From the NCBI RefSeq assembly GCF_964355755.1, contig NC_092675.1, positions 1,121,001-1,185,000 of the forward strand: a DNA stretch of 64,000 nucleotides, written 5' to 3'. Origin of the DNA: Antedon mediterranea (lineage: Eukaryota > Echinodermata > Crinoidea > Comatulida > Antedonidae). Of the stretch, positions 1 to 64,000 are shown one piece after another; position 1 is the first letter of the stretch, and the number at the start of each line of letters is the position of its first letter. The position numbers were made by a program, and so were the translations under genes. Under the pieces are notes generated by a model, which saw only the letters and a list, made by a program, of their open reading frames with translations, was not told where the DNA came from and made no database searches.

Positions 1-3000
1 AAAATGATCATCCTCTATCCAATTACAAACATCTTCTTCAGAATTCCGTTCTGAAAATGTAACGCCCTCGATTGGAAAGTCATTCCAATCCTGAAGGCAT
101 GCCTCGATAGCTGGTTTAAATCCTGAAAAAACGTCCATGTCAACTTTACGTACATTCGCACCTCCTCCTCCCACTCGTCGCCCCTTCTTGGAACTCTCGA
201 TAACCTGAAGGTGCCATTTACGGAATTCAGCACCAAACTGTTTACGCTGTGCGGGGGAGTTAGCAGGATTCAGTGAGGCGTAACGCCACAGAGTTACGAT
301 CTCATCACACATACTTGCACATGAATGCTGATTCTGCATTGACGAACTGTTGTTGTTATGAGCACGGTGACCATGGTTACCGTGGTGAGAGTGAATCGCT
401 GAGGTACGTATACTAAACCACCACACAACAACCTACAGGTAAAATTAAGAAATTATTATGTAAAAAAGGCATTAAAGAAGGTATTAAAGGCATAATTTTT
501 GGTCACAGCTAAATGATGAAAAACTTCAGTCCAAAGAAATTATCATCACAACACACGATGGTGGAAATCATAATGAAATGAATGTATTTTTTGTTCATGT
601 ATTTTTAGTAAATCATACCTGTTCACAAGAAATACATTCTTCTGTAAGAATCTTTAAGAGAAAGATGGCATTACTATCACGTCTTCGAAACAATTCACGA
701 ATTATAGATAACAGATTCCAGACGCCTTCTGGTTCTCGTCCTCTCAGTGGACGTAATAAGTTGGTCCATTCAGCTGACGCAGCAGGAGCAGGGTTTGATA
801 GGTACAGGGAATTCACATCACTGATAAGACAAAATCAATATTATTTAAAGAATGCATACACGTTTTTGTCCTTTTGCTCTGAGTTGGGATAGAAGTAGTT
901 TAAGATGTACTGTACTGTATTTTCGCATATTATTGCCCATGTGCTGATACACATGTTTGGGTTTCATTTTATTTATCAGTAAAAATTACCATATTTGAAC
1001 GGGCACTTATTTTTGTGAGTAATGGATAACGTTAATGCATATAATTACAAACATACAATAATTAAAATACAATTTAAGCTAACATTAATTTCAGCATAAG
1101 TAGAGACTGATGATGACATTACCTAAAAACAAGTGGACCTGGTCCACAAAAGCGCAATAATGTCTTCTTGATGTTCTCATGTAATAGGCTATCATCCAGG
1201 AACCACTGGCTTGGTTCAGTCGCTGGTGGTCCTGCAGTAGGATCTGGGGCTCCACGAACTGTATTGATGGTATTGGCTTGCGATGACAGTAATTCATCTA
1301 GCAATCGTTGAGCTGTTGGTAGAATCTATAAACAACAACATTTTTTAATTTCCATTTCTTGAGCAATCAAACAAAAATCTTTCCTTTTCTTTAAAAAATA
1401 TTTCCCCAATACAAATGACAGTCACAAGAAAACTTGCTTTGTTTATGTGTAAGCTCTGTGACAATATTTGTCAAAATTTGTCAAGAAAATTAAGAGTTAA
1501 AAAGGTGAGAATTTACGTGTACTCCTAAAATTGCATTGCCCACTTACTTGTTGTGGTAGTTCACTAATTAAGTATTGTGCAAACTTCTGAAGCTGATCAC
1601 GATGAAGGCGCGACAACGATTCTGAAACTGGTGCACGCAGACAAACATTTTCCGCATTCACAATACGATAAAGGCAGAGCGCGACGACGTGAGAACACCA
1701 CTTGCCCGTTATGGTGCATGTGCAGCTACATGTTGTTATGCGTCTCTTGTAGAAGGTAATGGCCACATTAAAGGTATCTTTGATTGACAAGGTTGTCGAT
1801 GGTCCAATGGTTCCACTAAGATGAAATCCTTGTTAGAGAAAAAAATATATATTGTTAATGTGTGCTAAAAACGCCTGAGGCCTCCAGCGTTAGATGGTCA
1901 CTTAGGGTTCCTAAACCAGGGGCCTTAGGCCTCTGCGTTATGCCACTGATAAGGAACTCATGTACTGTAAGAAAGACTATACCAGTATATACATACAATA
2001 GGAGATCTAAGAAAACTGACCCCTAGTCACTTTTCATGATAAAATAATTAAATGATAACATTTTAATGCTTACCAATTTGTAAAACATCCTTCACCACTT
2101 TACTTTTCAGTAAAAGCTCACCCTTCTGAAATTCTTCTGGACTCCCATTAGCTAAACAGGAATACAACCTAAAAAAGGGAAGAGAATGTTTATTAAAAGG
2201 AATCTAGATCTTCAAATAATTAATATATTTATGGTCTCCTATAAGAAAATCAATCAAAATAGTATTGTCTTTGTGATTTTATGTGATTAAAGAATGATTC
2301 ATAAATCTACCATAGCTATTCTGCTTATTAATATTAGAATACAAAGAAATTACACAATATAGTTATCATTAGTTATACCACTTATTGTACCATACTTTAA
2401 TTTGTTATATGTTGACATTAAAATTAATATAGTAGGCCTAATATCTGTTATACAGTATAACACATGTATATGTACATTGGGTTGGTGCTAGATTAAACTT
2501 TACTGGAAGGACAAACCTTGAGCTAAGGTTTAGGCTGTATGGTATGGTAGACCTTGAAGGAAATGGCCTTACAATGTACAGTACTGTACAACTAAAAATA
2601 ATGACAATGGGCTTGTTTCTGTTGTGAACAGATAACTGATTAATAATGAATAAATTACCACATTTTCTTGGCAGCAAAAAAATTAAATATCATTTTAAAA
2701 ATAACAGTTATAAAGCAATATAGTTAAAATATAATTTAACTGTTAAAAACTGGCTTGATTGAAGTTGACTAACAGAAACAAACACAATAACAAGACAGTC
2801 ACATACCGTATATCATCCTCATTTTCTGGGAAGCTCCAAAAGGAGATCCGCAGTTGTAGATTTTCAGGAACAGGTGGATAGACATTCTCTACAACTTCAA
2901 ATGGAATGTGAAATGCTACAGTCCTTGCAGCTAGCTCGACCAATGGCAAAACTTCTAAGAAACGAATTATATTAATTTATAATAACTATAACAAACAGGC

Positions 3001-4064
3001 ATTCATTTCCTTGATTGGAACTGTTACTGAGACTATTGTGAAGGGGATACACGAACTGCCCCCATATACAGTAATAGATGGATTTATAACTCTCATATGG
3101 AAAATGAAATTGTACACAAGCTCTATTTTGAGAGCAGACTTGAAATGTTGCCAATTTTCATCAACAATTATTTTTTACACTTTGCTGAAGAAAAAATGAT
3201 ATTTTATATGGATTTAATAATAGAAAAAAAAGGTGATCATACTCTCTTTAATGTACATGTATGGTTTGAGTTTAACCATAGGAAAAAAAATAAGAACAGC
3301 TAAATATAATGATCTTTCGTCGGGAAAAATGTGTGAGAGTGTACCACCAGACAGATTATTTTGAAATCAGAAGGTAGGGAATTGAACTTGTGTGTAATGG
3401 ATGGTGTACAATGTTATAGCATGTTCTTCATCTTAATTTTAATTCCTCGACCAGGATGAATATCATTATTCATGTGGGGTTAGGTTAGGGTCAAACCTAG
3501 AAACACAAATTAGCCATGCCAAATACAACATATAATTTCAACTACTTAGGCCATATTTTCGCAGTCAAAAATTAACTGATAAACAGTCTGTGGAAACAGT
3601 GTGTACTATTTCGCTCGAGAAAAATTAACCGATAAATTATCTCATTCAAATCAGTTGTGATTGGGCTCTAGTCTTGGTTTGGTGGTTCGGTAATGACTGG
3701 ACTTTATTTTTGTATTAATTACACAATTTTTTGTTTTGGCTGCGGAAACAAAGACTAGCCTAGGCCTAAAAGTTTACTTTTGAATTAAAAAAAACAAACA
3801 AATAAATGAATAGGCCTAGGCCTAGACTTTTTTAAAACAGTACAAATGTAAACCAAAATTACCGTCACATGTTTCGACGGGGGCTGCTGCCGCTGCCTGT
3901 GATGTTGTAGGTGATCCCCCGGCTGCCCCTTTCTTCCAGCCTCGCCAGTTGTTACAAATACTTTCTGTGTCACTCAACCAAGAACAAAGCGAGTCCTCTT
4001 CAAACCGATCACTATCCTCAAAAGAAAACCGATCACCATCCTCCCAATCAAACATAAACTCCAT
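1..4064 (-). CDS. ZSWIM8: ZSWIM8, N-terminal 521 residues (3' part outside window)
   Basis: ZSWIM8 (Drosophila Dora, worm EBAX-1) is the substrate receptor of a cullin-RING E3 ligase that drives target-directed microRNA degradation through Argonaute turnover (family knowledge). Coding exons in transcript order: 4064-3863, 2954-2807, 2168-2074, 1828-1548, 1325-1123, 820-619, 432-1 (open). Each has AG/GT borders and the phases join without a stop. Start ATG 4064 opens the acidic conserved N-terminus (MEFMFDWEDGDRFSFEDSDR). The SWIM zinc finger is visible as C182-S-C-T-C and W-C193-S-H195, followed by the conserved APVSESLSRL and LRPLRGREPEGVWNLLS blocks. The last exon ends in the conserved WWFSIRTS / CASMCDE region. 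Human ZSWIM8 is about 1,830 residues, so most of the gene lies to the left. Identity is very secure; exact splice sites are predictions. Confidence 0.95.
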
Positions 4065-5127
4065 GACACAATATTACCTTTTTTTGTAGTTAGTCCTACT
4101 GTTCTTCAACAAAGAACAGGACAAGAATCGGTGCCTTATTGTCTAAAGCTAGGCCGATCTGTCGGTGGGTTTCTCCGCTCTGTTTTATGTACGTCAGACC
4201 AGCTGATCGGCCAGGGAGAGTAGTGCTTGTTGTAGGGCCAAACTTGGCCAGACGACAAAGGAATTCCGTAATGAATTAGATATACCGGTAAATGACCTAA
4301 TAAGCCTAGACTTATTGTCAGATAACACGAATATTATTTCCAATCTAACATTTCGAAAAGTACAACCACACATGAACCTATATGGACTTTGAGAATCCCG
4401 AATTTAAGGGGGAAAATTGACTACTTTTTATCTACATTTAAAGTCCCACACACACGACGTACACTCGATCCTCTGCTGGCTATCAAAACAATAACACAAT
4501 ATGGCACCTGATAACTTCGGACTTTGTCGGAAATGCTCGACAAATCGATTGTCAAGCTCTAAATCATGCGCATGTGGAGAATTGCGTCACTATATACTCG
4601 CATGACTTCAGTTGTCGAGGGGGAGTCCCGTAAGTTTACAACAAAATTATCAAGAGAAAATTCAATTTAAGTTTACCACTAGTCTACTATAATATGAGAA
4701 CAGGCTTAAAATGAGAGTATTTGGTCTTAAAAATCATCTCATGCTTGAACTCATTGACATGAAATAAAGTAATTGGCAAAATGAGTAACGGGAAGGGCGT
4801 ATGCAACCACGCCTTTAAAGTACAGTATGTTGTCCCCCTTTTTTGATACAACATAAAGTCTCGCATAGAGAGATTTTAAAATTAACATTTTAACATTATT
4901 TGTACATTTTTAAAATGTTGCCTATTAATTAATTAATATCTCTTCGTGTTGTCTGTCTGAGCCTTGCTCCTCCGTAGGCCCTATTTAATATAAAATAATG
5001 GAATTGTTTTCAAAGATAATTAATTTAACTACTATCAATTTCAATAGCCTTCTTTGCACAATGCGGGGCACAATGCTAGTGAATATGATGGTCTTATTTG
5101 GTAGAGTATCCTTCACGCTACCGGGAT

Positions 5128-5240
5128 TTACTCGAATAAACGCCCGGGGGCTTTATAAAGGAGGGTTTTCAGAGCTGGGGAGGAATTCGCTTATTCGAGG
5201 TAGGCGTTTATTCGGGGGAGGCGTTTATTTTTTTGGGGTG
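5128..5240. repeat. Inverted CGAATAAACGCC repeat block
   Basis: CTCGAATAAACGCCCGGGGG near 5130 is answered by two inverted copies (GGCGTTTATTCG near 5202 and GGCGTTTATT near 5220). A further outlying copy (GCGTTTATTCGAATAAA) lies near 5500. The pattern suggests a decayed inverted-repeat element. The 81-codon open frame across it is a by-product of the repeat. Confidence 0.4.
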
Positions 5241-6110
5241 TAATATTGTAACATGTATAATCAACCCCCAGATATGAAAAAATACAACATAATTAATAAT
5301 ACCGAGAAGTGATCAAATCAGTAGGGACCTAAAAATAAATTAAAAAAAGCTTGGTAAATTGTAGATCATGTCAATCAATAACTTCTATTATTACAAATAT
5401 AGGCCTATGTGTTGCAATATAATATTGTGTAGTGTATTGTGTATTTCTTCGAAGACATAAATAAATATTCAATTTATTCAAAATGATGTTTTATGGGTGC
5501 GTTTATTCGAATAAATTCTTTTGTTTGTTGTATGACAAAGGACAGTTCGTAATAAAAGTTGAATTGATTATTTCAATTGAAGGTGTCAAAACAGATAGTA
5601 GATTATAGTGATGATTGAAACCAATTCCAATAAAAGATTTGGTTTACCAAGTACGATATTATTAAATATTATTTGCAATTACAAATACCTAGGTCTAAAA
5701 AATGCGTCAAATTGCTGGATTGCAACGTATCTAATTATTGTACTATGTTGTAATAAATAATAATAATTATAATAACGACGACAATAGTAATGATAATAAT
5801 AACTATAGTAATGATAACAACAATTTTAAATGTAAATATGTATATGTTTTTTATCCATATTTAATGAGGGTGATCCATCCAGCTATTGCTGATCATTAGG
5901 GACCATCAGAGGTTCACAAGACAAACATATACACAATATATGCTCTACATGTAGTATGTTTTAGCGGATATTAGTCCTTGATGGCATTTGCAGCAATAAA
6001 GAAATTGAATTGTTATTAAAAAAAATATATATATATAGAAATCGTGACGGACTTCAATCAGGAGTGTGTACATTGCTTGCTTGTATTTTATAGGATAACC
6101 CATTTGTTGC

Positions 6111-6139
6111 ATAAAGTTTGATAGTGTAGACAGAGCTTT
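6111..6139. mobile_element. End fragment of the TAA-type MITE family
   Basis: The 29 bases match one terminus of the palindromic MITE that recurs from 36 kb onward (AGTTTGATAGTGTAGACAGAGC). Only one end remains. It is the only copy I found outside the Zasp gene. Confidence 0.75.
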
Positions 6140-6247
6140 AGATGTACGTGGACTTATTATGATCCAGAATCATCCATTTGCTTGTTGCTGCTGATAGTCA
6201 TTTTAATACACAAGATACTCTTTTTTTGTTTCAATCATTTTGAGATG

Positions 6248-6365
6248 GCTTGTGGTCTATCTTGAAAAGAAGCCCATGGGGTTGTGGGGGGCTTGTGGTC
6301 TATCTTGAAAAGAAGCCCATGGGGTTGTGGGGGCTTGTGGTCTGTCTTGAAAAGAAGCCCGAGAT
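6248..6365. repeat. Tandem repeat, about 43 bp x 2.8
   Basis: Units beginning GCTTGTGGTCTATCTTGAAA start at 6248, 6291 and 6333, and the third is cut short. The third unit is also the left arm of the foldback element that follows. Confidence 0.8.
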
Positions 6366-6640
6366 GGGCATCTTTACTAGATTACTTGCAAACTCTAGAG
6401 GGCGTCTAAATGCGTCCATGACTGCTGATTTGCTACTACAACACGATTGTTTAGACATTTAACTGTCAATTTTATTTGTGATAAAATACCATTTAAAACT
6501 GTAAAATTACTGTATGTTATAAACTCGATCATATATTATATCTGCATCACAAGATACCTGGCATTAAATCACCTTTGTTATTCAAATATTCTATCTCGAA
6601 AACAACCTCACTCGGCTTCTTTTCAAGATAACTTTTGCAG
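6333..6640. mobile_element. Foldback element with CTTGAAAAGAAGCC arms
   Basis: The left arm (TGGTCTGTCTTGAAAAGAAG, near 6338) reappears inverted near 6608-6640 (GGCTTCTTTTCAAGATAAC, then GCAGACCA), leaving about 240 bp between. A shorter inverted copy (GCTTCTTTTCAAGG) follows near 6652. A similar GAAAAGAAGC...GCTTCTTTTC pair lies at 18967-19025, so this is probably a repeat family. Confidence 0.45.
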
Positions 6641-6952
6641 ACCAAAGAGGGGTGCTTCTTTTCAAGGTTTTACTGTGGGTCATAAATTAATTGCGCGCAA
6701 GTTAGGAAACGCTTCCTCACTTTCTACCTCCAACACTTCAATAGCATCGTATTTCTTATAGTTCTTGGCAAAAATCGAAAGCTCCGTATTGAAGAATTTG
6801 AGTAGACACATTGTTTACCACAAACAGTGTTTGTGTAACAGAGTCTTTTAATTGATATACTGTATTGAAAGAAGTTACGCTATAGGACTTTATAACCAAA
6901 ATAAAGACACTGAAATAACATACAAGTTACAATATTTTGATTCAGATACAGT

Positions 6953-6958
6953 TTTAAT
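6953..6958 (-). terminator. Candidate poly(A) signal of RPS14 (ATTAAA)
   Basis: On the minus strand ATTAAA lies about 95 nt after the RPS14 stop codon. That would give the short 3' UTR usual for ribosomal-protein genes. It is the common AATAAA variant and no better hexamer is near. Confidence 0.4.
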
Positions 6959-7050
6959 TACAATGACTCTTCTTCACCACCATGGACCAACTATAGACAT
7001 ATTTTGATAACGATGTTCTTTCATATTGTCCGACCATTCTGGCAATACTT

Positions 7051-9012
<1,962 letters not shown>

Positions 9013-9047
9013 CCTAAATAAAAGAATAGTAAAAAAGGTTGGAGATG

Positions 9048-9244
9048 CAGGCCTGGTCTTTTAAGGCGAGCGAGTGCGATCACTCACCTAACACACTCCT
9101 AAACTGCCTTTGAGGTGTGCAATTTACAACACGCCTAAATTTGGTAAACTTCTACACACCAAAAAAAATACAAACAGCACCTCTGAATGTATTGAGGAGT
9201 GCAAATTGTAGCACACCTAAAATTTTCAAAAGACAAGGCCTGGT
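9048..9244. mobile_element. MITE, CAGGCCTNGTCTTTT termini, copy 1
   Basis: One end reads CAGGCCTGGTCTTTTAAGG and the other, inverted, CCAGGCCTTGTCTTTTG, about 195 bp apart. A related copy in opposite orientation lies at 31866-32053 and shares inner blocks such as the CCTCAATACATTCAG stretch. Confidence 0.65.
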
Positions 9245-9295
9245 TACTTTCAGTATCAATGGTGCCTCTCGAAACGTGCAGTCGCCCTACGTGGC

Positions 9296-9480
9296 ATGCC
9301 TAGCTAGCTAGGCCTAGTCCAGCCAGCTGCACTACTGCATGCAGACAGGACAGTGCTGCCTAGCCTACTATCCTTCCTAGCTAGGCCTTAGGCTAAAAAG
9401 TAGTAGTAGGCCTAGGGCCTAGCCTCTAGGCCTAGCTAGTAGCTAGCTCTGCCTCTCTGGCCCGGACAGGCTAGGCCTAG
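9296..9480. repeat. CTAGGCCTAG-rich low-complexity cluster
   Basis: The stretch is built largely from CTAG, AGGCCT and their overlaps (for example CTAGGCCTAG near 9310, 9440 and 9470). AGGCCTA also occurs singly throughout the window. No coding or RNA signature is seen. Confidence 0.55.
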
Positions 9481-10355
9481 ACCTGGGACTATGTTATTCA
9501 GATGTTTTTGTTGTTGCTATATTAGACAATTTTCTTTTCAAAGAGCGTGTGTGTAGCCTACACTAATATAACCAAGCCAGCCGAGGAAATGAATAGCGAT
9601 TTTCCTAGCAAAAGAAAACAATTTAGACAGTCGTATTTAAACGCTTCATTTTTACGGAACGAATGTTGGTATTTTGAGAAATATTGGGTTTCCTAAATTC
9701 AGGTAAATGTATAATTTATCATAATGTTAACATGAGTAAATCAAATACAATGATTAAGCTAAAATAAAGCAGATCATTTTCGGCAATTTAACAACAACAT
9801 TTACCTGTTTAGCTATGAGAATTAAAAGAACGTTAGAGAGCATGCGCAGAATTAATTGCCAGGTTATCTTGTTTCATTTTAACCCTATTTTCAGCCACAG
9901 CACAAATAGCTTACAAAATACAAAAATCGAAGCACGACAACCTATATTGTATATATCTACCAAGACAGTCCAATCGATTTCTCAACAAATAATTTCGTTC
10001 AACTATTGATCAACATTGGATGATGTGATCACGATTTACATCCGTTTATAGAAAAATCAATGATACGTGACTGTGAGTTTTTTGTATAAGTTGAAAAACA
10101 ACATCTATAGTGTAACATGCAAAACAAGCATTATCATATTTTATATCTATCTATTATTGTATTATATTGTGTGCACTTCTTGTTATTACTTTATTTCTAA
10201 CGGGTCTACTAAGAGTGCGATTCAAGGTGTCATAGTGCAATTTGTGATGAAAGTTGGTACTTAAATTTAGTGTCAAAATAAACCAGAAAAACGTTCGTAG
10301 CTAGCTCAATCTGTAACCCCGTGGGGGGGGGGGGCGGTTTAGGGGCCTTTACAAA

Positions 10356-10513
10356 ATGGCGGCCAAAATATTCAAATAGCTTATCTTCGTAATGGCTGGT
10401 GTAATAGTCACATATTCACTTCAACCATACATTTTGTCCAAAGCTGTAACTACTATTTCTGACATTTTGACCATTACGAAGATATTTAGCTATTTGAATA
10501 TTTTGGCCGCCAT
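10356..10513. repeat. Imperfect inverted repeat with about 40-bp arms
   Basis: The left arm (10356-10395, ATGGCGGCCAAAATATTCAA ...) is mirrored at 10471-10513 (... TTGAATATTTTGGCCGCCAT) around a 75-bp loop. The arms differ by a small insertion and a few bases. It could be a MITE remnant or a transcribed hairpin. Confidence 0.7.
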
Positions 10514-11901
10514 CTAGTAAGGCTTTATTATCTCTCTTGCAATGGCACTCTCCTTATCATGTTGTCTTTATATTCAACCTTAATTCAATTCATTCCGCAT
10601 ATTTTTGTCGCCAGTCGGCTTCAATGTTTCTCCTTTTTCTTTATCCGATAGTCACGTGCGTATGTAATATACCACAGTTTTGAACACAAATATTGATTTG
10701 AACATTTAATAATAAAATAACTAAGCCTACCGGATAATACATTCATTAAAATAACGCTATCATTTTATACATATACATATTTCCTATTTTTCGTTAAATT
10801 AGCCTATAATACAAAAATCATAAATGATGAAATTTAAATATTTCTCTCAATGAATACAATCAAACTTAGGCAATACATTTTATTTATAAAAAGGTGAAAT
10901 TATATCATTATATTTAGATTTAGAAATAATGTCTCTGAAATAATATTACACTCAGTAGTGGTCATCAATAGATGACTTTGTCACACATTTGCCCGTGGCC
11001 TTATAAGTCCTTGAATGGAAATATCAGGTCTTTAAAATAATGTGAGTGTGCCAAATAAAATGTTCATTTCCTGAATTTTTTTCTAGACTTAAATAACGAA
11101 GAAAAATATATAATTTGGAATAAAATATTGTCTTTCATGTTTTTCAACAGTGGGCCTAAATGAAAATAATACTTACGATATTTTTTCTAAAATAGACATA
11201 TTTTGTTAATCATTATGTAAAACGTTATCATCTTTATTGATTGATGATATCAAACATAATTTGATGCCAAATTATTGTGTTGTTGTTGCTATAAGTTCTT
11301 TTAATTATTTTTAATTGACTTATAATTTAATTTATTGTCGTTTTTCAAGTTTGTTTCGTTCATTTTTCATGTTTACGAGTGCTACAAATATAAATTGGTA
11401 TTTTTTTTCCAATAAGGATTATTATTATGGTCCATGGATATTAGGCCTGACGACGAAGGATTGTTTTCCAAAAGCTTGTCACTTTCTCTTTCTATCAGTT
11501 TTACCTTTTATGCCTATCACTTTACTTTGCAAAGGCCTGGAATATAATACAACACTGACGTCCTTTCAAGTTTCAAATCTAATTTTAAAATGTCTAAATT
11601 GTACTGTAGTCTTAGTTGTTACAATTTTATATTTTACAATTAATATGACCATATATTGCAATTTCAGCGAAATCAATTAAGATTCAGTTACTGATAACCA
11701 CAGCTTTGTAATTTTCTGTCCGTAAATTTTCCTGTTGATATTTAATGGACACTTATAGATTAAACAGGTACTGAAACTTAAATTAGTGTTTGAGGGATTC
11801 ATAGCTCACAACAATTTGTTATGGTTCGTTTTATGTTCACGATCGGTGCCAATGACTTTATAAGTCTTAATTAAAATCGCCATTTAATTTGACTGACATT
11901 T

Positions 11902-11907
11902 TTTATT
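11902..11907 (-). terminator. Candidate poly(A) signal of the lectin-kringle gene (AATAAA)
   Basis: AATAAA on the minus strand, about 205 nt past the stop codon of the mosaic gene. It is the first canonical hexamer I found downstream of the stop. Confidence 0.4.
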
Positions 11908-12111
11908 TAGAATTTCAGAAAAATAGCATTAAATAATCTGATTGTGGTTATAAAGGATAAATTCAATCTACGCACATAAAAATGACTTATGAATTAGAAA
12001 ATACGAGATTGGCTTACAATACGAAGGAAATATATTGAGTCATAATTGTTGACTCTTTTCCTATATTCTAGGATGTATACCGTATAAGGCCTACTTGCCA
12101 GAAATGAAAAG

Positions 12112-15100
12112 TTAACAATATTTAACCAGCGGATACGATTGCGACTGTTTCTGATAATACACAATATCATCAGACTCTCCTGGTACTCGGTCATCGATAC
12201 TTGACTGTGAAAAGGCGATGCATGAGTTAGTTCCAGAGTTAAACTTAAACGCTTTACAACACGGTAAGTGTACACATGTTTTTGAACATGCCAATGCAGA
12301 TGTATCTGTACCTTCGTAGAGCTGTGATCCCGTAATGCCCAGTGATTGAACAACCTTCGAAAATGTTGCGCTTTTGTCGAACGGCCAATCTATCAAAACA
12401 ATAAAAAAATAGTAGTAATTAAAGTACGTAATTGGCATGCAATTGACAACTATAAGATAGAGGTAAGGAGTAGTGGGTTAATACTTCCTAGTGGCATTCA
12501 GTGGCATCCACCACACACAAAATTTGGGAAAGTATAGCAGCCATGGAGAACTTATTTCTCCGTGTTATAACACTGTTTGGCAGGTAGACATACTTTCAAA
12601 TATCTTGTCTTTTGCAGCTTTTATTTCCACTTCATTTAATGCATGGCTGTAAACTTGTAATGCAGCTACTCTAGCAAATAAATCATCGTTGGAACTTCCA
12701 AGTTGTAGCTCGCTTAAGTCCAGGTCCATACTATCGAAATCTGTAAACGCAATGCTAGCGATCTCTCCATCTCTCCACAGTTTGAAGTTTCTTTTTGAAC
12801 CGTCAAATGTAATGGCAATAAAAGTCCAAACATTTGGTAAAAGTACATGTGCTTTCGTTATCTCCTGATCATTGTAGGAAACCGTGACTTCTGAATGATA
12901 TAAGTAGTTATTCGAATATGTTTGTTCAATTTTGAGATGTGTGTCGCCGTTGATGGTGCTTAGTATTTCACCAGACGATACTTCATTTGGATAGATGTAC
13001 ATCGTTACTGTTAACGCTGTTACTTCATTCCCAACACTCTGACTGTCAATAGTAATAGCATGGTTTAACGACTGAATATTATCGTCTAAACAGTCAGAAT
13101 TTAGGTTTACGGAATTAGTAGAAGCAAACCATGATTGTAAGCAACTAAGGCTAAGATCTGATATCCGAAGAACACTCAAGTCTGGGATTACTGAACCTAA
13201 GTAGAACGAAATTACAAATAAACAAACCTTTAATATATATTTATATAGAGAAAGAGAAGTTTAAACGTTATTAAATCTGAGAAATAGTGTATACTTATAA
13301 TTTATATTATATGATACTTAATTAAATAAGTGCGTACCAAGTACAGTATTCTCCAATACTGCTGCAGGATGTAAACCGGAATCAATGTGTGAAAAACAAA
13401 ACAAAAATGCATGTCAGCTAAAAAGAGGAGAATTGAAAATACCACAATGGTTATAATAACTTACTAAGCGGACATGATGATCCCGTGTCAGCCACATCGC
13501 AGTATTCCCACCTTACGTTTGCATCAGAAGTATAACACCATGCCCCCGGTTCATTGTCTGGGTTTCGACATAAGTTGTGATGTCCTAGCCCAGTCTCCGA
13601 ATTTGGAATCGAAATGCCTGAATACGGAACGTGAGGTGAATTTGATGTCCAAGTCTGACAAAGTATATTATTAGTTGTGGTATGCACTAGACCTCTATAA
13701 TCATTTTTGTTTTCCATGAGAGTGCATTCACCTGTGGAAATATCATATGAATATAAAAAGTAAAGTTATATAAAGAATTATATTCAAGATTGGTTCCTAC
13801 GTAGATGCAGCACTACGACGTATGCACAACGCAAGTTACTGCAGTTGACTAATTATTGTTTAAGCTTGGTTCTCACTAGAAACGCAACGCAAGGACGTAA
13901 CGCAACATAAAGCGTGGTTCTCACTAGAAACGCACCGCAAGGACGTAACGCAATATAAGTGATTTTACCAATCACAAGCGATGAAATATTGTCGCTTGTC
14001 ATTGGTCAACTCTCTTGCGTTTCGTCTTTTTTCGGCTTTACCGACAATTTGGAGGATGCATATAAGTCGTAACTACGTGTGAACCAAGCTTAAGGAAACT
14101 ACGCTTACAAACATTTATAATAAAATGGATATGAAAGCAACACGAAGATATTTATAGTTGTGATTGTGTGTAGACATGACTTACTTATTTCTGGCTCATA
14201 TTCATTGTAAACTCTGACCTCACACACGTTCAGAAATTGATCGATTGTTGGATGCCATAGCATGACGTAACGCCCAGAAATCGGTTCACCACATTCTAAA
14301 TCGATGATAGCACTTCTTTCTACTTGTTCCGTAGTAACGGACATTCCACATTTAGGTGCATTTCTTAAATCGTCATAAACATTACCAATTCTCACCTCAC
14401 TTTGTGCTAACCGATAATGACTACCTGAACCTGAAACAAAAATTGTTCTTCCATGTTTATAACGTACTGGTGGTTCATTGATCATGTTTAAGAATCTGAT
14501 GAGTTTGCCTCTCATCTTTCTAAATATTTACAATATTTATTTGCAAAAGCTTTTAAAAAAAGTACACATTTAAATAGTATCATTAAATTAAAAGTTTCAT
14601 AATTTACACTTTTTGCCATTTTAGTTACTTTATGTATCGTTAGGCATGTGTATGTGTTTAATCGGAATTGTTGTCAACCAACGTTTCTTTGTTCAAATTG
14701 GCAATGTTTGGTGCAACACGATTTTTGGAATGTCAGAATAGAGATAGAAAATGTGTACAATAAGTAATTAATTAGATAATGTTTATATTATTGATTTCAT
14801 CCCGTTGACATTGGCTACCTTCTTTTCGGTATATTTTTCTAGAATAATTGTAGTGTAAGGTGAGGCACAAATCCTTCACCACCACTAATAATTCAACATT
14901 TATTAGTTTCTATCAATGGTATAACAATACAATAAAAAAGAATGATAATTTATAATGAGAAAATACAAAAAATACCATTAATAGAAGATCTTGCAAGAAG
15001 AGAATACTTGTCACGCAAGACCCATAAACAAAGGAAAAAATACATTTGTATATAATTATTAAATAAAATAAAAGAAAGTCATGACAAAAACAGTTTGAAG

Positions 15101-17736
15101 GTCTAGTTTGAGTACAATGATAACAAATTACTTTTAAGTTTTTTACGAAAAGTTGGGAGAGAGGAAGAGTTAACAATACTAGTATCTAATTGATTCCAAA
15201 TTAAAGGGCCAGAAACATAAATAAAGTGGGAAGAACTAGTTAATCTTACAAAAGGAATAGTTAACTGAAACTTATGAACAGTACATCTTAAATTATGACC
15301 ATGGTTGAAATCAGCAGTGTTAAATAAATTCATCATGGGAGAAGGAAGATTGTTAGAAAAATATTGAAAGACAAAAGAGGCACTTTGCAATTTATGTATA
15401 TCACCTAACTTCAGTAACTTAAGTTCATAAAATAAAGGTTCAGATGGAGTAATGCGAGACGTACAAGTAATATTTCTAATAGCACGCTTAATCAGCTTAT
15501 TAAGTTTATCGAGATGTGATGGATAGTCAGCAGCCCAAATAATGTTACAATAATAAAGATGAGGTAAAATTAAAGAATTATATAATGAAAGAAGGATACG
15601 CCGGGGAAAAGTGTGCTTAAGATTATTTATAATCCCAATTGTTTTAGAAATTTTATTTGCAATATGATTCTGATGACTGGTCCATCTCAAGTTTTCCTGG
15701 ATTAAAACACCAAGGAACATAGTCTCTGACGTTTGTTTAATGTTATCTCCATTAATAAATATATTGTAATCAGTAAGGTCTAACGATTGACGTTGTGTAT
15801 GAAAAAGAATGTAATTGGTTTTCATGGAGTTTATAAGGAGTTTATTTGAGATGAACCAGTCATTATATTTTGACAATTCATTATTAACTATAGAAAATAA
15901 AACTTTTAAATCTGAATGAGAAAAAAATAGTGTAGTGTCATCAGCAAAGAGATGACATGGAGGGTGTCACTGACTCTGGATAAGTCATTTACGTAAATTT
16001 AAAAAAGGAGAGGGCCAAGAACCGACCCTTGTGGCACCCCACATGTCATCTCCTCCTCTGGTGATATACAATTACCAAACGAGACATATTGCTTCCTCAT
16101 ACTTAAGTAACTACGAAACCAGTTTAAGGTAATACCCCTGATTCCATAATTGTTAAGTTTATTAATAAGTATACGGTGATCTAAAATATCGAAGGCCTTG
16201 GATAAGTCGACAAAGACAGATAACAAAAATTTTCTTTTTTCAAAGGAGTTTGTTACATTATTTATGAGATCAAGGATTGCATGTGAAGTGGAATGAGATT
16301 TACGAAAACCATATTGATGAGCAAAGAGTACGTTATTGCAATCCAGGAACTCATAGAGACGGGAGTACATTAATTTTTCAATGATTTTGGAAAAGGTACT
16401 AAGTAGTGAAATGGGTCTGTAATTTGAAAGTATATCTTGTCTACCTTTCTTGAAAATTGGAATAACTTTTGCTAACTTTAAATAATTTGGAAAACTACCT
16501 GAAGAAAAAGATGAATTAATACAGAACGTAAGATGATTAATAATGAATGGAGAAATCAATTTAATAACGTATGGTGTAACTCAATCTCCACCACTCCCCT
16601 GTGAGATCAGACATAGGTACAATACCATAAAGTTACGCCAGACAAACTTTTCAGACGACAGTCAATGAAACCGTGTATTCTTTTTTTGTAAATGATCACG
16701 TATCAACTAAATTTGAAATATGTTCACAGACTGGGTATTTAAACTCATTAGACATACCACATTAACCTAACAATCATTTGCATGATCGATAATCAATATA
16801 AATATATACAGATGAATGTCACATGCTTTCAGTTAAAAATGGAATGTTGTCAACACTTTGAACACTTTTAATGTCACATGCGTCATGCGTAGATGTTGTC
16901 AAGGTGATTGGTGAACACACTAAGAACACTACTACTCTCGACACAAATAAAATAGTAATGAAAAACCTTTGGATGATGTTCCAATGATTTAACTTATTTT
17001 TCGATATAAATAGTAATAAAACACTTACTTGGCTGTACTCTATTGATAATAGTAACTTTAGTAACGTTGTACTCTTTGGACAAATCAATCTTTAGGAATT
17101 CTTCACTGTTGTCGTCTAAAACAAAAATTATACAAATAAAATTATGTATTTAGTCATTCTTAAAATTTAAAACAGTTGTTATTCTTTTTGCTTATGTTCT
17201 TTTTTGTTAAGAACATTTTAAAGACTATTCAAAATTGTTTAACTCTTTTTTTTTTTGTAATATAACTTGATACACTCACGTGAATGGTAACATGTTGATC
17301 CCATCACTGTGTAATCATTTCCATCAGTAACCGCTCTGCCGTGGTAACCACCAAAAACTGAACTCTGCGTTACATCCTTTTTGTACGATAAATAAGCTGA
17401 AATACATAGATCTTATACATAATAAATCCTGCAAATTAACAACGTGATATTATCCTTGAAAGAGTATATAAGTGAAACTATACGAGGGTAGTATCTTATG
17501 AAATCTCACTCTTTCCTGATTATTTGGTATCTGCTGAACTATTTAGCTAATCGGATTTTATTCCTTGAAACAGCTTCTTAACCATAATCGGGAATTCCAC
17601 CTAGGCCTTGTTTAAGTACAAAATAGATAAAATAACGGTATCATAATTTAACAAAGTAACAGTACTTACACGTGTCAGCATATTTCCATAAAAATATGAA
17701 AGAACAACCGACAAAAAGAATCGTATTCTGCTTCAT
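12112..17736 (-). CDS. Secreted mosaic protein: F-type lectin, kringle, LamG-like, PAN/apple (554 aa)
   Basis: Exons: 17736-17670 (start, signal peptide), 17396-17280, 17115-17029 and 14430-14185 (F-type lectin, about residues 25-172), 13731-13465 (kringle, 173-261), 13196-12594 (LamG/concanavalin-like, 262-462), 12389-12112 (PAN/apple, 463-554, TAA). They sum to 1665 nt = 555 codons with no internal stop, and every intron is phase 1. The signal peptide has core ILFVGCSFIFLW. The lectin part shows FGGYHGRAVTDGN, FLKIDLSKEYNVTKVTIINR and CEVRVYN. The kringle has six cysteines with NDYRG, LCRNPDN and AWCY. The PAN part has ACSKTC and CCKAFKF. Role inferred: extracellular binding or adhesion. 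Two uncertainties: the 14430 acceptor has a second AG 6 nt further in, and without the 12594 donor the LamG exon reads on to a stop at 12565, giving a form without PAN. Confidence 0.85.
12565..12593 (-). other. Read-through alternative 3' end of the LamG exon
   Basis: Past the strong donor (GAAA|GTATGT) at 12594 the LamG frame continues for a few residues (MSTCQTVL) to TAA at 12567-12565. If the donor is skipped the product ends after LamG, near 470 residues. It could be intron retention only; there is no transcript evidence here. Confidence 0.35.
13864..14089. mobile_element. 226-bp MITE flanked by TTAA, in intron 4 of the lectin-kringle gene
   Basis: The element begins GCTTGGTTCTCAC and ends GTGTGAACCAAGC, giving 13-bp terminal inverted repeats with one mismatch. 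TTAA stands at both borders (13860-13863 and 14090-14093). Inside, a 40-odd-bp block (GGTTCTCACTAGAAACGCA...) is repeated directly. TTAA duplication fits piggyBac-like or Kolobok-like superfamilies; no transposase frame is present. Confidence 0.75.
14900..16600 (-). pseudogene. Broken LINE (non-LTR retrotransposon) in intron 3 of the lectin-kringle gene
   Basis: Minus frames 16559-15999 and 15876-15103 encode two parts of one reverse transcriptase of the jockey/CR1-like kind. Seen: KVIPIFKKG and NYRPISLLS, motif A FVDLSKAFD, motif B GVPQGSVLGPLLF, then motif C FADD in another frame near 15940, and the thumb/C-terminal part with FLGVLIQENLRW and LYYCNIIW. Two frame shifts lie between 16010 and 15900, and no endonuclease or first ORF is present, so the copy is dead and 5'-truncated near 16580. 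It is in the same orientation as the host gene. The right edge is sharper than the left, where the 3' tail fades into AT-rich sequence. Confidence 0.85.
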
Positions 17737-18392
17737 TTTAGGGACGTTCGGTTATGCAGTGTTTAGTTTCAGCGTGCGTCGTCAAAATGTATACATTAGA
17801 TGCTCAAAGAAACACGACTACAATGGTTGGCTAATTAATAATGAATGCATGTAAAGGAATATTGACAAAATAGGCTTCAGTAAATTCTGACGTAACTCGA
17901 CCATTGGATATGACAACATTGTTATTTTAAATCTACAGTGCGAAAGTTTTAAGATTTACTATTACACAATTAGGCCTAATCCGTGAAAAATAATGAGAAA
18001 AGAGAATTTTCAGTGAGATGTAAATTTCCAAAAAATGTTTATATTGAATACATTTTGAAAACTTGTCAATTTTTTTTAAATTTAAATTCAAAAATGTTAA
18101 AATTGAAAAAAATAATTGAATATCATTATTGTTTTTAATATGCCATACATCTTTAATAATAATGCTGCTAAAATGCTATTTTACAGAATTTATTTTTGTC
18201 ATGGTACACATATTCTATCTATATAAATATAATCTATATAAATGCCTATATATAGGCCTATTGTTGTTTCCTCCTTCTTTTTCATTAAACAAATATTGAA
18301 TGGAATTAACGTGTGTGCTTATTTGGCGTTTTACCAAAACTGACAAGAATGTCAGTTAATTAGCGTAATACAAATGTCTTTAGAAATTGTTC

Positions 18393-18465
18393 ATACCATA
18401 ATCATTAACAATTACTGTGTTTATCTGTTACAGATAAACACAGTAATTGTTAATGATTATGGTAT
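18393..18465. repeat. Perfect 73-nt palindrome (36-bp arms, 1-nt centre)
   Basis: The arm from 18393 (ATACCATAATCATTAACAAT ...) pairs without mismatch with the sequence ending at 18465, centred on 18429. The next outer bases do not pair. No target duplication is obvious. Confidence 0.9.
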
Positions 18466-19185
18466 TCGAAATATACAATAATTTAAAATGAAATGAACCG
18501 TCTAAAACCTAATTTAAGTAGCATCGATTTCCAAGTAGTTCAGAACAGACAAACATGTCACTCTCCATAAAATAGGTGAGACCAGAAGAGGGTGAAATTC
18601 AATTCCACTCTTTACTGGTTAAATATCTATTTCTTAAATTTTATCACGTGATTTATATGTAAATCAACAGGCGCAAGAATGGTGGGGTACTAAGGATTCT
18701 TATACATGTTGTTTAAAAAGATAATAGATGTCATTTCCAAGGACATTTCAGTTTGGTATACCGTGCGTTGTTATGCAAATGAGTTTGTGCAGGTGTATTA
18801 TGGGGAAGATGGTATTGTTAGTCATTCGCGGTCAACACGCCACATTGTTAAATTTTGATGTTGTTAATCTTTACATTAGAAGATTGTCATGTAATAAAAC
18901 ATTTTCCGGGCGGGAACCTAGCAGCTCCTCTTAGTTTGAAAATGTAATCTCGAGAACTCCATGTGGAAAAGAAGCTCACCGAAGAGTACTAAAAATGAAG
19001 GAGCACATAGGCTTCTTTTCGAGGTTTTATGGCAGTCTATTTAATGGAAAATAATGCCATGCAACTTTGTTTCTGATTTTAAGGGTTCACTTTTTTAGGC
19101 CTGACATTTACAACCATCAAAATATCTCTTCTTTCAAAATAAAAAAAAATATTCATTATTTTCATTTAAAAAAAAATCCGTAGAG

Positions 19186-19490
19186 GTTCAAATCCAAGCT
19201 GAGAGCACTCAAACCTGAGTATTACACGTTACGCCACAAAGGAATACATGACTGAACAGCTAATAATAGTCTATTGACAACACGTATGTCGTTAGTTCGA
19301 TTCCCACGCTGGTCGGTGGAATAGAGTTAAAGGCATGCGGCCACTGTGTTTGGGGTTCACATAATTATACGTCCCCCTTTGCACCACACATCACGAGGCG
19401 ACAACATCAATGCATCTGGTGATGTGCTGGAAACGACCCCAAAAGGCTGTGGCAGGGCCTTAGTGCTGAGGCAGGGAGAGCACATTTAAC
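19186..19490. repeat. Possible tRNA-derived SINE relic
   Basis: B-box-like words occur at 19188 (GGTTCAAATCC) and about 19295 (TAGTTCGATTCCC), and a moderately GC-rich tail follows to about 19490. No convincing A box lies at the right distance on the same strand, so this is only a suggestion. Confidence 0.25.
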
Positions 19491-20408
19491 ATCTTTTTTT
19501 TTATTAAATTTTTTTTTCAACCTGTATTCGATCTCGTAAATTGTATGTTTGCCGCCCTCAATTTTAAAAAGAAATTGAATTTATTATTTTTATCGCAGGT
19601 GTACGAAACGGTTTGGTATGCCGTGCGTTGTTATGCAGTGGTTGTGCAGATGTAGTGGGAAAGACTGATGTAGTGTTAATCAATGTTGCTACATTGGTAG
19701 CGAAATTTCCGATTCATGCAAGATATTGTATTGTAATATGTTATGAATACACGTTTATGATTGTTGGTGTGTATGGCCGCACCGTCCCAGTTTTAAACAG
19801 ATAGTAATTGTCTCCGATGGTTTTTGTATGGGGTTAATGGAGAGTGAAATAAGATAAAATATAAAACATTTGCAAAGATGCCGATTTCTAGACCAATTTC
19901 GAAGCTTAGACTATTTCCGCCGTATATAGGCATATACGAAGTCGAGTTTTAAAGTTATCATAGGTGATTATGTATAGTAATAAGTATAAGTGCAATTCTG
20001 GGCTCTATTTTCATTATTAGCTCTGCCCCAACCATGGTGGGCTAGTACCGGAGACTTAATATTTAATTTCATATTTCAATGAATAGTTGCACTTTACGGG
20101 GACAAACAGCTTGGTGATACTGAAATTTATTAATGAATTTAGAAACGATAAACATGAGGAAATCTATGAGAAGGAGAAAATGGCGCCCATGAGATTTAAA
20201 TAAAGATACCAGAATTTCCACTAATTTTCAAGTTTTTATAGAAGAATGGCTTCATGTATGACAAGTAGAGGGAGGATAATCGATGGGAAAAAATATAATG
20301 CATTAGTAATGGTCGATTCCGTACTAATATAACCACTTCGTTCAACAGCACTCATTGCGCGCAGCGGATGCATTATTTCTTGTGAAATATTATGGTGAAC
20401 TTTGACTT

Positions 20409-20467
20409 TGCACGCGACTAAAAATCCAGAGAACAATAATTGTTCTCTGGATTTTTAGTCGCGTGCA
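20409..20467. repeat. Perfect 59-nt palindrome (29-bp arms, 1-nt centre)
   Basis: The arm starting TGCACGCGACTAAAAATCCA at 20409 is exactly mirrored to 20467 around the A at 20438. A further GCGCACGCGACTGGAG word lies about 45 bp on, so the arm end may belong to a wider repeat. Confidence 0.9.
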
Positions 20468-21818
20468 GACTCTACAGCTTGGTCGGGTTGGTCGGTAAAC
20501 ACTATCTCAAATTTGCGCACGCGACTGGAGCCATTATGTATGGCCTTGGTTGTAGCGGCCACACTCCTTCATTCCAGATGGAAATGCACTGAATAAAAAA
20601 AAAATAAAAAAACATAATCGGTTGGTTGCACCCAGTTTTTGTTGTACATTGTTGTTTCTTACATAGGCCTACACCATTCATCATTAGATAAATTTGTTCG
20701 TTTTAAACCGTAGGCATAGATGGAATAAACATTCACTTGAGTAGGTATTGTTAGGTGAAACAATTTTAAATGTAACTTGTGACTGTTTAAAAAAAAATCA
20801 TTATTAGCTCTCTTGTCTACAAATGCAAAATTTCTTTGGCCCAGGGTGTCCGACAAGCTGTTGCAAAAGTTGAATTTACAATACTGTAAATTAAGCATAT
20901 AAATATTATTTTGATGTTTTTAATTTAATTACCTTACTATGGCGTGCATCAATTCATGCATATATGGTAAGATGATAAACTAATAAGAAAACTTTCGACA
21001 CTGACAAGATAATAATATGATTGTTCTTTCTATATATACTTTTTTTTCTTAAATGCCTTTAAATTACTGTTAGTGAATTTTCCATCTTTTAACACTAGAC
21101 AAAGGGTACTGTGCCACCAAAGGCCTCATTCTTCTTCATGGCTGACGAAATATAAGTGGAGATATTATCAATGTTGCTGCAAAGTACAATATAAATATTA
21201 AGTCTGGATGCTACCTAAGATGAAGATGTTAAATGAGGTGGGTTTATTCTTTTAGACAACACACAGGCTTCAATGCTGAGCTCAACGAGTTTTTTCTTAA
21301 TATTAGTAAAAAGATAAATATTTTGGCACATATGGCGTTTCATACGTATACTATTTTCAGACAAAAATCGAAATAAAACAAATAGATACAAAAAAGACAA
21401 TGTATACAGACTTGGGGCAAGTCTAGAGCTCAACAACCGCATTGTTTTTAAAATGGATGCCATGCCATTACCGTATATTTTACAGTTTAGTAATAAAGAT
21501 GAATACTCGAGGAATCACAATATAAACGACTATAGTTTTGTCTGTTTTTTATTTTGTTGGATAGTATGAGACAACACACCCCTACATAAACTCAATACCA
21601 CCATACATAATCTTATTATACTGTGCTCCTTAAGTGGGTACATATTATTAAACTATTCAATAGCTAAAATATAAGAATAATACCTACCAGTAGATAAGGT
21701 TTTGAAAATAAAGCATACACAATATGTAATTACAAGGTTCGGTTGGGATTTTAAAATAGACAAAACAAATCATCACTGCAAATGATAACACTCGATGTAC
21801 AATTATGTACAATTTTTT

Positions 21819-21824
21819 TTTATT
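21819..21824 (-). terminator. Candidate poly(A) signal of the PDZ-ZM gene (AATAAA)
   Basis: AATAAA on the minus strand, about 215 nt after the TAA at 22039. It lies within a T-rich run, so chance is possible. Confidence 0.35.
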
Positions 21825-22038
21825 TTAGCCTAAAAAATGCTATTCTAGAATTCCAGATTAATCATGGCTTTTAATGTCGTATTCTGATATCATTAACTGA
21901 CTTTGGGACGTTTGCATTTTTAAGCACAATTCAACTAACTTTAAATAAGTTCGTGATTCAGAAAAAATAAACATTTTTTGGGGACTTTCCACTTCAGGAT
22001 CAAATTCGTATTATTATATATACACAAATACTATAATA

Positions 22039-25000
22039 TTAAAACTGATGACCTTCTTCTGTGAGCTGTTGGAGAATTCGGAATGATCGTGATTGGTTGA
22101 TAGGATTATTTTGATGGTCTTCTAGGCCGGCAGGGTGAGGATTAGTATACTGAATCTGTGCCGCAGTTGGTAGGTGTATATAGGCGTCTTTATCAATTTC
22201 AATATTAGAATCATCTCTGCGAAAAATATAAAAAGTGTGCATAAAAAGCCGTCATTTTTAATAACAAGTTTTATAACAAAAAAAGATCAAACAATTTCAC
22301 CTAGATTGTCATCTAATATTTCATTTCTCAGTTACCTCATTCTTAGGAAACTACCGATTCCTGATCGACTTTCATAGAAACTTTAAAAAAAACCTCTATC
22401 AATTAACTATCAATACATTTTAACATTTATAGGCCTATTGACCATCTTTCTAGAGCTTGACTTAAAATCAAACGAAATTAAATAAAGTCAAACATTTACC
22501 ACTATTTACAGGGTCAGGAACTAAAATTAAGTTCTCAATACAGGAAAACTAGCTTTCTAAACGTTTAATAAGAATTAGAATCACAACTTTGAGGAAATAA
22601 AAACCTCTGTCAAATCTAGAAATGATCGCAACTTACTCTCCCAATTTTCCAGTAATCATTCCTTCTGTCTGTCCTCTAAAGGTGTCAGCAATATTATTTG
22701 CAGAGTAAAGACCCATTGGTGAATTGTATTGGTTATGGACGACAGTGGCGGTTCCTCCTAAAGCAGTTCCACGAAACGGCACCTTGGTAACGGGCGGCGC
22801 ACGAGGAGGAGCTGTTTTCTTAAGAGGAGCTGGGAACATTGCATCTTTCTGGAAAGATAAAGATGCATTTACTTTTAGACCTTTCGCATTAGTAAAACTA
22901 ATATACATTATCGAGTTATATAGTTCTTGTTGATCTACTTTTTGCGATACAAGTAATGGTCCTTCTAGTGTATTGCACGAACATTCATCAGCCACATGGC
23001 TACGCCTTTTTAAAGGCTAATAATTAGAACTGTAGGCCTTAGTTTGTTCTTTTAAGTTCAAATTAAGTCTCAATATTGTTTTGTAAATTAAATACATGGT
23101 GTTTCAACAGCTTCTTTTTAAACTAATAACAAATAATGTCTGAGTAGGCCTGCTTTAGTCCATGGTTTGAGGTAACAACATCATCCAAACAAATATCTAG
23201 AATAGATTTGGGAATGGCACCGTTCGATGACTTTTCACACGAAGCTTGAGTACGCCTATCAGTTGCATTGTGAATAATATTTGATATTTCGTTTATGGTG
23301 AAGGAAAAAGGTTACGTTGAAACTTACCCAACGTTTCATGCGTTATCATCGCACTTCTGATGTCAGCTTGGTTTGCCGAAATAACCCTTTTCCTTCACCA
23401 TTAATGAAATTAATATTTGCTGGAACAAGATTTTTTCACTTTTATTGTATGTAATTACGTTCAAGCGTACCTGTCTGCTCGTTGTTGGAGACAATTCATA
23501 AACATGGCCAGGAGTTTCGTAGACTACTGTTCCTGCAGGAAAATATTCACGTGGTCCCATTGGTATCTTGTGCTTTTCCTTATTCTCAACTGGCTTAGGA
23601 ACTACAGGCGGTGGAAGTGGTGAACTCAAACCAGAGCCTCTGTTATATGCCAAGAAATTAAACATTTTATGATTTCAAACATAAATTAATCATGTCATTA
23701 TTCGATCATAGCTCGGTAACGAATCATTTACACTTTGGACTATCTCGTTTAATTCTAGGCATGGTTTTGTCGAAATAGGGTGACATATCTACCTATTACT
23801 CTTTTACTTTTATATGTTATCTTGTGAAAGAGAAACAGAGAAAAGAGAAGGAGAAACAATTTTAAAGCAAGTCTTCTTTTGATTTCGATCCTTCAAAATG
23901 AGGAAGTGGATGAGCCGGCTCGCCCCTCTCTAAATACTTACAACATGGTTATATTGTATTTGACAGTATTCTTGTCATTTTAATCCGTTTTTACCAACCT
24001 ATGTCCAGGGTTGTAACTCAGGACTCGTTCAACTCAAATGAAACTTTGAGTTCATTATGCACGATGCATTATAAATCATCCTAAATCGATAAAGAATATT
24101 TAAATGACGTCGTACCAACCTTTCTAGGATCATTTTCAGGTTTGACGCTTGTTTGATGACTGTTTGTCCCTCAAGATGTGTCAGGTTGTACGTTTGTTGT
24201 CCATTAATACTTCGTACGATATCACCTGGTAAAATTTTGGCCCGATTTGCTTTGCCACCTGGAGTGGTCTATCATTAAAAAAAAAAATATGAATTGCATA
24301 ATTATTGTTTATATATAAAATGTAATGTATTTCAAATTACGTTTACATCGTTCAATTTTTTAAAATTTTTATGACATGATGTTTTGTAGATATTAAAGAT
24401 ATCCTTTGTAGTAGAAGTTGGGACCGATGGTATTAAAAAAAAAATGTTTACAAAAATTATGCCCAACCAATTGATTAATTTTTGTACTGATTTTTGTTTG
24501 TATAGGCCCCCATGCTTTGAGTGCTTTCACAATTTTCCTCTTTCACCGACCTCTTTTTTTGGGCCACTCAGATGTGATTAGGCCTAAAATAAATGTAATT
24601 AAAACATGGAAACTTCGTGTTTCCAATTGTGTATAACAAAAATGACTTTCATAGCGATCAATGAATTACTTTTCAATTCCAGTATCATCAGAATGATTGT
24701 ATAAAAGAATATGGAGTGAAAACATTTGTAAAGAAATCCTAAATTTTTCGCTCGAGGGCACATGTTCGAATCTTCTTCGAGTCTTTTTTTTAAAAATGAA
24801 TTCATTTCGTTGATGAACTGCTCGTTATAGGTTCTCAAATATGTTTCTAATTATAGATCGATGTTGAAACATTATAGGCTTATGTCATATGTCATACAGC
24901 AGCAGCAGCAGGAAAAACAGTTAAGCAAAGAAACAAAATGAAATAAATAATAATTAAACACAAATCCATTTTCTAGATCTTTTGTAATTTGTGTTATGTC

Positions 25001-25608
25001 ATACTTATTACCAAAAAAAGTAATTGTAGATTGAGTATTTTGAAATTTTGAAATCATGGCCCAATCCCGTCATAACAGACGATAAGTTCCAAAATATTAT
25101 TTAGCATCATAAACATCATCATTTAAAAAATTGCACATTTTTAAGTTGGTAATAAAATCATACCCAAATAAAGAGACACATTCATAAAAAAAACCAGTTT
25201 TATAAGTAGGCCTATATTTACATGATCATGTTGTATTGACGATGTCACACGTCAGACAATGTTGTTTTTGAATCAATCAAAATGTAGAGACGACGCATAA
25301 TAATGACGCGTACTGTCAAAGGCTGACGTATAATGTTTAAATGTTAAATTTACAGCCAGAAACCGAACACAGAATGGCATTTTCCCTGTTTAGACGCGTG
25401 TATTTTTATCTTTCGCTTCAAGGTATCCAATATTGTTCTTAAGTGTCATCTTTTAATTTGTAATGGTCACAACTGTCAGTTGAGAAAACTTTATAAATGC
25501 TGTCCTTACCTTTGAAATGCGTAATGGAGTGTTGAAGTCTTTTCCTCCAATTAGACGTAGTCCCCATGGCCCGGGCCCGGGGAGAGTAACTTCCATTGTT
25601 GTAGGCAT
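22039..25608 (-). CDS. PDZ-ZM protein without LIM domains, Zasp paralogue (268 aa)
   Basis: Exons: 25608-25510, 24268-24120, 23639-23471, 22848-22637, 22216-22039; total 807 nt = 268 residues plus TAA. Residues 5-83 are a PDZ domain of the Alp/Enigma type ([20 protein letters not shown], then [13 protein letters not shown]). The Zasp motif is at about 175-200 ([20 protein letters not shown]), and [10 protein letters not shown] closes the protein. PDZ domains of this family bind alpha-actinin C-termini and ZM binds the alpha-actinin rod (family knowledge), so a Z-disc or adhesion-site scaffold is inferred. The first exon is 99 nt, as in the plus-strand Zasp at 30085, and the next three intron phases are the same. 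The frame ends just where Zasp has the intron leading to its LIM exons. Fly Zasp66 and Zasp67 have the same LIM-less make-up. A second in-frame ATG is at codon 5. Confidence 0.9.
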
Positions 25609-28600
25609 TGTTAGGTTGTAAATTGTGCTCTCTTAGAGTGAAGAAGATGTAGATAGATACGAACGAAAGCTACACTCAGCTGCCCGACATACCGCGCGTA
25701 CGTGGAATTCTTGCCAATCATGTCAAAGGTTAATGCAATATACATTGATAAGTTATGATCAGTTAATTAATACTGAAGTAAATAATTTAATATCATTTAA
25801 TGTTATGTATAAAAGGTAAAATAATAGGTTATAGTACCGTAGTTACTAAGATATAAGCACTTTATAATGCCATTTATACATTTTACCTATCTGGATTCAT
25901 GCCTGTAGGCCTATATCGCATTCTTTTTAATGGCATTATCACTGAAAAGGTGGAGGTAAGCAACCGAACATATTAATTATGCACTTTTGAACGGAAGTTT
26001 AAAATTAATCGAATATACATTGTGAAAAATAATGCAAATGGCGACGTACGGTTATAAAAAAGTTTATATGTAGTTTTTTTATTTATCTATGGTATTGCAT
26101 TTTAATATTTGTTATAGCGCCCTCGAAAAAAATAAAAAATACTGGAAATACTGAGCTCGTTAAAAAAAACACTGGCATGTAGTGAATATTATTCATTGAC
26201 ATAAGACATTGGCACTCAATGCTATATGAAAAGTGCGTCAACATATCAAGAATACTAATACTGTACTACAAAGTTTACAATATATTAAAAAAAAATATGC
26301 TAAATATTGCCTACCATCACCCTCTGAAAAGAGTAGGGCTTACATAAATTCGATAATATAAAAATGTAAAACTTTTACAATTTTAATACAATTTAAAAAT
26401 GCAAACAGTAATAATAGGTTTCTAAAAAAATCCTTTTTTCCCGTAATATTCTATTGTAACCCGCCCACCCCATCCTCCTCAAAATCTTCATAAAAGTACC
26501 AGTCCTCACTATTTTTTTTATATTTGCTTATAATTTGTTATTTATTATAATATTACTAACTTCAATATCGCATTATATTATTGAACCTGATATTATAAAT
26601 TAAAAACTCATCTCATTGGTGGACAGACGTCATAATCACTCATGCGAAACATCTTCATCAGAGTTGTCGCCTGCCGCCGGGTGGGTTAAGTTTACACTTA
26701 CATCATTGTATTGTCGGACAAATTATAAACAAGATCAGTTATTCATGACACTTTAATATACTTCGTGAGTAATCATAATGTAAATTTTACTTCTTTTAAA
26801 TATTTTTTAGGCACCGGACAGTCGCATTTTCAGTCCTTAGATTAAAAAGGCGGCTAAGCCTATGGTTGTCAGCGCCAGCGGTAGTCTGTTTTTATTTTAC
26901 AGGGCCCCTTTATCTACCGGCATCTATCTGTCCTCTGTATAGAGTAGATTTTGAGTAGCTTAGTAATTTTATATAAATAATCAACTTATTTCCAGATTTC
27001 CATAAAATTGTAACACCATTATAGTACATGGATTTCAATGCATTAAAAACAAAAAATATATAAGATTGAATTTCTATATTATTATTAATAATTTGTTTTG
27101 TTAAATCTAAAAGAGTGAGAGGGACAGTTTTTTAAGAGAGGGTGGAGGAGAGGATGGCAATGCAAGCAAAATTAGTCATTTTAAGTCAGTTCTTCAATCA
27201 GTTTATTCAATCAGTTTCTTCAACCAGTTTCTGATAAACATTGTTATATCTATTTGTTTTTGATTTTCTGGGGTTTCCCTAGTATAGTGTTTCCTTAGCC
27301 CATATAGTGTTTCCCCTAGCCCACAAAGTATTACTTTATGCCTAGTGTAGTGTGAATGGTCAATATATTATAGCCATATATGAAAAATACAGTAATGCAC
27401 TACTATATATAATTGACCATCCATAGCATATTTTTAAAGATATACAGTAGTTGTGTTGTGTCTTTTTTTGTGATTAAATTCAGACACTACAAAAGAAGAG
27501 AAGATATTCCTAGAGAAAAACTTGTTTTTGTCACAATGAATAGAATATTTTATCAAAGGTAAAATAAAAGGGGAAATTTCACTTTAAAACCCATTCATAG
27601 GACAATAGGTTAGTCATTTAAATGGAGTTAGTACTGGTGTATCATTTTTTCATTTATTACAACCAAATACTAATGTAAAATCTTTGTAAGATCCATGCTG
27701 ATTTTTTTTCTTTGCTAGATAGATAGATGTGATCTTGAATTGAACTGAATTAGTATTTTGTGCACACTTATAATTTTGTTGTGTACTTTAAACACTGGCT
27801 GTATCAGTGATTAGTTTGTGCGGTTGGCTCATTGTCGAACCTTTTTCCGGTATGAACTGTATTATTTCCTGTGCAACAGGTTGATGTGCTACCTCAACTC
27901 TGATGAATCTTTAACGTTTCTATGTATGTACAAAGAATGTCACATTTATTCTCTAATACCTTGCAGTACATTCTGTACTGTGAACTAATGCTTGGCGTCA
28001 CCAGGAGAGGTGAAACTTAAATTTATTGCAATCAAGATATAAATACCACCAGGCTACAGTAATATGACATTTTATTTAAAAAATAAACAACATATAAAAA
28101 GTACAGAAATGTATCATTTACCGCCGAACCATAACTCTGTATAGTAGCAACTGGTTAGTTCAGATACCAGTACCAATAACTAGGCCTATTGAATTGAAAA
28201 ATAACAATTGATAGCCTTTCATATTATCTTATTTATAGGTGGTTGATGTTGTTGGCCTAAACTTGATTGCTGTTATAACTGTTATTTACTCTGTGGCTTG
28301 TTCTAGCCATCAAGTTTATATTACTCAATATGTCTAGCCAATTTGTTTTTTTATTTGCTTGTGTTATCTATTGCTGTTGTTAAAAATAACCTTTTCTGTT
28401 GTTTTTAATTAGAAGTTCCAAAGTACTAATTGCCTTCAGCAGAGAGCTAAATCCTTGAAAATAAAATACCCATGACCTCTGTTTTATTGTGTGCTTAGTA
28501 CATCACAAGGACCTCTAATTGTGATTTTCCATCCCATTTGCTTCACTTCAAATGCTCCATCCACACTAATATTCATTTTGTTTATCAATTGATTATTTAT

Positions 28601-30084
28601 AGGGATTGGTTTAAACATGCTTGCTATGGTCATAATACTATACAGTAATTTAAAAAGGGCTTGAAAATATTCAATGGCTTGGAGTGATACTTTATAACAC
28701 TCACCTGTGAAGAAATACTTATTTCAAATCTAGGCCGATGTGCCAAATACAGTAATGTACTTGTATTTTTGCATTCCAATACTGTTGGGTTGACAATTTT
28801 TTTATTTTTTCTGTCTCTATGTTAAATATAAATTTATTTTGCAAACTTGCAGAGTCGAAGGAATGCTTGATCAGATCAGAGTTTTTTAAGGACACCCTGT
28901 AAACTGATGATGATGATAATGACTGATTGTAATGTAAATGAACCCCATCCCTATATTATCCTCTTTTGCCTTATTTTTCTGCTATTTTTAGAGGAATAAA
29001 TGAAATTGAAGTTTGTGATTGCCTGCCAGTTGTTTGCTGCTTCATTATACAGTACCATGTTTTAATATCAAACCGTAAACATCACTGAATATAGCCTGAT
29101 ACAATTGGTCATTAGGCCTACTGAATAATTTAAAAAGCAACTTGATAATTTATGTATGATTTACGCATTAAAAATGCTCGTTACTAAATTTGCATTACAA
29201 ATGTCACTTGCTATTACTAATAAATACAACTCACTGACTGCAAAACTTCATGTAGAACTATTTAGATATTGTGGCAAATAAGATTTAAATATTTTAAAAA
29301 AACTGACAATATACAGTACAACAAACCAATATTGTTTTCCTTCCTTTATAAAATAAATTATTTCCAGTTTCTTTATAAGTCCCTTTCATTTAAAAACAGA
29401 ATGTTGGTACGGTAACCAAGCTTGCCATTCACACACTGTGATGGAGAGCTGCTTTTTTGAATAAAATTAAAATATATTTTGTTAGCCGGGGACGTTACTA
29501 AAACATAATTTTCAGATACTATTACTGTATATACATTTTGTTGCACAGTCTACCGAATAATAATAGACCTTTAGAAAAAGCATAGAGATATTATATTTTG
29601 TCCACAAAATGTTGGTTTAAAAAAAGGGTATGTACAGTATAAGTATGACATAAGTTAGAGCAAAAATCACAATTAAAACTGCTATTTATTTAGGGATTTT
29701 ACAAAGATTAAAATAATTGTTTCTTTACAAAAGCACCACTGTTGTATGACGTATTTTGGTGTTGACTCATGTCTTAGCCTTTTCATGTAGGTATTTACTC
29801 AAGACTTACAGTGACCATCATTCGTTCATCAAACATCCTAAAAATAGGAACATTTTAGCTAGGAACATTCCATCCAATTGAAAGCTGAGTTGTCACAGGC
29901 CAGGGCTTCCCTATCTATTAATTTTTCATGAAGCTAGGGAGTCGGCTTGAAACCACTTCCTGTCGACATTCTTTGCATTCCAAGGAGTCATTTATGGTGT
30001 GGTCTGTTCTGAGTGTAACTCCCTTCAATGCTTCTTCTCTCTTCCCCTTCAGAAGAGAAGGATCAGCAATAATTTCTTGTGGAT
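25609..30084. other. Shared divergent upstream region of the two Zasp-type genes
   Basis: About 4.5 kb separates the two start codons, which face away from each other. 5' UTRs and promoters of both must lie here or the start exons are preceded by others; none is resolved. A perfect MEF2-type site (CTATTTTTAG) is at 28982-28991, and a short inverted repeat with ATGGTCAATATAT arms spans about 27356-27412. No open frame with coding character is seen. Confidence 0.5.
28982..28991. promoter_or_regulatory. MEF2-type site CTATTTTTAG
   Basis: An exact match to the MEF2 consensus CTA(A/T)4TAG, 1.1 kb before the Zasp start codon. MEF2 drives many muscle Z-disc genes (established). A 10-bp AT-rich word can occur by chance in such AT-rich DNA, so this is a candidate only. 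Confidence 0.3.
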
Positions 30085-33000
30085 ATGGACCGAGCTCTCC
30101 AAGTGATAATACCAGGCCCGGGACCATGGGGGTTCCGACTAGCCGGTGGCAAGGACTTCAACACTCCTTTACAAATTTCAAAGGTAAGTAATTTTGATAT
30201 TTTAATGATTTTATAAGCTCATTGAACGAGATCATGTCTTCCATATTTTGCACATTGAAGTATTTAAGTCACTAGCCTGTTGTTGATAAGGTGGATCAAA
30301 TCCATCTCAGTGTCCTTCATGGTAATGATAATATTGGATTACTTTAAATTTGAGAATAAGTTGCTAAAACATACATAAACTCTGATGATGTCTGTATTCC
30401 ATTATTTACTGATATGACGGATATGACATATCCAAGTTGCTTTAGTGATGTTTTATGTGTTTGTAATACATTTCATAACACATGTAGACATTTTAGTTTT
30501 TTCCATTTTGTAATTTTTGGGTTTTTTCCATTACATACTGTTGGTCATTTTATGTATTAGCAATATGTCTCAATCCACCTATTATTGAATTCAAGTTCAC
30601 GTGAACCTACATACAAAACAACAACAAGTCCCTTTTTGTATTCAATGTATGCAATGACTGTTCAATCTTTCTGTTTGATTATTCATTTGTATATTATTGT
30701 ATAATAATTATGTATGGTATTATATATTGAGTTGACTTCAGCCAAGATGATACAATATAATATTCTTCCCCTGTTTCTTCAGGCATTAAATTAGGCAGTA
30801 GACTGGTGCACATTATTATTAACAATTCCTTAATTTTTTTGCACTTTCAAATGTGAATTGTTAATAATAATAATTTCCTTTTTTATAGCGCCATTCCAAC
30901 AATCATTGTTCATGACGCTGTGGACATATTACATTTTGTGATGTTACACTTTACAACTACATGCTTCTCCTCCTACTGTAAAGGTCATGTTATTTTGGTG
31001 CTGACATTTTTAGAGCTCATTCATCTGTCTATGACAGTGGATGCATGAACTAGTACACCTAGTACATTGCCGATATTATGACTGGATTACGGTTTTCGTA
31101 ACCGGTTGGCCACTTGTTAATATTGTTCCCCCTTGTATTAATTATGAATAGATTAATACTGGACTGGTTAATTTAGTATCTTCTAAGTAGCTTGATTTAT
31201 TTACTAAATAGTAAGTTTGAAATTTAAGATAATATCCACACCACCATTGAATTCACGCTTTTCTTTTTTTTTTTGCTGTACAATTTTTCTTCATAACATC
31301 GATTTCAGGTTCCTTATTATAAAAATGAGTCATTTGTTACAACAACAAAAATGTTATTTTTTATCCAAAATAACTTAAACTGAAATTCTCCTGATTATAA
31401 AGTACTTAAAAGTAGACTAGATTGTAGCCATGCTTGAATTGAATTTATAACAATCTTAATAAAACTAAGGAGATTCAACAAAATGCACTTTTCATTTAAT
31501 AACATTTTACTAAAAAAATTATGACAATATTTTTTTATTGCATTATCTTAGATAATTCATAGAATTATCCATTTATGACAAGTAGAGATATCGTTCTATG
31601 GTCATGAACCGTAAAATAAGCTGGTTGTCTATTAATTTTTTAGCAATTAACATTGTTTTAACATCCATTTATCATACACAAGTGACTCATTGAAGGGGAA
31701 CTGAAAACTGGGTATAAATAATATATATGTAATGATTATTATAAATTTATTAAAATTAAAGTAAATTTAAATAGGTGCTGTTTAACTGTTTTTTAACCAT
31801 CACTGGTGGTCGCAGTGCAATTGCCTAGCATTGGAGGGCTAAACCAGGATCATTTGTTTGCGTTACAGGCCTTGTCTAAAAAAAATTGCATTCCTCAATA
31901 CATTCAGGGGTGCTTTACTGTAGTGTTCTGTTTGTATTTTGGGGTGTAGACCAAATTTAAGCGTGTTGTAAATCACACACCTCAAGGGCAGATTAGGAGT
32001 ATGTTACAGTAGGTGAGTAATCGCACTTGCTCCCCTTAAAAGACAAGGCCTGGCGTTTCACCACTGACTGGTCATGCCATGTCTTCACAATAATACAGTA
32101 CAGTACTAAATAGGTATTGAGTGGTAGATGTATGTAGACCAGTATGATTTCCTCTTCCTATATCTACAGTTACCTGTGTGGGTTACCTATTGGAAACCAA
32201 TGGGTAGACAACATCCTCAATTGATAGATAGTTAGTTGGTTCAGAGTGTTCAAATATCAACCACAAGCAGTTTTTTAGATTTCTGTATACAGTATGCCAA
32301 AACACATTTTTATAACTATATTAAATGTACAGTATAAAGGTAGTTTCATTCTGAATTTTAAAAATATACATATTTATATATTAAATACTGTATTGAGATT
32401 TAGGCCTAGAGATATTATCACATCTGATCATGCTGTATACTAAATTCTAAGCCAAATTTACTAAACATATGTGCCATTTTTAGGTGAACCACTAACTACT
32501 TTATTAACTGTATGTGTAACAACACTACACTACAACACAGCAGTCAACACCAGTAAAACTTGTGCTTAAAGCCCCATTCCCTACGTTTTTTAGATCTAAT
32601 TTAAGATCACAAACTATATTTAATGTAAAAATAATACTATATGGTCCTATTGCGATAACTTTTTTCGTCTTTAAACGGTTAAAAATGTGAAAAATAAATC
32701 GATTTTAATAATTATAGCGGCCCGCTATAAATCCCAAAATGCATTGCGCGCGGATTGATATTGTTGTTTTTCACCTGTAATTCGCCCACTTTTCGATCGA
32801 TCGTGAAGCCAAAACAAATGGAAGACTCCTAACTTTTCAGCGAAAATACCGGGTTTTCCCCAATTTTTATCAACGGAGTCTGGCAAAAATAGAAAGACAA
32901 TTAATGCAGCAACTATACAACGTCAGGCTAGGTATATAGCTAGCGTACGATGTTCGTACGTTACCGATGTTTACCAGCTAGGCCTACAAAACTAAGCCTA

Positions 33001-36000
33001 GCTAGGCTAGGCCTGAGACCGTCCACGAGAGGTCGATCGCCGCGAGCTACTTAGGTAGTGCATTGTTTCTCACTTTTTATCATAATTTACCATAAAACGT
33101 ACATTTAAGACAAGGAATGACATGGTTTAATGTTTTTAAAGTGATATATATGTATTATTTTCCAAAAAACGTCCAAAATTGCAGGGAAGGGGTCTTTAAC
33201 TGTACAATATTTTGTTCAATGTGCTCATCAGTAACAGTGTACAGTTCTGTATAGCTTCATTTAAAAGATCAGATTTTATCTTATGCGGTTTTCTTTGTCA
33301 TGAGTTAATCTCATTGTTGATTATTTCTTGGTAGTTTTTGTATTAGTAAATGTATTGTGTTTGTCGCCATTTATCACCTATTTCATATTAGTCATAACTA
33401 TAAAAGCTAATTGCTAACTAAACTCTTGACAGGTCTATATTTATTGTGAAGGTAATATCTATCTTGCCAAATATTGATAATATACATAAGGGGCTACTTG
33501 GTTGATCTCCTAATTACACCCTGGGAGATAGTATCTATTATTTGTATCTACATACTATGTATACCATACTGAACCTATCTCATTCTAAACCATAGAGGGA
33601 CCGTTAATCACACCTTTTGTTTTTAAGCCACCTTGTAAATCCCCCAATGTGTTTAGAACAGAGATTATCCTTTTAATGAAACATATTTTTTAGACAAATT
33701 TCTTTGGAAAGGCCAAACAAAGGTTTGGCATTTTTCGGCCATCCTTTACATGTACTGTAAATAACACATTCAGGTTGCAGAAAGGTCGAAGATACCCCTC
33801 CTGTGAACGACAGACTTGTGTTTTCTATTTGAATAGGAAGATTTAACTTGATAGAGTATTAAAACTATTGCAGCTAGAATTCCACACCCAATGTGTGACT
33901 TTAACTGCCTCTTGTCTATTCATTTCCTTGTTGTACACATAATAGTTGAACTTGACATCATTTTCACTTTCTACATAATCACCCACCATACTATGTTCTG
34001 TACCATATCCTTATATGGCATTGTCAATGTAATACAGTAATAGACAAGGTAATTTACTAGTAACAGAATACATCCTGTTTGATGTTAGGGTCAGTAAATA
34101 CAGTACAACCAAAACAGCAAATGCCCTATAGTAATTTATAAATTACATTAACATATTGAATCCCTATTCAGTAAAAACTATTATAACCACGGAGGTATAC
34201 CTCCATGTTATAATAACATATACCTACTGTATGTTTCCTTATCAGTTAATTGGTTTAATTTGCATAATTTTTGCATTTTCTCTCAGTTTAAGGATTCGGG
34301 GTCTATCTAATTCTAAGCCTGCTATCGGCTTTTTGTAAATATTTTGGAAATTGTTTGTGATGTGCTAGACCAGTGAATGATGCATGAAGTGATGTATAAA
34401 ATCTATTTTATACACCCATGAATATATTATCTACAGGAAATGTTTTTCTGATATTCAGTGTTTCAAATATAACCATCCAGCTATCATTTTCTAATCTAAT
34501 TAAAACTTTAAAGAAAACCATGCTTTTATTAAATATAGTATTAAAATACTTTAAAAAAACCTTCATCAGACGGAAATTCAGATTAAAAATTAAAAGTAAA
34601 ACAAGGGCAAAATAGAACAATTCCTAAGAATTGAGAACTGCTAAGATTTTAGGACCCTGTATTAAAACCAGTGAATTTTCTGCTGAATTTTAATGGAAAA
34701 AACAGACATTTTTTTTCAAATAGCAAACAGGTAAATTACTCATGCTTCAAACATTTCATAAAACATCTAAATCACTATCCCTAGTACTGTGGTCATTGAT
34801 CTGGTTCCTGTCTGTGTTCAGTATAGGGAAACATATGCCATTATGATTTTAAACCACTTTTATAATGGTTGTTTGTGCATTTTGGGGGATTTTCTTTGAA
34901 TTTGAGTTATGGTATTTAATACCTGGATTAACTTTAGGATATATTGACCAGGATGATGAAAAAGATTACTAAATAAAATCATTTAATTATTATGGTTTTA
35001 TCATCATAATAGAAGAATTATACTTTTTTTAACTTTTGAGATTAAGAAATGAATCATTTTGTTTCAACCACAAATACACTAGTCTTGTTTTGTTTCTCAT
35101 CTTGTAGGTTTTATGTCCCGTTTTCATTGTCACAAGTGTCATCATAGAGGAAGAGGATCTCCACCCTCTGCTTTTGAAATGTTTTTTTTTAATCATTATT
35201 ATTTTATTTTTTGTACGAATTTACTGTTTGTATACAAAATGGTGAACAGCTATTATTGGTCAACAAATGGTCAACAGCTATTATTGGTCAACAAATGGTC
35301 AACAGCTATTATTGGTCAACAAATGGTCAACAGCTATTATTGGTCAACAAATGGTCAACAGCTATTATTGGTCAACAAATGGTCAACAGCTATTATTTAT
35401 CTGAAAGCAAATTTATATAGAGAAAAAAAACCATGTATTTAGAAACATATTACACAAAGTTCAAGGAATTGTAAAAATTAGCTCTTTATTTTACCATGTT
35501 TAGGCGTGGCCCTGCCCCGCCCCTCTTCCTAAGATCCTAGATCTCTCCAACTGATTCTGTTTTGATTGAACACTACACAAATTGTTGTATGTATAAAAAA
35601 TGTTAAATGAAATGTGAGGAAACAGTATTATATTTTCTAATTAATGAAACCACTGTTAATAAAGCAGATTGAATTTCAAAACCAACAACAATCCAGTAAC
35701 TCTATTAATTTTTAGTTTTAAATTGTATTGATCATCATAAATGTTAATGGCAGCAGAATGGCTAAAAAATTGGTTTTTGTATAAAGTCACTGAGGTGTGA
35801 AGATTTTGCAAATTGTTGAATTCTTCATCCATTAGTTCCAGGTGGAGACCTTTGTATAATAAATCTTTGTAAAGATTTTAAGGTGGATTCAATTCAGTTT
35901 GTCCTTGTATCTTTACAGCTTACAATTAGTGGGCCATACAGACAATCCTGTATTGTAAAGCTAGAATATTTAATTGGCATTTCAACAACACCTGAATTTA

Positions 36001-39000
36001 CTTATGAATTGAATATACAATTTTCAGTGATCTCCACCACACAAATATCTGTATTATATACACACATAAAGTGTACCATTTTGATTACATTTGCTGAAAT
36101 GAACGCGTGACTGTTACGCCTATTCCTTGTTGTTCACATTCAATCTTTTAACTCATGTTCTCCCCCAATCAACGCATAAACATTTATCATACTGCTACTC
36201 AGAGAAACTAAAATGATGAACCTAACTTGTAAAATGGATAAGCAATATGTCTCCCTAAGGCTCTGTCTACACTATCAAACTAGTTTGACAAAAAAGTGTG
36301 ATATGCCCAAATATGGTAGTGATATCACATCATCATGTCCATATACTGTATGGGCACATCACATTTTGTTGTCACATAAAGTTTGATAGTGTAGACAGAG
36401 CTTAAGAGATGATGATGGTAATATTGTATGCTTGGGTGTGTTGCCCATTAGTGTAGGGTGTGCAACACTTTGTTTAGGAATTATCGCTGTTGGCACATTT
36501 TTTCCTCTGTAAAATCTTTTAAAAAAACCATAATTATACATCATTGAATTGAAGAAGCACTGAGGATGTAAAAACAGGTCCTTATGTCTGATAATTTATT
36601 TAAAACTATTATGTTTCAAGATATTTAATCATACCTGGGCCATAATATAATCATAACATCGCATTCAACCTCTCTATAGGTAACCCCTGGAGGCAAAGCA
36701 GCCAAACAAAATCTGTACCCAAATGATATTGTGACCTCTATTGATGGTGAGGATACCAGCTCTATGACCCATCTTGAAGCGCAAAACAAAATTAAGCTAG
36801 CCACTGGAGATCTTGCTTTAAACATTCAAAGGTAAGTACAGTATAGCTTTTTATGTTCCTACTAAAAGGACTATTACACTAAAAATAATAATATTCAACT
36901 TTATTTGGTAATGTTTACTTTAAAGAGTATAGTTTAAGATAGGAGCTTAAATTAAGCCCTTATTGGTGCTAAAGAACCTTTTAAGATAGGAGCTTTATTA
37001 TATATATTATAAATTAAGCCCTTTTATTGGTGCTAAAGAACCTTTTTTATAGTGTTGAAAGATATAAAACCATGGAGAGAAAAAAATGGATAAACAAACA
37101 TTTGAAACCTAAAATTATCCCTTAATTGCAATATCTACATTATTTCAAGAATAAATTGTAATAATTAATTTAGTATGTTTGTTTTTTTTGGCAATTATTT
37201 CTCTTACGGTACTTACATCTTCTACACCATGTATTTCATGTTGGATTATGAATTATAGTATTTCTTGATTGGAATTCTATGTTAATTAGAGGGTCTGTGA
37301 TTATTTGTAAACTTCTGTTTATTTGTAGAACTGGTGAGGCAAGAATTTGGAAGCCGACTACTACAAGGATTGAACCCCAAGCACCAAACGAAGGTCCGGC
37401 TTTTAAAGTGTCTCTTGCAGCTAACAAACAACCAGTAAGTTGATTTTTATTAGATAGTAAATATATAGGTCAGATTATAATGTACTACATGTATCATTAA
37501 AAAATTAGTGGCTACTAAAATTATCAGTTATACATTTTAATAAAACGATTTGCAGTATTATGCTGTTACTGCAGACAATTTGATCAAACTTTTGGAAGGT
37601 TTGCATAGGAAAATGAATATGTTGATATAAAGTCTATTTCGTTCCTGCTTACCTGGATAAACTGAAAATATAGCCCTCTCTTTCCGAAGAGAGGATACAA
37701 TTAGGAATTACGTATACAGTAGTTCTGAAAAGAACTGTTGAATTTCTCAACATTTCGATCAATATACTTTGATCGTTCTCAAGAGTGAGAATTCTCCATA
37801 TTGCTACTAACATGAGTACTATTAAGCCCACCCCAAATTTGGTAGTGTGTGTTTGCATGCACTTAGTGTTTGAACTTGTGAATATGGCTTAAAATAATAA
37901 CTATCTATTATCCCCTAGTATAAGCCCACTAGCCCCATCCCAAACTTGCTTTTGAAGGGGAAGATAGTACCCACATACCTACCTACTATAATTATTATTT
38001 CTAAAAAGGTAAACGTTGTTTGAAAGCAGTATCAGTCAGGCTTAATGTGATCTATTCTACATTGAGAAATTAACATGTAATATGTCCATGCTCAATCAAC
38101 CATATGCAAAATACTGACAGTAGAATTAAATGAGATTTGTTTATATTTAGTATACTCTGCAGTTAAACTAATTGAAATGGATTTAGTTACTGTATGCCAT
38201 ATGAATATACATCCATTAATATCGAGTGCATTACATTCATTGTATTAAAATATACCATGATATTATGATTAGACTTTTTTCGTTTGCTGCCAATCATTAT
38301 TTTCCAATTTTTTGATAAAAATTAGGACTCAATTTCTGTTAGGAATATGTGTTCTGAACCACCTAGACAATCAGCAGGCCTACATTTTTCCTGGTAGGCT
38401 ACAGAGTTTCAGAAGCATTTTTGTAACTAGCCAGTACGAGTGAAAAAAGAAAGAAATTAAGAAACTAAGTTTTTAAACTCCAAATTTATAATCAATAAAC
38501 TGTTTTAAGCACATAGCTTTTTCTAGTAATGATAAAGTACCATTTGTTCTTAAGATTTTCAATGACACTCCAAATTGATCTCTGATAAAGACTATACACA
38601 ATTGTTTATTTAACCTTCGATAATCAATGGAATTAAAAATGGTGTTCTTAGGGCGCGTTTATACAACACGCTATTACAGGCATTTCAACATGCCTACGAG
38701 AAGTGTGTTGTATAACATCGAAGAGATTCCGTGTAATGAGATTTTAATTGCAAAATGGCTACTTGGCGGAAAATTAAAATTAAAATTTTGTGGATTCCCG
38801 GTTGCTGTTGGTGTGTTGGAAGTGTCCTCAGGGTATTGTTTTGACCTCTCGTTAAATAAAAGTATGTGCTGTGAAAATGTTGACCAAATCTAGTAGATAA
38901 TTGTGCATTTTTGGATATTTTAACCGATTTAGCACTTACATTAACGCTAATCAAATGTTAGCATAATTTAGCAAAATGTGGCATAGTTTTATACTAATTC

Positions 39001-42000
39001 TAAAACATTTTTTTTTTCTAATTTCAAAAGCAGATTTAAAAAATCAATAACTGAATATACTAAATTTGTAACGAAATCATCCTTTATTAAAATCCTTAAT
39101 AAACTCATATAATTCATAATGCATTTGAGTATATACAACTTAGGATTATGAACTATGGTATAACACGGTATTACGATTTAATATATAACTCCAAGGTTTT
39201 TTTGCGGGGTTTACCTCGGCCTGTGCAACACGCTAACAATTAAAGACGTGTTCAAATTTAGGGTGTTGTATAAACACAGCCTTAGTCAGTAATATAATTC
39301 GGTATAATTCTGAATCAATTTCATAAAATTCAGTTAGGCCTATATTGATGTCTTACTGTTGAACGTATTTGAAATATGATCTAATAATTAATTTTTGTCA
39401 TAATTCAATGATATGCCCATGAGGTAGCTATCATATAATGATATGATATAGTTTGTTAATTAAATCATAGTAATGATTCAGATGTTGTAGGCCTAATATT
39501 AAATTGGATTACAGGAATTCGTAGCATATAAATAGGGGTGTAAATTTGTACTTTTTAAGAGTATACTTCTGTAACCTTGCCTGGTTCCTTGCTGTGGATT
39601 CTAAAGCTACCATAAATGCTCGGTCTGTGTTTATGGCCATTTGCAGACTACAGTATATGCTGGAAAGAATGTAAACCTAGACACTACATCACAGTGTGTG
39701 TTCTATGTCCACTGTGAGGCGGACAACTTGTACCAAGTTCAAGTGTAATTTTTCCTCACCTTGATACCCTCTATTACCCAGCAGGATTCATGTTCTTAGA
39801 GCTTTCCAGGGCCTGGCAGCTGATATAATTCAATTTACTGTTTCCATAGCAATATGTGGTCTTGCATATTGTTTTATTGATTTTTGTTTTACTTAGTGCC
39901 CAGGATTAAGGATAAAGTTCAAAGTATATCTATCGTATTATGTTAATAATTCAGAAGGAATAGCTCATGTACTAACTGCCCTTTATAGTTAATAGTATAT
40001 GCTGGCGGTTGATGGGGTCTTCTTAACAATATTGAAAGAAAAGAAAATACACAAACGACTGTATTGGAGGAAAAATGTTATAATAACAACGCATCTTTTA
40101 ATAATAAAGAATTTTCTTCAAAATTGATTATGCCACCTGTCAGTTATACTATTGTACACATTTTATAGAGTAAAATATTTTCAATTTTTCAATGATAGAT
40201 TAATCGTAACAGGTTAAAATGATGTATAGTTGTGTGTTTTGTCATCTTAAGCCTAGTTAAATCCTTAAGTACACTACATGCAGACACACAGCCATTGATT
40301 GTCTAAAGATTGATTATTGAAGATAATAATATGACAATCGCTGACTTGTTTGTGATACTTTTTTGCTGACTTTTCTTCCGTGCAGCAAATAAAATGAAAA
40401 AGTTGTAGTGATACTATAGTAATTTCATGGAAACTAAACTTAAAATTATTGTTAGTTTCCTTTCTACTAGAAAAAGCAAGCCTAGCCAGAATTTTTATAG
40501 GAACGTTCTTTCTTCTAACGGCAAAAAATAGTCATTACCAACACTAGACCTATCACCTAGTTGGAAAAAGTAATTTGTATGAACCCTCAAACTCCCGAAC
40601 CCCTTGGCTCAGGCTTGGAAAGATTATTTCAATATAATCTATTTTTAATCATTTTCTGTAGTCACCGCAAAACATAGGTAGTAAACATAACTCAACAGCA
40701 AGACCATTCGGAGGAGGAGGGGGAGGTGGTGGAGGTGGTGTTGACAGTGGCATAGGTGGAGGGATTTCACCAGGTAAAGCAACAGTTGTCCACAAACAAT
40801 TTAACTCTCCAGCAGGCCTGTATTCTGCCTCCAACATTGCTGAGACTTTCAAAGGTCAGACTGAAGGTCTTATTGCAGGGCATTTGCTTGAAGGGTAAGA
40901 TTTAAATTGTTTTTAAATTAAAGTACCGTATCCTCGGGTATAATCCCACTTCAGGTTTAATCTCACCTCCTATTTTATGATTTCACAAACAGGCATATCC
41001 CCTAGTATAGTCCCAGTATTGACTTTTGGTCTGGATATAGGCCTCTCTCTATCGAGTTCAGATGAGATTTTATTAACAATCATTTTTTTACTGAACCAGG
41101 GTTTCTCCAGGTATAGTCCCATCCCCAAAGTCAGCTCAATTTAGTGTTCTAGGTGGGTGGGATTTACAGGATATAAAAAAAGCAGAAATGGTGTTTCACC
41201 ATGAATATAATATTGATTGATTGACTATCAGAATGTATGTACAGTTTATAGGAATACTAGATATATAGGGATTATTTCACAATGCTCTCGTATGGAGTTA
41301 CGAGTGATTTTACGAAATAGAATGGTAGGCTAACGATGACTGCTTGATGATGTTCACTGACGTGTTATCATGATGTTTTGTTACCCGACAACAAAACATT
41401 TTACGTTATTAATAAATGTTAGTTGTTAATCAATTTTTATGACTAAATAAGAACAATGTATGCGCAATGCAATGTTGTGGGTTGAAATTGTTGAACAGTA
41501 TGTTTGTGATTGCCTAATATCTAGAGAACCTTAACCCCACCTATGCTCAGCTGATGTGAGTGTAAACACGTATACCTCAAACCATTACCAGAATAGAATA
41601 CAAAGTATGCATTGATCTCATTGTTAACATGAATATTCTTTACATTAAACAAATAGCAATTGATGCTTACATATTGTTTGATCAGTTTAGCTAACTGCAC
41701 ATTTTTAGTGATTAATGGGTTTAACAATTGATTGCAACTAGCCACTTCACAAACCTTATTTCATGTTGGCGGATATGATTTGAAAAACAAAAATGTATTA
41801 CAGTCAACTCTTCACCAAACCATCGGGCTGACCTCTAAGTTTAACTTGAGTCAGATTCAGTTTCTGCTTCTCGGATGTGGATAGACCATTTACTACTTAC
41901 TATAATTGTTGTTTTCGCCTTTTTACCGAATATAAATTTTATCTTTTATGAGACTAAATAGATCTGATTTTGTAATAAACAGCTTTTGTTATTACTACAT

Positions 42001-45000
42001 AATATAGATTTTGTTATAATATAATTGTACAAATAAAGAATGTTTATGAGTGTAATGGTATAAATAATAGCATGGTGGTGAAATATATAAGATTTTTTTT
42101 CATACACAAAAAACTATTGAACGACCATTCAACAGTGCATACTATTGCATGCCATGTGACCCACAATCATCCAATCAAATGGCAGGAATTTATTTAGGTG
42201 TTATATTATACTGTTTATACAAAACTAAATGCCAATTTTGTAATACCCAGGCAAGAAGATGAACCACAAACTGTGAGCAATCCTGGTGCACAATCAAGAT
42301 CATTCAAGATGTTACAGCAACATGTTGGAGAAGAGGATGAACCTGATGCAGGTATAGCATTTAGTGCCTAGCTTTACCTTGATAACTCAATTGCCTTCTG
42401 AGGTGAAAACATAAACTCAAAAAAACTTTGAACACCCTCTAAGAAAACCCAAAACCACCACCCTGATGTGGGTGACTTTGCCAATACCACCTTAATTGTC
42501 TTTTTGTGGTGCCATCCAAATATGGTAGTGATGAGACATTATTTTGTTCATATATGAGCACATCACATAAAGTTTGATAGTGTAGACAGAGCTTTACACC
42601 ACTTTATCAAAAACATCCTTTCCTTATATTACTGTACAATGACAAAATCATGTTCATCACCATTGCTGAATTTAATTAATGATTTAATATCAATATTCTT
42701 TTTCATCTAGATCTTCAATCATCCTCATAAGCATTGCCTGGGTATTGGCATTGTTAATGTAAAGCTCTGTCTATACTATCAAAGTAGTTTGACAAAAAAA
42801 TGTGATGGGCCCATATGGACATGATGATGTCATATCACCACATCACATTTGTCAAACTAGTTTGATAGTGTAGACAAGACTTTATATCATTCATTGTCAA
42901 AACCAACACCAACAACATAGTCAACATACAATAGTGTACTATCATTCCAATCTACTCACTGTATCACTAATCCCATATAGATTAGTATGTATTTATCTAA
43001 ATATCACTGCGTCTGCAGGTTATAGACCACATACTATGAACTCCAGTTCAGCGATTGGGAAAAACAAGGACGAAAGGCTATCATATCCTTGCTACTTCAA
43101 GAGTGTCCAGGCCCCAGTTGGTAAAACATTACTAACCTTTTTTTTTATTTTCGCCAAATCTGCCTTTTCAAGCTTCTTCGATCAAATTGTTAAGTTTTTA
43201 TTGGTCTATTCGTATTGGTAATTGGTTTTCGTTTTAATAAATTGTTTTTCTGTTATTTTACATAAATTGTCACTATTCTGCTGTTTTCTTTTTTGCATGT
43301 GATGTCCATCCAAGTTCCATTAATACATTCAACTAGCTTCTTCAAAATTTATTTTTTTATAATTTGTACATTTTGCTATTCATTTACTTCTTATACTGCT
43401 CAAAGAATGCAAATTATTTGTTTGGTTACCATGGTTGCCTGCTCTGTATGGAACCAATAGTATCTGGAGTGCCATTCATTTTTTTAATTTACTATATTAT
43501 TATTTTTTAAATACTAATTGAATTGCTTTATTATAAACCAATTCCCAAATTGAATGCCTAGCCAGCCTCTATGGAAGAAATAGTACCTTAAAGTCTTTCA
43601 TTTTTAAAAACTAATAACTAGGAGAGCACTATTATTTCATATTGCTGATTCAATACCAATGTAATTGGTCCATTTTCAACAGTATAATAGGCACACCATA
43701 CCTTGAGTTTGTCAGGCCTTCGCTGGTGTACACCTGCGCTTTTGCTTTATTTAATTGTTTACTTTTTTTAAATTTTTTTAAGCATCCATTTTTCCAAGAG
43801 TTGATTCATTTAACGCTTTGTTAATTTGTTTTGCTTTGGAAATGTAATGTATGATATTATGTGGTTGTTATACAGTAGGCGCTGGGAACCTTGTCTCCAT
43901 TTTAAACATCACTATGCCATGGTCATTTCTCTACTACAGTAACTTTTTATAAATAATGTATGCATTCACTTTCAGGGCATCAAGAAGGTATGTCAAATGG
44001 GGCCAAGCCAACTGGAATGAAGAGTGTACAAGCTCCCAAAACAAGTCCAAATGCTGGATCAAAACCAGCATCAACAGGACAACTACCAATCTGTGTTCGC
44101 TGCCAAATAGGAATAGTGTAAGTATTCTGGAGTAACAGAAAATAATGTGGGAATAACGGATAATAATTGTGGAGTAGTTTTGCGTCAGGGTGTTGAGTAA
44201 TTGGTCAGATGTTTGCCCTACTTGTAAGCACTGATCAAATGTTATCTTGGTTGCCCTTTTATCTTATCTTCTTAAATAAATGTAATTTAAGTAAAATAAA
44301 TTCTTGCAATCCGAAAAATATAGTAGTTTTATCTGCTTTGTAAATCATGTTATATGTTACCCAGTTATTTTATATTCAGAAATGTATTATGTATATGTAT
44401 GGTATTGGTAATGGTTTTAAATATGATGACATGGGGATATGGCATGTATTATGTATATGTATGGTATTGGTAGTGGTTTTAAATATGATGACATGGGGAT
44501 ATTATATGGCACACTTCCCTTAAACTAAATTTGAAGTTTGTGCCTAAAGTGTAAAAACCAAAATTATGATGGTTATCAGCTATTGATAGCCTGAAAAATA
44601 AAAATGTGTAGAAAGTTCAGGGTGGCCCTATACAAATCAAACCATCATTTTATTTTATTGGCTTTAGTGGACCATTTGTGAACCTTAAAGGAAAATCATT
44701 GCATCCTGATTGTTTTGTTTGTGAGGCTTGCAACTGCAGTTTGAGAAACAAAGGTATGTAGGCAACCATAATACACTCACTAGATGTGTATCCACTAATT
44801 CTTAATTAAATCCTCTAAAGCTACACGGAATATCGCCTTCCATAATCAACTGTGACAATTATATATATTCTTTCCTTTTGTATACCAATAGCTCAACATC
44901 CTATCCTAGGAGTTTAAAGCATCTTCCTAAATACATTATAAAATCCTATTTTAGTGTGATTTTCCGTTTTGTATTGTTTGTTGTATATATGGAATTTTTA

Positions 45001-48000
45001 TTTGAAAATAAAGTGATCAATCAATCAATACTCCTTTTAATGATTATTTCTTGCTTTTTCTAGATTTAAAATAAATGCTAATAATGATACAATAATATTT
45101 CTATTTGATAGGATATTTTACAGTTGCTGGAAAAATGTATTGTGAAAAAGATGCCAGAGCTAAGCAAATAGAGCAGCAACAGCAGCCACCCCAGCAATCA
45201 CCAGCGCCTGCTGCACCAAGGTAATTGCTCACATACACATTTGTTTATATAATATTAGCAGAGATACTGGCTGGTTTCAAATGTAGTCTAAAGCTCTGTC
45301 TACACTATCAAACTTTATGTGACAAAAAGTGTGATGTGCCTATATATATAATGTCATATCACTACCATATTTGGGAACATAACACTTTTTTTGTCAGACT
45401 GTTTGATAGTGTAGACAGAGCTTAAAACGTTCCCCGTACAATGTATGTGTATGGATACGTGCAGTAGCAACAACATGAGAAAACATTCTCTCCCATTTAA
45501 TGTATGTGTATGGATACGTGCAGTAGCAACAACATGAGCAAACATTCTCTCCTATTTAATGTATGTGTATGGATACGTGCAGTAGCAACAACATGAGCAA
45601 ACATTCTCTCCCATTTAATGTAAGTGTATGGATACGTGCAGTAGCAACAACATGAGCAAACATTCTCTCCCATTTAATGTAAGTGTATGGATACGTGCAG
45701 TAGCAACAACATGAGCAAACATTCTCTCCCATTTAATGTAAGTGTATGGATACGTGCAGTAGCAACAACATGAGCAAACATTCTCTCCCATTTAATGTAA
45801 GTGTATGGATACGTGCAGTAGCAAACATTCTCTCCCATTTATAGATCCTGATTTTTAACAACTTTGTATGGTTATTTTTGTATTCTAAGTTATTAAATCT
45901 TTTCCTTTTTGTCTTGTATTTTGAGATTATTATATTTCCTATGGGAAATCACAGATACACCTAATAAATGATAGAATTCAAAGAAATAATATTGAATAAT
46001 ATCAAATATAACATCAAACATCATATTTATACTTGGATAGTAAATCTGTATTTTATTTATTTATATGTACTGGATGTCTAAGGATGGATAAGATAAGATT
46101 TTAATTGTTTTTGCTTATCCTTGCCTCCTTAGATTTCTGCCTGTCTTGTTTTTGTTACTATGTTTAAATGTATTTCGATTTCGAAGGCTAAATAAAGAAT
46201 GAATGAATGAATAGAAAACTTAAAAACTTTATTAGTTTCCAGTTTAGAAAAGTTGTCTGTATTTAATTTGAAAACACAACGGTGTGAAACTTCATAGTTG
46301 AATTGTTTTTACTTGAAACTTAATAAGAATGTAATACTGGTTACACTGTATGTAGTATATTGTTAGCTGTGCAGGTTGAGCAGGTATGTGTGATTTGACA
46401 AGACAGCTTTGAGATGCGTTGGAATTCAAAACAACAGATGAAAGGTCATAGGTCATAGTATTATCAAATGTCATAGTTCATTTTCTGTATAGTAATTCAC
46501 TTTGGAATATGACATATTATAATTCCTATTTAATTGTATACATTACATATTTTACTATATAGGTAATTAGTAACAAATATCAAATTTGAGGTTTAGTTCT
46601 GAGATGCAATTAATGAATAAAACAACTTGTTTCAAAAGTACAAAATATTTACCCCAAACAATTAATTGAAATAACAATAAAAGAGTATGTAAGAACCCCA
46701 ACATAAAATTAATACACACACCAGGGAGTGTAATGAAATACAATACTTAATTTTCGTATAACGCTTATAAATGATGTTTAAGTAAGCTTGTTGGAGAAGT
46801 GATGAATGACATTTTGACATAATTATATTTATTCCATCATGTTATACAAACAAATGGATCTCATCCTCTTATACATACAAATGGTTACATTTAGTTTGTG
46901 GATACCAAAGGACTAAAGCTCTGTCTATACTGTCAAAAAAATGTGACTGTATATAGACATGGTGATGTCATTTCACTACCATATTTGGGTATATCACCAC
47001 CATATTTGGGCACATGACACTTTTTGTCAAACTAGTTTGATAGTGTAGAAAGAGCTAGATTATTACTTTTGAGGGTGTGCTTGTATATACTGAAGGTGAG
47101 CTTGTGACAGTATTATATTAAGGAAATGGTTTATTAAAAATAACTATCGTGAAAGGAAAGGTTAAATTGAAATTGAGGTCTTCACAAACAGTTAGATGTC
47201 ATAGAGTGCACAGGCAGTGACAGGCATCAAATGCCATCTTCACACTACAGCACAAGTATTACGTTACACACATTTCTGAAATATAAAATTTAGTTTGACT
47301 AGTCATAAGTATATGCAATACAACTATTATAAAAAAAAACATAGTCAAATAGCATTTTAGTATACAGAAATAGTGTTAATATTTATATATTAAAATTACA
47401 TTTTTACCAAAATTATAACTTTGCTATTTTTTCAAATCCTAATATCTCTCTTTTTTTGAAATTTACTTTTTGTGCCCAATATGTTTTCAGGTGTACCGTG
47501 CATTGCAATGGCAGCATTTTAAAAGCAACAGCCAACTGCAAAGCGTTTTTTTTTCTCAAGACATGTTTTAGGTGCTCATACAAGGTTTTTTAATGTGAAA
47601 TAATTCAATATTTTTATCTAAACAGGTCATCAGTACTTTAGTAGTTTAATTTTTTGAGTAATGCATTGTTTTCTTTTTAGTGTTACTAACGGACAAAGTT
47701 CAATGAAGATAAATTTAAGCTCGGCAGCAAAACCAGCAGCCCAACCCTACTCACCACAACAGGCCTACCAACAAAAGCCAGCAGCCCAAACCTACTCACC
47801 TCAACCAGCAGTCCAACCCTACTCACCTCAACAGGCCTACCAACAGAAGCCTCCGAGGTAAGTTAAAAAGGATTGATAACTGCCCTGCCTACTGGGAAAG
47901 ATACCCGTCCCAGGGTAGGTCTCAAATGTAGTTTAAAACATTTACAGTGTAATTCCCTTCATTGTATGGATGTGTGTTATTGCATGGAGTAAAGAATAAG

Positions 48001-51000
48001 AGGAGACACAACTTGAATAGTTCAGTCAGTTCATCGTGTTTACCGCTTGCTTAAGGCTATGCTTGTAATGAGTATTTAAGGAGGTGCTAAACACTGCCGT
48101 TATGTAACCCAATTAGCAAAGAGTACAATGTTTACTGCCCGCGGTCAATTTTGGTGTTAGTACACATGCGTATTAGGACGTCACAATACTCTTGCTAGGC
48201 GATGTGCGTTAAAGCGTGAAAGGTGTACTATATACTGTTTGTAGACCTACTGAACTTGTATTCCGACCTTGTTTATTAATTTTTATTAAAAAGCAGCGCT
48301 ATATATATACATATATTCTACTGGATATCGCTTATTAATAAATTAATAATACGAGTTTTATACGGCACCAATAAAGGAATTATATTTATATGGTTTACTG
48401 TGTACTAAATGTTGGTAATTTCTCCAGACAACTTATCATGAATCATTATGAATTAATGGGTTTAATAAGGACCAGTGGTGGTGCCAGCGGGGGGGCTACG
48501 GGGGCTGTATCCCCTCGTCGTCTCCCCCCCTTCCCCTCTTCCCCTCTTCCCCTCTTCCCCGTCTGGGAAACGCGAGTACTTTTCGTCGAGGAATATAATA
48601 TGCAGTAAAAATCATTCGCGTTCACTTCGTATAACTTCAGCGCCTAGAAAAACTGCGACGTTCCATTTTTTTTAGTATTGTACGTTGGTGGAGCGGAGAG
48701 CTATTGCACTTTGCATGCATTATTGCCAGCGATCTAATAAACAATGAATAGGTACGCACTTGTCTGGCGGTTCCCCTTTGTACGAATTGTTTAACATTGG
48801 ACCTGCTCCATTGCGGTTTACGTGTGATATCATGTTCCATCCAGGGACCAGAATGTGTACTGTACTAGTTACTTTCCAGGCGAAGTTTACAGCCGCGTCA
48901 GTCGTGATCGACGTACGCAATACAGCAAAAGGGTACGAATAATGTTGGCGATCTATTGTTCGTATGTCCGATTTTTTAATTTTACGATTAACCGCTATGT
49001 ACCGAACTGTACATAATCCTTTTAAACAATGGCTTATAATTACAAAAGAGCATAGACTATATTTGTAATTGAATTAAAACAACCAACACATATCATTTGT
49101 AGTTGTTGTTACGGGTTGATACTAAACGAATATTCTCGTAGTACCGTACCATTTTATACCATATTATATAATAACGACCAACCGAAAACTAAAACTAATT
49201 GATTAATTTCTTCTTTAATAAAATATTACTACTATTTGTTTTCTAACGTTATTACAATTATTAATATATTAATATAGACCTACATAAAAAAAAACCTATT
49301 ATTATTATTGATATTGTTTATTGTTACTATAGGCGCGCCTATGCCTGAACCTATTAGGCCTACCGGTTACGGTATGCACTAAATATGTCCATCATTATGG
49401 GATTAAATATTATCCTTATTTAGGCTATTTATTAAATAATAATATATTACGAACTACTAGGCCTATGTGTAGCCACAAATCGTTAAACGATATATAATTT
49501 AAGTCCTACAATTTCACTGAACTCTAAGTATGTGATCGTAAAAATCATATATTTTATGATATTAATATCATAAATAATTTAATTATACAATATCAGACTA
49601 AAATAGAAGAATTTTAGTTTTGCTAAACAGTCATAATATAGACTGAAACATAAATTAAATGTCATATACAGTAATAAAAATAAGAAATTGTGTCGTTGGA
49701 ATTCTAATATACGTATATTTTTTAATATTCATGAGAACAAATTATATAATTTTTTTCATGCGCGCATTTGCGCGCACTAAAATGTGATTTTAAAATAAGT
49801 TGGAGTCTTTAATATGCTACAAAATGCACTAGGGTTCGTAAATTAAAAAGTTGCTTAAACGGTAAAATTTCGATTTACCAAATGATACGTCTATGGCTTG
49901 ATAAAAAATATGATTAATTTGTTAGCTGGTATAAAAACTGCGATATCTCCGTGAAAATTTACTCGATTTTTAAACGGTTTTTTCGAGAAAAAAGCTCAAA
50001 GAACAATGAACAACTGCACAAAGGTCATGCTTCACTATGATGTATTAGAAACTACTGCGCAGCCTCTGTTTACTTTTTTTGTCACCGATGTCATGCCTGG
50101 CTTCTTCCTTAATTAGGGTGTTACGTAATCAGAGCCAACTCTGCAGCGAGCTGCACGGGTAAACAGGATGTTCTTCAAAGGATCGTTATGGGAAGTTTAT
50201 TACCCTATGCTTAAGCACTACCGCACAGCGTGATACTAATTGGATTAACTGGATAGCTAGGCCGTGTTGTGCCTCCTCTTATTCTTTACTCCATGGTTAT
50301 TGCAACAATTTGGTGTTTGCAAATAGATAAAAGAAAAAAGTAACAATATTTGGAGACAACATACTTTTTATAAATTCCTTTTTTTATGAAATTATGGAAT
50401 TAAAGTACATCTCTGTCCTCGCTTTCATTTTCCCATGCTCAATTTTGCCAGTGTTTAAAGGCATACTCCATTGAGTTTTTAGTTATCCTTTAAATAAATA
50501 TAATCTCTTTTTATAATATCCCAATGTGTGTGTTTGATTATTGGATATTTATGTTTTTGTATTGTGTTCTATGTGTCAACATTATACTTATAATTTTCAT
50601 TTAATTTTCACTAACTTTACTAATAGTTTAATAACAAATGATAAACACCTTATATTCACAAAACAACTGATATTCTACACTATAAATAATGTTTAAATAA
50701 CATTATTTACAAATTCCTCTATCAATTTTCACCAATTTACTTTTACACCAATCACATTTCAAACAATGTTTTCATCTATCCATGCTATTGTTGGCTTTCA
50801 TGTAAAACCACAAGATCCAGTGTAAGTGTGTATTAAAAGCATTTAACGGTAAATTATAGGCCAACTTCTTCACTGTTCAAGCAACGTTATTCAGAATTTG
50901 TACTTTTATTTTAATAGTATATTATATTTATTCGAGTTGAGTGGCCAAGCGGTTGACATATATAGCGATAAAATTGGCACATGTCCGAGGCTCTGCTCGA

Positions 51001-54000
51001 CCATAGTTGGTAGTCTTATCCTAAAAAACCTAATGCTGGAGGTTCAGTGTAAATTGGCTAATGTGCATTTTTTAAGAACGCAGTTCATCTTTCAGAATAG
51101 TAAAGCGTTGCATCAGTTATCTGGTCCATCTAAGCAGAAAAATGAGTGACCTTTGGTGGCAGCTATACGATATAAAGAAACCCCTGTATACAGAGTTGTT
51201 CTCCACAATGCAATTCAGCACAGTAGGCTGTGAATCACAAGTTATTTTCCTACATTAAATGTAAATTATTACATGTTCTGCACATAGTGTAGAAAAGTCT
51301 CAATTCATTTTTCTAAAAGATAATTTATTTTTACATAAAATTACTAAAAATGAAAGAGATGGGCTTTCATTATGCTCTATATTTATCATTATCATCATCA
51401 ATTAAAATGGTTTGAATAATATTTGTATGAATGCTTTAACTACCATAATATCACTGTTATTCCCAAAGTGTGTTGTAGTCTATAATATAAGGTATTGCTT
51501 TTTAGTGTTTATGAAATGTTTCACTTGGCAACATTCAAATGTCACTTGAGCATTGGCTGTACTCAATAAATCAAATTCAATTCACATACTAATGCATGTT
51601 TGATATGATGTATGAGAGTGAACCCCGCCAAACCATACTAGTTTGCTTAAACTTGCATAATAATGTCTAACAGATGTCATGTATGTGCCAAATGTCATCT
51701 TATATTTGATAAAAGGAGAAATTTAACATTTAAAACATTAAAACTTACCTCCCATGGATTGTATTTTGAATTTAATCTTAATATTTTTTTTGTGTATACA
51801 AAAATGTTTCTTGTAGTATTTGAACCTGCAATCTCTCATTTATAGTGTTTTTCTGGTCCTTCAGTAAATTTGAATTAACTTGAGGTATAAATACATATTA
51901 CCGGTACTTTAAACATGTCTTTCCCTGGAGACCTCATCAGGAATGATGTCACCAGATAGTTTGTGTGACCTCATCAGGAATGATGTCACCAGATAGTTTG
52001 TGTGACCTCATCAGGAATGATGTCACCAGATAGTTTGTGTGACCTCATCAGGAATGATGTCACCAGATAGTTTGTGTGACGTCATCAGGAATGATGTCAC
52101 CAGATAGTTTGTGTGACCTCATCAGGAATGATGTCACCAGATAGTTCGTGTGACGTCATCAGGAATGATGTCACCAGATAGTTTGTGTGACCTCATCAGG
52201 AATGATGTCACCAGATAGTTTGTGTGACCTCATCAGGAATGATGTCACCAGATAGTTTGTGTGACCTCATCAGGAATGATGTCACCAGATAGTTTATGTG
52301 ACCTCATCAGGAATGATGTCACCAGATAGTTTGTGTGACCTCATCAGGAATGATGTCACCAGATAGTTTGTGTGACGTCATTGGGGGGGGGGGGGGGTTG
52401 TTCTCAGATGATAAAACGCAACTGCATCTGTTTTGATGTTGTAGAATCAGAATTCTAAATATAACTGTTTTACTGTTTACTTTTACATATTGTAATTAAT
52501 TGATTGTAGCTTAACATGGTCTGAAATAAGTTCCTGAAATACTGTATAGAATAGTGTTTGTCTTGTTTAATTGATACTGATGTATAGATAGTTCTTTTGT
52601 GTCATCCCTTGTGCATGTCTAGTTGATGATAACCAAATAGTATTATGTGCTTAATCACATTGTCTGGTATTATCGTTTTGTGGAAATGCGTTCATTATAA
52701 CAACTCACCATAAATCGCTAATTAAAATGGACATTTCCGTTGAAGCTTCAAGAGTCCTCCACCAGTTGTAAAACCGAAGCCAAAGGTCAGTTCTTCTGAT
52801 GCGCCAGATCCGAACTTTGTCATAGCCCAGGCTCTGAACCAAAATCCAGACGCGATGAAGTCGTAGGTTTTCACTTTTATTATTCTATTTGTTGCATGAG
52901 AAGCTGTTATAATTCCAGTATGATTATTTGGGAAACATATTTTGTTTATTCTCAATTATTACAAAGTTGATACAAAGCGAAAATCATTATTATTTTGTGA
53001 TTTTTGTTATGATATTTTCTTTGTTATTTATGTATCAGTGCCACATTTATTTTGATGTTTGTCTTTTGCGAAGTTAGTGAGTGTTGACAGTGATGAATGT
53101 GTTTGTTACCTTTTTAATATGCCTGTGTGTGTTGATATGTGTTATATATTATAACACAATGTAAGGGATCATAATTGTGTGTTGCTTGATGAGAGATACT
53201 GTATATCATCTACTGTAGTAGTACTGTAGATGGCATATGGCAAACATTAAGAGTGGGTAGAAATAAATAAATATAGTTATATATTAAATAATTTGAATAG
53301 CTATGCAAACCTAGGTTTATTGGAGGTTATAAAAAGATTTCTTGGTGTGCTATATTAAAATAAGGCTGTGTGGAGAGAGAGCCTTAGAATTTATAATAAG
53401 TAAGAGTAATGAAATCTGTGTTGGTTGACTCTGCCCAAACAACATGAGATTAATATTACCAGCCAGTGCCAACCTCAATTGCAAAAAGAACAAAATGTTT
53501 AAATATAAGAGAATTAATAATTTAAAAAAAAAACATTTTACCCAAATTAACAGATTCTCTAAATAAACTAAAGCGCTGTAATTGTAACCTCTAGTTGTAG
53601 ATAGCATGTTTTTGATTTTAGCCTCTGCAACTTGATGCATGGAGATTTATTCAGAAGAATAAATTAGAAAAGAAAACATTTAGATATGTAATACATACAA
53701 CTGTATCTTTTTAAAGATATAAATTATATAGCTATAAAATAAATAAACTCATTCCCACCCAATTGAAAGCTAGTAGACCAAAATATTGGAATTATTCTAA
53801 CAATATATTTAACCATATTATTATTATAGTGATTTATACAGCGCTTTTCCTAGAGACGAAAGCGCTGTATAAAAATAGGAGTCACATTTAAAATAAAATT
53901 AATTAAATCAGATGTATGGTAATATCGATCATCAGTTGTATAACGTAAACACAGACATTTTTACCCACACTCAAACTTGCCTATTATTGATAAATATGGT

Positions 54001-57000
54001 CATAAACAAGGTATAGATAGAAAATGAAAGTATACTTGCTTATTGGTCAATTAATGTCAAGTGGATAGAGAAAGCATTGGTCAATTAATGTCAAGTGGAT
54101 AGAGAAAGCAGAACAAATTAATATTAGAAACCATAATAGATTGAAATGGAAGATCATGTGAACTACAGATAATTATTTTAAAATAATGTACTTGATTCTA
54201 AAATAAAATGAATGCATGAGCACACAGTTGCTATGGTTTCCCAAGCATTATTAGGATACACTACTCGTGCAAATTAGTTATTTTAGTTTTAACCTTTATT
54301 TGTCACTGTTCAAATTAAAAACGTTTTTTAAATAAAACGCATAAAATTAAACTTTTTCATATTTGGCTCGTGTCCGTTTGAGTATACTTTTAAAGAAGGT
54401 TTGGATATTTTAATCTTTGTAAAATTTTCTTTAAATATTGTTAAAATAATGTTGTAAATACAATATTTCTTATATGTGTTTGTTTTAGTCTATAGGTCGC
54501 TACTGAAACAATTTGTACTTCTGAAAATTATCTTTTGGATATTATGAAATTTATGAAACTCATTATGTTTTTGAATATTTTGATGATTGATTTATTTCAG
54601 TGTTTGTGGAATTCAACCAGTGTTCACTGTTCAAAACAAAGTTTCCCATCAAATTCCTTGGGAAAAGGAATCAGGTCCAACATCTCCGCGGTAATGATAA
54701 ATAAAAAAAAACATAGTAGTCCCATTCTCATTTGCATGTTTAAATTTAAGAACCTTTGCTTGTTGTAGTTTTATCATTCATCGTATGTGTGCAAGTGATT
54801 TTAGGTATTTTAATCTGTAGATGCCAACCTAGTCTTGATGTTCAGATTATATTCCACATGATTGCTATGTGTGCACTAACACCACATCGGCATGGAAACA
54901 TGTGATGTTCCACACAGGGTAGTAGTCTTATTGTTCCAGACTAGCATGGAAACATGTTCATTTCCACACAGGGTAATAGTCTTATTGTTCCAGACTTACT
55001 AATATCACATCAGCATGACAACATGTTTATTTCCACACAGGGTAGTAGTCTTATTGTTCCAGACTCGCTAATACCACATCAGCATGGAAAGTACATGTTC
55101 ATTTCCACACAGGGTAGTAGACTTTAATATCTCAATAATAATCACTAATAATAATGTTTTTGAGAACCATTTTCATCAGTTTTGCTCTTTGTGTTTAAAG
55201 TGCAATATTCAGTTAATTTAATCTTCATCTATACTATCAAACTAGTTTGACAAACAAAGTTTGATGCAATATGGTAGTGATATGCTCATATATGGTAGTG
55301 ATATGACATCATGTCCATATATGGGCACACCACATTTTTTTGTCACATAATGTTTGATAGTGTAGACAAGGCTTTAGATTACCAGTTCCTTCAATCTTTT
55401 GATTAGTGTATTCATCATTTCCTTTATAGAGATTTAAAAAACATTAATATATTAAAATGAACATTTAGTGGAATGTTAAATATCATAAATGTAACAAACC
55501 CCTGGGGAAGGGGTGGTTGTGAGGAGATAAAGAGGTTGAAGAATTTAAAACTCTATCAAATGTATGTGACAAAAAAAATGTGATGTGCCATGGACATGAT
55601 GATGTCATATCACTACCATGTTTGACCACATCACACTTTTTTGTCAAACTAGTTTGATAATATACAGTAGACTTAGGCCTAAGTCTACTATTTGAATTTG
55701 AATCTACCATTTGTGATTCAAACCAACAGTGTAAAACACTAAATCACATATCATATATGAAATTATGAAATCCTGCATAAGGTGTGTGAGTGAGCTGACT
55801 CACTCAAATTGGACTTTGTTTTTACTGTGGGTAGACATTTAGTAGGCCTATATTTTAAGACATACATTGCAGATAACATAACAGAAAAAAACATAGTTGA
55901 GATTATGTAGATACTGGTTTATAAGTGTCAGTATATTTGTGATTTTGGTTATTGAGAGAATTTCTATCAAATAACATATATCTCATTAACAAATCATTGG
56001 TTGATTGATGTTAAATTAACTTGGTTTTATTCGTTTATCGAAAAAAAAAAAATGTTTAGAGTGTATGTTGTGGAGAAATAATAAATTGTGTAAAACCAAC
56101 TTGAACCTTAATACATAATAAACTCTTTTTCAAAACCTTCAAAATGTTTATGTAATATTCTGTAATTGTAAAAATAATCTATTTTATTGTTACAGTGCAG
56201 GTGTGTGAGTGTATGTGTTATTGGTTTTCTACCTTGTTAGGAGTGTTTATAATTTCTCGTTCGTCATTCCATTTTTCATAAAAATATTTGTGACATTATT
56301 CCCATTATTAACCAACATCTTCATCATTCATATTCATTTTGTTATAAACAAGAAAAACTAATTCAAGTTTTATTTTTGATATTTGTTTTTATGGTTAATT
56401 TCTATGTTCTATAATATCCTTTTATTTTATTTTTTATTTGGTTTATCGTGATTATAAAAGAAATATTGGCGTGTATAAAAAACATTCTCACAAATGACAG
56501 AGTACGCCATGTTTTTTTGCATACTTATTAAATATATAAAAACATATATACAAACAAGATACACAACGCCGAAGACATCCTTTTAGGAATACTTCTATTT
56601 AAGTTTTTCTAATGAAAACATATAAATACTCTAATTTATTTGTGAAAATGTTATAAAATATGTGATTTCTTTCAATTTTGTTTTAATTTGACTTTCTCAC
56701 ACCAGTTGTTTAGTTTTTGTTGGAATTGTTAAAATTCACATTTTAATCAACATGTGTTTTCAGTTAATTACAAATTTACTTGTTTTGATATAATTATTAA
56801 TATTATTATTATTAATTATTAATCAGATTTTGATAATGTGGTGTTTATTCTAAATTTGCATGGTAAACTTCTTGCATGTTTATTGCAGTTTTGACGACGA
56901 GGATCTCCCACCACCTCCGTCGCCTACTGAATTACAACCATACGATGTTTCATCGCAGTCAAATGATTTTCCAGCTCCGCCCCCTCCTCCACCTCCTCCC

Positions 57001-60000
57001 CCAGGTCCAGAGTTCACCATAAACGTTGCCAAGCCTATGGGGTTACAGATGAAGCGAAGTCCACCACCGGATGTTCCCGTCTATAAAGCTCCGGGGTAAA
57101 ATATTAAAAAAATATTATTTTAAAATTACTTTAAACACAAAATTATTGATTGTAACACTTAATTCTTAATAATCAATGTATTCGTGCAAAACCAAGTTTC
57201 ATAACTTTATAAAAAACTTGAAAATTTGAAAAATTGATTATCAAATCATGATAATTATGATTAGAAAAAATGTTTGTATTAAATATTCCAAACTTAACCT
57301 TTTTAAGGGGTTTTGTATGTATACATTGAACTTTAGCATTTACTAACTTTAAAGCACAGCACCGCTTCAATCTTCCTTTTCCCATTTCTTCTTCATTATT
57401 CTTTCCCAATCTTTATCCCATTTCTTCCATTTTCTGTTTCCCTGACATAGTATACTCCAACTTTAATTTTAATTTATATTTTAAACTAAAAGTGTGGATT
57501 TTATTAATAAAATATTTGTTTGTTAATATTTTGGAGTGTACTCATTTATGAGAAACTGAAAACAATAACAAATACAGGAACTTTTCGATCCATAATTTAT
57601 TCTTTTCCCTTTTATTTCTCCGCTCATTTACGCAAACCCTCAGGATGCTTTTGACGTTAGCATTGTTTTGTGTCAAATTTGAGTTGAAGATTATTGTTAC
57701 AGTTAGTTAGCTCCCATAGAAAAATCATAAGTTCATATTAATTTAAAAAAATTATCTGCAAATATGTGATATGCAACTCCCGAAAACCTACATACCTGAC
57801 CCAGGGTTGGTGAGTACATAACCTAAAAGTTGGATCGAAAAGTACCAATTACTTGATTTAATGCATATTATTTTAAAAACACACTTACTGCACAAATTTC
57901 CTTTGTTTGCTATTCTCTGTCTTGTTTATTATAATCCTAAATATATCATCCATGTTTATCATGCATCTCCATTTACTTTACATTCCTTAATTATCATTTA
58001 AAAGTGAATTATCATTTCATAAAATGATGCAGAAGTCTTCTTGTCTTGTATGCATTGTGTGACCGTTGCTTGGAATGAATATGTATATGTTAAAATACTG
58101 TACTAGTGTCAAAATCATCAAAATATAGAATTCTAATTTGATCCGTTGGCAGTTTTTCAAATATTCTTGATCTATATTCCCACCAGACGCACATTTTGCC
58201 TTGGTCATGCTAATACACACAGCAGGAGGTGACAATACTTCAGTGTGTGAACACAGACACAATTCAAATTCAAAGCAAATCTCATAATTTCTGTGCGAAT
58301 CCATGTCTTAACTAAGTCTTCACATTGTATACCAAATTCAAATGATTTGTATAAGTATCATTGTTTTAGAGAGGTCAGACCATTGAAATGATTTGTATAA
58401 GTATCATTGTTTTAGAGAGGTCAGACCATTCAAATGATTTGTATAAGTATCATTGTTTTAGAGAGGTCAGACCATTCAAATGATTTGTATAAGTATCATT
58501 GTTTTAGAGAGGTCAGACCATTCAAATGATTTGTATAAGTATCATTGTTTTAGAGAGGTCAGACCATTCAAATGATTTGTATAAGTATCATTGTTTTAGA
58601 GAGGTCAGACCATTCAAATGATTTGTATAAGTATCATTGTTTTAGAGAGGTCAGACCATTCAAATGATTTGTATAAGTATCATTGTTTTAGAGAGGTCAG
58701 ACCATTCAAATGATTTGTATAAGTATCATTGTTTTAGAGAGGTCAGACCATTCAAATGATTTGTATAAGTATCATTGTTTTAGAGAGGTCAGACCAGAAA
58801 GGTCAAAGTAGCAAGTATTTTTTGCATTAGTACAGTATTTAACAAATTCAGAAATATAATTTTCATGAAGTTATGTCAAACATACATATTAATTGCAGAA
58901 GAAAGTATATGAATGATAAATATTACAGGCTAATGCATTACAATTGTCCTGAAATAAATAAATATAATAACTAGTAATATTTATAGAATAAAAAAAAATA
59001 CACAAAACTGAGAAACTGAACATCATAGAAGCTTTGTTAACTGAGACACTAATTTTAGACAGCTTTTCTACCATATCCAGAAACTTGTAGTGAAATTCTA
59101 GATATACAAAACCATCAATATAATATGCATGTTTTACAGTTTTTAAATGTATATATTAAATACAATTTTAAAATGAATGTTATATTCATACAATATGAAG
59201 GCTTCAAACGGTAGGTATGTGTCATCAACTAAAGCAAGAGGAAAGATAGTAAATAATTGTCAAAGCACTAAACAAAAAAGTGTTATATGTTTATGTGTTA
59301 TATTGTTTGTGATTTAAATACAAATTAATAGTAAAACAAATAATCAATTATATGATAGGCAATACATCTTATATTGGCCCTTTAGTATCAATTAAGGAAG
59401 TTACTCTGTCACACAGAATCACATCATATCCTATTATCAATGCATCATGACCAGTATAAAAGAATCAACAATACTTCCTACAAAACTAGTCTACAATAAG
59501 TACTATCCCTTATTATATTAATATATTGTTTTTCACTTTTTTCATTGCTTTTTCATCTTTGTGATTGGGTCACTTTTGCACTCACTCTTTTGTTCTCTTT
59601 GCTCTCTTGCCCTTGATTTCTATCCAGTGAGGACCAACCAGAAAGAATTAAAGTGATGTTTCTGCCGGATAATGGGTAACTACCAAATGCTTTTGCTTAC
59701 TGTCTAACCATGAATGAATAAATTAAAACTGTTATTCTTTGATGGTTTGTTGCTTGTGTTTAAATGTTTGTGAATGTACTTGCTTTTGTTATGGGATTTT
59801 CTAGTATGTAATACCTTTATATTCTCACTATATCTTTAATATTGGATATCTATGAAACTTCCAAATTATTTCTCCATTGGAAATTTACTGCGATTGCCTT
59901 TTGAAGTGAGGAGCATTTTTAGACCAAAAAAGACTTAAACCAAAACACTATATTCTAGCTAGTAATGTCATGTAGGATATAGAGCAGCCTATCCCCTTGC

Positions 60001-63000
60001 GCAAGTGAGTAAGGGGGTGCAAGACTTAATACCAACGTGCCATGAGTATTCATTGCAAGTAGGAACTAAAATAATTTTTCTGAAACATTCCAGAAGCATG
60101 TGTTGTCAACCTGACTTGTTACTCCCTGTGTTTTGCTTGAAAAGAGTCAGTAGAATTGTGATTGGGAATATATGCTGTCTTGATCACTTTCATAGATCAC
60201 AATCTTTCTTCGTACTGTACTTTTGTACAGTGAAAAGTGTTGGGGGGGGGGGGGGGGCATAATGTTTATACCCAATTCCATTACAACTAGTCACAACATG
60301 AAACCTAAAGGACAGGTTTTTTTTTAATAACTCTTTGGTTACATTGTTAAAGAATTGGCTAATATTGAATAATATTAAATTATTCACTTTTAGCTAAATT
60401 TCAGATTAGTATATCAAATTTGGAATTCCCGGGATAATGCTTGTACAAACTTTTCTAGTTTAGGTTTCATTTTATTTTATAATAAGGTAGGTATGAGACT
60501 AAACAAGAACAACTTAAAATGAATTGAAATAATAAAACACAAAACATAAGTTTTTGTTGATGCTGAGAGCAGAAGCTTTCCAGAACTCCCAATATTATTT
60601 TAGTTTTATTTATCCATTGTTATTCCAACAATGGAAAAGTTGTTTACACTTTTTATTTAATGTGTTCTTATTTATTAATGCTTTGCACACAATATTGTTA
60701 CTTAGTGATCTGTGCATTTTTTCTTTATAAATATTTTTTTTTAAATGAATTGATATCAATTTCAGTATTGAAATTATTTGTTGCATGTTAAGCATGTTTA
60801 TGTGAAATGTATTGAGCTATAATTATTTGGATTACATGCTGTACATTTTATTTAACTGTTATTATATTTAAGTGTAAGTATTCAAGAATATTGTTGCAAT
60901 GAAGTATAAAACATTACAGTTTAGATTTTAATCACTGCCAATTGTGACATTTTTATTGTTTATTTACTATTATGATACTAAAATTGTTTTCATAATATTT
61001 ATGCAAATCTTCCAGTAATAATTTTAAAGTGAAATGTTTGTTTTCAGAAAGAAAAGCACACCTAGCCAAGTTGCCCAGCAAGCACGCACAGTGAAGAATA
61101 CTCAATCTCCTCAGGCATACGGCTCCTCACCACAAGCCTACACACCACCAAGACAACCAAGTAAGTACACTGATCGTCCCCATAATTTCAAGTACAAATG
61201 GGGTAGTAATTATGTTTCAGCATAATGTATTTATATCTTTTTTGTCATTCTAGGTTTTTATTGATTGCACTCTATTTTGTATAGATAAAATAACAGAAAA
61301 GAATGTTAAAAGTAAATAATTATAATTGAATTTTCAGAAAACAATGTTCAGAAACTATACAGAAAATAATGGTAGTAGTAGGAAAAAAATGGTGTAGTAG
61401 ACAAAACCAAATTTATATATTAAAAAAATATTTGGCATATAGTAAAAATCTAAAGCATAGCCTTATGTAAGATTAAAATATAAATAATATTAAAGAAGAT
61501 GAAAAAAACTATAAAATAACGAAAACATTTAATTATTGTTTATCAAACAATTGAATGAATAAAAAAGAGAGATGCTAGAAAAAGCACAATAGTTCATTAA
61601 ATATATTTTCACTCCATATTTTTTCAGCTCCAAAGGCCACTGGGCCAGTGCTTCCAACGGTACCAGTGTTTAACCCTTCTCAATCGAGAATGCCATCAGC
61701 ACCTACAGCTCCATTTTCAACAGTCCCTAGACCGTCAAACCCAGGAGTTCCTAAAGTCACCCCAACTGGCACACGCACACCAACATGTGAGGGATGTGGA
61801 CAAATTATCAGGTATTCTTATAATTTGGAGAAGATACAACACTTTGAGTGAATTCATAGGTTTTAAATTAACTGATAAATAGCTTGATAACCATAAGAAC
61901 AGTCTTTATATTATACTGAAATTCATACAAAAATTAATTTCTGTCTTTATCATGAGTAACCTTTGATGCCTGTTTGGATCTCTAGGTATTTTTTTATTTC
62001 ATACGCATCCAACAGCAAGCACCTTAACCACCAAGCTACAACTCCACTACATTTATACCAACATTTGTATATTTTTCTTTTCTGTGTGACAGAGGGCCAT
62101 TTGTGTCTGCTGTGGGTAAGAATTGGCATCCAGATCATTTTGTTTGTGTTCATTGTCACGAACCCCTCCAGAAAATTGGTTTTGTCGAAGAGAAAGGCAA
62201 AATGTATTGTGAGAAGGACTATAGTACCCTGTATGCTCCTAAGTGTAGCAAGTGTCTTCAGAGTGTTGTTGGGGTAAGTCTTTAAACATTCCTTTTTATC
62301 TAGGCCTAGCTCACTGACTTTCACTACTAGTATTATCACAAGGCGTAGCAATTCCAATGGATTTCTGTAAATGCACTCTTCTTTTGTATGCTGCAACCAA
62401 TGCATCTGTTTCTGGCAGATGATTGTCAAATCATACCAAATTATCACCATCAAATAAAAAACTCTGTAATGGAATGATATGCCCATACCAATCTTGTAAA
62501 TTCCATAGCCTGAAACAACTTGTTTCCATCAAAATACAAATATATTCTACACTATCAAACTTGACAAAAAAATCTGATGTGCTCAAATATGGTGGTGATA
62601 TGCCCAAATGTGGTAGTGATATGACATCATCATGTCCATATATAGGCACATGACATTTTTTTGTCACGTAAAGTTTGATAGTTTAAAGTTTAATATTACT
62701 ATTTAATAATGATTTTTCAGAAATGTGTGAATGCCCTCGGAGGCCAATTCCATCCAGCCTGCTTCGTCTGCTTTCACTGCAATAAGCCAATAGAAGAGAG
62801 TGGATTCCATACAAATGAAGGAAAAGTTTACTGTACTGCAGGTAAACTTTGTTTAGGATGCCTTAATTCAGCCACTTACGCTCTGTCTACATTGTCAAAC
62901 AAAAAAATGTGATGTGCTCAGATATATCACTACCATATTTGGACACATCACTCTTTTTTTGTAAAATAGTTTGATAGACAGGGCTTAAGATTACAAGCTG

Positions 63001-63484
63001 ATCCCACTGTATATGTATACAATCTTGCTGAATCTATCAGTATAAACTAATTTTCTGCTTATGAAGGGTATTTGAAATGGAGAGATGGACTGAACTCTAG
63101 TTTGTGTGTTTATATAAACTGTATTTATTCACGAGACTGATCTACAGTACAACTTGTTCAATCAACATTGATTGTTTTTACACAAGTTTGTGATATTACA
63201 AATAATCCATATAAATATGAAAAAAAAAGAAATAAAAAAATTAAAATTGAAAAGAAAAGTTTCTCTATATATCGACAGCTGCAATTTAGGCAGCTCAAAA
63301 CATTGTTATATTATTGATTTAGCATTTCTCTACACAGCAATAAAGATTAATGTTTTTCTCCTATTTAGACCACACTGCCTTATTCTCTGTGATGTGTGCT
63401 TCCTGTGAGTTTGCTATTGAACCTGGTGATGAATGGCTTGAAGCCCTTAGTGCTAGCTGGCATTCAAATTGCTTCAACTGCAAT
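30085..63484 (+). CDS. Zasp: Zasp / Alp-Enigma family protein: PDZ, ZM, LIM1, linker, LIM2-LIM4 (3' end outside window)
   Basis: Exons: 30085-30183, 36680-36831, 37329-37434, 40662-40894, 42251-42351, 43019-43120, 43976-44117, 44668-44753, 45112-45220, 47681-47857, 54601-54690, 56889-57095, 59628-59675, 61048-61160, 61628-61811, 62093-62273, 62721-62841, 63369-63484. They join in phase to 789 codons without a stop; the last ends at a donor, so LIM4 is completed outside. PDZ 1-84; ten glycines 136-145; ZM about 161-186 ([20 protein letters not shown]). LIM1 304-354 has all eight zinc ligands (C304 C307 H324 C327 C330 C333 C351 D354). The linker 355-641 has repeated [12 protein letters not shown] and eight prolines. 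LIM2 642-692, LIM3 701-751, LIM4 from 760. LIM1 set apart from LIM2-4 matches fly Zasp52 rather than vertebrate LDB3. Role: Z-disc and adhesion scaffold binding alpha-actinin (family knowledge). Exons 43019, 54601, 56889 and 59628 leave the frame unchanged if skipped. Confidence 0.93.
31866..32053. mobile_element. MITE, CAGGCCTNGTCTTTT termini, copy 2
   Basis: Starts CAGGCCTTGTCTAAAAAA and ends AAAAGACAAGGCCTGG. It is an inverted relative of the copy at 9048-9244. The inner CACACCTCAAGGGCAG and GTGAGTAATCGCACTTGC blocks match that copy on the other strand. Confidence 0.65.
32566..33199. mobile_element. Non-autonomous DNA element, about 634 bp, TTAAAGNCCC termini
   Basis: The left end TTAAAGCCCCATTCCCTACG and the inverted right end TTAAAGACCCCTTCCCTGCA form imperfect terminal repeats. 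The interior is clearly richer in CpG than its surroundings (GCGGCCCGC, GCGCGCGG, GATCGATCG) and contains GTACG inverted words and AGGCCTA words. No open frame of useful length exists. Confidence 0.6.
35245..35397. repeat. Minisatellite, 28 bp x about 5.5
   Basis: Head-to-tail units starting AACAGCTATTATTGGTCAAC, nearly identical. The period of 28 leaves frames open through the array, which explains the 109- and 69-codon frames here; they are not genes. Confidence 0.95.
36259..36402. mobile_element. TAA-type MITE, full-length copy
   Basis: Starts GGCTCTGTCTACACTATCAA and ends with its inverse (GATAGTGTAGACAGAGCT). TAA stands on both sides (36256-36258 and 36403-36405), a 3-bp target duplication. 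Inner arms also pair, so the 144-bp element is close to one long hairpin. TWA duplications and this size fit PIF/Harbinger-type MITEs. Confidence 0.85.
36936..37046. repeat. Tandem duplication in Zasp intron 2
   Basis: A block from AAGATAGGAGCTT to GGTGCTAAAGAACCTTTT occurs twice in a row. The second copy carries an extra TTATATATATTATA insertion. Confidence 0.8.
38651..39281. mobile_element. 631-bp non-autonomous element, TTA target duplication, in Zasp intron 3
   Basis: The left terminus GGGCGCGTTTATACAACACG and the inverted right terminus GGCTGTGTTTATACAACACC are 20-bp inverted repeats with three or four mismatches. TTA flanks both ends (38648-38650, 39282-39284). These ends fit PIF/Harbinger. 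An open frame of 88 codons inside (38627-38893) has no transposase feature. Confidence 0.75.
42510..42592. mobile_element. TAA-type MITE, truncated copy
   Basis: Only one half is recognisable: the CCAAATATGGTAGTGAT inner block and the AGTTTGATAGTGTAGACAGAGC end. The other terminus is missing. Confidence 0.7.
42711..42730 (+). CDS. Candidate alternative last exon of Zasp (PDZ-ZM short form)
   Basis: A strong acceptor (pyrimidine tract, then CATCTAG) is followed by a frame that, joined in phase to exon 42251-42351, adds D-L-Q-S-S-S and stops at TAA 42728. The product would be about 236 residues with PDZ and ZM but no LIM, matching the organisation of the minus-strand paralogue. No good poly(A) signal is seen close behind, which lowers confidence. 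Confidence 0.4.
42763..42883. mobile_element. TAA-type MITE, copy upstream of the 43019 exon
   Basis: Begins AGCTCTGTCTATACTATCAA after TAA and ends TTTGATAGTGTAGACAAGACT. The inner GACATGATGATGTCATATCA stretch is itself palindromic. The copy ends about 135 nt before a Zasp exon whose donor is weak (GTAAAA). Confidence 0.8.
44382..44502. repeat. Tandem duplication, 62 bp x 2
   Basis: The block starting ATGTATTATGTATATGTATG occurs at 44382 and again at 44444 with almost no change. It is in the intron after LIM1's first exon. Confidence 0.9.
44875..45040 (+). mobile_element. Possible LINE 3' tail
   Basis: The T-rich stretch ends TTTGAAAATAAAGTGATCAATCAATCAAT, i.e. a poly(A)-like signal followed by a short tandem tail, the usual look of many LINE 3' ends. 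No coding part remains. It is judged on form only. Confidence 0.35.
45292..45422. mobile_element. TAA-type MITE, full-length copy
   Basis: Ends AGCTCTGTCTACACTATCAA and its inverse. TAA duplication is intact on both sides (45289-45291, 45423-45425). It begins 71 nt after the donor of exon 45112-45220. Confidence 0.85.
45443..45840. repeat. Minisatellite, 59 bp x about 7
   Basis: Units starting GTATGTGTATGGATACGTGC at 45443, 45502, 45561, 45620, 45679, 45738 and 45797. The last has an internal deletion. The array follows directly on the MITE that ends at 45422. Confidence 0.95.
46080..46213 (+). mobile_element. Possible LINE 3' tail with (TGAA)n end
   Basis: The segment ends CTAAATAAAGAATGAATGAA, a poly(A)-type signal plus TGAA tandem tail typical of CR1/L2-like LINEs. 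No protein-coding remnant is visible. Confidence 0.35.
46917..47056. mobile_element. TAA-type MITE, slightly degraded copy
   Basis: Starts AGCTCTGTCTATACTGTCAA after TAA and ends TTTGATAGTGTAGAAAGAGCT, followed by a changed TAG. The inner ACCATATTTGGG block is duplicated. Confidence 0.8.
47983..50295. mobile_element. 2.3-kb terminal-inverted-repeat transposon in Zasp intron 10
   Basis: The left end CATGGAGTAAAGAATAAGAG continues to a 30-bp repeat that returns inverted at 50266-50295 with one mismatch. GTTATTG stands directly outside both ends (47976-47982 and 50296-50302), and both sides can be read as 8 bp if the shared C is included. A 7-8 bp duplication with 30-bp ends suggests a hAT-like or P-like element; the family is open. 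The inside has only short frames (83 codons or fewer), so it is non-autonomous. It contains a (CCCCTCTT)n run near 48530. Confidence 0.85.
50935..51180 (+). mobile_element. tRNA-derived SINE-like relic
   Basis: GAGTGGCCAAGCGGTTGAC at about 50938-50956 is a good pol III A box of the tRNA-Leu/Ser kind. A weak B-box-like word (CTGCTCGACC) follows about 40 nt later. The 3' end is uncertain and it cannot fold into a full tRNA as far as I can see. Confidence 0.4.
51931..52375. repeat. Minisatellite, 37 bp x 12, followed by a 15-G run
   Basis: Units starting ACCTCATCAGGAATGATGTC are nearly identical. A few carry ACGTCATC in place of ACCTCATC, creating TGACGTCA. The array is closed by GACGTCATT and a run of 15 G (52383-52397). 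There are no spacers, so this is not a CRISPR-like array. Confidence 0.95.
52746..52866 (+). CDS. Candidate alternative last exon of Zasp (PDZ-ZM-LIM1 form)
   Basis: After an acceptor-like TTGAAG, a frame in the phase of exon 47681-47857 reads [14 protein letters not shown], then [15 protein letters not shown], and stops at TAG 52864. Its codon choice and proline/lysine composition resemble the neighbouring linker exons. No good donor precedes the stop, and an AATAAA cluster lies near 53262, so it fits a terminal exon. The pyrimidine tract is weak. If used, the product is about 475 residues with only LIM1. Confidence 0.5.
54042..54109. repeat. Tandem duplication, 34 bp x 2
   Basis: ATTGGTCAATTAATGTCAAG ... 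AGAAAGC occurs twice without change. Confidence 0.9.
54885..55125. repeat. Diverged tandem repeat, about 65-75 bp x 3-4
   Basis: Units share CAGCATGGAAACATGTTCATTT-like starts and a TCCACACAGGGTAGTAGTCT block, with internal gaps. It lies between Zasp exons 54601 and 56889. Confidence 0.8.
55221..55373. mobile_element. TAA-type MITE, copy with duplicated inner block
   Basis: The ends ATCTATACTATCAAACTAG and TTTGATAGTGTAGACAAGGCT are degraded but recognisable. The inner TATGGTAGTGATATG block occurs twice. Confidence 0.8.
55549..55676. mobile_element. TAA-type MITE, degraded copy
   Basis: CTCTATCAAATG... starts it and GTTTGATAATATACAGTAGACT ends it. The inner GACATGATGATGTCATATCA block is kept. 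Confidence 0.7.
58340..58793. repeat. Minisatellite, 46 bp x 10
   Basis: Ten head-to-tail units starting AAATGATTTGTATAAGTATC and containing GAGAGGTCAGACC, almost identical to each other. It is in the intron between exons 56889 and 59628. Confidence 0.95.
60242..60257. repeat. Run of 16 G
   Basis: One of three long G runs in an AT-rich window (others 10323-10334 and 52383-52397). On the Zasp sense strand it would sit in intron RNA. Length is likely variable and prone to sequencing error. Confidence 0.9.
61965..62056 (-). mobile_element. tRNA-derived SINE-like relic, minus strand
   Basis: On the minus strand GTAGCTTGGTGGTTAAGGTG matches a tRNA A box and D-loop well. The region where a B box should be (GAGATCCAAAC) is degenerate. 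It lies just 40 nt before the LIM2 exon, antisense to Zasp. Confidence 0.4.
62545..62684. mobile_element. TAA-type MITE, copy just upstream of the LIM3 exon
   Basis: Begins TCTACACTATCAAACTTGAC and ends AAAGTTTGATAGTTT; the outermost bases are lost. It ends 36 nt before exon 62721, so it adjoins the branch-point region. Confidence 0.8.
62878..62985. mobile_element. TAA-type MITE, copy just downstream of the LIM3 exon
   Basis: Begins GCTCTGTCTACATTGTCAAA and ends TAGTTTGATAGACAGGGCT, followed by TAA. It begins 36 nt after the donor of exon 62721-62841. Confidence 0.8.
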
Positions 63485-63513
63485 GTAGGTTATCAATATT
63501 TAATTTTTTTTAA

Positions 63514-63628
63514 TGCTCTGTGCATCAAACTTTACTTAACAACACGAAGACACGACAATGCCATATCACTACCATATTTGGACATATCACTACCATATTT
63601 GGGCACATCATCACTTTTGACAGAGCTT
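63514..63628. mobile_element. TAA-type MITE, degraded copy just downstream of the LIM4 exon
   Basis: Begins GCTCTGTGCATCAAACTTTA after TAA and ends TTGACAGAGCT before TTA. The ACCATATTTGG inner block occurs twice. It starts 29 nt after the donor of exon 63369-63484. Confidence 0.7.
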
Positions 63629-64000
63629 TACACACATGAATGTTAATTACAGAATGAAAAGTAAACTTTCACTGAAGATGAGACTTAATTGATTGAGTTG
63701 TTGCCCTATGCTGCACCAGTTCAGAAAAAAAAAACGAAGTCAATGTTTCCCACGCGGCTATACACATATCGATTGGTGCATATCCGCATGTAGCATCGTG
63801 AAAACAAAATACTGAGGTTTGATTTTATTTGCCAGAGCCGAAAGCTAGACCCTTTAGGAGGTTTCAGACTTGCAATGTAAATTGTTAAATTTTTAACCTT
63901 TTAAATGTTATGACATTTCTATTGAATAAATTCTTCAATTTGAATTTATTGGACGAGGCAGACATTTTACAAATGATCAAAATTATTTTTTTATTTATTT

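Follow-up and report, generated by a model that had tools for sequence, protein, structure and literature searches.

The window, a 64-kb stretch of genomic DNA, carries on its minus strand what looks, from its exons and from those of related loci, like a real gene of a multi-module family present in the same animal. The gene model runs from 17736 to 12112 in seven exons totalling 1665 nt (554 codons and a TAA stop), and it encodes an F-type lectin domain, a kringle, a LamG/ConA-like domain and a PAN/apple domain in this order. Relatives with the same order of exons are found elsewhere in the genome, some with the kringle and some with none found, and the gene is thus one member of a large family and no lone oddity.

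Exon structure and domain content

The first exon (17670-17736) holds the start codon and a leader-like hydrophobic segment (aa 1-23) and ends in a gtaagt donor, its ATG at 17736 being the first to follow an in-frame stop that lies 5' of it. The F-type lectin domain is divided over exon 2 (17280-17396, aa 23-62, with D47-G48 and H60), exon 3 (17029-17115, aa 62-91, with R87) and exon 4 (14185-14430, aa 91-173, with R97); an alternative acceptor for the last of these (exon start 14424) would remove two residues. The kringle occupies a single exon, exon 5 (13465-13731, aa 173-262), followed by the LamG/ConA-like domain in exon 6 (12594-13196, aa 262-463) and by the PAN/apple domain with the stop codon in exon 7 (12112-12389, aa 463-554). 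The six introns, read without a preset phase, are all GT-AG and all phase 1, and these sites and the in-frame junctions confirm what a preliminary description of this DNA had claimed, namely that seven exons join into one stop-free protein of 554 residues.

Two points were absent from that description: the minus strand, and a reverse-transcriptase frame in intron 3 (14431-17028, 2.6 kb). This frame (15999-16580) lies in the sense of the gene, matches the Pfam family RVT_1 (E 6.3e-23) and interrupts no exon; we read it as a putative LINE-type element. The open frame beside it (15103-15966) returned no family in the Pfam scan. Elsewhere in the window, where the GC content is 31-35%, a fragment of a gene of the ribosomal protein S11 family is seen at 8716-9060 on the minus strand (Ribosomal_S11, 29.9 bits vs. 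25.1), and a DUF4749 match (22633-23016, minus strand) and a LIM-domain match (63344-63643, plus strand) probably belong to two different genes since they lie on opposite strands.

Every domain scores above its Pfam curated cut-off: Kringle at 178-253 (64.7 bits vs. 34.3), Laminin_G_3 at 308-454 (39.7 vs. 27.6), F5_F8_type_C_2 at 45-147 (37.6 vs. 27.8), F5_F8_type_C at 31-150 (35.5 vs. 28.2) and PAN_1 at 492-543 (28.8 vs. 21.4 in the whole protein, and 33.9 when the PAN exon is scored alone). The scan and the joined exons together bear out the domain order lectin, kringle, LamG, PAN that had been proposed. These five families are all that the 554 residues return at E up to 1, so the protein has no protease domain, in agreement with the earlier reading; the same scan found no inhibitor domain and no C-terminal trypsin-like domain of the plasminogen/HGF type.

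The lectin part matches FBP32 (3cqo, E 6.4e-21, two lectin stretches) and the lectin 1k12 (E 9.7e-10, one stretch), which we take to be the F-type lectins of striped bass and eel, respectively, and these matches and the F5_F8_type_C_2 score place it by sequence among F-type lectins. We know of no kringle, LamG or PAN domain in either of the two fish proteins. The kringle shows the RNPD...WCYT core, and its exon matches the kringles of plasminogen (E 2.8e-63, five matched stretches in plasminogen), while membership of the last domain in the PAN/apple group follows from its PAN_1 score. At E up to 0.1, Laminin_G_3 is matched by 13 of 13 aligned family members and PAN_1 by 11 of 11, and the Pentraxin domain is matched by 0 of 13. 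The LamG family profile gives weak matches to an S-layer protein (E 6.4e-4) and to the pentraxin PTX3 (E 7.7e-4), and the PAN family profile weak ones to plasminogen (E 0.064) and HGF (E 0.018). An AlphaFold model of the LamG exon from its single sequence was poor (mean pLDDT 40.2). The protein has a computed mass of about 59 kDa without the leader, and none of its 19-residue windows rises above 1.24 on the Kyte-Doolittle scale.

A family with a repeated exon order

A six-frame search of the one genome covered (354 Mb) with the LamG exon (E up to 0.001; all counts are lower bounds) gives at least 46 LamG exons, the window's own among them. An F-type-lectin exon lies 5' on the same strand of all 46, within 9 kb, and within 4 kb for 44. 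A kringle is present between lectin and LamG at 13 of the 46 loci and was not found there at the other 33, and a PAN match to the window's exon follows within 3 kb 3' at 10. This neighbour count was entered by 55 of 108 lectin matches, 20 of 76 kringle matches and 10 of 11 PAN matches, those elsewhere or weak being omitted by hand. The genome is rich in kringles, to which the 76 matches attest, and the 108 F-type-lectin-like matches are those at E up to 0.1 genome-wide.

Of the other 45 LamG loci, 30 were then searched together with the window, 31 loci in all, with profiles of the single exons at E up to 0.05. Lectin exon c and LamG turned up in all 31, PAN in 29, lectin exon b in 27, lectin exon a in 21 and the kringle in 13, and the exons found always keep the order lectin, (kringle), LamG, PAN on one strand. 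Besides the window, this means lectin exon c in 30 of 30 loci and PAN in 28 of 30; the PAN exon was not found by this search in L040 and L044. Thirteen of the 31 loci had contributed to the PAN profile, and the exon was found in 16 of the 18 outside that set. Six of these gave E values from 9.7e-25 to 2.5e-17 (L002, L004, L006, L007, L009 and L043, the last a near copy of a locus inside the set), and ten gave values from 1.8e-5 to 0.035, the weakest of which (L034) is doubtful. Some rows were omitted from the profiles (LamG of L003, L004, L006 and L008; PAN of L002 and L012; lectin exon a of L009 and exon b of L018), and no exon-profile match at E up to 0.05 arose in the two control stretches, 39 kb from the window and 20 kb from contig C17 (59 kb together).

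Both ends of the gene have counterparts in its relatives. In 10 of 15 loci, hydrophobic leader candidates with a phase-1 donor, which the search script demanded, precede the first lectin exon; with alternative ATGs included, there are 14 in sense against 0 in antisense, in 20,673 bases. The stop that closes the PAN exon falls at the same point in L013, L014, L015, L018 and L019 as in the window. Splice-site candidates of the paralogues were kept only if they were phase 1. Their phase is therefore no independent evidence, and their exon lengths are divisible by three partly for this reason.

The gene could in principle be two neighbours, a lectin gene and a kringle-LamG-PAN gene, joined in error, since lectin exons 3 and 4 are parted by intron 3, which is 2.6 kb long and holds the reverse-transcriptase frame. 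That intron, however, sits within the lectin domain and not between lectin and kringle, and the window's exon junctions join in frame. Moreover, with a same-strand lectin exon 5' of 46 of 46 LamG exons, this is not a case of two neighbouring genes run together; the order repeated across loci rules such a joining out, and we give it next to no weight. The preliminary description had named two separate genes as the outcome that would overturn its proposal, and the recurring lectin-LamG-PAN order in the family contradicts it.

Some loci are of interest in themselves. At C6:19736223-19786484, seven LamG exons of kringle-less members follow each other at a spacing of about 8.2-8.5 kb with near-equal match scores, which looks like a recent tandem array. 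Fifteen further lectin-LamG pairs are clustered at C3:29703539-29958085 with no kringle match; among the five of these loci that were read, PAN is weak in L020, L039 and L041 and was not found in L040 and L044. About 19-26 kb before the first base of the window, L042 (C6:1095500-1102500, plus strand) has the order PAN, partial kringle, lectin b and c exons, PAN, with both PAN exons above the PAN_1 cut-off, and is perhaps a second mosaic type.

Kringle history and ligand-site residues

The history of the kringle was followed on a midpoint-rooted tree of 31 genes, for which lectin c, LamG and PAN were used and the kringle was set aside. Kringle-bearing and kringle-less genes are intermixed on this tree, with a minimum of 6 changes on the best tree, 4 forced by well-supported branches, and 5-6 across bootstrap trees. 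With shuffled kringle labels the average was 10.3 changes, and a value as low as the observed one arose in 1 of 500 shuffles. The changes are fewer than for shuffled labels and yet several, which means that the kringle is clustered but does not mark one clade. The window gene itself forms a clade with five kringle-less genes (L013, L014, L015, L018 and L019; support 100/98). Because long branches meet deep in this tree and its root was placed at the midpoint, the deep order and the direction of change are unsure.

A second tree compared 11 of the 13 kringles of the family with 30 of the 63 kringle matches outside it. The kringles of L002 and L012 were omitted since they have no single-frame match covering 60 profile positions, and that of L042 was omitted by hand. 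A branch with a support of 94/96, below the firm level, separates the 11 kringles of the family from the others; the bootstrap had not settled, L011 and L034 have very long branches, and the inner order departs in part from the gene tree, e.g., for L010. Since kringle-bearing genes are scattered in the gene tree and their kringles group together, a single gain with several later losses is the most likely history of the kringle and the one that fits both trees best. Exchange of kringles among gene copies may be an alternative to this. A late gain in the window gene alone is not favoured, as its kringle groups with those of distant members. We also considered the spacing of the last two cysteines, C-x8-C in the window kringle, as a family mark of single origin, and this is ruled out because 20 of the 30 non-family kringles sampled share it (5 have C-x4-C and 5 other spacings).

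In the window gene, H60, R87 and R97 occupy the fucose-triad columns of FBP32 and 1k12 in the alignment, the triad of His, Arg and Arg being present at these columns in both proteins; the roles of the columns are taken from general knowledge and from PMC5712786 as far as its text was available. The accessible part of that source gives the fucose motif as HX24RXDX4(R or K), from which, as from FBP32 and 1k12, the window gene differs by having Gln89 in place of the RxD aspartate and a longer loop after it (by about three residues relative to FBP32), so that the stretch from R87 to R97 exceeds the length set by the motif. Gln89 and the longer loop count against a specific fucose role. For the calcium motif, given there as h2DGx, V-T-D-G-N at 45-49 fits at D, G and N, with Thr replacing a small hydrophobic residue.

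The triad is kept in 7 of 7 kringle-bearing genes with three lectin exons aligned (the window gene, L002, L003, L005, L008, L009 and L010) and in 0 of 4 such kringle-less genes (L013, L014, L015 and L017), counts that are not independent because the genes share ancestry. Three kringle-bearing genes outside these counts depart from the pattern: in L004 the His is replaced by Gln and the second lectin exon carries a stop (possibly an assembly error), and the R87 position holds Val in L011 and Lys in L012. Kringle-less L020, in turn, keeps both readable arginines, and the triad does not track the kringle cleanly. In the kringle, D231, E233, W237, Y239, R246 and W247 line up with the columns of plasminogen kringle 1 that we take to be its lysine-binding site.

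These patterns suggest a further reading, which we regard as possible but doubtful: the kringle exon might be a dispensable phase-1 cassette in a large undescribed recognition family, having entered it once and dropped out several times independently; in the sister clade of the window gene, which is without the kringle, the fucose site would have decayed as well. L002 and L009 have a frameshift inside the kringle exon (assembly error possible), which would be harmless if that exon were skipped. The exceptions that weigh on the link between kringle and triad are L011, L012 and L020. If the reading is true, the copies would have surrendered lysine docking and fucose binding together on a switch of ligand.

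Proposed function and relation to known proteins

We judge it somewhat probable that the window gene encodes a secreted, soluble and non-enzymatic bridging recognition lectin. The gene is one of many duplicates in a large family and has retained all four modules, while its nearest sister clade is without the kringle exon. Through H60, R87 and R97 the F-type lectin domain would bind fucosylated glycans, the LamG domain would serve as a second ligand-binding or oligomerising jelly-roll, and the kringle and PAN domains would hold protein partners, the kringle via its lysine-binding site. The protein could thereby bridge a glycan-bearing surface (a microbe, a gamete or the animal's own cell) to host proteins or cells, i.e., act as an opsonin or agglutinin. 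In-frame phase-1 exons, the Pfam domains, the leader-like exon, the lack of a 19-residue window above 1.24 and the stop after PAN all support a recognition lectin, as do the triad residues, their retention in the counted kringle-bearing genes and the kringle residues aligned with plasminogen kringle 1. The family, large and partly in tandem, was counted toward it as well, such families being usual for recognition genes; Gln89, the longer loop and the exceptions to the triad pattern weigh against it. We infer secretion, binding and role from comparison of sequences; the secretion proposed at the outset is supported in so far as the first exon is leader-like, as are the candidates in related loci, and the recognition or adhesion factor restricted to one lineage, also proposed there, may be a fitting description.

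Immunity, fertilisation, matrix and clotting are indistinguishable by sequence as the role of this protein. We find it quite unlikely that the protein serves gamete recognition or cell adhesion, in the manner of the oyster bindin F-lectins, in place of being an immune lectin; to our knowledge, kringle and PAN are not among the parts of bindins, and this speaks against it. A large and partly tandem family would suit such a protein too, and the oyster sperm bindin is termed a combinatorial fucose lectin in a title cited in the accessible part of PMC5712786. It is also unlikely that we are dealing with a matrix, mucus or wound-clot protein that controls proteolysis without a protease domain of its own, where kringle and PAN would dock proteases or clot proteins and the lectin parts would anchor to glycans. 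In its favour, the kringle gives strong matches to plasminogen and HGF and the PAN family profile gives weak ones, and an expanded FA58C family in a brittle star has been linked to coagulation after amputation (PMC11959729, in the part available). Against this reading, the Pfam scan returned neither protease nor inhibitor domain, and the lack of a kringle found between lectin and LamG in 33 of 46 members means that lysine docking is dispensable for most.

Plasminogen and HGF have PAN first and a trypsin-like domain last. The window gene has kringles in common with them, together with a weak PAN profile match, and differs in having one kringle, PAN last, no protease domain and added lectin modules. 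PMC5712786 reports fusions of F-type lectins with pentraxin, C-type lectin, CCP and FA58C modules, and the word kringle does not occur in its main text as far as this was available. Among these, the Xenopus pentraxin fusion protein (PXN1-XENLA, Xla-PXN-FBPL) unites F-type lectin domain(s) and a pentraxin jelly-roll in one protein; the weak PTX3 match of the LamG profile is a further likeness, whereas the window domain is Laminin_G_3 and not Pentraxin in Pfam, and the accessible text on the fusion protein mentions neither kringle nor PAN. Sea urchin SpCRL and Drosophila furrowed/CG9095 likewise fuse the F-type lectin to other secreted modules, and the partners named in the same portion of PMC5712786 are CCP, C-type lectin, S/T/P, factor I-membrane attack complex and transmembrane parts, with kringle, LamG and PAN not among them.

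In the literature searched, which covered few subscription papers, we found no description of a protein with F-type lectin, kringle, LamG and PAN, nor a paper with an F-type lectin and a kringle together; where fucolectin and kringle are mentioned in the same text, they stand in separate lists of different proteins. Single modules and F-type-lectin mosaics as such are already known, and only their combination is undescribed in that literature. An architecture already catalogued in a known family, the second outcome that the preliminary description had named as overturning its proposal, did not turn up in these papers. There is an even chance that the architecture already stands, without a paper, in public protein databases for related animals, as domain databases list many automatic architectures; the literature holds no such protein but is silent on databases.

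With this gene the F-type-lectin mosaics gain a type with four modules, although the molecule itself is not of a new kind. The genome-wide family lets domain loss be followed exon by exon and, if its members are opsonins, it would be a ready test system for how soluble recognition diversifies by retention or loss of a kringle.
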